A stretch of DNA of 40,971 nt from Anaerolineae bacterium (GTDB taxonomy: Bacteria; Chloroflexota; Anaerolineae; Aggregatilineales; Phototrophicaceae). Position 1 is the stretch's first letter. Each line of letters begins with the position of its first letter. Location of the stretch: the NCBI GenBank assembly GCA_013821665.1, contig JACDGI010000005.1, positions 1 through 40,971 of the forward strand. Direction: 5' to 3'. The position numbers and the translations under genes are program-made. Positions 1-40,971 of the stretch are shown here, one piece after another. The notes beneath the pieces were generated by a model. It saw only the letters and a list, made by a program, of their open reading frames with translations, searched no databases and was not told where the DNA came from.

Positions 1-43
1 GATCTAGAAGATTCATACATACCTCAATTAGCCTGATTAGAAG

Positions 44-68
44 CCCCGTTGACCACCAACGGGGTTTT
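44..68. terminator. Intrinsic terminator hairpin
   Basis: A perfect 8-bp stem (CCCCGTTG at 44-51, CAACGGGG at 57-64) with a 5-nt loop is followed by TTTT on the + strand. It probably ends a + strand gene lying before the window. It may also act on the minus-strand gene that stops at 75, although the T tract in that direction is poor (TTCT). Confidence 0.7.
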
Positions 69-74
69 CGATTC

Positions 75-506
75 TCATTGGAACATACTCAGGAAATTAT
101 CGGCGATGTCATCGGCTGAAACCGAAGATACACTTTGCTTGACGACCGGAGCTAAGCTCTTGGGTGGCGGATTCGCTGGAAGCTGATGCGACTGCCCTGC
201 CCCATTATTAGCAGATTGTTTTCTGAGAATATCCATAAACTGTTCAATAGCACCAGCAGTATCAGGTGCAAATTGTGCCTTATATTGAGGAAAAAAATCG
301 AATAATTCAGATAAATTGCCTTGCTCTAAAGCATAATAGAGTGCAACGGCTTTGCGAAGATTAGTAATCTCTTGTTTTCCATGTTTCCAGTAATTCAGTA
401 CATTCTCAACATGATTATCCATTGGATGCTCATCGCGGAATTGATACTTACGAGTATGTCTCGGAACTGGTTTACGCTTCGCTGTCGATTTTTTCTTAGC
501 TGCCAT
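75..506 (-). CDS. Hypothetical basic protein, 143 aa, divergent from a MerR-like gene
   Basis: I do not recognise the family. The frame is open further upstream, but the ATG at 506 is preceded by a good GGAGG site (reading cggaggacacaATG), so I prefer it to the upstream start at 578. The first 20 residues are Lys/Arg-rich (AAKKKSTAKRKPVPRHTRK), then a predicted helical middle with acidic and aromatic residues, and a low-complexity Ser/Pro/Gln C-terminus. No membrane segment or signal peptide is visible. It is transcribed divergently from the MerR-like gene at 645, with a TTGCAC-17-TATAAT promoter inside the shared spacer. The basic N-terminus could contact nucleic acid, but that is only inference. 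A plasmid- or phage-derived partner of the neighbouring regulator is possible. Confidence 0.7.
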   Translation of the reverse strand: MAAKKKSTAKRKPVPRHTRKYQFRDEHPMDNHVENVLNYWKHGKQEITNLRKAVALYYALEQGNLSELFDFFPQYKAQFAPDTAGAIEQFMDILRKQSANNGAGQSHQLPANPPPKSLAPVVKQSVSSVSADDIADNFLSMFQ

Positions 507-572
507 TGTGTCCTCCGAAAATGCTGTAACTCTAATGCGTGTCGCACTTAGGTGTGATTTGGTTGTTTTTAT

Positions 573-584
573 TGCCAATTGGCA
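573..584. promoter_or_regulatory. Palindromic operator candidate TGCCAATTGGCA
   Basis: A perfect 12-bp palindrome lies between two divergent genes. It overlaps the -35 hexamer (TTGGCA, 579-584) of a + strand promoter whose -10 is GATAAT (601-606, 16-bp spacer), and touches the -10 of the minus-strand promoter. Further half-sites (GCCAAAT at 621-627 and ATTGGC at 637-642) lie just before the MerR-like start. The arrangement suggests autoregulation by the MerR-like protein, which is inference. Confidence 0.5.
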
Positions 585-612
585 TTATAGTAGCTAGTGG
601 GATAATGTGCAA
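584..612 (-). promoter_or_regulatory. Sigma-70-type promoter of the 143-aa gene
   Basis: On the minus strand, TTGCAC (612-607) and TATAAT (589-584) are separated by exactly 17 bp. The -10 directly abuts the 12-bp palindrome at 573-584, so a protein bound there would block this promoter. Confidence 0.6.
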
Positions 613-644
613 TAAAATGCGCCAAATGTTTAAAGGATTGGCAA

Positions 645-1172
645 ATGCGCTCTGGAGAATTGGCAAAATTGTTGGGTGTAGCTGACCAAACACTGCTGAA
701 TTGGATGAAGACACCAGAAATAAATCATTTATTTAGCCGGGAAGCTAGAGGTACAGCCGGTTCTATTCAACGAATCTATAACGAAGAAGATGCCATTATT
801 CTCAATAGCATCCGAGAACTTCGATCAAATGGAAACAACAATTGGCAGGAAATTGCCAAATTGGTGTTAGAGGGTTTTCGCTTTCGAGAATTTCCGAAGA
901 ATGCTCTCATCACTGATACTAGAGTCATTCCTATCCCGATGGCGGAACAGGCTACTCAGCTCGCTCAAGTTCTACAAGAACGCGATTCTGCTCTTGAAAG
1001 AGCAAGTCTACTTGTTCATGAACTTGAACAAGAAAGAAATGAGCGCAGAAAAGATAACGAAAAAGCTCAATCGGAACTTCGTCGTTTAGAGCGTGAAATT
1101 GGCAAGCTAGAAGGGCGGATCGAGGAAATGCTAAAAACTAAGAATGACGAAGATGAACCAGAATCCTTTTAA
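645..1172 (+). CDS. MerR-like DNA-binding protein with C-terminal coiled coil
   Basis: This is a 175-aa protein. Residues 1-60 look like a MerR-type winged helix: the N-terminal GELAKLLGVADQTLLNWMK helix-turn-helix is followed by the 'R-x-Y-x-x-x-D' pattern (RIYNEEDAIIL) typical of MerR wings. Residues about 100-165 are a long charged heptad-like coiled coil (LEQERNERRKDNEKAQ region), probably for dimerisation. There are no C-terminal Cys or ligand-pocket signatures, so it is not a metal-sensing MerR. AAAGGA at 632-637 lies 7 nt before the ATG. It is divergent from the 143-aa gene and both share a palindromic spacer. It resembles the MerR/coiled-coil proteins often linked to plasmid or prophage maintenance; which one it is cannot be told from sequence alone. 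Confidence 0.75.
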   Translation: MRSGELAKLLGVADQTLLNWMKTPEINHLFSREARGTAGSIQRIYNEEDAIILNSIRELRSNGNNNWQEIAKLVLEGFRFREFPKNALITDTRVIPIPMAEQATQLAQVLQERDSALERASLLVHELEQERNERRKDNEKAQSELRRLEREIGKLEGRIEEMLKTKNDEDEPESF

Positions 1173-1302
1173 GACTATGACTCCTTTTATTGATTTTCCC
1201 AGAACGATTCTGGAAATTTTGTCTGTTCACAGTTTCAATATAGACTATTAAAAACGCTAGATCTCCGGTTGCCAGATTGAAATCGTGATTTGTAGCATAA
1301 TC

Positions 1303-1581
1303 CTAGTCTATGAATTCTTGAATTAGCTGCTTGCCATATTCTGTTAAAGTATGTTCGCCATGTTTCACTTGCCGAAAAACATTTCTAAACCTTTGATTTA
1401 CATTGGGCGCACCACCGGGTTGATCTAATCGCATCCCCTGAAAAGTCGGATTGTAGCTGGCGTTCCATTTTCCTTCTTCAATGCTAAGATGTTTCCTAAT
1501 TTCGGCGCGAGTGAATACCTCTCTGCCTTCTTGCAGTACGAGTGCTGCAACCCCTTGCATGATATGTTCTGGAATAATCAT
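1303..1581 (-). CDS. Hypothetical protein, 92 aa
   Basis: A compact protein with no signal peptide or membrane segment. The start ATG at 1581 has a GAGG site about 8 nt upstream. The N-terminal half (EGREVFTRAEIRKHLSI) looks like a helix-turn-helix that begins a winged helix. The end (HGEHTLTEYGKQLIQEF) has the 'TxxG' wing/helix pattern of such domains. I recall similar short proteins with 'FxGMRxDxPGGAP' in environmental Chloroflexota and cyanobacteria, but no function is known to me. It lies upstream of and divergent from the mutasome cassette, and there is no evidence of functional linkage. Confidence 0.7.
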   Translation of the reverse strand: MIIPEHIMQGVAALVLQEGREVFTRAEIRKHLSIEEGKWNASYNPTFQGMRLDQPGGAPNVNQRFRNVFRQVKHGEHTLTEYGKQLIQEFID

Positions 1582-1773
1582 CTTCGCCTCTTAGTCAATT
1601 TATCGTCCAACACATTGTATCGTGCAATGGGCAACTACTATGCCAACTGGCTCAAAACTAACAGTCGGCGGCTATACGAGAGACTTCCGCCGGACATCAA
1701 AATTACAGAACAATAGTTTCATTTTTCGCCCCATCTTCTAACCAATTTCAAACCATTGTTCTATATCCAAAAT

Positions 1774-1787
1774 CGAACAGGCGTTTT
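1774..1787. promoter_or_regulatory. LexA/SOS-box candidate upstream of the mutasome cassette
   Basis: The 14-mer CGAACAGGCGTTTT matches the Gram-positive/actinobacterial LexA consensus CGAACRNRYGTTYG at 13 of 14 positions, failing only at the last base. It is 38 bp upstream of the ATG at 1825 that I prefer for imuA. Damage-induced control by LexA is known for imuA-imuB-dnaE2 cassettes elsewhere. Its use here is inferred. Confidence 0.65.
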
Positions 1788-1824
1788 ATGCTGTATAACA
1801 CTTCGTTTGATTTTTGTTATTTAC

Positions 1825-2574
1825 ATGATTGACGTTGGGTGCAATTTGGATCAACAAAGGAATGATCGGCTAGAAGCCATGATCGCTAGTATCCAGCAGC
1901 GTTGGGGAGCTGCTGCGTTACAGCCACTCAGTAGGCTTGCCGTTCGAACTGCATTACCCGGTTTATTGACAGGCTTCGAGATATTAGATGCTGTGTTGGG
2001 AACGCAGGGCATACCACGCGGTCAAACCACTGAAGTGGTTGGCAAAATGACATCCGGCGCGACCACTTTGGTTTATAACGTAGTTGCTGCTGCCCAGCAG
2101 CAAAAACAATATGGCATCTATGTCGATTTGGAAGCCACGTATAACCCGGTTTACGCAACGATGTGTGGTATCGACAACAAGCTGCTCTTTTTAGCGCGTC
2201 CAGATACCGAAATCGCTGCACTGGATATTGCCCGTGATCTCATTCAGCAGGGCAGTGTAGGCGTAATAGTGTTGGATTTGGGGGAAACCCAACCTAATCT
2301 TCGTGATATACGACGATTAGCGACGCAGCTATCCCGTTTCGGTTGTGCCATATTGTTATTAAAGCTGGCTGGCGATGGTGTGAATACGCAGACGATATTA
2401 GGAAATAGTTCGGCTGCACTTCGACTACTTGTTCAACGAGATGAATGGATACTCAAGCGTGATGACATTTCTAGCTACCGGACACTGAACAAAAGAGCGA
2501 GGAGGAAGGGGTTGGAAAGAGAGGGAAAACTCGCTAAGGTTGAAGTTACCAACAAACAACCAAGCGAGAAATAG
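1825..2574 (+). pseudogene. imuA: RecA-like mutasome protein ImuA, 3' end replaced by an IS insertion
   Basis: This is a RecA/ImuA-family ATPase-like protein, the first gene of an SOS mutasome. The frame is open from a TTG at 1756, but that would place the LexA-type box inside the gene, so I favour ATG 1825. RecA-like core: residues 40-60 (GLLTGFEILDAVLGT), a Walker-A-position loop GKMTSGATT at 73-81 in which the usual P-loop Lys is replaced by Ala, and a Walker-B-like strand VGVIVLDLGE at about 145-154. An IS enters codon 216. The sequence beyond it (to 2574, about 33 residues rich in Lys/Arg) is IS-derived. Joining 2470 to 3684 restores the native end (SGYRSSVIVGGRHYGSG... to TGA at 3782-3784), giving 248 aa with a 4-bp ATGA overlap with imuB. 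The truncated product lacks the final beta-strands, so function is doubtful. Confidence 0.85.
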
Positions 2575-3674
2575 CCATGACATCCATCGGCCTTCCTCAA
2601 CTGTATAGTAGCCTTCACAGCTTCATCATGCAAACCTTACCAGATAGCTGCGACACGCGCCTCGCCAATCTGTTGTTCATGATGCGGGGATTGTTCCTCG
2701 CACGGAGTGTACAACTGGATCATATTGCCCGGAAAATGCCTTCACGGGCCAAGAAGTTGAGCAGCGTTAAGCGCTTTCGACGCTTTTTGGATAATCCGTT
2801 GGTGCAAGTGCGAGCGTGGTATGACCCGTTTGCTCGTTTCACCTTATTGTCAGCCGCCAGTGGTGGCGCAGTTCATCTGATTATCGACAGTACCAAAATC
2901 GCCTTTGGCTTTCGCTTGGTGATGGTGAGTGTAGCCTATCGACGACGCAGTCTGCCCATCGCTTGGATGTGGGCGATTGGAACCCGAGGACACACCACCA
3001 CTTGTGTCCAAATAGCACTACTGAACTATGTTCGCAAATTGCTGCCCATCGGTGTACGAACCTCCTTAGTCGGTGATAGTGAATTCGGACGACCCCTCCT
3101 GATTGCCCAATTACAGGATTGGGGTTGGGATTATGCCCTACGTCAACCCGCTGACCACCTCCTATGGTGGCAGGGCAACGGTCAATGGCAACGCCTCGAC
3201 AGTCTCTTGGACGCTCCCGGTTGTCGCTGGCTCGGTTGGACATGGTTGACCCAAGTCCATGACCAACTGACCCATGTGGTCGTCTATTGGCGCAAAGGCG
3301 AGAAACAACCCTGGTTTCTGGCAACCAACCAACGCACCGTTCGGGCAGCAGTCCGCTTGTATCGCCGCCGCATGTGGATTGAACAAATGTTTGCTGATTT
3401 GAAGGGGCATGGCTTCGATTTGGAAAGCAGTCATTTGCGCTCCTTCCTGCGTCTAGGCCGTTTGACTCTAATTGTTTGCTTGTTATACCTCTGGCTTTTG
3501 GCGGTCGGTCGTCAGGTCGAAATCCGTCATCTGGTTGATTTAGTCGATCGCCATGACCGTCACGACTTAAGCATCTTTCGCTGGGGCTGGGACTTTGTTG
3601 AGCGCTGCTTAGCCCTCTCTGACCCCATCCCTCTTATCCAACCTTCAAACCTTTGTTTAGTGTCCGGTAGCTAG
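2471..3674 (+). mobile_element. IS4-like insertion sequence, 1204 bp, complete
   Basis: Terminal inverted repeats of 23 bp (2471-2493 and 3652-3674, beginning CTAGCTACCGGACACT) differ at one position. The element is flanked by a perfect 9-bp target duplication, ATGACATTT at 2462-2470 and 3675-3683. One transposase gene fills most of the element. Direct target repeats of 9 bp or more and a DDE transposase with a Y-R-E-K signature are features of the IS4 family. The element sits inside imuA, and the intact ends, perfect duplication and intact ORF suggest a recent insertion. Confidence 0.95.
2577..3674 (+). CDS. IS4-family DDE transposase
   Basis: A 365-aa transposase that cuts and joins the element ends. 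Catalytic candidates are D104 (in IIDSTKIAF), D167 (in LVGDSEFGR) and E269 within YRRRMWIEQMFADLKG, which reproduces the Y-(2)R-(3)E-(6)K signature. The start ATG lies 2 nt after the TAG that ends the truncated imuA frame, so translation may be coupled to read-through from the imuA promoter; no strong ribosome site is visible. The stop codon TAG is formed by the last three bases of the right inverted repeat. Length and layout are complete for the family, so it is probably active. Confidence 0.93.
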   Translation: MTSIGLPQLYSSLHSFIMQTLPDSCDTRLANLLFMMRGLFLARSVQLDHIARKMPSRAKKLSSVKRFRRFLDNPLVQVRAWYDPFARFTLLSAASGGAVHLIIDSTKIAFGFRLVMVSVAYRRRSLPIAWMWAIGTRGHTTTCVQIALLNYVRKLLPIGVRTSLVGDSEFGRPLLIAQLQDWGWDYALRQPADHLLWWQGNGQWQRLDSLLDAPGCRWLGWTWLTQVHDQLTHVVVYWRKGEKQPWFLATNQRTVRAAVRLYRRRMWIEQMFADLKGHGFDLESSHLRSFLRLGRLTLIVCLLYLWLLAVGRQVEIRHLVDLVDRHDRHDLSIFRWGWDFVERCLALSDPIPLIQPSNLCLVSGS

Positions 3675-3780
3675 ATGACATTTCAGGTTATCGGTCAAGT
3701 GTTATAGTCGGCGGTCGTCATTATGGATCAGGTAAGCGTGTAACTATTGATATTCATGTGGATTTGGATGGGAAGGTACT

Positions 3781-4971
3781 ATGATTGCCTGCCTCCGAAT
3801 ACCTTATTTTGCTGTCACTGTAGCACGTCCATCATACCCGGATTCCGCCTATAAACCGTTTATTCTGGCCCAATATAAAGGCAGACGTGGCACGGTCTAT
3901 GCTGCCTGTGAACTAGCAATACAAATGGGCGTAAAGTCGGGTATGTCTCTCAGCCGCGCCCGTGCGCTTTGCCCTGAAGCTGCATTCGAGATTGCTGCTC
4001 CCAGCCAGACACGTCACGCACTTGAAAGTCTGTTACAGACACTCAGCGATTACAGTCAGTGGATTCAAGCTAAACACAATTCAGCCCAAACAGCAATTAT
4101 TTATATTGACCTCGGCAAGATGCTGCCCAAGGAAGGGGAGTGTATCGCCCAACAGATCATCGAGCGCCTACTTGAGCAAGGGCTAAAGTCATCCATAGGC
4201 TTGGCAAGTGGAAAGTTTACGGCTTATGTTGCCGCTGCAAACGTGCCATCTGGTGAAACCAAATTGATTAAAAAAGGGGAGGAAGCGGCGTTTCTTGCAC
4301 CCATTTCGACGGCCTATTTACCCTTAGATACTGAAAATGCCCGCCGTCTTGAGTTGTTTGGTCTGCGTCATATCGGGCAAGTCCTCAATGTGCCGCGAGA
4401 TGCCGTAATTGAGCAATTTGGAAAGGTTGGCGGACAAATATATCGCCTAGCATTGGGAGAAGATAATCGCCATGTTACAAAATATGTTGCCCCAGTGCAT
4501 AAAACAGTATCACGTCAGTTTGATCCGCCCTTGGTAGACCGGCTGATTTTGGAATCTGTTTTAGCGACATTAGTGAACGAGATCAGTGAGCAGCTCCTAA
4601 GTGAAGGGCTGGCCTGTGAAAAGTTATTGTTAAGTTTGCATCTCGACAACCACACCGAACAAGAAAACGAACGGTTGCTGCATGAACCCCTTAGCAGCAA
4701 AGGGCATCTCTACCGGACAGTTCAACCGCTGTTAGATCGTTTTCGTATCTACCATCCCATTACAGAAATCGCACTCCGGGTCGATAAACTTGCTCCGATT
4801 CAGCCGCGCCAGCTTTCATTGTTTGACCAGCCGCAAACAGAAGACTTGGAGAATGTACTGATCCAAATGTCTGATCGCTATGATGATTGTTTTTATCGGG
4901 TGGAGATACATGGTCATCCATCGGGACTGCCTGAACTGCAATTCCATTTAGCATTGGTTGAGGCCGCATGA
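3781..4971 (+). CDS. imuB: ImuB-like Y-family polymerase homologue (mutasome adaptor)
   Basis: A 396-aa Y-family polymerase fold protein. The N-terminus (MIACLRIPYFAV) aligns with the catalytic strand of Y-family enzymes but lacks the metal-binding Asp. The second acidic motif appears as IIYIDLGKM, lacking the usual Asp-Glu pair, so it should be inactive as a polymerase, as in known ImuB proteins. An HhH-like region (ELFGLRHIGQVLNVPRDAV) follows around residues 195-215. Residues 344-348 (QLSLF) match the beta-clamp binding consensus QLxLF. It should bridge DnaE2, ImuA and the sliding clamp in translesion synthesis. GGGAAGG lies just before the ATG. It originally overlapped imuA by 4 bp and still overlaps the next gene by 4 bp. 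Confidence 0.92.
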   Translation: MIACLRIPYFAVTVARPSYPDSAYKPFILAQYKGRRGTVYAACELAIQMGVKSGMSLSRARALCPEAAFEIAAPSQTRHALESLLQTLSDYSQWIQAKHNSAQTAIIYIDLGKMLPKEGECIAQQIIERLLEQGLKSSIGLASGKFTAYVAAANVPSGETKLIKKGEEAAFLAPISTAYLPLDTENARRLELFGLRHIGQVLNVPRDAVIEQFGKVGGQIYRLALGEDNRHVTKYVAPVHKTVSRQFDPPLVDRLILESVLATLVNEISEQLLSEGLACEKLLLSLHLDNHTEQENERLLHEPLSSKGHLYRTVQPLLDRFRIYHPITEIALRVDKLAPIQPRQLSLFDQPQTEDLENVLIQMSDRYDDCFYRVEIHGHPSGLPELQFHLALVEAA

Positions 4972-5222
4972 CTCGTTTATTTGGGGAAAGTATCCCGATT
5001 GAGGTGGGACTGTTCAATGCCGCTGCTCCTCAAGAATTTACATGGAAAAAACGCAAGCATCAGGTGAAAAAGGTTGCTAACCATTGGCGAATTGATTATC
5101 TGTGGTGGCGCGATCCAATTTGGCGGGATTATTTCAGAGTTGAGACCACAAGTGGGCTAATGCTCACCATCTATCAGGATTTGATAACCGATTTGTGGTA
5201 TTTGCAAATTAGCTATGACTAA
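4968..5222 (+). CDS. Small DUF6504-like mutasome-cassette protein, 84 aa
   Basis: This short protein is encoded with an ATGA overlap after imuB and 2 bp before dnaE2, so it is surely co-translated with them. Its core (RIDYLWWRDPIWRDYFRVET) is rich in Trp/Tyr/Arg and is followed by a short beta-strand pattern (GLMLTIYQDLITDLWYLQ). From memory this is the DUF6504 pattern, which is found fused to the C-terminus of ImuB-type polymerases or as a separate neighbour. The exact role is not established; an accessory role in the mutasome is inferred from position. No signal peptide, membrane segment or catalytic motif is seen. Confidence 0.75.
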   Translation: MTRLFGESIPIEVGLFNAAAPQEFTWKKRKHQVKKVANHWRIDYLWWRDPIWRDYFRVETTSGLMLTIYQDLITDLWYLQISYD

Positions 5223-5224
5223 GC

Positions 5225-8200
5225 ATGATTGATTACATCGAACTCCACGCACGCTCCAATCGCAGTATTTTAAATGCCTCCTCTTCAGCAGAAGATTTGG
5301 TCAAACGTGCGGTCGAACTCCATATGACTTGTTTAGGATTGGTCAATGATAACGTCGTCTATGATGCACCCCATTTTGTTCGTATTGCTCAAAAAGCAGG
5401 TATCAAACCTATTCTTGGTGCGGAACTCACTCTGCATGATCACAGTTGTCTAACTCTGCTGGTCAAGAATGAGCAGGGTTGGCGTAACCTGTCTGCCATG
5501 ATTTCAGTCGCCCAACACAACGCTCCCAAGGGCGAATCGCTGCTTCCAGAAGGCGGTTTGGAAGGGCATACCGATGGATTAATCGCGTTATCTGGCGGCC
5601 AATTAGGACGTATCTCATCGGCGGTATTGCATGGAAATTATCAAGCGGCTGTTAGCGCAGCCAATGAGTTCATAAGGTTATTCGGTAAGGATCACTTTTG
5701 GTTTGAGTTACAGCATCATTTACACCCCAAAGATAACCAGCTTGTCGCCGATCTGGTTGATTTGGCTGGACAAATTGGGATAGGGGTCGTTGCAACCAAT
5801 AATGTCCACTACGCTGTGCGAGACCGTCACAAGTTGCACGATGTACTGCGCTGCATACACTACAAAACCACCCTTGATGAAGCCACCCAGCTTAATTCAA
5901 ATTCAGAGTATTATCTGAAGGCAGGGGAAGATTTAGCGCCTCTTTTTCGGGCATATCCTCATGCGTTAAGTAACACACGCTCCATCGCTGAACAATGCAA
6001 TTTTGAACTGCCCAATGGTCTTCAAGAGCTGCCTATATTCCCGACACCCGAGCAGATGAGTGCCGATGAATATTTACGACAACTTTGTGTCACTCAGGCG
6101 GCTCATCTTCAGTTACCGACCAACGCCTACGACCAAATCGACTACGAATTACGGGTTATTCGTGAAAGTGGGTTATCGAATTACTTTCTAATCGTCTGGG
6201 ATATTGTGCGTTTCGCTCGTGAGCAAGACATCATGTGTCAGGGGCGGGGTTCAGCGGCCAATTCGCTAGTTGCCTATCTTCTGGGCATATCGCCCGTAAA
6301 CCCGCTGGCTCACGATCTGGTGTTTGAACGTTTTTTATCCAGCGAACGGCAGGTTGTACCGGATATAGATATTGATTTTGATGGGGATCGACGCGAGGAG
6401 GTTATCCAATATGTTTATCAACGATATGGTCTGGATTATGCGGCAATGGCTTGCACCTTCGTTACTTTTCATGCAAAAAGTGCCATTCGAGATATTGGGA
6501 AGGCGTTGGGGCTACCCATCGACTTGCTGGGGCATATCACTTCAACTTTAGATACATACCATGCGGATATACTTCGGGAGTCGGCAAGCTTACAGGAAGC
6601 GATTGGCAATCGGATTGGAAGCCAAACGTGGCAGCACATACTCGATTTATGTGAACAAGTTGAAGGCGCTCTCCACTATTTAGGAATCCATAATGGGGGT
6701 ATGGTCATCACTGGCGCACTCATTAGTGATCGAGTTCCCACTGAACCTGCCAGAATGATAGATCGTTATGTCGTGCAGTGGGACAAAGATGGTTTAGCCG
6801 ATGTGGGCATGGTGAAAGTCGATATTCTGGGATTGATGACCCTTACTGCAATTACAGATGCTCTGAAAATCATTGAACAAAGGACAGGACATAGACCCGT
6901 TCTATCCACTCTGAATTTTGATGATCCGTTAGTCTACGACATGATTTGTGTAGGCGATACGGTTGGCATATTTCAAGTGGAGAGCCGCGCCCAAGCGCAA
7001 ATCTTGCCACGTCTGAAACCCCGTGATTTGGATACATTGAAGATCTGTATCAGCATTATTCGCCCCGGCCCAGTCGGGGGAGGCATGGCGAAAGAGTATG
7101 TGTTCCGCAGCGAAGGTGTCAAACCTGTCATTTACTTTCATCCCTTACTAGAAGGGCCGTTGAAAAAGACACTGGGAGTCCTTATTTTTCAAGAAGACTG
7201 CATCAGGATCGCGCATGATTTTGCTAGTTTTACACCCGGCCAAGGCGAATTGCTCCGTCGCGCTTTTGGTGCGAAAGATGCTCATAAAAAGATTGAGAGT
7301 TTGCACCAAGCCTTTATTGAAGGGGCTGTGGCTAAAGGCGTTGACATTGAAACTGCTGAGACCGTTTTTGATATGTTGCGAGCTTTTGGTCATTACAGTT
7401 TTTCCGAGGCCCATGCCGCTTCATTTGCGACCTTGGTTTATTATGTGGCGTGGCTCAAACGCTATCACCCGCAAGCCTTTTACATTGCGTTACTGAATAA
7501 CCAGCCGATGGGCTTCTGGACACCAGCTATTCTGGTCGAGGATGCGCGGCAGCATAATATACCCATTTATGGGGTCGATATTAACAAAAGCGAGTATCGT
7601 TGCACGGTAAAATGGGAGGGCATACAACTCGGTTTTAATTATGTTCAGCAGCTTGGTGAAGCGGATGCCGACCAGATTATCCAAGCCCGTGAACAGCAGC
7701 CATTTGTCAATTTAGAGGACTACTATAGGCGTGTCCAACTCTCACGTCAGGTGAATGAAAATCTAATCGCGGCAGGTGCAATGGATGCTTGGGATCAATC
7801 CCGCCGCGACTTGCTGTGGGCGTTAGGGCTGCTAGATAAACCGGATAAACTTGCACTACGCAGACAAACAAAACCAACTGGTTTACCTCAACTTACAACG
7901 GCTGAAAAAGCGCAAATGGAATATCGCGTAACACATGTATCTACTGGCCCCCATCCGATGGCTTTTTACCGAACGCTGCTGAACAAACACGGTACATTGA
8001 CTAGTCAGCGACTGAATCGGTATCCAGAAGGCAGACGTGTTTGGGTAGCTGGGCAGATTGTTGTTCATCAATCACCACCCACAGCTAAAGGTTTTCATTT
8101 CATTACTTTGCGCGATGAGCGTGGATTTATCAATTTGATTTTGAAGCCCAAAGTCTATGCTCAGTTCCGGCATATTATTCAAGGTACATCCCTACTGCTG

Positions 8201-8296
8201 GCTAAGGGGAAGGTGCAACGACAGGGGGCAGTCACGAATTTAATCGTTGAAAAGTGCGTCCTTCTTAATGAACAAATACTAACGATTATTCCATAA
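5225..8296 (+). CDS. dnaE2: Error-prone DNA polymerase III alpha subunit DnaE2
   Basis: A 1023-aa C-family polymerase, the catalytic subunit of the damage-induced mutasome. Domains in order: an N-terminal PHP domain (HARSNRSIL at residues 8-16), the palm with GRGSAANSLVAYLLGI, the catalytic PDIDIDF motif (D380 and D382) and the third Asp in KVDILGL (D533), fingers (HPLLEGPLKKTLGVLIFQED), an HhH region and a C-terminal OB fold (RVWVAGQIV...FITLRDERG). Length agrees with DnaE2 (about 1000-1080 aa) and is shorter than replicative DnaE1. It is the last gene of the cassette and ends before a strong terminator. Expression now depends on promoters inside the IS or read-through. Confidence 0.95.
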   Translation: MIDYIELHARSNRSILNASSSAEDLVKRAVELHMTCLGLVNDNVVYDAPHFVRIAQKAGIKPILGAELTLHDHSCLTLLVKNEQGWRNLSAMISVAQHNAPKGESLLPEGGLEGHTDGLIALSGGQLGRISSAVLHGNYQAAVSAANEFIRLFGKDHFWFELQHHLHPKDNQLVADLVDLAGQIGIGVVATNNVHYAVRDRHKLHDVLRCIHYKTTLDEATQLNSNSEYYLKAGEDLAPLFRAYPHALSNTRSIAEQCNFELPNGLQELPIFPTPEQMSADEYLRQLCVTQAAHLQLPTNAYDQIDYELRVIRESGLSNYFLIVWDIVRFAREQDIMCQGRGSAANSLVAYLLGISPVNPLAHDLVFERFLSSERQVVPDIDIDFDGDRREEVIQYVYQRYGLDYAAMACTFVTFHAKSAIRDIGKALGLPIDLLGHITSTLDTYHADILRESASLQEAIGNRIGSQTWQHILDLCEQVEGALHYLGIHNGGMVITGALISDRVPTEPARMIDRYVVQWDKDGLADVGMVKVDILGLMTLTAITDALKIIEQRTGHRPVLSTLNFDDPLVYDMICVGDTVGIFQVESRAQAQILPRLKPRDLDTLKICISIIRPGPVGGGMAKEYVFRSEGVKPVIYFHPLLEGPLKKTLGVLIFQEDCIRIAHDFASFTPGQGELLRRAFGAKDAHKKIESLHQAFIEGAVAKGVDIETAETVFDMLRAFGHYSFSEAHAASFATLVYYVAWLKRYHPQAFYIALLNNQPMGFWTPAILVEDARQHNIPIYGVDINKSEYRCTVKWEGIQLGFNYVQQLGEADADQIIQAREQQPFVNLEDYYRRVQLSRQVNENLIAAGAMDAWDQSRRDLLWALGLLDKPDKLALRRQTKPTGLPQLTTAEKAQMEYRVTHVSTGPHPMAFYRTLLNKHGTLTSQRLNRYPEGRRVWVAGQIVVHQSPPTAKGFHFITLRDERGFINLILKPKVYAQFRHIIQGTSLLLAKGKVQRQGAVTNLIVEKCVLLNEQILTIIP

Positions 8297-8335
8297 ACTA
8301 ACTAAGGCTTTGTTTCTAGTAATCGGAGTGAAATT

Positions 8336-8404
8336 ATGCGAGAGCGTGTATCCAGAAAACATTTGTCTGGGTGGATGAGTTTCGAGGTCAGTAATAATCA
8401 GTAA
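8336..8404 (+). CDS. Possible 22-aa peptide gene after dnaE2
   Basis: ATG at 8336 has GGAG 8 nt upstream and the frame runs 22 codons to TAA (MRERVSRKHLSGWMSFEVSNNQ in two parts: MRERVSRKHL then SGWMSFEVSNNQ). It lies between dnaE2 and the terminator. It is too short to test by codon bias and may be chance. Confidence 0.2.
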   Translation: MRERVSRKHLSGWMSFEVSNNQ

Positions 8405-8414
8405 ATGTATGCAA

Positions 8415-8442
8415 AAAAAGCCCTGATCAGTCAGGGCTTTTT
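8415..8442. terminator. Bidirectional intrinsic terminator
   Basis: AAAAGCCCTGA (8416-8426) pairs perfectly with TCAGGGCTTTT (8431-8441) around a TCAG loop, with A and T runs on the two sides. It serves dnaE2 on the + strand and the convergent SH3/DUF3761 gene on the minus strand. Confidence 0.9.
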
Positions 8443-8461
8443 ATTACTCAATATGTTGGTG

Positions 8462-8956
8462 CTATTTATACCAAACCGATACACCCTTATGATGCGAACA
8501 AGCACCTTGATGGTGCGCCGCGTAGGAGTAAGTGCCGTCATTACAGAGTGCAGTCGCACCATTGCCTGCCATTACAGCATTCGAAGAAGCCGGGATAGGG
8601 GTGGCAGTAACTGTAACCGTGTGAGTAGTGGTACCGGAGCTGCCACCAGTTCCACTGGTAATGACTACGGGCTTGTGATCGGTCAGCAGCGAACTGAGAA
8701 TATAGCCATCTTTGCCACTGATATTGACCTTGTACCATGTATCGACATGCCCGACCAATTCACCTGCCACGACATCCAGAACGACTACAGCTTTACCTCG
8801 ACCCAAAGTGGTCACAAGTTTGGCGGTGGACGAGGATTCGGCCCGCACTTTAGCGGCTTTCACATTCACATAGTATGTTATGCCTTGCTGGGCGCTTACT
8901 GGAATGACCAGCATAAATAAGAAAAACGGCAGGATTAAGAGAAATAGTTTACGCAT
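8462..8956 (-). CDS. Secreted SH3-like protein with C-terminal DUF3761 domain
   Basis: A 164-aa exported protein. Residues 1-22 are a typical signal peptide (MRKLF then a Leu/Phe-rich core ending VSA, cleavage before QQ). Residues about 28-90 form a bacterial SH3-type domain (NVKAAKVRAESSSTAKLV, TWYKVNISGKDGYI), often used to bind peptidoglycan or cell-surface polymers. A Ser/Thr/Gly linker leads to residues 134-164, CNDGTYSYAAHHQGACSHH-type, which matches DUF3761 (paired Cys, His-rich). GGAGA lies about 10 nt before the ATG. Function is unknown; an envelope role is inferred. It is convergent with dnaE2 and not part of that operon. Confidence 0.9.
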   Translation of the reverse strand: MRKLFLLILPFFLFMLVIPVSAQQGITYYVNVKAAKVRAESSSTAKLVTTLGRGKAVVVLDVVAGELVGHVDTWYKVNISGKDGYILSSLLTDHKPVVITSGTGGSSGTTTHTVTVTATPIPASSNAVMAGNGATALCNDGTYSYAAHHQGACSHHKGVSVWYK

Positions 8957-9407
8957 AAGTTGAGGTCTCCATGTTGAGCTTATATATCAACATAGTCAGC
9001 CTGAAACATAGAGGTTAATCGTAAAGACTGCATTTGTTCACGAATAATTAGGTTTATAGCAAGGTTATGACCTTGCCGATAGCTGGCACACACAGAATCT
9101 CGTCAGACAAGCAGGGTAGGGGCAGGTGGAAAAAGTCGGCCAATGGGCGAAATTCAACCGGCTAAATTGGTATAGCTCTAGTGACTTAAAACACTATGCT
9201 TGATATTCAAAGATTATCAGCTAGAACACAGCGTAGTAATATAGTAGCCTTTCCGAAATCTAACGGTCAAACCTTCTATGGTTTACCTTTAACTTGACAT
9301 ATTCTAGTGCTATAGGCGTATTCTTTCGCCGAATTCCAGATATAATTTAGCGTCTTTTCCGGGCCACATTTTGACTTCGATATATTCATTAGGAATCCAA
9401 CTCATCT
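8957..9407. other. Intergenic spacer before the polysaccharide cluster
   Basis: This is a 451-bp stretch without a convincing gene. It should hold the promoters of the divergent SH3 gene and the sugar-dehydrogenase gene. On the + strand, TTGACA occurs at 9294-9299 (with only a poor -10, TATTCT, 19 bp further), and a consensus TATAAT lies at 9341-9346 without a good -35. No hairpin, repeat or RNA gene was recognised. Confidence 0.5.
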
Positions 9408-10751
9408 ATGAAAATCCTTGATTTTATCCCACGAATTGAAGATCGCAGCTTACAAATAGGCGTTATCGGTCTGGGTTATGTGGGTTTTTCTTTAGCAAGT
9501 ATGATGGCAAAGCAGGGCTTTCAAGTACTGGCTGTCGATATTGATGAGAAGCGTGTCGATGCGGTCAATAAAGGTGGGTTGCCCATCGGTGGAGAAGAAC
9601 CCGGCATGATTGAACTGGTGGCTGCTGTCACCAAAAGCGGCAAGTTGCGTGCGAGTACCGATTATCAGGTATTGAATTCAATCGATGTGGTGGTCATCTG
9701 CGTGGATACGCCGGTTGATCCTTTATCCCACTACCCAACCTATCGCGCCTTGAACGGGGCGCTGACTTCGCTGGGGCAGGTGATGATGAATCGTAGCGAT
9801 GATCTGCTGGTTATCGTTGAATCGACAATTGCGCCGGGTACAATGACATCAGTTGTTATGGCGACTTTGAAACAAATCGTCGGTAATGCGGTAGGTCATT
9901 TGTTATTTGGGCACTGTCCTGAGCGCGTCACGCCGGGAAAGTTGCTGCATAATCTTGTTCATGTCAGCCGGACGGTGGGCGGCCAGACACCCGAAATCGT
10001 TGACGTGATGAAAAAACTGTACGGCACTTTCGTATGTGCGGATCTGGATGGCTGTGATTTGCTGACGGCTGAAATCGTCAAAACGGCTGAAAATGCCTAC
10101 CGCGATGTCCAAATCGCCTTCGCGAACGAATTGGCGATGATTTGCGAAAACCTAGGTGCAGATGTTTACAGTGTGCGCGAGTTCGTCAATAAGTCGCCCG
10201 GTCGGTCAGTCCATATGCCGGGAGCGGGTGTGGGCGGACATTGTATTCCGAAAGATCCTTGGCTATTGATCGCCAATGTGCGCGAACATTATGAAGCCAA
10301 TCTGATTCAAGCGGCGAGGGCAGTGAATAACCATATGCCTTATCATATGGTTACTTTGGTCGAGCGGGCTTTGGCAGCCAACGGCATTGAACTGAGTGCG
10401 GCACGCATCGGCGTTTTAGGTTATGCCTTCAGGGAGGATACGGATGATGACCGTGACAGCCCGACGACGTATTTCGTAGACGAGTTACAGCGGCGCGGTG
10501 CGGTTCCGATCATTCATGATCCTTATGTGCGTGCTTACCAGCGACCGCTCAAAGAAGTTGTACAGGGTGCCCATGCCCTAGTGCTGATGGCCGGACATTC
10601 GGTATATCGCAACCTCGATTGGGACGATATTCGTCAGCATATGGTGCAACCGATTCTGGTTGATGGTCGGCATTATTTTGATCCTTATGAGATCACTAGG
10701 CACGGTTTCCAATACTATGGGGTTGGCTATCGTGACAATCGTCTTAAATAA
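9408..10751 (+). CDS. UDP-N-acetyl-sugar dehydrogenase (WecC/WbpA type)
   Basis: A 447-aa NAD-dependent nucleotide-sugar 6-dehydrogenase, oxidising a UDP-N-acetylhexosamine to the uronate in the cytoplasm. The N-terminal Rossmann motif GVIGLGYVGFSLA is at residues 18-30, followed by VDTPVD and ESTIAPGT. The central helix region is KTAENAYRDVQIAFANEL. The catalytic Cys is C279 in GVGGHCIPKDPW. CPERVTPG and the 'HMPGAGVGGHC' form point to the UDP-ManNAc/GlcNAc group rather than UDP-glucose dehydrogenase. It is the first gene of the surface polysaccharide cluster, with the promoter in the 450-bp spacer upstream. The exact sugar cannot be assigned. Confidence 0.9.
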   Translation: MKILDFIPRIEDRSLQIGVIGLGYVGFSLASMMAKQGFQVLAVDIDEKRVDAVNKGGLPIGGEEPGMIELVAAVTKSGKLRASTDYQVLNSIDVVVICVDTPVDPLSHYPTYRALNGALTSLGQVMMNRSDDLLVIVESTIAPGTMTSVVMATLKQIVGNAVGHLLFGHCPERVTPGKLLHNLVHVSRTVGGQTPEIVDVMKKLYGTFVCADLDGCDLLTAEIVKTAENAYRDVQIAFANELAMICENLGADVYSVREFVNKSPGRSVHMPGAGVGGHCIPKDPWLLIANVREHYEANLIQAARAVNNHMPYHMVTLVERALAANGIELSAARIGVLGYAFREDTDDDRDSPTTYFVDELQRRGAVPIIHDPYVRAYQRPLKEVVQGAHALVLMAGHSVYRNLDWDDIRQHMVQPILVDGRHYFDPYEITRHGFQYYGVGYRDNRLK

Positions 10752-10793
10752 GAATCAAACGCTGATCGTTCCCTATCATTTTCGGGATATGCT

Positions 10794-12095
10794 GTGACAA
10801 ATTCTTGGTTGAATCGCTGGGTCAAAAATAATCGAATTTTGCTGACCAACACCAGTTCGCTTGTCATTACCACCGTGGTGACATCAGGGTTGGGATTTGT
10901 TTATTGGTGGCTTGCTGCCAAAACGTTTAGCACACAGGCGGTGGGTGTGGCATCAGCGGCTATCGCTGCTATGACCCTGCTAGGGATCATAGGTAAATTG
11001 GGCTTCGGCACTCTGTTAGTGGGAGAACTTCCCCGCCAACGCGCCAACGCTGGTTCGATGGTTATGAGTGCGCTAGTGATCGTAGCGAGCGTTTCGACCA
11101 TTTTGGGCATCCTGTTTGCATGGGCGGCTCCGCTATTTTCGAAAGATTTACAATCACTAGCGGCAGATGGCTTTGCTATTGGGATCTTCGCCATTGGCGT
11201 TTTACTGACGGCGGTCACACTGGTATTTGATCAAGCGGTCATCGGGCTGCTACAGGGTGAACTGCAACTGTGGCGGAATGTGGTTTTTTCGCTGACAAAA
11301 CTCCTGCTGCTTCCAGTTGTAGCGCGATTGGTAGCTGCCGCTACTGGAATGGATATTTACGGCACTTGGTTACTGGGTAATGTGATTTCGGTGCTGGTGT
11401 TAGCCGGAATATTTATTGCCCAACATAAGCGAATCTTCCATAAGTTGGACGGGGTATTCATCCGCCAATTCGGGAGGATAGCCTTACAACACCATGTATT
11501 AGACCTTTCGCTGCAAATTTCGGCGTTTTCGATGCCTTTACTCGTCACAGTAGTGCTTTCGGCCAGTACCAATGCCAAATTTTATATCGCTTGGTTAATC
11601 GCTAGTGTTCTATTTGCGATCCCAACCAATTTGACGGTTATGTTATATGCGCTAGGCTCGGCTGATCCCGAAGTCATGCTCAACAAAACGCCCTTTACGC
11701 TGCGGATCTCATTTCTGGTGGGCGTGGCTGCGAATATTGTCATATGGCTAGGAGCTTACCCCATATTGAACTTATTCGGTGCAGATTATGCGACATCTGC
11801 CCAATGGACACTTCGCATTTTATGCCTCGGTATCTTCCCGTGGATTATTCGCGCTCATTATGTGGCGATCGTTCGGGCTTATCGGCAGACAAAACGGGCG
11901 ACGACCCTCATGCTGTTTGGCTGCGCGTTGGAACTTGCGTTGGCGGCAATTGGCGGGTTAATCAATGGCCTAACAGGATTGAGTATCGGGTGGTTTTTAG
12001 CAGTCACGATCCAAGCTTTGATCGTATTGCCTGCGGTGTATCGTGTCTCCCAAAATCAACATTATTATCCTGTTGAACAATTGAAAATCACTTAG
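10794..12095 (+). CDS. Wzx-like polysaccharide flippase
   Basis: A 433-aa polytopic membrane protein of the MOP (MATE/PST) superfamily. About 12-14 hydrophobic segments are visible. The opening matches oligosaccharide-lipid flippases: SSLVITTVVTSGLGFVYWWL, followed by AVGVASAAIAAMTLLGIIGKLGF. The start is a GTG; an ATG is not available nearby. It likely moves undecaprenyl-linked repeat units across the inner membrane. It follows the dehydrogenase by 42 bp and is probably in the same operon. The family also includes exporters such as teichuronic-acid flippases; a polysaccharide role rests on the neighbours. Confidence 0.85.
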   Translation: MTNSWLNRWVKNNRILLTNTSSLVITTVVTSGLGFVYWWLAAKTFSTQAVGVASAAIAAMTLLGIIGKLGFGTLLVGELPRQRANAGSMVMSALVIVASVSTILGILFAWAAPLFSKDLQSLAADGFAIGIFAIGVLLTAVTLVFDQAVIGLLQGELQLWRNVVFSLTKLLLLPVVARLVAAATGMDIYGTWLLGNVISVLVLAGIFIAQHKRIFHKLDGVFIRQFGRIALQHHVLDLSLQISAFSMPLLVTVVLSASTNAKFYIAWLIASVLFAIPTNLTVMLYALGSADPEVMLNKTPFTLRISFLVGVAANIVIWLGAYPILNLFGADYATSAQWTLRILCLGIFPWIIRAHYVAIVRAYRQTKRATTLMLFGCALELALAAIGGLINGLTGLSIGWFLAVTIQALIVLPAVYRVSQNQHYYPVEQLKIT

Positions 12096-12274
12096 GCATT
12101 ATTTCGTTCAGTCGAGATGTACATTTTTTCATGTAGGATACCAATCCCATTCAATACCCAATGCCTCGCTAATAGCATTAATCTATAAATTTAGCTAGAA
12201 TACCCCTGCAATGACTTTAAGCAGAATCGTTATCTTTAAAACTTGAAACACGTTATCAAATCGGATGCACACTT

Positions 12275-12889
12275 TTGCGTTATCGACGGTTCCTTACTAT
12301 CGGATTTCTATTGCTCACATCTGTATTCCTTATCTGGCCGATATTAAACCCCCGAACCTTCATCAATGATCAATTAAATGATGCTCAAGTCCGCTTCTCA
12401 ACTGGGATTAGTCACCTCATTGGATTGAATGAGTGCGTTGACCTTAGTTGGTCAGTAGACCATATTCGCGAAGTATATTTGGATGGCAAAGGTGTAGTGG
12501 GGGAAGGAACCCAAAATTGGTGCGCGAATGGCGATTTGCACATTACACCAACATTACAAGTTCACTTCTTAACCGGGGAAACGCGCGAATATGTACTACC
12601 CACACTGGGTTGGCTTATCACTACGGATTCAAAATTTCATTTCCGGTTGCTGTATGTGCTGATACTACTTGTGGCAATAGGTTACTGGGGACAAATCCCG
12701 TGGTTATCCTCTCAAATCCAGAGTCTCTTCGCCTCACGGCGTACGCAGATCATCCTACTGACGTTATGGATGGGTAGTATTGTACTAATTTTCTGGATTA
12801 ACAGTCCAGTCTGGCCGGATGTTTTATCTACGTTGAATAGCATTCAGCATTTCCTACAAACCTTTTTCATCGTACCTTATTTGAGCTAG
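12275..12889 (+). CDS. Hypothetical membrane protein, 204 aa
   Basis: The only in-frame start is TTG at 12275, with GGATG about 9 nt before it. A first membrane segment (FLTIGFLLLTSVFLIWPIL, residues 6-24) anchors a roughly 100-residue extracytoplasmic region with acidic and Asn/Gln-rich sequence. Two more segments follow (LLYVLILLVAIGYWG and IILLTLWMGSIVLIFWI). I do not recognise a family. It is 9 bp before a large membrane glycosyltransferase-like gene, so the two are probably co-translated and may interact. A missed upstream start or frameshift is possible because the N-terminus lacks an ATG. Confidence 0.6.
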   Translation: MRYRRFLTIGFLLLTSVFLIWPILNPRTFINDQLNDAQVRFSTGISHLIGLNECVDLSWSVDHIREVYLDGKGVVGEGTQNWCANGDLHITPTLQVHFLTGETREYVLPTLGWLITTDSKFHFRLLYVLILLVAIGYWGQIPWLSSQIQSLFASRRTQIILLTLWMGSIVLIFWINSPVWPDVLSTLNSIQHFLQTFFIVPYLS

Positions 12890-12898
12890 TTTGATTTT

Positions 12899-14845
12899 AT
12901 GTTCAATTTGCTTGGCATCATGCTCCTCGTTTTGCTTTACAGTCTGGGATGCGCTGGTTACGGAGTATGGGTACTTCAAATTCTCCCTTTACGAAAGTCG
13001 AACCAGTCGTTCGGCTATTGGGTTACAGCCTTCCTTTTAGGACAGGGAATAGTAGCGGCACTCTTGGAGTTTATCTCCTTGCTTGGCATATTTACCCCGA
13101 TAATAATTGGTTTGATGCTATCGTTGGGTTGGGCGGGAATCTTGGTGTTTAATGGAGTTCTGCGCATCACTTTGGTATCCACTGTAAAGAATACGATGGT
13201 TGCATTTCGTAGAGAGCGCTTAGAGTGGAAGGCGATTATTATCCTTTCACTAATACTCTTAGTTTACTTCACACTGCAAATGTTCCTCCCTCCTGTAGGT
13301 GATGCTGCCAGCTTTTATATGGTGCTACCCAAATTGATTGCTAATACCCAGCAAATTCAGTCGCTCCCTCTCCCCGGTTATGAAAGCTTTACTGCTATCG
13401 GGTTACAAGGTGAGTTCCACTATGCAGCTTTACTTGCGTTCAGCGGAGAAATGGCGGCCAAATTATTTGTACTTCCCATCGCATTAGCGGGAATCGCAAT
13501 GCTGATCGGCGTTGGACGGGGGATTGGACTGTCCGCTAAGGGTCAAATTATCATATTTGTGGCGGTTATCACATCTAGTGCTTTTACGAATGTCATGTGG
13601 GATGGCAAAGTCGACTTGTTTGGAGCGGGGATGGGGTTGGCCGCGTTTTATTGGGGATGTAAAACTGACGAAGGCTGGGGCGCAGTCGCTTTATGTGGCT
13701 TATTCACAGGCTTTTCAGTTATCGCCAAATTGTCATATCTAGTAGTATTGCCGATCTCCATTTTTTTGATTGTGATTTATGGCGCTTATCTTTATAACCA
13801 ATCGGTTGCACCACTGCGTTTACGCTGGCGTGGTGTGCTACTGGCACTCGTGATCTTTGGTTTTTGTGTCGCTCTGCCCTTCATTCCTAACATGATTAAA
13901 AATGCAGCTCTTTTTGGCGAACCATTAGCACCTTTCATTTCATCCAGTGGACAAGCTATTACCGATCAAAGCTGGTTCTCCCCGATAACCACCGAACGGA
14001 TTATGATGAGTTATCCTTTTGCATTCGTTTTTGGGGGATTTGCCGCACAGTATGGTACAGTTTCACCTTTACTATTGGCTTTTTTACCACTGCTCTTATT
14101 TATTCCTCGTTCAATATGGGCAGGATGGAATAACAAACTAACCGTAGTTTCGGTTGCCGCCTTTGTAGGTGTTCTTGTCTGGCTTATTGTACGCCCAAGC
14201 GTATTCGCACCGCGCTACATTATGCCGCCACTACTGATCCTGATAGTGCCAATTTCTGTTGGGGCAGCTTATGTAATAGAACATCTGATAACCTTTCGTG
14301 TCGTGTACATGCTGATTACGGTGGCTACATTAGCCACCGTATTGATTACCTTCGGCAATCCGAATACATTTTTAAATTCCGCGAGTGAAAATATTAATTA
14401 TGCGTTGGAAACTACACATGCTCCATGTGAGAGAGTTATTGATGCTCATATGTCGTCCTGTCAGATCGAACATTGGATGAGCCAAAATGTTGAGGTAGGT
14501 AAGCGTGTGTTTATGAGTAGTATCGACCGATACTGGCTAAGGTCAGATTTGCTGCAATGCATCCAAAGGAAACAAGATCTAATTAGCCTTGCAACGGGTA
14601 CTTCTACAGAAGAAAGCTGGAACTTGTTTTATCAGGCAGGCTTCCGTTATTTGGTGGTTGATTTGTGGAATCTGAGCAGGAGGCTCGATGTAGAACAATT
14701 ACCATCGTGGCTTCACGCAGACCAAGTATTCCAATTTGACCATTATTTTGTATATGATGTTCAACCACTAAGAACTCAGCCGCCACTAACTTCTGCTTGT
14801 GTTCAAATTGGTACCAACCGATGGGTTGTGCAGAAGCTGCAATAA
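12899..14845 (+). CDS. Large GT-C-like membrane protein, 648 aa
   Basis: A polytopic protein with about 11-13 hydrophobic segments in the first 480 residues and a soluble C-terminal domain (about 490-648) with several Cys (HAPCERVIDAHMSSCQIEHW). Between segments, LPPVGDAASFYMVLPKL contains an Asp at the position expected for the catalytic or metal Asp of GT-C glycosyltransferases (first extracytoplasmic loop). This suggests an enzyme using a lipid-linked sugar donor in the periplasm or cell wall. No known subfamily is recognised. It starts at an ATG 9 nt after the preceding stop, with no ribosome site, so translational coupling is likely. It sits inside the polysaccharide cluster. Confidence 0.7.
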   Translation: MFNLLGIMLLVLLYSLGCAGYGVWVLQILPLRKSNQSFGYWVTAFLLGQGIVAALLEFISLLGIFTPIIIGLMLSLGWAGILVFNGVLRITLVSTVKNTMVAFRRERLEWKAIIILSLILLVYFTLQMFLPPVGDAASFYMVLPKLIANTQQIQSLPLPGYESFTAIGLQGEFHYAALLAFSGEMAAKLFVLPIALAGIAMLIGVGRGIGLSAKGQIIIFVAVITSSAFTNVMWDGKVDLFGAGMGLAAFYWGCKTDEGWGAVALCGLFTGFSVIAKLSYLVVLPISIFLIVIYGAYLYNQSVAPLRLRWRGVLLALVIFGFCVALPFIPNMIKNAALFGEPLAPFISSSGQAITDQSWFSPITTERIMMSYPFAFVFGGFAAQYGTVSPLLLAFLPLLLFIPRSIWAGWNNKLTVVSVAAFVGVLVWLIVRPSVFAPRYIMPPLLILIVPISVGAAYVIEHLITFRVVYMLITVATLATVLITFGNPNTFLNSASENINYALETTHAPCERVIDAHMSSCQIEHWMSQNVEVGKRVFMSSIDRYWLRSDLLQCIQRKQDLISLATGTSTEESWNLFYQAGFRYLVVDLWNLSRRLDVEQLPSWLHADQVFQFDHYFVYDVQPLRTQPPLTSACVQIGTNRWVVQKLQ

Positions 14846-14866
14846 GATAATCTGGAGAAAATCTTT

Positions 14867-15832
14867 GTGACGATTTCAAATAAAACGATATTTATTACCG
14901 GTGGTGCGGGATTCATCGGTTCGACGCTCGCGGGTCGGTTGGTAGAAGATAACCGGATTGTTATCTACGACAATCTCTCCCGTGATTCGTTGAAAAACAA
15001 ACCGTTCCGTGACCATCCCAATCTCAAAGTGATTAATGGGGATATTTTGGACTTTCCGACCTTACGTCAGGCGATGGAAGGCAGCGATATTATCGTGCAT
15101 TGCGCGGCTATTGCTGGCGTGGATACGGTTATCAAGAGTCCTGTGACCACCATGAGGGTGAATATGCTTGGTTCGGCTAATGTGCTGGAAGCAGCAGCTC
15201 AACTACCGCGCTGTGATCGGGTAGTGTGTTTTTCCACCAGCGAGGTTTTTGGTCGTCAGGCATTCCGATCTGCTGAAACAGACAACACAGTGATGGGCGA
15301 AGTTGGTGAAGCACGATGGACATATGCCGTTAGCAAATTAGCTGAAGAACATTTAGCGATTGCCTACTACCACGAACAATGGTTGCCAACGACGGTAGTG
15401 CGTCCCTTTAACGTGTATGGGGCAGGGCAGATTGGCGAAGGCGCGTTACGTACCTTTATCCAACGGGCAGTTCGTGACGAGCCAATTGATATTCATGGTG
15501 ACGGCACGCAAATTCGCGCTTGGTGTTATGTTGATGATATGGTGGATGGTGTCCTGCTGGCGATGGCGCACCCCAAAGCGATTGGTGAGTCGTTTAATAT
15601 CGGCAACCAAAAAGCAGTCGTGACGATTTATGGTTTAGCTAATACGGTCGTGCGAGTACTCAATTCCAAGTCGCCGATTCGATTTACTCGTAAAGATTAT
15701 GTGGATGTCGAGCTTCGCATCCCGATGGTTAAAAAAGCCTACGAGATGCTGGGCTTTGAGGCGAAAATTGACCTCGAAGAAGGTATCCGCCGCAGCGCGG
15801 ATTATTACCGGCAGCAAGTAGGTCTACCATGA
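14867..15832 (+). CDS. NAD-dependent epimerase/dehydratase (extended SDR)
   Basis: A 321-aa extended short-chain dehydrogenase acting on a nucleotide sugar. The Rossmann motif [12 protein letters not shown] is at residues 10-21. The catalytic pair is Y153 and K157 in [20 protein letters not shown] before it and [12 protein letters not shown] after it are typical of UDP-glucuronate decarboxylases and 4-epimerases. It starts at GTG, with GGAG about 11 nt upstream. It ends with ATGA overlapping the next gene. It probably epimerises, decarboxylates or dehydrates the sugar that the aminotransferase then uses; the exact reaction cannot be told. Confidence 0.9.
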
Positions 15833-16962
15833 TCCGTCTAGCCATTCCCTCGATTGAGGAGAATGATTTACAGGCTGTACGTGATGTTCTTTTAAGTGGT
15901 TATCTGGTGCAGGGTTCACATGTCGCCCAATTTGAGAAAAGCATTGCCCAACTGGTCGGTAGCGAACATGCGATTGCCGTTAGTAACGCTACCGCTGCGC
16001 TGCATCTATCGCTCCTAGCACTGGGTATTGTACCCGGCGACCGTGTGATCGTGACCACTTATTCTTGGATTGCTACGGCCAACGTGATTGCGTTGTGTGG
16101 TGCCGAACCAATTTTCGTAGATATCAATCCTGCGACTTTTAATATGGATGCTGATCAACTGGAGGTCGCGCTGGAACGCTCCATGAATGATTTGGGTAAA
16201 CGACCAAAAGCGATTATTCCAGTTCATACTTTTGGACAGTTGGCCGATATGCCCCGGATTATAGCACTGGCACAGCGCTACGATATTCCTGTAATCGAAG
16301 ATGCAGCTTGTGCATTAGGAGCGACTCTGAATAACCGGCAAGCCGGGGGATGGGCAAAGACTGGCTGCTTCAGTTTCCATCCGCGCAAGGCTATTACAAC
16401 CGGAGAAGGTGGTGTCATCACCACCAATGATGCAGCGCTGGCCCGCAATCTGCGAGCTTTGCGCAATCATGGGGCTGACCCCGATGCCTCTTCGCCAGAC
16501 TTTATTATGCCGGGATTCAATTACCGCATGACGGAATTTCAGGCTGCCTTGGGGCTGACACAAATGAACAAGTTGGAACGGATTATCTTGGCACGGCGTC
16601 GCTTGGCGGAGCGTTATGACCAATTATTGGCTGACACCCGCTTGCAAGCACCCGTGGTTATGCCAGACAGTTGCTCGGTGTATCAGTCATATATCGTGCT
16701 GTTACCGTCAGAAGTTGCAGCCGTCAGACCTGAACTGATCGCAGCTATGACTCAACAGGGTATTCAGACCAATATCGGTACTTACCACATGCCGATGACC
16801 ACCTATTTTCGCGAACGCTATCATTATAAACTGGGTGACTTTCCGGTGAGTGAGGATGTTTTTGCACGGTCGCTGGCGTTGCCACTACATGAATATTTAA
16901 CGGATGCCGAACAGATTGAAGTGGTTCAGGCAGTTTCGGATTGGGTTGATGCTTATGCCTAA
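15829..16962 (+). CDS. DegT/DnrJ/EryC1 sugar aminotransferase
   Basis: A 377-aa PLP-dependent transaminase converting a keto-sugar nucleotide to an amino-sugar, using an amino-acid donor (probably glutamate). The PLP lysine is K187 in [14 protein letters not shown]. The cofactor-pocket motif is [11 protein letters not shown]. The N-terminus [24 protein letters not shown] is typical of the family. The start ATG overlaps the epimerase stop by 4 bp and its own 3' end overlaps the acyltransferase start, so these form a tightly coupled translational unit. The product probably receives an acyl group from the next enzyme. Confidence 0.92.
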
Positions 16963-17482
16963 GCTGCGCTCACATGGGACAGGAGTATTCGATCTGTCAT
17001 CATTCGCCCGATTAGGTGATGGGGTTGTGTTTGAAGCTGGTGTACTCGTCTTTCACGCCGAGAATATCGAAATTGGCGATTACGTTTATGTCGGTCACAA
17101 CAGTATTCTAAAAGGTTACTATCAGAATCGTATGGTGATCGGTGCTAATAGCTGGATTGGTCAGCAGTGTTTCTTTCACAGCGCGGGTGGTTTAATTATC
17201 GGTCAAAACGTGGGCATCGCACCAGCGGTGAAGATCATCACGTCATACCATGCCGAGGAAGGCATCGAGAAGCCTATTTTGCATAGCACCGTTGTGTTTG
17301 CGCCGGTGATCATTGGTGACGATTCGGATATTGGTGTTAATGTAACGATTTTACCCGGCGTGACCATTGGCCGTGGTGTACAAGTCGGCGCAGGAGCCGT
17401 GGTGACACACGACTTACCGGATTATAGCGTAGCGGTCGGTGTACCGGCGCACGTTATTCGTGACCGGCGGGAGCAACTATGA
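16955..17482 (+). CDS. Left-handed beta-helix acyltransferase (hexapeptide repeat)
   Basis: This is a 175-aa protein when started at ATG 16955, which overlaps the aminotransferase end by 8 bp; an in-frame ATG at 16949 and upstream starts deep in the aminotransferase are also open. The hexapeptide pattern [LIV]GxxxxI repeats throughout: IEIGDYVYVGHNS, MVIGANSWIGQQC, IIIGDDSDIGVNVTILPGVTIGRGVQVGAGAVV. The conserved His candidate is in FFHSAGG. It likely transfers an acetyl (or other acyl) group from acyl-CoA to the amino-sugar made by its neighbour, or to an O-position of a repeat unit. Its 3' end overlaps the GT4 gene by 4 bp. Confidence 0.88.
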   Translation: MPKLRSHGTGVFDLSSFARLGDGVVFEAGVLVFHAENIEIGDYVYVGHNSILKGYYQNRMVIGANSWIGQQCFFHSAGGLIIGQNVGIAPAVKIITSYHAEEGIEKPILHSTVVFAPVIIGDDSDIGVNVTILPGVTIGRGVQVGAGAVVTHDLPDYSVAVGVPAHVIRDRREQL

Positions 17483-18675
17483 GAATTTGCATGTTCAGTA
17501 ATTTATTCCCGCCAGTGGTCAGCGGTTCAGCGACCCAATCAGCCGCTCTCGCGTCCGAGTTGGTACGACGTGGGCATCAAGTGTGCCTGATTACGGCACA
17601 GGTCAACCATGAGAGTGCTGAATACGAAGGGGTAGAGGGTGTAGAAATTCACCGGCTACCCGCGCTACGCTTGCCTAAAATGGGTATCGCCTTGAACTTC
17701 CCTTGGTTATCTTACACCTATACACGGGCGAATCTGCGGCGGGTTACATCGATTGTCGAGCAATTTAAGCCCGATGTGCTGCATTTGCATAACCACATGT
17801 TTGACCTCAGTTTTAGCGCGGTGCGGATGCGAAAGCAGTTCGGCATTCCGTTGGTTGTCACGTTGCATACGGTCATCAAACACAGTAACCCTATTTATAA
17901 TGCCATCTTGTCACCTATTGATCGCCTCTTTTTACGCCGTTGGGTCATTCGCCAATCGGACATGCTGATCCATCCCGATGTCAATATTGAACAGTATGCG
18001 TTAGAAGCCTTTGGTGCTTTTCCCGGCATCATTATTCCCTACGGCATCGCCATTCAACAGCCAGATGAGCAATTGATCGAGACGTTGCGTAGCCAACATA
18101 ATTTACAGGACAAGCGCGTTATTCTCTCGCTAGGTCATGTCCATGAAATTCGTAACCGGAAAGATTTGGTGGCCGCGCTGCCGGATGTACTGGCGACACA
18201 CCCTAATACGGTGCTGCTAATCGTGGGAACAGTCGCGACTAAAACGCCAGCTTTGCTCGCTCAAGAGTTGGGTGTTAAACACGCGGTGATCTTCACCGGA
18301 GCCGTTCCACACGCACATATTCCGGCTTATCTGGCACTGGCTGATTTGGAAGCTCATTGGCTCAATCAGGACGATCCTATTAAGACATCACTTGGGATTG
18401 CCTCGTTAGAGGCTATGAGCATGGGCAAAGTCGTGATGGCGGCGGCCAATAGTGACACTTACGGGCCAAAGTTGCTGCGCGACGGGGAAAATTTTGTGCT
18501 GGTTAAAACTGGTCAACCGCACGCACTGGCTCAACAAATTGTCGCTTTATTGGATGATCCTATGCGACGTGAAGACATCGGTGCTGAAGCACGCGCAACC
18601 ATTGAAGGTCATTTCTCGTGGGATAATGTATGTGCCAAGACAGTTGCTCTTTATCAGCAGCTTGTACGCTCCTAA
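17479..18675 (+). CDS. Family 4 glycosyltransferase (GT-B fold)
   Basis: A 398-aa retaining glycosyltransferase that should add a sugar to a lipid-linked repeat unit at the inner face of the membrane. The N-terminus MRICMFSNLFPPVVSGSA is the classic GT4 start with an acceptor-binding Gly-rich turn. The C-terminal GT1-type domain shows VILSLGHVHEIRNRKDLVAALP and TSLGIASLEAMSMGKVV, in which the E of the 'EAMSMG' motif is conserved. There is no signal peptide. It is the last gene of the 4-bp-overlap chain from the epimerase. It is followed by a 120-bp gap before a large membrane protein. Confidence 0.9.
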   Translation: MRICMFSNLFPPVVSGSATQSAALASELVRRGHQVCLITAQVNHESAEYEGVEGVEIHRLPALRLPKMGIALNFPWLSYTYTRANLRRVTSIVEQFKPDVLHLHNHMFDLSFSAVRMRKQFGIPLVVTLHTVIKHSNPIYNAILSPIDRLFLRRWVIRQSDMLIHPDVNIEQYALEAFGAFPGIIIPYGIAIQQPDEQLIETLRSQHNLQDKRVILSLGHVHEIRNRKDLVAALPDVLATHPNTVLLIVGTVATKTPALLAQELGVKHAVIFTGAVPHAHIPAYLALADLEAHWLNQDDPIKTSLGIASLEAMSMGKVVMAAANSDTYGPKLLRDGENFVLVKTGQPHALAQQIVALLDDPMRREDIGAEARATIEGHFSWDNVCAKTVALYQQLVRS

Positions 18676-18797
18676 GAAATAAATCCAATCTGTTGACGGA
18701 TAAGGCTCGTCTTTTTATTTAGTGATTTTAAGTATTCTAAACGTTGTCCAATGTCCAGTTTCATTTAGATAATCCATCTCTCAGAATTGTATTTCAT

Positions 18798-21581
18798 ATG
18801 CTTGTTATCAAAATCTTGGCTATGCTGGGAGCATTCATTCTGCTATCTGTCGTCGGATTTGGCCCTGCGTTTGTGTTGACATCCAGTGCCTATAAACGTC
18901 GCATACTCGTAATCATATCGCTTGCACCAGTGCTTGGACTGATTGTTATTGCTTTTTTTCTATACATCTTGTTCTTAATAGGTATGCCGATTCAACAGAG
19001 TGCATTACCCGTCATGATAGTTGGCATTATATTAAGCACCACACTTTTAGCTTTAGACTGGCGAATGCGACCACTGCAATATCAGGATGCACTTCGTAGT
19101 ATTTCTCGCTTAAAACTGGTGACAATAATTTTCGGCTGGATTTTAATTCTTTGTCTCCTAATATTGCCAGCACTCACAGGTGGCACAGCGGTTCAATACT
19201 ACCAAGGCAATTCTTATGACGCGACCAATTATGTTTTGATGGCGCTCTTTGACCGAGATTTACCTGTCAGCTATGTCAACAATCCTGTGCATTATGAGGA
19301 AATTGTCCAGCATAATCCAACCATTCTTATTGCCGCAACATTTGGTATAGCGAATCAGCGCCCATCTGTATCGCATTTATTAGCATGGCAAGCCGTCTTA
19401 TTCCATCAAGAGCCAATTGAACTCTACTACTTTGGCAAACTATTAAGTTTTCTGATCACCGCAGCAGTGGCTGCCGCGCTCGCATATCAATTAGGATTAA
19501 AAGTGTGGCAACAGTTAGCATTTATGCTGGTTTCTTCGGTGGGATTCTGGGCGGTTTTTGTATCCGATATTGATGCCCTCAGCCATATCTATTCAATACC
19601 ACTTTGTTTGTTGTTTATATTCGCATTCATACAGTTCGAGCGTGAGAATAGACAATCACTCTTTTCCCGTCACCGATGGTTTTTAGCTCTTACTATAGCT
19701 GCGTTGCTTTGCTTCTACACCGAGATTACTTTGCTGCTCATCCCAGCGATTGCGCTGTATTATGGGGTGAAATTTCTCTCTAATCCATCACGTTCGACTT
19801 TAAAAATTATTGGATTGCACAGCGTTACCCTCATTATGGTTGCGCTCTTTTTAAATCTGATGCTTGCACCGACTCTTAACTTCGCCCAAAGTCAGTCGCA
19901 ATTCGCTATTCAAGGCATGAATACGCAAAGCTGGGCGGGTTCCTACTTCTCGTGGTTATTTTATGACCGCAATCCCTTCTTTAGTTTGTGGGGATTGCGG
20001 AATCTGACCTCTGAAAGTAATGGCACCATTTCACCGGAGATTATCAAAGCAGCTCTGCTCCTGAGCTTGTTTATTGTGATTGCGACCATCGTGGGCAGTG
20101 GTCTCTTAAAAAGTTTAACGAGCCGTTCACCACAGCCCGAAACACGCTTCATCGCGGTATTGATCACTGTGTATTGGGGCGGCGGATTTCTGCTGTACCT
20201 GATTGCCAATGATTGGGTGGCGGGGAAAAGTCTCGCAATGGGCGCACCGTTCGTCATATTAGGCACCTTTGTCTTCTATCGCGATTATTTTTCGGTTCCA
20301 AATTTGCTGAACCGGTTACTGCAAATGGGTCTGGTGGTGTGGGTGGTCGTCCAAGCACTGACCTTGCCCTTACGGGTGTGGGCGATTACGGGTGGTATCG
20401 TTTTGCCGGATACGGTTCCGCTTACGCAAGCCGCGTTTCCTGAAACTATATTGCCTGTAGTCGAACGACTTAAACAAGAAAAGATGTCCCAAATTGGCCT
20501 AGAGCTTGGAAATCCTAAATCGCCGCTTGTTTTTACACTCGCCCTCTCGCTTTCGGACTTAGCGCCAAGCGTGATTAATGACGGTATCCCACTCTATTAT
20601 GATGCCGTGCCCAAGCCGGAACGATGGATGAACAGCGACTTTGTGCCTGACCACATCGTGGTTGTCGATAATCGGGATTATCTAAAACCGCTTGGTTTAG
20701 GCCAGACTCTCATCACTGTGCCAGCCGGTTCGTTGATGAAGGGTCTCAAGTATGTTACCGCTTATGCAATAAAACCGGATGAATATGATCAGGCACTTTA
20801 TCGTGCGGATATTTTAACACCGGATATTCCCTCAGCTCCTATTTTTCGTGGACTAGACGCGGCATTTATTCCAGATAACGGTGCATCGTTTATTCGATGG
20901 ATGACAACTGATAGCAGCGAACTTCATTTTATTAGCAGCAATTCACAAGGACTCGGCATCTATATGGAGTCGAGTGCTACCTACAACGGAAACATGAATA
21001 TCGAATTTAACAACACGCCTACCGGACAATTTGTCATGAAAAACGCGCCACAAAAACAATCTGATAGTGTCTGTGTAACGACTAAGACAGGCAGCAATGT
21101 TTTGAAGTTTATTCACAAAGATGCAGATGCGACTAAGATCAATAGAGTATTGGTATATAAGTTACTTTTTGCGCCAGTTGATAAGCTTGACGTTGGTGCA
21201 GTAGAAGATACAAGACAAATAGGGAATGGGTGGGAAGCACAAGAAAATTGGGGTGAAGAAACGATCCGCTGGTCTACACAAGATGCCCAGTTACAGATCA
21301 TGACCTGCGGCGAGGCGAATGAGCGCAAACTTCATTTTCGTACATTTTTGCCCCAGGATGCAGGGGCACAAAATGTCACAGTTAGTATAAATGGGACAGA
21401 TGTTGCCACAGTTGAAATGGCTACTGGTTGGCAAGAGTATACTGTGATTGTTCCACCTGAACTGGTGCAAAAGACAGGTTTACAATCGATTGCACTTCAC
21501 CATAGAAATACTTTTGTGGCAACGGCTGATACCCGAACGCTTTCGGCTGCTTATGACCAATTTTGGTTTACCAAGAATTAG
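18798..21581 (+). CDS. Very large polytopic membrane protein with C-terminal beta-rich domain
   Basis: About 927 aa from ATG 18798 (a TTG at 18744 extends it by 18 residues); no Shine-Dalgarno site is visible for either. About 12-13 hydrophobic helices occupy residues 1-530. A loop after the first helices contains DATNYVLMALFDRDLP, whose Asp resembles the catalytic Asp of GT-C enzymes. The C-terminal 350 residues are hydrophilic and beta-rich with NGTDV-type strands and 'WQEYTVIVP', resembling a galactose-binding-like domain. It is probably a GT-C-type glycosyltransferase or polysaccharide-assembly protein. The family is not recognised and the role is inferred from cluster position and topology. 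Confidence 0.7.
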   Translation: MLVIKILAMLGAFILLSVVGFGPAFVLTSSAYKRRILVIISLAPVLGLIVIAFFLYILFLIGMPIQQSALPVMIVGIILSTTLLALDWRMRPLQYQDALRSISRLKLVTIIFGWILILCLLILPALTGGTAVQYYQGNSYDATNYVLMALFDRDLPVSYVNNPVHYEEIVQHNPTILIAATFGIANQRPSVSHLLAWQAVLFHQEPIELYYFGKLLSFLITAAVAAALAYQLGLKVWQQLAFMLVSSVGFWAVFVSDIDALSHIYSIPLCLLFIFAFIQFERENRQSLFSRHRWFLALTIAALLCFYTEITLLLIPAIALYYGVKFLSNPSRSTLKIIGLHSVTLIMVALFLNLMLAPTLNFAQSQSQFAIQGMNTQSWAGSYFSWLFYDRNPFFSLWGLRNLTSESNGTISPEIIKAALLLSLFIVIATIVGSGLLKSLTSRSPQPETRFIAVLITVYWGGGFLLYLIANDWVAGKSLAMGAPFVILGTFVFYRDYFSVPNLLNRLLQMGLVVWVVVQALTLPLRVWAITGGIVLPDTVPLTQAAFPETILPVVERLKQEKMSQIGLELGNPKSPLVFTLALSLSDLAPSVINDGIPLYYDAVPKPERWMNSDFVPDHIVVVDNRDYLKPLGLGQTLITVPAGSLMKGLKYVTAYAIKPDEYDQALYRADILTPDIPSAPIFRGLDAAFIPDNGASFIRWMTTDSSELHFISSNSQGLGIYMESSATYNGNMNIEFNNTPTGQFVMKNAPQKQSDSVCVTTKTGSNVLKFIHKDADATKINRVLVYKLLFAPVDKLDVGAVEDTRQIGNGWEAQENWGEETIRWSTQDAQLQIMTCGEANERKLHFRTFLPQDAGAQNVTVSINGTDVATVEMATGWQEYTVIVPPELVQKTGLQSIALHHRNTFVATADTRTLSAAYDQFWFTKN

Positions 21582-21910
21582 ATATATAGACTTTCTAAAA
21601 CTAACCTTCCTTCTAGCATCCCATATTTCCCTACCAAACTTCCATATTCTTGATTAATCCTCTTGCTTGCTATCAATTGGTTAGTTGCTAACTTATCCAA
21701 AAGCGGTGTAAACGAGGTTGCTGCCCGTTCTACCCCTTTTGATAACCGGCTTGCCATCTGCTTATCATGTTCATATAAGAGTCTCAAGATGTACCACTCA
21801 ATAACCGTCAGTCCCAGCGATTCTATTTCTTGGCTGTAGATTACACACAGATTGCGTAAGGCAACGTCGATATTACACCAGACAGAACCGCCAAAACGTA
21901 AGTCAGCCAT
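21578..21910 (-). CDS. MarR-like winged-helix regulator, C-terminus atypical
   Basis: Starts at ATG 21910 (a GTG at 21922 is alternative): 110 aa. Residues up to about 85 follow MarR-type proteins: ALRNLCVIYSQEIESLGLTV as the dimer helix, then EWYILRLLYEHDKQMASRLSKG and the recognition helix RAATSFTPLLDKLATNQLI. The expected wing with its 'DRR' turn and C-terminal dimer helix is missing. Instead the last about 25 residues (KRINQEYGSLVGKYG...) do not match and the gene ends against the membrane-protein gene. It may be truncated or decayed. A perfect 7+7 bp inverted repeat (TCAATAC T GTATTGA, 21923-21937) just upstream is a plausible operator. Confidence 0.6.
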   Translation of the reverse strand: MADLRFGGSVWCNIDVALRNLCVIYSQEIESLGLTVIEWYILRLLYEHDKQMASRLSKGVERAATSFTPLLDKLATNQLIASKRINQEYGSLVGKYGMLEGRLVLESLYI

Positions 21911-21922
21911 AGCTAATCTCAC

Positions 21923-21937
21923 TCAATACTGTATTGA
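21923..21937. promoter_or_regulatory. Palindrome upstream of the MarR-like gene
   Basis: TCAATAC and GTATTGA flank a single T, forming a perfect inverted repeat 13 bp before the MarR-like ATG. MarR proteins bind such palindromes and usually repress their own genes. It could also control the downstream + strand gene, which lies 255 bp away. Confidence 0.4.
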
Positions 21938-22160
21938 TACCTAATAATGCTCAAAGCATATAGTGGTTTCTGAAATGGGGAAAGCCGTCCAAGCATGACG
22001 CTAATGAACGATCAGTATTTTGTCACGGTAATTTCGCTTGAAGGCACAAGTTGACAATATAACTTTCATATTACCTTGCTTTACCAGAGGCCGAATCTGC
22101 CGTATGGTGTAAATAGGTCTTATGACTTTATTCATTAGTTGTGGATTTGTATCATTGTTT

Positions 22161-22181
22161 ACTAGCTACTAGCTACTAGCT
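22161..22181. repeat. Tandem heptamer ACTAGCT x3
   Basis: Three exact copies of ACTAGCT lie immediately before the 22192 start codon. Short-repeat slippage could vary the leader of the next gene. No function is known. Confidence 0.5.
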
Positions 22182-22191
22182 GGACGTTGCT

Positions 22192-23352
22192 ATGCGCCTT
22201 CGTCGTTTCCTTACCTATCTCATCATTCTGTGTGTTGGCCTTTTGGCAGGGCATTACCTCATAGGCAATACAGCCTCGCCTCAGATCCAGCCGCTTGCAC
22301 CTGTCACAGCCGATACACGCATCAGTATCCCGGTTGCTGCCGTTCAGCCTGTCAATGGCTTACTCGAAGTCCATTTCATTGATGTGGGGCAGGGCGATAG
22401 CATCTTTATACGTGCGTCGGATGGCAGCACTGCCCTAATCGACGGTGGCAACCCAAATGGGCTGGCACTTGCCTACCTGCGCTCAATCGGTGTGACCCGG
22501 ATCAACAGTGTTATTTTGACGCATCCTCATGCCGATCACGTCGGCGGTCTGGTGGATGTCTTAAAGACGTTGCCAGTGGATGCTGTCTGGACTTCCGGCG
22601 CATCCAATACCACGAGCATATTTGAACAATTTATCGACACCATCGCGGCTCGTCGCATCCCTTATCATGAAGCAGCTACTGGGCAAAGTATTGCCTTCGG
22701 TTCGCTGGCCTTTGATGTACTGTATGGTGTAACCGACAATAACAACTTGAATGACACATCGCTGGTGCTGAGACTCCAAGATGGAAATATCTCATTCTTG
22801 TTTACGGGCGATGCTGAAGCTCCTACGGAGTCGATCCTACTGAAAACAAAACCAGATCAACTAACTGCAACCATCCTCAAGGTTGGGCATCATGGGTCAG
22901 CTACATCCTCTTCGGTGGCATTTCTACAAGCCGTTCATCCAGCAGTGGCCGTGTACTCCGCTGGTGTAAACAATCAGTACGGGCATCCGAACGGCGGAAC
23001 GATAAAGAGACTAACGGCTGTTGGCGCAGCTATTTATGGTACGGACAAATACGGTACGATTACTGTCACTACTGATGGCAAGACCTATAATGTGTTGACC
23101 GCACATGGCGCGGAGAATGTGACTGTAGCAGCTACTGCTTTACCTTCACCCACACTTGATCTCACAACGACACTGAGTTCATGGCAGCTTGCTGGTCTGC
23201 CTTATGACCCGATGGGAAGAGATAGGAATTGCAGTGCCTTTTCGACCCATTCAGAGGCTCAAGCGTTTTATATTGCTGCTGGAGGGCCAGAACATGATCG
23301 ACATCATCTGGATGGGGAGCACGACGGTGAAGCCTGTGAGAGTTTGCCATGA
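22192..23352 (+). CDS. Exported ComEC-type metallo-beta-lactamase-fold hydrolase with excalibur domain
   Basis: A 386-aa exported protein. Residues 1-25 are an N-terminal membrane/signal segment (YLIILCVGLLAGHYLIG). The MBL-fold region begins FIDVGQGDSIFI, and has the metal ligands H111, H113, D115 and H116 in THPHADHVGG, followed by LFTGDAE and KVGHHGSATSSS, as in the soluble ComEC-related proteins. Residues about 335-386 (YDPMGRDRNCSAFSTH, DGEACESLP) form an excalibur Ca-binding domain with paired Cys. It is probably a secreted nuclease or phosphodiesterase; the substrate is unknown. A 4-bp ATGA overlap couples it to the next DUF3006-like gene. Confidence 0.88.
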   Translation: MRLRRFLTYLIILCVGLLAGHYLIGNTASPQIQPLAPVTADTRISIPVAAVQPVNGLLEVHFIDVGQGDSIFIRASDGSTALIDGGNPNGLALAYLRSIGVTRINSVILTHPHADHVGGLVDVLKTLPVDAVWTSGASNTTSIFEQFIDTIAARRIPYHEAATGQSIAFGSLAFDVLYGVTDNNNLNDTSLVLRLQDGNISFLFTGDAEAPTESILLKTKPDQLTATILKVGHHGSATSSSVAFLQAVHPAVAVYSAGVNNQYGHPNGGTIKRLTAVGAAIYGTDKYGTITVTTDGKTYNVLTAHGAENVTVAATALPSPTLDLTTTLSSWQLAGLPYDPMGRDRNCSAFSTHSEAQAFYIAAGGPEHDRHHLDGEHDGEACESLP

Positions 23353-23621
23353 ATGATAAAGAGACTCTAAAAGGTGTGATTGATCGGTTCGAAGGTGAAT
23401 GGGCAGTAATTGAACTGGACGGTGAGAGTGAGCCGCGAAATGTGTCACGAAAGCTAGTTCCACGACGCGCAAAAGAAGGCAGCTATATTCAACTCGAAAT
23501 TGAGGATGGAAAGATCATTCAGGTGCAGCTTGATGCAGATGCTACCGAGGTTGCTCAAAAGCGAATACAGGACAAACTAGATCGGCTACGGCGAGGTGAA
23601 CATCTTCATGACGACGATTAA
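23349..23621 (+). CDS. DUF3006-family small protein
   Basis: A 90-aa acidic protein. GVIDRFEGEWAVIELDGES at residues 9-27 and VPRRAKEGSYIQLEIEDGKI at about 36-56 match the short beta-barrel pattern of DUF3006. The C-terminus is a charged helix. The ATG overlaps the MBL-hydrolase stop (ATGA), and this pairing of DUF3006 with a ComEC-like MBL protein is common in Gram-positive and Chloroflexota genomes. No enzymatic motif is seen. A partner or folding role for the hydrolase is inferred. No signal peptide is present, so it likely acts in the cytoplasm. Confidence 0.85.
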   Translation: MNDKETLKGVIDRFEGEWAVIELDGESEPRNVSRKLVPRRAKEGSYIQLEIEDGKIIQVQLDADATEVAQKRIQDKLDRLRRGEHLHDDD

Positions 23622-23808
23622 TCGCGTTTTGGCTCATTTACAAGACTTATTTTATGGCCAAAAATCGATGTATTTCGCTACACAAAATATCATTTACTGT
23701 AGTAATTTCTAACAGGAAATTACCTACTTTTCTATTCGTTCTTTTGTCCAGGAAATAGCTAAAATCGATACTGAAAGCATACACTTTTTTACATGAGATC
23801 GAACGCAC

Positions 23809-24888
23809 TCACGAGTCGTTTGGCTCATGAACTGCGTCGACAGTCGGCTTAGCACTTTCGGGATCACTGGCACGCCTGTCATTTGTCATTTCAATATTCA
23901 CGACTTGCCCCTCAGCACTAGCTGGTAGTTCGTTCGCGGGTTTGTTGAGATCCGGCGTGGTAACCGCAATGGCAGGTGGTTGCTCGGTGCGCCAATCCTC
24001 GGTGGCTACAGCAAGCTCAGCACATAAGGAAACGACGCAACCCGTGAGGTAGGTCCAAGTTAATAAACCAATCACCGTACCCAGCGACCCATAGACAACA
24101 CCAAAGTTAGCCAAGTTCGCCACATACAATCCGAACAAGTTCTTGCCCATTTCCCAGATAAAGGCACCGACCAGCGCTGCTGGCAGGATGGACTGCCATG
24201 AGATTTTCGTCCTCGGCACCATCCTGAACATCAATGCAAACATAATCATATTAATTGCCAGCGGAATCAAGGCTCCTCCTACTGCCAGCAAAACGGGAGG
24301 CAGGTGGAACAGTTCGCCTTGCACGGCACTGAAAATGGCTGAAAAGATGATGGAGGCTGTTGTCAAAACAGCCAGTCCAATCATCATAATCACGCCAATC
24401 AGGATTTGAATAGGGAGTGACCGCGATTTTTTATCGCGGAAAATGCGACGCAGATTAGCCTGTAAGTTCCTGAACAAACCCGTCGCCCCATAAGTCAAGG
24501 TGATGAGTCCAACAAACCCAAACGAGCTGCGCTGGTTAATGGCTTGCTCGATGTTTTCACGAATCAGGGTGTCGCCACCACCGGGAATGTATTGACTTAA
24601 CATGCGATAGACTTGGACTCTGGCACTGGCTGGACCAAGCGCCAGTGTCGCCAAAACCACGCCGAGCATCACCAACGGAAAGAGCGAAAACATGGCCCAA
24701 TAGCCGAATACAACTGCCTCTGTGGTCCCCTTGGTTACGAAGTTTTTTAATGCCTGAGCGAGGTAAGCAACATAGCCTTTCGTCGCTTGGTTGGCCCAAT
24801 CCCAAAGGGTATGCCCCGTGTGTTGTGCGGCTTCGATGTAACGGGAGTAGAAGCGGCGTTTGGTAGTCGAAGATTGTCTAGCATCCAT
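23809..24888 (-). CDS. YihY/virulence factor BrkB-family membrane protein
   Basis: A 359-aa protein of the YihY/BrkB family. About six membrane segments lie between residues 55 and 285. It opens with TEAVVFGYWAMFSLFPLVML, then SFGFVGLITLTYGATGLFRNLQANLRRIF, a family hallmark, and ends with YGSLGTVIGLLTWTYLTGCVVSLCAEL. The C-terminal 70 residues are soluble and hydrophilic. The function is not firmly established (once annotated as RNase BN, which is now known to be wrong). The start ATG at 24888 has weak ribosome-site support. It is transcribed away from the DUF3006 gene. Confidence 0.92.
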   Translation of the reverse strand: MDARQSSTTKRRFYSRYIEAAQHTGHTLWDWANQATKGYVAYLAQALKNFVTKGTTEAVVFGYWAMFSLFPLVMLGVVLATLALGPASARVQVYRMLSQYIPGGGDTLIRENIEQAINQRSSFGFVGLITLTYGATGLFRNLQANLRRIFRDKKSRSLPIQILIGVIMMIGLAVLTTASIIFSAIFSAVQGELFHLPPVLLAVGGALIPLAINMIMFALMFRMVPRTKISWQSILPAALVGAFIWEMGKNLFGLYVANLANFGVVYGSLGTVIGLLTWTYLTGCVVSLCAELAVATEDWRTEQPPAIAVTTPDLNKPANELPASAEGQVVNIEMTNDRRASDPESAKPTVDAVHEPNDS

Positions 24889-24944
24889 TGGCTGACTCGG
24901 TAAACAATTTTGCGGAGGATATAAGCAAGATTTACTAGAGTCTT

Positions 24945-24981
24945 AAAAGGCTATTGCTAAGTATTTAGCAATAGCCTTTTT
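24945..24981. terminator. Strong hairpin terminator
   Basis: A perfect 16-bp stem AAAAGGCTATTGCTAA / TTAGCAATAGCCTTTT with a GTAT loop, T-rich on both sides. It is placed to terminate the 53-aa minus-strand gene at 24993. It may also insulate YihY. Confidence 0.85.
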
Positions 24982-24992
24982 CGATACACTCA

Positions 24993-25154
24993 CTATGACG
25001 CTTCTTCGACTTGAGGATTCTTTTTCTCTTCTTCATGTTTATGAGTTTCCTGCTTTTCAGCGGGTGTCTCATGTTTCCATTCTTTAATTTCTTCATGCTT
25101 CTCTTCAGCACGTTCTTTAATTTTTTTGAGGTTCTTGGGATTTTTATCTGGCAT
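24993..25154 (-). CDS. Charged 53-aa peptide gene
   Basis: ATG at 25154 with AAAGGA 9 nt upstream, TAG at 24993 and a 16-bp terminator 12 bp downstream make a complete small gene. The protein begins MPDKNPKNLKKIKERAEEKH and continues Lys/Glu/His-rich (EIKEWKHETPAEKQETHKH) to EEEKKNPQVEEAS. It is almost all charged and probably disordered or a single helix. I do not recognise a family. Such hydrophilic Lys/Glu-rich peptides resemble stress-protection or nucleoid-associated small proteins, which is speculative. No other frame in this stretch is equally good. Confidence 0.7.
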   Translation of the reverse strand: MPDKNPKNLKKIKERAEEKHEEIKEWKHETPAEKQETHKHEEEKKNPQVEEAS

Positions 25155-25403
25155 AGTAAGTGTTCCTTTGCTTTTTATAGGCTACCGTTCATATAGATAT
25201 GATCCAGGATAATCACTTTAGCTTAACTCGCTCTTGTATCCTAGAACCGTACAGCCTATTTATCTTTAGGTGTATTACAGTGACACTATTTAATCGCGGG
25301 TAGATTTTGAACACAATATGATTAAGGTAACAGCGATAATATTGATGCAGATAAGCAGATTGCTTACTCAGCCGATCATAGTCCACGGTTGTAGGTCGTC
25401 AGA

Positions 25404-25748
25404 TCAAAGGAGATACGAAACCAAAGCTAGGTGTACAGTCCCATATTGGATGATACGAGCTCCCGCCGGACGATAATAACGCTCCGACAATTCCCTGCGC
25501 AGTTCGCCGATAATAGCTTTCGCTTCCAAGCTGGTACGGCGTGGGACGTGTTTCGGCGCACGGGATTGACTGCGAAAGACTTCAAGTGTGAGTTTTGGCG
25601 AACTGAGGATACGGGATTTCCATTTCGCCACCCATTTGGGATCATGACCGAGTGCTTGTGCTAGGCGACGAGCACCCCAATCTGGATGTACCTTCACAAG
25701 TGTGTGGAGTCGTATGCGTTCGTAAACCCATTCATGTTCGCTTAGCAT
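25404..25748 (-). pseudogene. Truncated transposase remnant (helix-turn-helix part)
   Basis: Residues 1-95 (VKVHPDWGARRLAQALGHDPKWVAKWKSRI) look like the N-terminal helix-turn-helix of an IS481-like transposase; the integrase core that should follow ARRYYRPAGARII is absent. After that point the frame runs into non-matching sequence and stops. No inverted repeats bounding an element were found. It is therefore a decayed IS fragment, next to the damaged Cas4-like gene. The exact IS family is uncertain. Confidence 0.6.
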
Positions 25749-25814
25749 AGGGTTTCCTTCGGTCTAGTTTGCCGAAAGGATAACGCCTATTTAGGGTGTA
25801 GGACGATGTTTGTG

Positions 25815-26267
25815 GGCCTCTATGTGGGACGATGCCCTCAGACACGACAACCGGCCACGATGTCAGGAAGCTGTTTGCGGAGTTATACCAGAAAAATTAT
25901 ACACGATGTTTTGATACAGCAGGGGAGCATGATTATTCCAGTTGAGGTCAAAACCGGGAAAATACCTCGTCAACCATATCAGACACACATCATGCAGCTC
26001 GTCACCTACTGCCACTTAGTTGAAGAGAACTATCATGTCAGACGCACCTATGGCATTATCCGTTATCCACAGCAAGAATTTACGATTCAGTACACCGACG
26101 CACTTGAACAAGAATTGAGCCGGCTTGTCGGAGAGATGCGAGTGAAAAGGGGATGGGATGAAATTCACCGGAACCACAACCAGAGAGCCAAATGTGCCGC
26201 GTGTGGATTTCATGAGATCTGTTCAGAACGGCTTGATCTAGAGTCTCAAGCTCGTCTTGACCTATGA
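25815..26267 (+). pseudogene. Cas4-like PD-(D/E)XK nuclease, frameshifted and N-terminally truncated
   Basis: The downstream part is clearly Cas4/DUF83-like: MIIPVEVKTGKIPRQPYQ (catalytic E-V-K), HIMQLVTYCHLVEENY and the C-terminal Cys cluster CAACGFHEIC. Upstream, the homologous GLYVGR (25815-25832) is in this frame. Then SDTTTGHDVRKLFAELY, the next conserved block, is in another frame (about 25838-25897), after which the ORF returns to the first frame before DVLIQQGS. This implies two compensating indels. The transmembrane N-terminus and the PD Asp are lost. There is no CRISPR array nearby; in Chloroflexota such Cas4-like proteins are often stand-alone. Probably non-functional. Confidence 0.7.
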
Positions 26268-26292
26268 CAGCCCACACTTACAAACACAAATA

Positions 26293-26320
26293 TTTGTTGA
26301 TTTTAAATCTTAGATATACT
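26293..26320 (+). promoter_or_regulatory. Promoter candidate of the toxin-antitoxin pair
   Basis: TTTGTT (26293-26298) and TATACT (26315-26320) are 16 bp apart, and the toxin ATG is only 14 bp after the -10. The mRNA would then be almost leaderless. Confidence 0.45.
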
Positions 26321-26333
26321 AAAATCCGTATAT

Positions 26334-26699
26334 ATGGCTAACCAACACGACTGGACTACGGAATTTTATCGTTCTGAAGAGGGAAAAAGCCCTGTTGAGG
26401 AATTTCTCAAAGGATTGGATGATAAAACTCAGGCTCGATTTATTTGGGCGATTGAGCAACTACAAGTTCAGAATGTTCATGCCGGAGAGCCGTTAGTCAA
26501 ACATTTGGAAGGTAAACTTTGGGAACTCCGTCGCGCAAGTAGTGGAAACATCTACCGCTTACTGTATTTCTTTTTTACAGGGCGAAAAATTGTTTTTGTT
26601 CACGGGTTCCAGAAGAAGACCCAAAAAACGCCGCGACGCGAAATTGAGCTTGCTCAAACACGGTTGGATGACTATATCAAACAGAAGGGTGGTGAATAA
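26334..26699 (+). CDS. RelE/HigB-like toxin (Gp49 family)
   Basis: A 121-aa probable ribosome-dependent mRNA interferase. The pattern EFYRSEEGKSPVEEFLKGLD at the N-terminus, KHLEGKLWELRRASSGNIYRLLYFF in the middle and a Lys/Arg-rich end (FVHGFQKKTQKTPRREI) match phage-derived Gp49-like/HigB toxins. The 'LWELRxxxxGxxYRxxYF' core is diagnostic. The toxin gene precedes its antitoxin (26702), as in HigBA-type systems. Translation starts at ATG 26334 with no ribosome site, close to a -10 element, suggesting leaderless expression. Confidence 0.88.
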   Translation: MANQHDWTTEFYRSEEGKSPVEEFLKGLDDKTQARFIWAIEQLQVQNVHAGEPLVKHLEGKLWELRRASSGNIYRLLYFFFTGRKIVFVHGFQKKTQKTPRREIELAQTRLDDYIKQKGGE

Positions 26700-26701
26700 A
26701 T

Positions 26702-27085
26702 ATGAGCAAAAAAGAACAACCACAACAAGGAATAAAGCGGGAGGCTTCACCCGAAGAAGCCAGCTATCTTAATTGGCGAGATGAATTTCTTGCTGATCCA
26801 ACGCGACGGGCAATTTATGAAGAAGAAGCCGCCAAAAGTGAGCTATGGCTACAGTTGGTAGAAGCTCGTCAGAGCGCAGGTTTAACGCAGAAGCAAATGG
26901 CTGAGCGTTTAGGGGTATCTCAGGCACAGGTCGCCCGTATTGAGAAAGAGGATTACGACTCCTATACCCTGACCACCTTACGGAAATATGTTGCAGCATT
27001 GGGCGATGGTTTTTCACTAGAGGTCAAGATCCATACACCAGAGGAATTGAGTGGAGAGACCTTGCACGAACCAATGACCAGTTAG
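26702..27085 (+). CDS. XRE-family antitoxin (HigA-type)
   Basis: A 127-aa helix-turn-helix protein starting 2 bp after the toxin stop. The HTH is at residues about 61-81 (LTQKQMAERLGVSQAQVARIE), followed by TLTTLRKYVAALG, the standard XRE/HTH_3 layout. The N-terminal 50 residues (charged, EEASYLNWRDEFLADPTRR) are unusually long for an antitoxin and may wrap the toxin. It should neutralise the toxin and repress the operon. TA pairs are frequent in mobile and decaying regions like this one. Confidence 0.88.
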   Translation: MSKKEQPQQGIKREASPEEASYLNWRDEFLADPTRRAIYEEEAAKSELWLQLVEARQSAGLTQKQMAERLGVSQAQVARIEKEDYDSYTLTTLRKYVAALGDGFSLEVKIHTPEELSGETLHEPMTS

Positions 27086-27180
27086 TCGGTGAAAACTCAC
27101 TAAACAGGTGACGAAAACTAAGTTCGCCGAATTGTTAGAATCTTCCTACCAAAATCCGCTATCGGTTGCCCTGACCACAA

Positions 27181-27220
27181 TGTTATCCTTTGCACATGCG
27201 TTCTAGTAAATAGGATAACA
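27181..27220. repeat. 9-bp inverted repeat overlapping the next start region
   Basis: TGTTATCCT at 27181-27189 and AGGATAACA at 27212-27220 are perfect complements with a 22-bp spacer. The right arm contains the AGGA ribosome site of the gene starting at 27223. It may be an operator or an mRNA hairpin that hides the start. Confidence 0.45.
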
Positions 27221-27222
27221 AC

Positions 27223-27432
27223 ATGGAAGCACAATCGCTCGAAACGTTCCAGATTGGTGATAAGGTCTATGTCATGCTATACCACGCAGCCAAATGGCTA
27301 CAGATGCCGCTTGGTGACTTGGAAGGGCAGATCGCGCTCGGCAAGCTCGAACTCGTGCGGGTTGAGGATCGCGATTTCATCGAACTCGAAGCCCTGAAAG
27401 CATATGCGGGGAAGCGCAAGGCGTGGCGGTAG
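27223..27432 (+). CDS. Hypothetical small protein, 69 aa
   Basis: The ATG is preceded by AGGA (in AGGATAACAAC). The protein is a single compact domain: FQIGDKVYVMLYHAAKWLQMP then LGDLEGQIALGKLELVRVED, ending with a basic tail (AYAGKRKAWR). The alternating helix/strand pattern with a basic end suggests a small excisionase- or MerR-like DNA-binding fold, but this is a weak call. No known family recognised. It follows the toxin-antitoxin pair and could be part of the same accessory module. Confidence 0.5.
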   Translation: MEAQSLETFQIGDKVYVMLYHAAKWLQMPLGDLEGQIALGKLELVRVEDRDFIELEALKAYAGKRKAWR

Positions 27433-27460
27433 GGTAATAGTAGAGATAAAGGAGGGCAGT

Positions 27461-27532
27461 ATGACCTATGTCAAAATGACAGCAAAATTATCGGAGTGTA
27501 TACTACATTTGGAGTTAATTGGGTTTTGCTAG
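27461..27532 (+). CDS. 23-aa ORF with near-ideal ribosome site
   Basis: AAAGGAGG lies 5 nt before the ATG at 27461. The peptide runs 23 codons to TAG (MTYVKMTAKLSECILHL then ELIGFC). The strength of the ribosome site compared with neighbours, many of which have none, is the main argument. It may be a leader peptide for the secreted protein at 27602, or the relic of a longer gene. Confidence 0.3.
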   Translation: MTYVKMTAKLSECILHLELIGFC

Positions 27533-27601
27533 TGATGGGAATACTTGCGTCATCAAATCCCAGTCACCGTCTTATTGGTAATGAATTTTAAGGAGATTAC
27601 T

Positions 27602-28681
27602 ATGCGTTTGAAACGTTTGTGGATACCCACTTGCGCGTTGTTACTCATCGTATTGTCGATGTCGATTATGAGTCCTGTGGCGGCACAGTCCAACACCATT
27701 GATGATGCTTTCATAAGTGTACCATCATGCACCGATTTCAATGGACGAATAATTATTACATTTACGCTGGATAGTTCGCCTGATCGGTTTCTTTCGAATA
27801 GTCTTTCTGGTATTAGTGCACAAGTCGGGAATGTCAACGGTGTGGGCACTCATACGATAGAATACCAGTTTATTCCGCCTGACGGGACAAATGTGGGTGA
27901 CGTTTTAACAGTTAAAGTTATGCTGGGTACTAATTTTTTCTTGAGTGATCTGGATAGCTATACGTTCTCATTTAATTGCTCAACCGGCGAAAAAATCGTT
28001 GGGGCAACCGGGCCTATAACTAATCCCGATGCCGTTTCAACACCGATTGGAACACCCGTGACTATTGATGTCGCTGCCAATGATACGGATAACGATGGTA
28101 ATCTGAATCCGGCAAGCACCACTGTCATTTCAGACCCGTTTAGCGGAACCTTAATTAACAATCATGATGGCACATTCTTGTATACACCAAACCCCGGCAT
28201 CAGCGGTTTTGATCATTTCACCTATAAAATCTGTGATACAACCAACTATTGTTCTATCGATTCGGCCAGTATCGAGGTGCTTGCCAGTACAAACCAATCG
28301 CCGGATTGTTCCGCCGCTCATCCCTCACGCCCAGTGATCTGGCCGCCAAATTACAAGTTTGCAACCATCTCTATCGTCAATGTGATTGATCCGAACGGTG
28401 ATCCAGTCGCAATTATCATCACATCAATTTTCCAAGATGAATTAGTTAAGGGTAAAGGTGATGGCAACACATCTCCCGATGGCTTAGGAGTAGGAACCAA
28501 CACAGCGCGAGTTCGTGCTGAACGCGAAAGTAACGGGAATGGCCGCGTTTACCACATTGGGTTCACCGCAAATGATGGTAAAGGCGGTAGCTGCCAAGGG
28601 GAGGTAAAGGTTGGAGTTCCCAAGAATCGCGGTCGTGTTCCCGTAGATGGCGGCCCACTTTATAACTCGACTATTCGCTAA
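27602..28681 (+). CDS. Secreted protein with a bacterial Ig-like domain
   Basis: A 359-aa exported protein starting at ATG 27602, which has AAGGAG 6 nt upstream, rather than at the in-frame start at 27545. Signal peptide at residues 1-28 (LWIPTCALLLIVLSMSIM then SPVAAQ). The middle region (about residues 140-240) is a Cadherin-like/Big_17-type module: DAVSTPIGTPVTIDVAANDTD then GTFLYTPNPGISGFDHFTYKI. The C-terminal region (SPDCSAAHPSRPVIWPPNYKF) is a separate Cys-containing domain with repeated 'DPNGDP' turns. Probably a cell-surface or matrix protein. A hairpin terminator follows the gene. Confidence 0.85.
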   Translation: MRLKRLWIPTCALLLIVLSMSIMSPVAAQSNTIDDAFISVPSCTDFNGRIIITFTLDSSPDRFLSNSLSGISAQVGNVNGVGTHTIEYQFIPPDGTNVGDVLTVKVMLGTNFFLSDLDSYTFSFNCSTGEKIVGATGPITNPDAVSTPIGTPVTIDVAANDTDNDGNLNPASTTVISDPFSGTLINNHDGTFLYTPNPGISGFDHFTYKICDTTNYCSIDSASIEVLASTNQSPDCSAAHPSRPVIWPPNYKFATISIVNVIDPNGDPVAIIITSIFQDELVKGKGDGNTSPDGLGVGTNTARVRAERESNGNGRVYHIGFTANDGKGGSCQGEVKVGVPKNRGRVPVDGGPLYNSTIR

Positions 28682-28707
28682 GTTAAGATAGCGAGTAATC
28701 CACACTA

Positions 28708-28747
28708 AACGCGAAGCGAGTTAAAATCTGCTTGCTTCGTGTTTTTT
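28708..28747 (+). terminator. Intrinsic terminator of the secreted Ig-like gene
   Basis: AACGCGAAGCGA (28708-28719) pairs with TTGCTTCGTGTT (28732-28743), ten of twelve Watson-Crick pairs plus G-U, followed by a T run. It lies 27 bp after the gene's stop codon. Confidence 0.65.
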
Positions 28748-28955
28748 GTGGAACTCAACTTCGACAGCCAGATGAAGCCGAAATTTTTTGCCTGCTTTCG
28801 ACGCATCATTCGAAGCACATCCAAGCTACTGGCAGAAGGGAAGGGGCTTGATAACATTTGTTGTCGTAACCTATGCCTGTTTGCTTGCTCAACCCCTTGC
28901 GCTACCGGGTGAGCTGTGGCCGGCAAGCGTTCTTTCTGGTCGGTTAATACTACAA

Positions 28956-29300
28956 TCAGCCGCCAGATAATCCGGGTGGACATGGCCCTGTTTGGCAGAC
29001 GTAAATGGCCCATATGGCTACTAACAGAGGTATTATCAGAATAACCAAAACGAGGCCAGCAGTTAAACCTAATGCTATTGAACGATCCCGTTTGCGGAAG
29101 ACAATAGCACCAATGACAGCAATGGCTTGCAGTCCTACACACAAAGCGCATAAATCTGAATCATACGACCCCATAGAATTAAACGCGGGTAGTAATAACA
29201 AGCCAATTGAAGTCACAGTAAAAATAAAGCATGTCAGTAAAACTTTAAAATTAAATATAAGTCTTTCTGAGCGCTTAAGTGGATGGGTATTTTCATTCAT
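28956..29300 (-). CDS. Small membrane protein, 114 aa
   Basis: Three hydrophobic segments: residues about 19-40 (LLTCFIFTVTSIGLLLLP), 52-69 (CALCVGLQAIAVIGAIVF) and 77-105 (ALGLTAGLVLVILIIPLLVAIW). The C-terminus is CQTGPCPPGLSGG. Lys/Arg residues lie between segments. The overlapping ORFs in other frames are not hydrophobic and less convincing. No family recognised and no clear Shine-Dalgarno site. The about 210 bp between this gene and the terminator at 28747 is left unexplained. Confidence 0.55.
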   Translation of the reverse strand: MNENTHPLKRSERLIFNFKVLLTCFIFTVTSIGLLLLPAFNSMGSYDSDLCALCVGLQAIAVIGAIVFRKRDRSIALGLTAGLVLVILIIPLLVAIWAIYVCQTGPCPPGLSGG

Positions 29301-29396
29301 AGTCCATATTTTTATCTCAGTTGCTAAACCAATACGGGTAGATTATGCTTTACATTGAGGCGAAATTGGTACAACTTTTGTGCAGTTTTGGCAGGA

Positions 29397-29537
29397 TTAA
29401 ACCGCTCCGGCGAGTTTCAGTACAATCACAAGCACTGCCGCCATAGCAAGACAGCAAAGTAACACTCTAGCTTCGCGAAGCCAGCGTGATCGTGGTTTTT
29501 GCTTTAGTGTTCTCTTGTGAACATGACGTTTGCTCAT
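29397..29537 (-). CDS. 46-aa single-span membrane peptide gene
   Basis: ATG at 29537, TAA at 29397. Basic N-terminus (MSKRHVHKRTLKQKPRSRW) followed by a hydrophobic helix (ARVLLCCLAMAAVLVIVLKL) that would insert with the N-terminus in the cytoplasm. Its start overlaps, by ATGA, the end of the frameshifted gene just upstream (29534-29712), showing an ancestral translationally coupled pair. No function known. Confidence 0.5.
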   Translation of the reverse strand: MSKRHVHKRTLKQKPRSRWLREARVLLCCLAMAAVLVIVLKLAGAV

Positions 29538-29712
29538 AACTTAGCCACGTTTTTCATCGTCTGTGCCAGCGCTGCGGCCAGCTCATCATGCCATACATCA
29601 CGCCCGTGTAGAAACCGCCCATCGACGGATGCGGTGTCGCATTGATGCGCTCGGCGGCATCCTGCGCCAATGTGTTCCAGTGGTCGAACAGGGCGGTTAG
29701 GTCGGTTGCCAT
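29534..29712 (-). pseudogene. Frameshifted small gene (about 59 aa in ancestral form)
   Basis: ATG 29712 starts MATDLTALFDHWNTLAQDAA and continues to GGFYTGVMYG, then the frame meets a stop at 29554. In another frame, from the same place, DELAAALAQTMKNVAKL runs to TGA at 29534, ending in an ATGA overlap with the membrane-peptide gene. The total length is one base short of a multiple of three, consistent with a single-base deletion near YGM/HDEL. The family is not recognised. Confidence 0.5.
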
Positions 29713-29936
29713 GCGTCCCACATTATTGCTTCAGAAATGAATTTTTGAAACTTTAGCAATTCGCGCTCGGGCAAATAATCAAGCATCCAACATGTGTCTA
29801 ACACCTCTTCAAAGAAACTTGTTTGCGCGCAAAATGTGTAAGGATCTATCTCTCGTTGACAATTTCTGAATTCACAAATAGTTCGCTCCAAATTAATGAG
29901 TGTTATACATTCCACAAACGTTATTCCTTTCAGCAC
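29697..29936 (-). CDS. Doubtful ORF, 79 aa
   Basis: An open frame ending 16 bp inside the frameshifted gene below it. The sequence (TICEFRNCQREIDPYTF then QTSFFEEVLDTCWMLDYLPERELLKF) is Cys- and aromatic-rich. No family is recognised and there is no convincing ribosome site. It may be a gene or chance. Confidence 0.3.
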   Translation of the reverse strand: MLKGITFVECITLINLERTICEFRNCQREIDPYTFCAQTSFFEEVLDTCWMLDYLPERELLKFQKFISEAIMWDAWQPT

Positions 29937-30146
29937 ATTTCACAAATTCACCTTGCTATGGTAAATGCTATTGGCTGTAGCGCAAGTTAAGGTTTGCCAA
30001 CCCATTCCGAGGGCGTTTCGCGCCTGCATTTGTCGGGTAGACCCGTGAGCGTAATGGGGGTGGCGCGTGAGCGAGCAGGGATAACTGGAACAAGACCTTG
30101 CACAAGGGCTGATTAAGTAACACATAGTTGTGCAGTATTTCAAGAA

Positions 30147-30171
30147 ATGGTCCCCAATAGTAGGGGGCCAT
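30147..30171 (-). terminator. Hairpin after the large WD40 gene
   Basis: On the minus strand, ATGGCCCCC pairs with GGGGACCAT around a 7-nt loop, followed by TTTCTTG. It lies 35 bp downstream of the WD40 stop and could terminate it; the T tract is only moderate. Confidence 0.4.
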
Positions 30172-30205
30172 GTGCTACATTAGAATTTTTGATGTGGTTA
30201 TTCGC

Positions 30206-33200
30206 CTATGGTGGGGTGATGGGTGTGGGTGATGAGGTTGCAGTTGGTGTTCCTGTCTTTATGCTTTGCGACTCAATCACCAGCGTATAATTGCCCGATG
30301 TAAATCCCCGACTGCGTACTTCTATTTCATAGATGCCGGTGGCCGGTAAGACATAGTTTTGCAGCACCGACTCATCCTCATGCCCCGGTACAATGCCGTT
30401 CACCGTTTCGAGGAGTGCGCCGTTTGGCCCGTGCAGCACAAAATAGGGATACAGCAGAACCTCAGCATTTTGATTGTCCGAAGGTTTATCAGCGGTCACA
30501 CGGATTGTCACGACTTCGCCGCCTGTCCCATGATAGCGCCATACTTTCCATTTCGGGGGTTCAAGTTGGTCACGCTGTGAACCGATTACCGCCTCATTGC
30601 CTGGATTGAATGTTGGCGAAGGTGTATACGTAACTGCCGTAGCTGTCTGGAAAATAGCGGCACGATTAGTAGCATTTACGGCAGCCGTTGAACTCGCTTC
30701 GGCTTCCAAAGTAGGTGGACTAGAAGTGGGTGTTCGCGTCAATGTTGGCGTGGCTGTTGGTATGGTCGGAGTCAAGGACGGTGTTACGGTTGGAATAGTG
30801 GACGTTACAGTCGGAGTGAGTGTAGCGGTCGTCAGAGTCAAATCAGTTGTGGGAGATGGCATCGCTGTTGGAAAAGGCGTAAGGACAGGTAATTCACCAC
30901 TAACGCACAGCGGCGTGACATTATAAAATTGGCGCTGTTCACAACTAAATGACGGTACGACGCGGTTATCGAGTACCCACTGAATAGTCTCGGCTATGCT
31001 ATCCATCCGCCATATAATGAGTTCATCAACGTAGTCGCCAATGGAAAGAACAGAATGTCCATCATCGCTAAAACTAACATGTCTTACTCCCCAAGTCATT
31101 CCTGAATAACGCTCAACAATTGCGCCACTTGCCACATCCCATAGGAAAAGTTCTAGTTCTCCGCCAACGATACCACCACCCGAAAGAATATGCTGTCCAT
31201 CAGGGCTAAACGCTACCGTATAAATATCGCCTTTATGTCCAATTAAATGGCGAATCGCTATACCACTTGCCACATCCCATAAAATCAATTCGGAGTGCGG
31301 TTCAACACGATACTGACCATCGACTGTATCGTCGCTGCCAGCAGATACAATAGTACGACCATCTGGGCTGAACGCCACACTATAAAGTCGTACTGATTGA
31401 TCGTGCCCAATAAACCTGCGAATTTCTCGCCCGGTGGCTACATCCCATAGAATCAGTTCAGGATTACCCGAATAGGCATCGCCAGTGGCAGAAACCACAG
31501 TACGACCATCCGGGCTAAACTTGACATCCATTACGTCACTTTTTTGGCCGACAAATTGTCGTATTATTTGTCCCGTGCTGCTGTCCCACAAAATCATTTC
31601 ACCGTAATCAGTACCTGAGACAATATACTTACCATCTGGGCTGAAAGCCGTACTACGAATAGGTTTCGTATGTCCACTGAAACTCACAAGTATTTTATTG
31701 TCGGCAAGATTGTAAAGTGTCATCACCCCTTTACCAACATCGGACAAAGGATTGCTTATCGTCAGTCCATTCTTACGATCAGGGCTATAAACTGTTCCGT
31801 GCAAACTTTGATCAAAACCGTACATTCTGAGATCAGGGTTTTGTCCTGTGAAGTTATGGATAATTTGACTGTTTCCGGTATCCCATAAAGTTACCGCACC
31901 CTCGCTCAAGGTGGCGACATGTTCACCATTAGGGCTGAGCTGGCTGCGATCAATCGTGACATTTTCAAATCGGCCTCGATTGATATTAAAGTTTCGGCGG
32001 CTGTAATCATGAATAAGTGAGAAAAATTGGGTATCCCACAGCAGCAGCTTCGGATTTGAGGATTGCGAAATCGTAGTCGCACAGTCCGCACAGTAGTTGA
32101 TGTAATGAGCAGATTCCGTCAACATCTTGCGTCCATCGGCACTGAAAGTGACATCGACACCCGTATCAAAGCCATTCAGACGCTTTTCTTCGGCTAGGTA
32201 TTCAGTGTCCCATACAATCAGCCCACCGCCCTCATCACTGGTGACAAGCCGTTTACCGTCAGGGCTAAAAACGGCGTTGTGGACAGATACATTTGGGTCG
32301 TGTCCGACGAGTTCTTGAATTTCCTCGCCTGTTTTCACATCCCACCAAATGAGTTTGTCACCATATGAAACGATGCGCTTACTATTTGGACTAAATATTG
32401 CGCCATAAATAGAGCCAATAGGCTGCTTGCTAACTTTTAAATCAACTACCTTTTGCCCCGTTCTTGTGTCCCAAATCTCAATGCCGCTGGTATTAGCGTT
32501 ATAACCAGTAACAACCAGCAGCAAATTTCCGTCGGGGCTAAACTGCGGCTCGCTGCCCGGAAAGCGCCCTACTTCTTGACCGGTGGTTACATCCCACAAA
32601 CTGATATTAGGCACGGTAATATCTGAGCCATTGTCGAACGTCACAACTTTGCTTCCATCAGGGCTGAAAAGTGCTTTAGCATCGGCAAGACTCGAAAGAC
32701 CATTTCCAACAATCCGATGGATTTCTTTGCCTGTTTCCACGTCCCATACCAGCATTTCTCCTTCCCGACCAACAGAAAGGAGAGAATGCTCATCGGGACT
32801 CAATACAATATTATTTAAATACTCGTCTGGCCCCACAAAATGGCGAATGATTTTGCCAGTCGCCGTATCCCACATAGTAATTTCATTCTGCTCAGAAATT
32901 GTGAACATATAACGCCAATTAGCAGTAAACACGGCATCCTTGAGATACTCACCAAACATACTGCGTGGGCCGGGTTCATAGGCGATATTGTTCAGTGTGC
33001 GTTGCGCTTGAACTGGCGGATTAGACATGCTGTTGGCTTGTATGGCTAAACCATAGGCTAACGACGGATCGCCATTGTCAAAATTGGTTTGCGCCTGCGC
33101 CGCCCAATACAAACTACGGGCCTCATCGGCACTGCGTTGAGCAGTGGCAAGGCTGCCATTCGGCGCGCTGGTAGATGTGCTTACATCAGCCGCTTTTGAT

Positions 33201-33298
33201 GGAGCGCTCATGGATAAGCCGATACCAATAGTAAACGCGAGGATGATTATTGTAATTGTAAGAAAAGCACGTCGGTGACGGGTGGAAATTTTTGTCAT
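30206..33298 (-). CDS. Very large membrane-anchored WD40 protein (14 blades) with C-terminal PPC-like domain
   Basis: About 1030 aa from the ATG at 33298 (starts at 33319 and 33400 are also open; none has a ribosome site). A basic stretch (TKISTRHRRAF) and a membrane segment (LTITIIILAFTIGIGLSM) form an N-terminal anchor. A short helical region (RSADEARSLYWAAQAQ, then ANSMSNPPVQAQRTLN) resembles the linker that precedes WD40 domains in Chloroflexota STAND proteins. I count 14 blades of the 'FSPDG...LWDxxTG' type, enough for two 7-blade propellers. They end with QWVLDNRVVPSFSCEQRQ, a conserved closing segment. A Thr/Pro-rich linker leads to a beta-rich PPC-like domain (EVVTIRVTAD, TGIYEIEVRSRG). 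It probably acts as an extracytoplasmic binding scaffold; the ligand is unknown. Confidence 0.8.
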   Translation of the reverse strand: MTKISTRHRRAFLTITIIILAFTIGIGLSMSAPSKAADVSTSTSAPNGSLATAQRSADEARSLYWAAQAQTNFDNGDPSLAYGLAIQANSMSNPPVQAQRTLNNIAYEPGPRSMFGEYLKDAVFTANWRYMFTISEQNEITMWDTATGKIIRHFVGPDEYLNNIVLSPDEHSLLSVGREGEMLVWDVETGKEIHRIVGNGLSSLADAKALFSPDGSKVVTFDNGSDITVPNISLWDVTTGQEVGRFPGSEPQFSPDGNLLLVVTGYNANTSGIEIWDTRTGQKVVDLKVSKQPIGSIYGAIFSPNSKRIVSYGDKLIWWDVKTGEEIQELVGHDPNVSVHNAVFSPDGKRLVTSDEGGGLIVWDTEYLAEEKRLNGFDTGVDVTFSADGRKMLTESAHYINYCADCATTISQSSNPKLLLWDTQFFSLIHDYSRRNFNINRGRFENVTIDRSQLSPNGEHVATLSEGAVTLWDTGNSQIIHNFTGQNPDLRMYGFDQSLHGTVYSPDRKNGLTISNPLSDVGKGVMTLYNLADNKILVSFSGHTKPIRSTAFSPDGKYIVSGTDYGEMILWDSSTGQIIRQFVGQKSDVMDVKFSPDGRTVVSATGDAYSGNPELILWDVATGREIRRFIGHDQSVRLYSVAFSPDGRTIVSAGSDDTVDGQYRVEPHSELILWDVASGIAIRHLIGHKGDIYTVAFSPDGQHILSGGGIVGGELELFLWDVASGAIVERYSGMTWGVRHVSFSDDGHSVLSIGDYVDELIIWRMDSIAETIQWVLDNRVVPSFSCEQRQFYNVTPLCVSGELPVLTPFPTAMPSPTTDLTLTTATLTPTVTSTIPTVTPSLTPTIPTATPTLTRTPTSSPPTLEAEASSTAAVNATNRAAIFQTATAVTYTPSPTFNPGNEAVIGSQRDQLEPPKWKVWRYHGTGGEVVTIRVTADKPSDNQNAEVLLYPYFVLHGPNGALLETVNGIVPGHEDESVLQNYVLPATGIYEIEVRSRGFTSGNYTLVIESQSIKTGTPTATSSPTPITPP

Positions 33299-33563
33299 AG
33301 GAAAAATTGAATGGCTCATCACTATTTGTTGATTGCATTCTAATGAGAACAGAATAACCTCACAAGCAGTTGCAGGCACTTGTAGGGCAATCGTAGTCAT
33401 TACGGACTAATTGATAATGGGTTTGAGGTTCTTTTTTAATAGTCGCTTCAGATCCCTCACTGCTGGCCGTGCAATCTCGACTTGAGCAGATATTTTAATT
33501 GTCATATCGAGGGAATCTGTTAGTTTGATAGCTGGGATTATGGGGCAGGGCAGGTTATTTTCT

Positions 33564-33794
33564 TTAGGAGTCTGATAAATCTTTTCTCATATCCTCTGCA
33601 AAATTGTTAGCCATTGATTGAGCCGTTTTAATTGGTAATTCCTTCGGAAACCAAACTGTGAGTTGGTGATTATGGTTAATCACCACTGCCAAAGAGGATA
33701 GATCACGCGCATTGGCCGGTGCAGCGTGTAATGTCTTAACATGATTTGAGCCATTCACTTCTTGAATAATCGCATGTGTAATATCCTTAGCCAT
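33564..33794 (-). CDS. Hypothetical small protein, 76 aa
   Basis: Starts at ATG 33794, with an excellent AGGAGG site 6 nt upstream, so it is surely translated. The protein (MAKDITHAIIQEVNGSNHVK then ANARDLSSLAVVINHNHQL and WFPKELPIKTAQSMANNFAE) has no membrane segment or known motif; a mixed helix/strand fold is likely. No function known. Confidence 0.65.
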   Translation of the reverse strand: MAKDITHAIIQEVNGSNHVKTLHAAPANARDLSSLAVVINHNHQLTVWFPKELPIKTAQSMANNFAEDMRKDLSDS

Positions 33795-34010
33795 TGAAAC
33801 CTCCTAAATAATGCCCATTGGTAAAAGGTGGCAAACGTTTTAACTTTCAAATGGTTGGCGATGATTGGATGGAGAGGGTAGGGGCTTACCAACCATAGAG
33901 GTTCGGCTTTCTTGTTGACGACCTCTGAAAAATCTCGCGTTCATACCTTAGATTATATCTGCTCTGAGTCTGCCTAACCCTCATCTCAGATTTTGCGTGT
34001 GTTGCGCCAT

Positions 34011-34166
34011 TTATAGAATATGTGCCACTCTGAGAACGACCATCAGAATGACACCAATGACGGCCAAGCTACTCGCGACCAGCGCCCAATTGATAGTAGG
34101 CATAGTAGCCTGCCAATTCATGCGTGCCTGACGGTTTACCCAGCGGTCAATATCGCGTTGTTTCAT
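34011..34166 (-). CDS. 51-aa single-span membrane peptide gene
   Basis: AAGGAG lies 6 nt before the ATG at 34166 (a tandem ATG at 34169 is only 3 nt from it). The peptide has a charged N-terminus (MKQRDIDRWVNRQARMNW) and one hydrophobic helix (INWALVASSLAVIGVILMVV). It starts 23 bp after the recombinase stop and is on the same strand, so they probably form one transcript. Function unknown. Confidence 0.6.
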   Translation of the reverse strand: MKQRDIDRWVNRQARMNWQATMPTINWALVASSLAVIGVILMVVLRVAHIL

Positions 34167-34189
34167 CATATACTCCTTCGATTAATCCT

Positions 34190-35161
34190 CTATCCATACG
34201 GATTCGGCACCGTCTTCGCCAACTGCTCAGCTTCCATCGCATGAGCATAACCCATTGTGGTTTCACCGCGTTTGTGACGGGCAATTTTCTGAGTGGTATG
34301 CAGCGGCACATTCTTCTCCAGCAAATTCGTTACTAAGGTGTGCCGTGCATCATGCGGCATCGCGTCATAGGGACGCATGAGTTCATACACGGCTCCCGAC
34401 GCAATCGGCTTGTCTACGCCCAGATGACCGCCTTTACGGATGGCACAGATGACATACATCCGATTCTCGCCCTGAACCGATAGCACTTGGACATCACGCC
34501 ACTGCTGGAGGATGGTCTTCAGATCGCCCAACATCGGAATTTCGTCGGACTCGTCTTTAGCCCGTTTCTTGCCGCCCACGACCTTAATCACGCTGCGATC
34601 AAAATCTAATTGTGACCATTTCAACTGGCGCAGTTCCTCCCGTCGGAGTCCGGCAAAGAAGAGCAGGGCATAGAACGCGCCATTTCGGGCTTTGAGCAGC
34701 GGATTGGAGGCGCTGGCGTTAAGGGCGGCATATACGGTTTGAGTTGGCAGCCGTTTACCGCCGCGCTTGTGCGAATTCGTCCCACCCCACGACGCATCAA
34801 TCTTGTACAACTTCATGGCCTGTAACTGTCGCAGATAGAAGGCAGCCGTTTCATCGGAACTGGCGGCGATGGCCTCTACCGATTTACGCAGGTGCGACAG
34901 CATGTTTTGTAACGTGGTGCGGCTGTAGTGGTCTTTGAGCGTTTGGAAATAGGCATCAATGTAGATGACTTCAAAGTTCATGGGATTCAAGTTGTGGACG
35001 ACACACCAGACTGTCCAGCGCTTTTCGGTCTGGGTGTACTGGTTGACGGTGGAGGCTTTGCGACCGGCGCGGCGCAGCACCTCATAGTTGGCGCTGGCGA
35101 TGTCATCAGCGGTCATGCTGGATGGATCATTGGAAGTTTCGATGAGGGTGAGGTTGTCCAT
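34190..35161 (-). CDS. Tyrosine recombinase/integrase
   Basis: A 323-aa site-specific recombinase. ATG 35161 has TAGGAG 5 nt upstream and is preferred to the in-frame start at 35245. N-terminal SAM-like DNA-binding domain: residues about 38-100. Catalytic domain: R173 (FFAGLRREEL), K198/199 (VVGGKKR), H270-x-x-R273 (PHDARHTL), H296 (ARHKRGETT) and the nucleophile Y305 (TMGYAHAME), all in the expected order. It could catalyse integration or excision of a mobile element, or a chromosomal recombination. No att repeats were found. The neighbouring small membrane-protein gene follows directly. Confidence 0.9.
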   Translation of the reverse strand: MDNLTLIETSNDPSSMTADDIASANYEVLRRAGRKASTVNQYTQTEKRWTVWCVVHNLNPMNFEVIYIDAYFQTLKDHYSRTTLQNMLSHLRKSVEAIAASSDETAAFYLRQLQAMKLYKIDASWGGTNSHKRGGKRLPTQTVYAALNASASNPLLKARNGAFYALLFFAGLRREELRQLKWSQLDFDRSVIKVVGGKKRAKDESDEIPMLGDLKTILQQWRDVQVLSVQGENRMYVICAIRKGGHLGVDKPIASGAVYELMRPYDAMPHDARHTLVTNLLEKNVPLHTTQKIARHKRGETTMGYAHAMEAEQLAKTVPNPYG

Positions 35162-35605
35162 GCGGACTCCTAGAGGGGTGTTTTGAGGTACTTCTATTAT
35201 ACCACGATCAGTGCGATAGATGACGATAATCCTTATTTTAGTCACCTATTTTGAGGGTCAAAAACGTCAATCTTGACCTTATGTTTTGAAGCAAGTGGGG
35301 CAGGTTTCAAGAAACAGTTTTAAGGGATTAAATACGAAGTTAATGTAGCGAAAAGGAAGCGGTCACAAAGTCTCCTGAAAACCAACGTTTTTCGGAGATT
35401 GGATTTGTCCTGTAAAGCCCGCTTTATCAATGTTAACGCAAAGTATTCAAGCCGCTTTAATTGATCATCATTTCCATCGAATTGCAAGGCAGCCTTGTTG
35501 ACACATACCTTTACGTTAAGGGAATAAAAATACCCTACCTATACACCGATTGCCCTACGCAATTCTGCTGTCGATTGACGCGCGTGAGTTCACAGAGCTA
35601 CGCTG
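35162..35605. other. Spacer between the recombinase and the tandem propeller genes
   Basis: About 444 bp with no convincing gene. It holds a candidate promoter for the next gene: TTGACA at 35498-35503 and GAATAA at 35522-35527 (18-bp spacing), moderate only. A short imperfect hairpin (TCTCCTGAAAA to TTTTTCGGAGA around 35372-35399) is present. No RNA gene recognised. Confidence 0.4.
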
Positions 35606-35623
35606 ATGGGAACAGGGGGAATA

Positions 35624-36646
35624 ATGCGTAAACAATTATGTCGATGGTTACTAATTCTACTGCTCAGTACGATCGCCACGAGTGGTTTTCGGGTGGGCGC
35701 ACAAGCTGTTGGAACAACAGCAATTGCAACGCCGCAAACTCAGACCATCATCGCTACCACTTGGAGTCCCGATGGCAGCAAGATTGCCAGAAGTGGTACT
35801 GGAGGGTTTTTAAGTATTTGGGATGCAAATACGGGGAATCTGATACGAAATTTCATAGGTCTTTCTGGAACTATATACACAGTCGCTTGGAGTCCTGATA
35901 GCACTAAAATCGCGAGTGCTGGTGATGATAAACTCATCCATATCTGGAACGTCTCAAACGGACAATCGTTAGCTAATTTAATAGGTCACAATGATAGTAT
36001 TTTATCATTAGATTGGAGTCCAGACGGTAGCAAAATAGCTAGTGTTAGTGCAGTTGAACACTTGAGCTTGCGAATATGGGATACAGCTACTTTTCAACAA
36101 CTCAATGCATTTCAGGCAGGAAATCTACAGTCAGTTAAATGGAGCTTAGATGGTAGCAAGATTGCAGTTGTAAATACCAATGCTGGTATCGTGATTGTAG
36201 ATCCACTTGCGACTATTCCCATACAAAATTGGGTCGATTACCTCGTCGGACCAAACTCGAGTGTTAGCGGAAGTGCTGGGTCGATGGCGTGGCGAAACGA
36301 CAACACTACTATCGCCGTAGGATATTTTGATGGGAAAATCTACTTATGGAATGTAGCAACCAATCAACAAGTAAGTGTTCTACAAGGACACACAGGCTGG
36401 GTTGGGTCGTTAAGTTGGAGTCCAGATGGAACCCAGCTTGCCAGTGCGAGTAATGATGGAACGATCAAACTATGGAATGTTGCAACAGGTGAGCAAATCG
36501 CCAGTTTTACCAAACCACAATCACTCACCACATCCATCGCATGGAATCCTGATGGCAGTCAATTAGCTTATGGGGATGGCACAGACCTCAAAATTGTAAC
36601 GGTGGCTGATTTGCTCACCCCACCAACGGCAGACCCACAGCGCTAG
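35624..36646 (+). CDS. Secreted 7-blade WD40 beta-propeller, first of a tandem pair
   Basis: 340 aa from ATG 35624, preceded by AGGGGGAATA (an in-frame ATG at 35606 lacks a ribosome site). Signal peptide: MRKQLCRWLLILLLSTIATS then GFRVGAQ. Seven blades of 'AWSPDGSKIAS...IWNV' follow, e.g. TVAWSPDSTKIASAGDDKL and SLSWSPDGTQLASASNDGT, enough for one complete propeller. The end is VADLLTPPTADPQR. It is a paralogue of the next gene, sharing the 'TSGFR' signal region and the end. Probably a secreted interaction module; no ligand or enzyme domain is seen. Confidence 0.88.
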   Translation: MRKQLCRWLLILLLSTIATSGFRVGAQAVGTTAIATPQTQTIIATTWSPDGSKIARSGTGGFLSIWDANTGNLIRNFIGLSGTIYTVAWSPDSTKIASAGDDKLIHIWNVSNGQSLANLIGHNDSILSLDWSPDGSKIASVSAVEHLSLRIWDTATFQQLNAFQAGNLQSVKWSLDGSKIAVVNTNAGIVIVDPLATIPIQNWVDYLVGPNSSVSGSAGSMAWRNDNTTIAVGYFDGKIYLWNVATNQQVSVLQGHTGWVGSLSWSPDGTQLASASNDGTIKLWNVATGEQIASFTKPQSLTTSIAWNPDGSQLAYGDGTDLKIVTVADLLTPPTADPQR

Positions 36647-36671
36647 GCTATGAGAAATATGGGGGTGAAAG

Positions 36672-37730
36672 ATGTGTACATATCTACGTCAAGGGTTGTT
36701 GATTGTGCTGCTCGGCTTGATCGGGACGAGCGGTTTTCGATCGCTGGTGGAGAAAAAGCAATCTTCCGCGTCAATACTTTTTTCCACTACGCCATCGTCT
36801 GAATCAACAGACAATCAACGTATTAACGCCATCGCGTGGAATCTGAGTCAGGATAAAATCGCAGTGGGTCGTAGAAGTGGAATAGTTGAAATCAGGAATG
36901 CGTCAGATGGGCAAATTATATTTAGTCTGACTGGACATACTGATTATATAACCAGTTTGGATTGGAGTCTTGATGGCACCAAACTTGCGAGTAGCAGCGC
37001 AGACAAAACAGTTCGTCTATGGAATACATCCAACGGACAGCTATTATTTGTATTGACACATTCGGATACTGTATGGGATGTAGCTTGGAGCGCCGACAGC
37101 AGCGAAGTTTTTAGCATTACGTACCTCGACCCTAATAATCTGAATATATGGAATGCGAGTACAGGCCAGCGCATAAATCAATATACGGTCTTTGGCGGCC
37201 TTGGACGGATCATTTTAAATGCCGATAGCGGCAAAATGCTGTTTGTCATGCCGCCTAACACTTTGGAAATTAGCGATACCACAAATTTCGCCGAAATCAG
37301 CCGATTTCATCAATCGGATGTGGCTGGCGGAGATTTAGTCGGAGCTGCTTGGAATTCTAATATTGGGCTTATTGCTACAGGAAGTTTGAATAGTCTAGTC
37401 AAAATCTGGAATGTGACCACAGGTGTAATCACAAATACTCTTCAAGCAAATATGGCCTCTAACACAGGACCAATTTCGCAAGCTGTTATGGATATTAAAT
37501 TTAGTCCTGACGGAAGCACATTGCTGAGTGTAAGCAACGATGGCTCAATTCGTGGCTGGAATACTGCAACTTGGGAGCTAACATTAAGTACCCAATTGCA
37601 AATTCATATTAATACCGCAGTCGCTTTTAGTCCTGATAGTAGCCAAATAGCCTATGGCGTAGAAGATGGAACGTTACATATCGTATCATTAACGGACTTG
37701 CTTACGATGCCAACGGCAGGACCACCGTAA
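36672..37730 (+). CDS. Secreted 7-blade WD40 beta-propeller, second of a tandem pair
   Basis: A 352-aa protein. ATG 36672 with GGTGAAAG just upstream. Signal segment (GLLIVLLGLIGTSGFR) resembles that of its upstream neighbour. Seven blades are countable (INAIAWNLS, ITSLDWSLDG, VWDVAWSADS, GRIILNADS, LVGAAWNSN, VMDIKFSPDG, NTAVAFSPDS), less regular than in the first copy. It ends LTDLLTMPTAGPP, like the neighbour's end. The two genes are 25 bp apart and probably arose by tandem duplication, with clear divergence since. Function unknown. Confidence 0.87.
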   Translation: MCTYLRQGLLIVLLGLIGTSGFRSLVEKKQSSASILFSTTPSSESTDNQRINAIAWNLSQDKIAVGRRSGIVEIRNASDGQIIFSLTGHTDYITSLDWSLDGTKLASSSADKTVRLWNTSNGQLLFVLTHSDTVWDVAWSADSSEVFSITYLDPNNLNIWNASTGQRINQYTVFGGLGRIILNADSGKMLFVMPPNTLEISDTTNFAEISRFHQSDVAGGDLVGAAWNSNIGLIATGSLNSLVKIWNVTTGVITNTLQANMASNTGPISQAVMDIKFSPDGSTLLSVSNDGSIRGWNTATWELTLSTQLQIHINTAVAFSPDSSQIAYGVEDGTLHIVSLTDLLTMPTAGPP

Positions 37731-37731
37731 T

Positions 37732-37839
37732 GGTCGTGCCTTTGCAGAGGCCTTCGCTGCTGGCCCAGAAGCAGCGACCTTAAACGAAATGGCTCAGTCG
37801 ACTGGTGTAACTGACGACAAGCGCCGTTGTGATCAGTAG
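37732..37839 (+). pseudogene. Open 35-codon fragment after the second propeller
   Basis: From 37732 an open frame runs GRAFAEAFAAGPEAATLNEM then AQSTGVTDDKRRCDQ to TAG at 37837-37839. It has a GC-rich, Ala-rich codon pattern unlike the AT-rich surroundings, and no start codon or ribosome site. It looks like the C-terminal relic of a gene. Origin unknown. Confidence 0.3.
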
Positions 37840-37895
37840 TAACCTAAAGTGGGGTTATCACGACTTATTCCGTTGTAAGTCACAGATCAGGAAAT

Positions 37896-38333
37896 CTACC
37901 AACGCTTATACCCATATCCAACTTTCTCGCCGATCAATTTAGCCGCATCCTTGTAGTTACGATTGGTAAGAGGAGTAATGCTAATAGTATTAGTTATGAG
38001 TCTTTCGTAACGAGTTAGACTTTTTCCAGACCCATAAATTTTTATGATACCTCCACTACGCGTTACAAGCACAACCTCTTCCCAAGGAAAAAATATTTGC
38101 CGTCCGAATTTTTCGATTACAATTCCATTATCCGAAAAACCAACGTCCATCGGAGATAGAAGGAATACAATTACAATCCAAATCCACATAATCAATGAAA
38201 AACCTTGGAAAGTTCCTATTGCTAAATTGATTCCCCAGAAATATATGACTCCTAAGACTGCTAATTTCACAGGTATGCGAGCATCACACTTTATGGTGAC
38301 TTCATAATTAGCTTTATCTTTTTTGTCGTTCAT
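37896..38333 (-). CDS. PH-like membrane protein, 145 aa
   Basis: Two hydrophobic segments (KLAVLGVIYFWGINLAIG and LIMWIWIVIVFLLS) are followed by a soluble domain with alternating strands (VGFSDNGIVIEKFGRQIFFPW, EEVVLVTRSGGIIKIYGSG) and a C-terminal helix. This topology matches bacterial PH-like (YcxB/DUF304-type) membrane proteins. The start ATG at 38333 lacks an obvious ribosome site. No partner gene is evident. AT-rich relative to the propeller genes. Confidence 0.6.
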   Translation of the reverse strand: MNDKKDKANYEVTIKCDARIPVKLAVLGVIYFWGINLAIGTFQGFSLIMWIWIVIVFLLSPMDVGFSDNGIVIEKFGRQIFFPWEEVVLVTRSGGIIKIYGSGKSLTRYERLITNTISITPLTNRNYKDAAKLIGEKVGYGYKRW

Positions 38334-38423
38334 TGGGTTAACGTGAACTCGATTTAATAGCTTTCATATTATTAAAGTATTGCAGAGATTCTAATGACAT
38401 ACCATTAACCTTGATAGTTGCAG

Positions 38424-38584
38424 ATTTGCAAGAAAAACGTTCCATTTTCTTCATCACGAGTTTCAAACTGCTTTTTTGCAAAAGAAAGGTGTTTTAGGAA
38501 TATTTTCATCCTAGAATTGCAAAGATATTCAACCGTTTGTCTTGCAATTTTTGAAGGAATCAAACGAACGTTTTTCTTGCAATT
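38424..38584. repeat. 161-bp segment bounded by 19-bp inverted repeats
   Basis: ATTTGCAAGAAAAACGTTC (38424-38442) is the reverse complement, with one mismatch, of GAACGTTTTTCTTGCAATT (38566-38584). A degenerate related copy (CCGTTTGTCTTGCAATTTTT) lies inside the segment. The layout resembles a MITE or the end pair of a small transposable element. No target duplication was confirmed. Confidence 0.5.
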
Positions 38585-38621
38585 CACAGTATGATCAACA
38601 ATATCTTGTATAACAGGATTA

Positions 38622-38718
38622 GTTAAGTGGGCACGATGAACGGGGTGTTGCGACCTGCGACAACGAGGGCAACATGACTAGCGATGGCATGAAACGATTA
38701 CCAGATTATTTCGTCTAG
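38622..38718 (+). pseudogene. Open fragment upstream of the SUKH gene
   Basis: An open frame encodes SGHDERGVATCDNEGNMTSD then GMKRLPDYFV and stops at TAG 38716-38718. It lacks a start codon. It looks like a gene tail left by rearrangement, but chance cannot be excluded. Confidence 0.25.
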
Positions 38719-38736
38719 AGGATAGAGGAAATCCTA

Positions 38737-39354
38737 ATGAGCCTAGAAACTGAACTGCTCGAAGTTATTGATAAAGTGAAAAAAAGTCGTTTCTTCACCG
38801 GTCATTTTGAGGCAGGCTTAACTGATCAAGAAGTCAGTGACATTGAAGAACGTTGTGAGTTCAATTTTCCACCGGATTTGAAATTGTTTTTACAAATAGG
38901 ATTACCACTGGGCGACTTTGGTCCCTACAACAGCATCGACAACTTCCCCAATTGGCGTAATGATCCCGTAAAAATTATGCAAGACAATAGACAACTTTTG
39001 GAAGATGGATTTTATTTCGATATTGAAAACAATAATTTCTGGATGCCAAAGACATGGGGCGAAAAACCTGAAACTTTAGCTGAACAATTAGCCATTGCGA
39101 AGGATTACTTGCAAACTGTGCCAGAGCTTATTCCTATCTGCGCTCATCGTATGATTCCAGTTGAACCGTGTGAAGTGGGCAATCCAGTTTTCTCAATTTT
39201 GCAACCTCACGACACCATTTATTACGGTTACAACCTGCAAAGCTATTTATGGAACGAGTTTATTTCTCCGGGGAAATGGGATGAGGGGCAGGCTTCTGAT
39301 TACCGAGACATCCGATTCTGGAGCAAACTCGTTCCGAGGCCTAGCGACTGGTAA
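38737..39354 (+). CDS. SUKH (SMI1/KNR4) family protein
   Basis: A 205-aa protein starting at ATG 38737 with GAGGA about 8 nt upstream. The N-terminus (residues 22-60: FEAGLTDQEVSDIEERCEFN then FPPDLKLFLQIGLPLG) is the SMI1/KNR4 pattern: Leu-Thr/Ser start, acidic helix and 'FP.DLK.FL' strand. The middle is Trp/Asn-rich with 'FWMPKTWGE'. SUKH proteins are often immunity proteins for contact-dependent or polymorphic toxins, but no toxin gene was found here. Orphan immunity is a possibility, as is another regulatory role. Confidence 0.8.
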   Translation: MSLETELLEVIDKVKKSRFFTGHFEAGLTDQEVSDIEERCEFNFPPDLKLFLQIGLPLGDFGPYNSIDNFPNWRNDPVKIMQDNRQLLEDGFYFDIENNNFWMPKTWGEKPETLAEQLAIAKDYLQTVPELIPICAHRMIPVEPCEVGNPVFSILQPHDTIYYGYNLQSYLWNEFISPGKWDEGQASDYRDIRFWSKLVPRPSDW

Positions 39355-39424
39355 TCCAGCCCTGCCCTAGGATGAAGGATGCTAAACCCTGATTAAGTAA
39401 ATAGCGAAAGGAATGTAACTCGAT

Positions 39425-39630
39425 ATGAAAATTGAAGCACTCGATGTTAGTGAAGAATGTCGCGATAAATTGAGAAGTGGGGGAGTGGATACTGTTGATG
39501 ATATTGTAGATTTTTTCAGTATGTCTTTAGAAACGCGACTTTTAGCATTTCATGGGGAGAAGAATGTTTTGATGAGGTAGTAGATAAACTTAAATTAATG
39601 GGGCTTCTGCCAGGAGATCTATTTGACTAA
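39425..39630 (+). pseudogene. RNA polymerase alpha-CTD-like protein, frameshifted
   Basis: ATG 39425 begins KIEALDVSEECRDKLRSGGV then DTVDDIVDFFSMSLETRLLA, and the frame stops at 39580. Continuing one base shifted, WGEECFDEVVDKLKLMGLLP then GDLFD runs to TAA at 39630. Joined, the two parts match the helix-hairpin-helix of the RNA polymerase alpha C-terminal domain ('LDLS...L...GI.TV.DL', 'LL...N(F/L)GEKSLDEI...L...GL'). The total is one base short of 69 codons, so a single-base deletion in or near LLAF/HGEK explains it. Stand-alone alpha-CTD-like proteins occur in Chloroflexota, usually near mobile elements. Confidence 0.65.
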
Positions 39631-39684
39631 AAATAAAATAACTCCTGATAACCCCGCTTACCATTTTAAGACCATACTGAAGTT

Positions 39685-39708
39685 AAACGAACGTTTTTCT
39701 TGCAAATT
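39685..39708. repeat. Dispersed copy of the 21-bp repeat
   Basis: AAACGAACGTTTTTCTTGCAA at 39685-39705 is identical to 38562-38582, the right arm of the 161-bp repeat-bounded segment. It is followed by a short hairpin (TTGCTT..AAGCAA). A solo copy may be an IS or MITE end or a protein-binding site. Confidence 0.6.
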
Positions 39709-39816
39709 GCTTCAAAGCAAGTGGTATAATTTCCACAGTGTTAATGGTCAAAAACATCTTTGCTTTACAAGACTGGATTTTATGATTGATTATTCTCTTA
39801 GGCAGGATGAAATCAG

Positions 39817-40863
39817 TTGAATTTTCAAACATGCAGAAAAATAATGCTGTGTATTTGTGCAGTTTTTTTGAATGAAGTTGTTTGCATTAAAGCCAATTTC
39901 GGTACTACTTTTGACGTTAGCTGGGAACTAATTACATCTGAACCTGCGATAGGCATAACAATAAGTCCTGACAATAACTATATTGCATTTGGAGATCCCA
40001 TTGGTAATCAACTGTCTATCTTTAATATACAGACTAGAACTATAGAAAAACGCATTAATTTCCCTGAAACCTTTAAAGAGGGAATTACATTTATTCCTAA
40101 GTGGAGCCCTGATAGATTATATATTGCTGTTTCCACACATGGTGTCGTCCATATAATAGATCTTAAAGATGGGAAAATTGTTCAGAGCTATTCAAAAAAG
40201 ATGTCTGTCGTCAGTAATATTGAATGGATAGATTCATCGCATTTAGCGATTTTAGATCCTACTGGATACATTGATATTTTTGAAATTGGAACAGGTAAGA
40301 CTATCCAAACCATAGATCTCGGTATGCAAGGGGAAAGTATCAGCTATGAGACTTTTGACTGGAATGCTAAAAATTCGTTACTAGCGATTCCACTCTATTG
40401 GTCCAATACTATTGGATTTTTGGATAAAGATGGCAGCCTTTCCAAAAATTACACCTATACTGATATAAAAGGACATCCTAAAACGAGTTGTTTTCCAGCA
40501 ACAGATGAAATAAGCCAAATACATAGTATTACTTGGTCGCCTAATGGTGAAAATCTCAGCCTAACAGCAAAATACGGCATGACTATTTGTTCATTTGGCA
40601 CTAAGCGCAAACTTGTTACGCAAACTATAGACAACGACTCTACATCTACCGCCGCGTGGAGCCCTGACAGTCATTGGCTGATAAGTACTAATGCCTACGA
40701 CCCCACATGCTGGATTAAGGTTTTTGATGCAACTCAAGCGTTCGTACTTAACGCCACCTTTGAAGGAAATATATGTGGTATTTACTCAATAGACTGGAGT
40801 CGCGATGGAAGTTACATTGTCGCTGGAGGAACGACAGAATTATGGATAGGTACTGTTAAATAG
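39817..40863 (+). CDS. Secreted WD40-like beta-propeller
   Basis: A 348-aa protein with start TTG 39817 (AGGA about 9 nt upstream); ATG 39844 is an alternative. The N-terminus is a signal peptide (CRKIMLCICAVFLNEVVCI then KANFG). The propeller blades are degenerate: ISPDNNYIAFGDP, WSPDRLYIAVSTHG, ITWSPNGENLSL, AAWSPDSHWLIST, SIDWSRDGSYIVAGG; I count about seven. It resembles the tandem pair at 35624-37730 but is more diverged and more AT-rich. The function is unknown. Confidence 0.8.
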   Translation: MNFQTCRKIMLCICAVFLNEVVCIKANFGTTFDVSWELITSEPAIGITISPDNNYIAFGDPIGNQLSIFNIQTRTIEKRINFPETFKEGITFIPKWSPDRLYIAVSTHGVVHIIDLKDGKIVQSYSKKMSVVSNIEWIDSSHLAILDPTGYIDIFEIGTGKTIQTIDLGMQGESISYETFDWNAKNSLLAIPLYWSNTIGFLDKDGSLSKNYTYTDIKGHPKTSCFPATDEISQIHSITWSPNGENLSLTAKYGMTICSFGTKRKLVTQTIDNDSTSTAAWSPDSHWLISTNAYDPTCWIKVFDATQAFVLNATFEGNICGIYSIDWSRDGSYIVAGGTTELWIGTVK

Positions 40864-40953
40864 ACAAATTGTATATATAACCAGTGGTGCAAATTGAAAT
40901 CGTCATGAGAAAAACCGACAATATAGGTACTGAAGCCATATTGGAGGTCACTC

Positions 40954-40971
40954 ATGACGACAGAAGAGATT
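40954..40971 (+). CDS. Start of a gene running out of the window
   Basis: ATG 40954 with GGAGG at 40943-40947 begins MTTEEI and continues past the window edge. The strong ribosome site makes it credible. Confidence 0.55.

Follow-up and report, generated by a model that had tools for sequence, protein, structure and literature searches.

Introduction

The text of PMC12926913 lists 11 types of mutasome, regards an iPolY protein combined with a separate ImuB-C as a split ImuB that may be a precursor, and describes ImuB-C as being kept even by the most reduced ImuB. RecA has been proposed as the partner in split systems that lack ImuA, according to the texts of PMC6511836 and PMC12926913; further accounts of mutasomes are given in PMC3765255 and PMC8072749. 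Interruption of a mutagenesis operon of this kind by an insertion sequence (IS) is also on record, as the text of PMC7643977 places an ISL3-type element (CLJ-ISL3) in the imu operon of Pseudomonas aeruginosa CLJ, where its authors infer inactivation.

Here we describe an interrupted imu cassette in a window of 40,971 bp (the whole stretch of DNA analysed, from contig JACDGI010000005.1) of an Anaerolineae bacterium, the source genome comprising 8.13 Mb in 1025 contigs (88% complete, 6.48% contaminated). The locus has in common with the ImuA-ImuB-DnaE2 mutasome a RecA-like ImuA, a Y-family ImuB with a clamp motif, DnaE2 and LexA-type boxes, but its ImuB lacks ImuB-C, which is encoded separately. 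With the split ImuA-less cassettes it shares a short Y-family protein, a separate ImuB-C of approximately 80 aa and dnaE2, in the same order, but it carries an imuA (broken), and lexA was not seen beside the cassette. It is not an ImuA-less cassette of the Deinococcus type, which has no imuA in the operon, given that imuA is present here though interrupted. The pairing of imuA with a split imuB is not among the mutasome types in the published texts consulted, figures and supplements apart. As in the text of PMC7643977 on P. aeruginosa CLJ, an IS interrupts an imu mutagenesis operon; the window differs in IS family and phylum, and in that the insertion hits imuA within its final 32 codons, is sense-oriented and affects a split-ImuB cassette.

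An intact IS4-family element in imuA

A preliminary description of this DNA had proposed that imuA was recently split by a 1204-bp IS4-like element with 23-bp near-perfect inverted repeats and a 9-bp duplication, and each element of that proposal is borne out. The IS is intact and occupies 2471-3674 (+ strand, 1204 bp) in the direction of the operon, and its terminal inverted repeats at 2471-2493 (+) and 3652-3674 (-) are complementary at 22 of 23 positions. On either side lies an exact 9-bp target-site duplication (TSD), ATGACATTT, at 2462-2470 and 3675-3683 (both +), a sequence that has no other occurrence on the + strand of the whole window. Nearly the entire element is taken up by a single intact transposase of 365 aa (2577-3674, +), which scored 177.1 bits against the NCBIfam IS4-family model NF033591 (cut-off 152) and 42.8 bits against PF01609 (cut-off 23). 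Its translation contains YRRRMWIEQMFADLK, a match to Y-(2)R-(3)E-(6)K, which we take to be the signature of IS4-family transposases. The single DDE transposase, inverted ends and direct repeats are shared with IS4-family insertion sequences, within which the ends of this element (CTAGCNACCGGACA) mark a small lineage: with the best four candidates scored per genome, DNA matches at E ≤ 1e-20 were found in at least 5 of the 101 genomes searched, its own included. We also noted that the sequence to the right of the insertion point resembles the IS end at 9 of 14 bases, a likeness reached equally well by 75 of the 40,957 14-mers of the window.

The source genome contained no second near-identical copy of the IS, its other matches being incomplete (81–85%) together with a 51-bp left-end piece at 94%. 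Searching relatives for the element, a check proposed in the preliminary description, recovered the same 1204-bp IS at a different site in a congener (G015), where it is flanked by its own 9-bp TSD, TTATGCTGA. The two copies are 90.9% identical in DNA (1094/1204) and 97% in protein, and the lexA genes of the two genomes are 81.0% identical in DNA. The transposase genes differ by 88 synonymous and 12 non-synonymous codon changes (dN 0.020, dS 0.47), as expected of a functional element, and the data would fit a functional element moving between lineages. Three related copies in genome G071 have 9-bp TSDs of TGGGCCAGA, CAACGAAAT and GTCCCTCAA. Altogether, a clean 9-bp TSD was present in five of the seven two-ended copies inspected, that of the window included; the copy in G044 has none and that of one G071 copy (L238) is unclear. 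The ends of the IS are independently confirmed, since the G015 copy has the same 1204-bp limits with another TSD and the TSDs in G071 differ. Its identity as a mobile unit follows from the exact TSD, the inverted repeats and the presence of the G015 copy elsewhere with a different TSD. A single simple transposition of an intact IS4-family element into the 3′ end of imuA has therefore taken place, duplicating 9 bp.

The ancestral and present ends of imuA

The 5′ part of imuA is fused in frame to the IS end (1825-2574, +), giving 216 native and 33 IS-coded residues before a TAG stop at 2572-2574, and the severed 3′ end (3684-3784, +) is open in the imuA frame. The ancestral gene can be reconstructed as previously suggested: when the flanks are joined at 2470/3684, a frame of 248 codons extends from the ATG at 1825 to a TGA at 3782-3784 that overlaps the imuB ATG at 3781 (ATGA). 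Two details of the preliminary description need correction. It had the last 33 native residues replaced by IS-encoded basic sequence, and the replacement is indeed largely basic, but 32 native residues (217-248) are lost and 33 IS-coded residues gained; it also had ATGA overlaps throughout the cassette, which holds for imuA/imuB and for imuB and the following open reading frame (ORF; 4968-4971) but not for that ORF and dnaE2 (5222/5225).

With the joined ImuA as query, 19 of 101 genomes (own included) gave matches extending past residue 215, among them three of the 17 genomes of the genus (G000, G015 and G012), while RecA matches to the same query ended near residue 152. The closest intact ImuA is that of G015, which has no stop and aligns with the joined frame over residues 5-242 at 52% identity; it supplies the uninterrupted imuA that the preliminary description had proposed to look for in relatives. 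In one of the 19 genomes, G094, imuA has an in-frame TAG, and this locus (L062) was left out of an alignment of 17 relatives and the two versions from the window (19 rows). All 17 aligned relatives continue into the segment severed by the IS, where conservation is moderate, and they agree with the proposed ancestral end at the protein level; among the 101 genomes searched, none was found to hold this site unoccupied at the DNA level.

The window gene has the features expected of imuA, encoding a RecA-core homologue without the RecA C-terminal domain ahead of imuB and dnaE2. Its name rests on this gene context and the RecA-like core: the fused product scored 41.5 bits against the NCBIfam ImuA model NF033429 (cut-off 150), a cut-off that is no biological definition. 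The 19-row ImuA profile could be aligned to individual RecA chains, beginning at the RecA N-terminus and ending at chain residues 264-293, and the IS lies directly ahead of the last two conserved stretches of the RecA-like core, which are beta-strands in RecA. AlphaFold models of the intact and fused proteins, built from three-row alignments, had mean pLDDT values of 60 and 57 and were set aside as evidence on the tail, where pLDDT was below 50.

A C-terminal truncation has been described in mycobacteria, where a 40-residue deletion from ImuA′ seemingly abolished ImuB binding in yeast two-hybrid assays; the text of PMC11791113, which cites that study, adds the caveat that the loss may be due to misfolding, and predicts an ImuB-binding surface at G97-M144 of ImuA′, away from the C-terminus. 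Because this surface is not C-terminal, any loss of binding in the window ImuA would come about through folding rather than a missing contact. By analogy, the ImuA of the window is probably dead, the end of its RecA-like core having been removed.

Predicted upstream control and transcription through the element

Two LexA-type boxes precede imuA, CAAACCATTGTTCT at 1749-1762 (+), 76 bp before its start, and CGAACAGGCGTTTT at 1774-1787 (+), 25 bp downstream of the first and 51 bp before the start. The pattern is a consensus that we take to represent the LexA-type box and that had been seen ahead of lexA before paired boxes were tested; such a box is present ahead of lexA in all six genomes examined, own included. 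The score of the window pair was reached by none of 300 shuffles of its upstream region, and the summed best pair score for 19 imuA upstream regions was 243, against 191.4 ± 4.0 for shuffled regions (0/300 as high). The pair is absent upstream of imuA in L054 (p 0.76) and L058 (p 0.20). An exact GAACN4GTTC search had proved too strict (12 of 70 loci), and the looser paired-box test was adopted after this first look. Paired predicted LexA boxes in the promoter region suggest that the cassette belongs to the SOS (LexA) regulon, and the native upstream region that carries them is intact despite the IS.

The preliminary description had raised two consequences of the insertion, namely that the damage-tolerance system may be inactive or altered, or that imuB-dnaE2 may now be driven by IS-borne signals. 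That ImuA is inactive or altered seems likely in view of the lost core, but the second proposal finds no backing: in a simple consensus scan of 1500-4000, restricted to sigma-70-like promoters, no site was found on the + strand and two were found on the - strand (3.2 expected by chance), the native LexA-type region is undisturbed and the IS is sense-oriented. A simple scan of the same interval found no terminator, and we discarded an outward promoter or terminator within the IS as a candidate after these + strand scans. The transposase start lies 2 nt after the truncated imuA stop, and an SD-like GGGAAGG is retained 4 nt ahead of the imuB ATG. Fold-back protection of the transposase start was also considered and set aside (RNA fold z = -1.87, with 6 of 200 shuffles folding as well).

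Given intact LexA-type boxes and a sense-oriented IS, it is simpler to suppose that transcripts from the native promoter read through the element, and SOS read-through probably still yields imuB, imuB-C and dnaE2, together with the transposase. The account that we favour, with a probability of about 0.7 judged from sequence, is that an IS4-family element inserted once into the 3′ end of imuA by simple transposition; ImuA would thereby have lost its last two strand-like core stretches, gained an IS-coded tail and left the service of the mutasome. Transcription would start at the native LexA-type promoter region and pass through the sense-oriented IS, so that imuB, imuB-C and dnaE2 would remain SOS-inducible and the transposase would become a passenger of the operon.

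A split imuB in Chloroflexota cassettes

Downstream of the IS, imuB (3781-4971, +) encodes a Y-family (IMS) protein of 396 aa with matches to PF00817 and PF11799 and the beta-clamp motif QLSLF at residues 344-348, a motif present as Q-x-x-L-[FW] in all 12 rows compared. PF20114 (DUF6504) has no match in this protein but matches the 84-aa product of the next gene (4968-5222, +) with 34.4 bits (cut-off 24.2). It is followed by dnaE2 (5225-8296, +), open throughout and encoding an error-prone DNA polymerase of 1023 aa that scored 1002 bits against the DnaE2 model NF004225 (cut-off 939). The source genome, when searched with this DnaE2, offered only the gene itself and one partial match of 38% identity. 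In two alphaproteobacteria PF20114 is found at the C-terminus of ImuB itself, at residues 431-504 of 507 in Methylovirgula and 527-598 of 603 in Sphingobium, and the Cupriavidus plasmid ImuB gave no match (two of three proteobacterial ImuBs carry the domain). In Deinococcus aetherius it is a separate 81-aa gene within a lexA-Y-polymerase-dnaE operon. A profile of the Chloroflexota ORFs, built from an alignment that omitted rows L057 and L061 (wrong frames), also detected the Deinococcus gene (E 1e-10) as well as the C-terminal ends of both alphaproteobacterial ImuBs (2e-4 and 3e-4). On these comparisons DUF6504, a name not met in the mutasome literature searched, is ImuB-C, and the window imuB is split, since its product lacks PF20114 and the same domain is encoded by the next gene. 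Six of 16 stand-alone Chloroflexota ImuB-C ORFs passed the PF20114 cut-off, nine fell below it and one (L065) had no match, L057 being scanned in its correct frame; PF20114 is insensitive for these ORFs, and their identity as ImuB-C rests on position and alignment.

We tabulated imuB and imuB-C in 21 loci, all of which except L100 and L101 had been picked for having imuA. The 3′ end of imuB is present in 18, and in all 18 imuB-C was in a separate frame; two of the loci, L058 and L063, have a frameshift within imuB. Of the remaining three, L061 is cut by a contig end, L053 (G037) is missing DNA from within imuB into dnaE2 and has an integrase gene beside the deletion, and the imuB match of L062 (G094) stops at profile position 232 with no further imuB part on the contig. 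An apparent imuB-imuB-C fusion in G071 (516-aa and 499-aa frames) was rejected, as the imuB profile spans two frames and the arrangement looks like a frameshift.

Across 400 genomes of the phylum, the imuB-C profile found its target in 172, from which 20 loci were hand-picked and are not representative. Eleven of these have imuA, ten with a split imuB and one with a fused imuB (L227); the ten include L212, apparently the same contig as L100 (length and scores agree) and not counted twice. In a further set, composed of the best 80 DnaE loci from a search with the DnaE2 alignment and four plasmid loci, imuA occurred together with a separate imuB-C only in the Chloroflexota loci L100 and L101. 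A scan of named genomes for ImuB yielded no confirmed relative. In a 34-row DnaE2 tree, all 12 Chloroflexota sequences group together (100/99), with the window and G015 as a pair (100/99), and the split systems of Bacillota and the proteobacterial ones fall in other clades; the tree is not truly rooted, its deeper order is not fixed and the Deinococcus branch is very long. Judged from gene order and protein comparisons, the repeated occurrence of imuA alongside a split imuB among the Chloroflexota cassettes examined is well supported.

Alternative explanations

It is possible, if on balance improbable, that the entire mutasome is inactive and decaying, the IS being one lesion of a dying operon. 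DnaE2 has more lineage-specific changes in the window than in the congener with both outgroups (128 vs 73 and 146 vs 60), an acceleration that may reflect relaxed constraint on the polymerase and so favour a decaying operon. Damaged cassettes are also present in two other relatives, G037 and G094. Against decay, imuB, imuB-C and dnaE2 are full length, the clamp motif is present and ImuB is not accelerated (window vs congener 45 vs 41, 37 vs 37 and 40 vs 42). By outgroup, acceleration in the window was seen in 2/2 comparisons for DnaE2, 2/3 for imuB-C, 1/4 for imuA and 0/3 for imuB.

A rather doubtful alternative, drawn by analogy, is that the cassette works without ImuA, with RecA substituting in the way suggested for split systems without ImuA in Deinococcus and elsewhere (texts of PMC6511836 and PMC12926913). 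The genes downstream of the IS are open and full length, and cassettes with a separate imuB-C and no imuA match do exist. In the set of 80 and four loci these are eight Bacillota loci and one Deinococcus locus (L086), whose annotation likewise has no imuA. Among the 20 hand-picked Chloroflexota loci, imuA is absent from the available stretch in nine: L213, L230 and L231 have a separate ImuB-C, as does L226, which has no dnaE2 match; L228 is fused; in L229 imuB-C shares the dnaE2 open frame; L222 has no imuB; L220 starts within imuB, where its contig ends, and L218 lies near a contig start. Our first ImuA profile missed the annotated Sphingobium ImuA (L085), and a wider profile used to recheck found no imuA at E ≤ 0.05 in either group of nine loci. 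The absence of imuA was judged at the loci themselves. Past its clamp motif the window ImuB has a possible RecA-NT-like motif, but the hhalign match of this tail to the ImuA N-terminus is weak (probability 37–39%, E 3e-4 in a single comparison), and an ImuB that has co-existed with ImuA in this lineage may be specific for it.

That ImuA retains its function in the fused form, the IS having provided a replacement tail of similar length, strikes us as decidedly unlikely. The tails are 33 and 32 residues long and SYR replaces the native GYR, but the glycine at residue 217, conserved in at least 90% of the alignment rows, is missing from the new tail. A profile built from the relatives only gave 252.4 bits for the joined protein, 233.5 for the protein as found and 224.2 for one cut at residue 216, such that the native tail is worth 28 bits and the IS-coded tail adds 9.3 bits over bare truncation; this gain, which makes partial function conceivable, was equalled when 2000 tails were shuffled in 13 cases and when 2000 were drawn at random in 24 (about 1% by chance), and the likeness was noticed only after the fact.

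An assembly artefact or minority variant, for which a fragmented assembly (1025 contigs, 6.48% contamination) and a possibly mixed population might be invoked, is very improbable in view of the exact TSD, element ends positioned identically to those of the G015 copy and the lack of any other near-identical copy in the assembly that could cause a misjoin.

Implications

Interruption of a stress-mutagenesis operon by an IS was already known, and to that extent the insertion is an ordinary event with published precedent that adds one case; the unusual part is its setting in an ImuA-containing split-ImuB cassette. It provides a natural experiment in which imuA is severed close to its end, with the remaining mutasome genes at full length. 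A further suggestion, that the IS turns the operon into an ImuA-less, RecA-served type and the transposase into a DNA-damage-induced gene, is put forward as a speculative and unlikely one. As the phylum has cassettes with and without imuA, as well as this operon, replacement of ImuA by RecA is directly testable. The combination of ImuA, split ImuB and DnaE2 is a plausible intermediate between RecA-served split systems and the classical ImuA-ImuB-DnaE2 cassette, and the identity of DUF6504 with ImuB-C, together with the recurrence of imuA with a split imuB in Chloroflexota, bears on the evolution of the classical mutasome.

Genes of the mutasome cassette

Between imuB and dnaE2 on the forward strand lies an 84-aa ORF (positions 4968-5222) that consists of DUF6504, which is ImuB-C, here encoded by a gene of its own. 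Upstream, where the IS4-family element interrupts imuA, the left end of the element (2471-2484) and the target to the right of the insertion (3684-3697) are alike at 9 of 14 bases; owing to this resemblance the fused protein retains a native-like SYR at its junction. In the DnaE2 encoded at 5225-8296, lineage-specific changes were roughly double those in the DnaE2 of the congener G015 (128 versus 73 and 146 versus 60), and ImuB exhibited no comparable excess between the same two organisms. We also noted a phage-type integrase gene (PF00589; 34190-35245), flanked on both sides by WD40-repeat genes (30206-33400 and 35606-36646).

Cassettes in related genomes

Besides its close cassette, G015 contains a second, more distant imuA-imuB-imuBC-dnaE2 cassette (locus L065; ImuA identity 33%). 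In G012 a DUF5615 (PIN-like) gene of opposite orientation (L055, 3829-4461) separates imuB-C from dnaE2; in G059 a DUF1963 gene occupies this place (L068, 3929-5158). In G037 an apparent deletion (L053, 4110-4475) leaves the imuB start continuing in frame into mid-dnaE2, and the next gene after this junction belongs to the phage integrase family. In G094 (L062) a stop codon interrupts the imuA reading frame, and the match to imuB extends no further than profile position 232; either this cassette too is damaged or the assembly is faulty here.

A separate imuB-C gene accompanied imuA in all 18 tabulated Chloroflexota loci containing the imuB end. The combination of imuA with a split imuB is thus a recurrent arrangement in Chloroflexota, and it is absent from the mutasome types described in the portions of the literature consulted.
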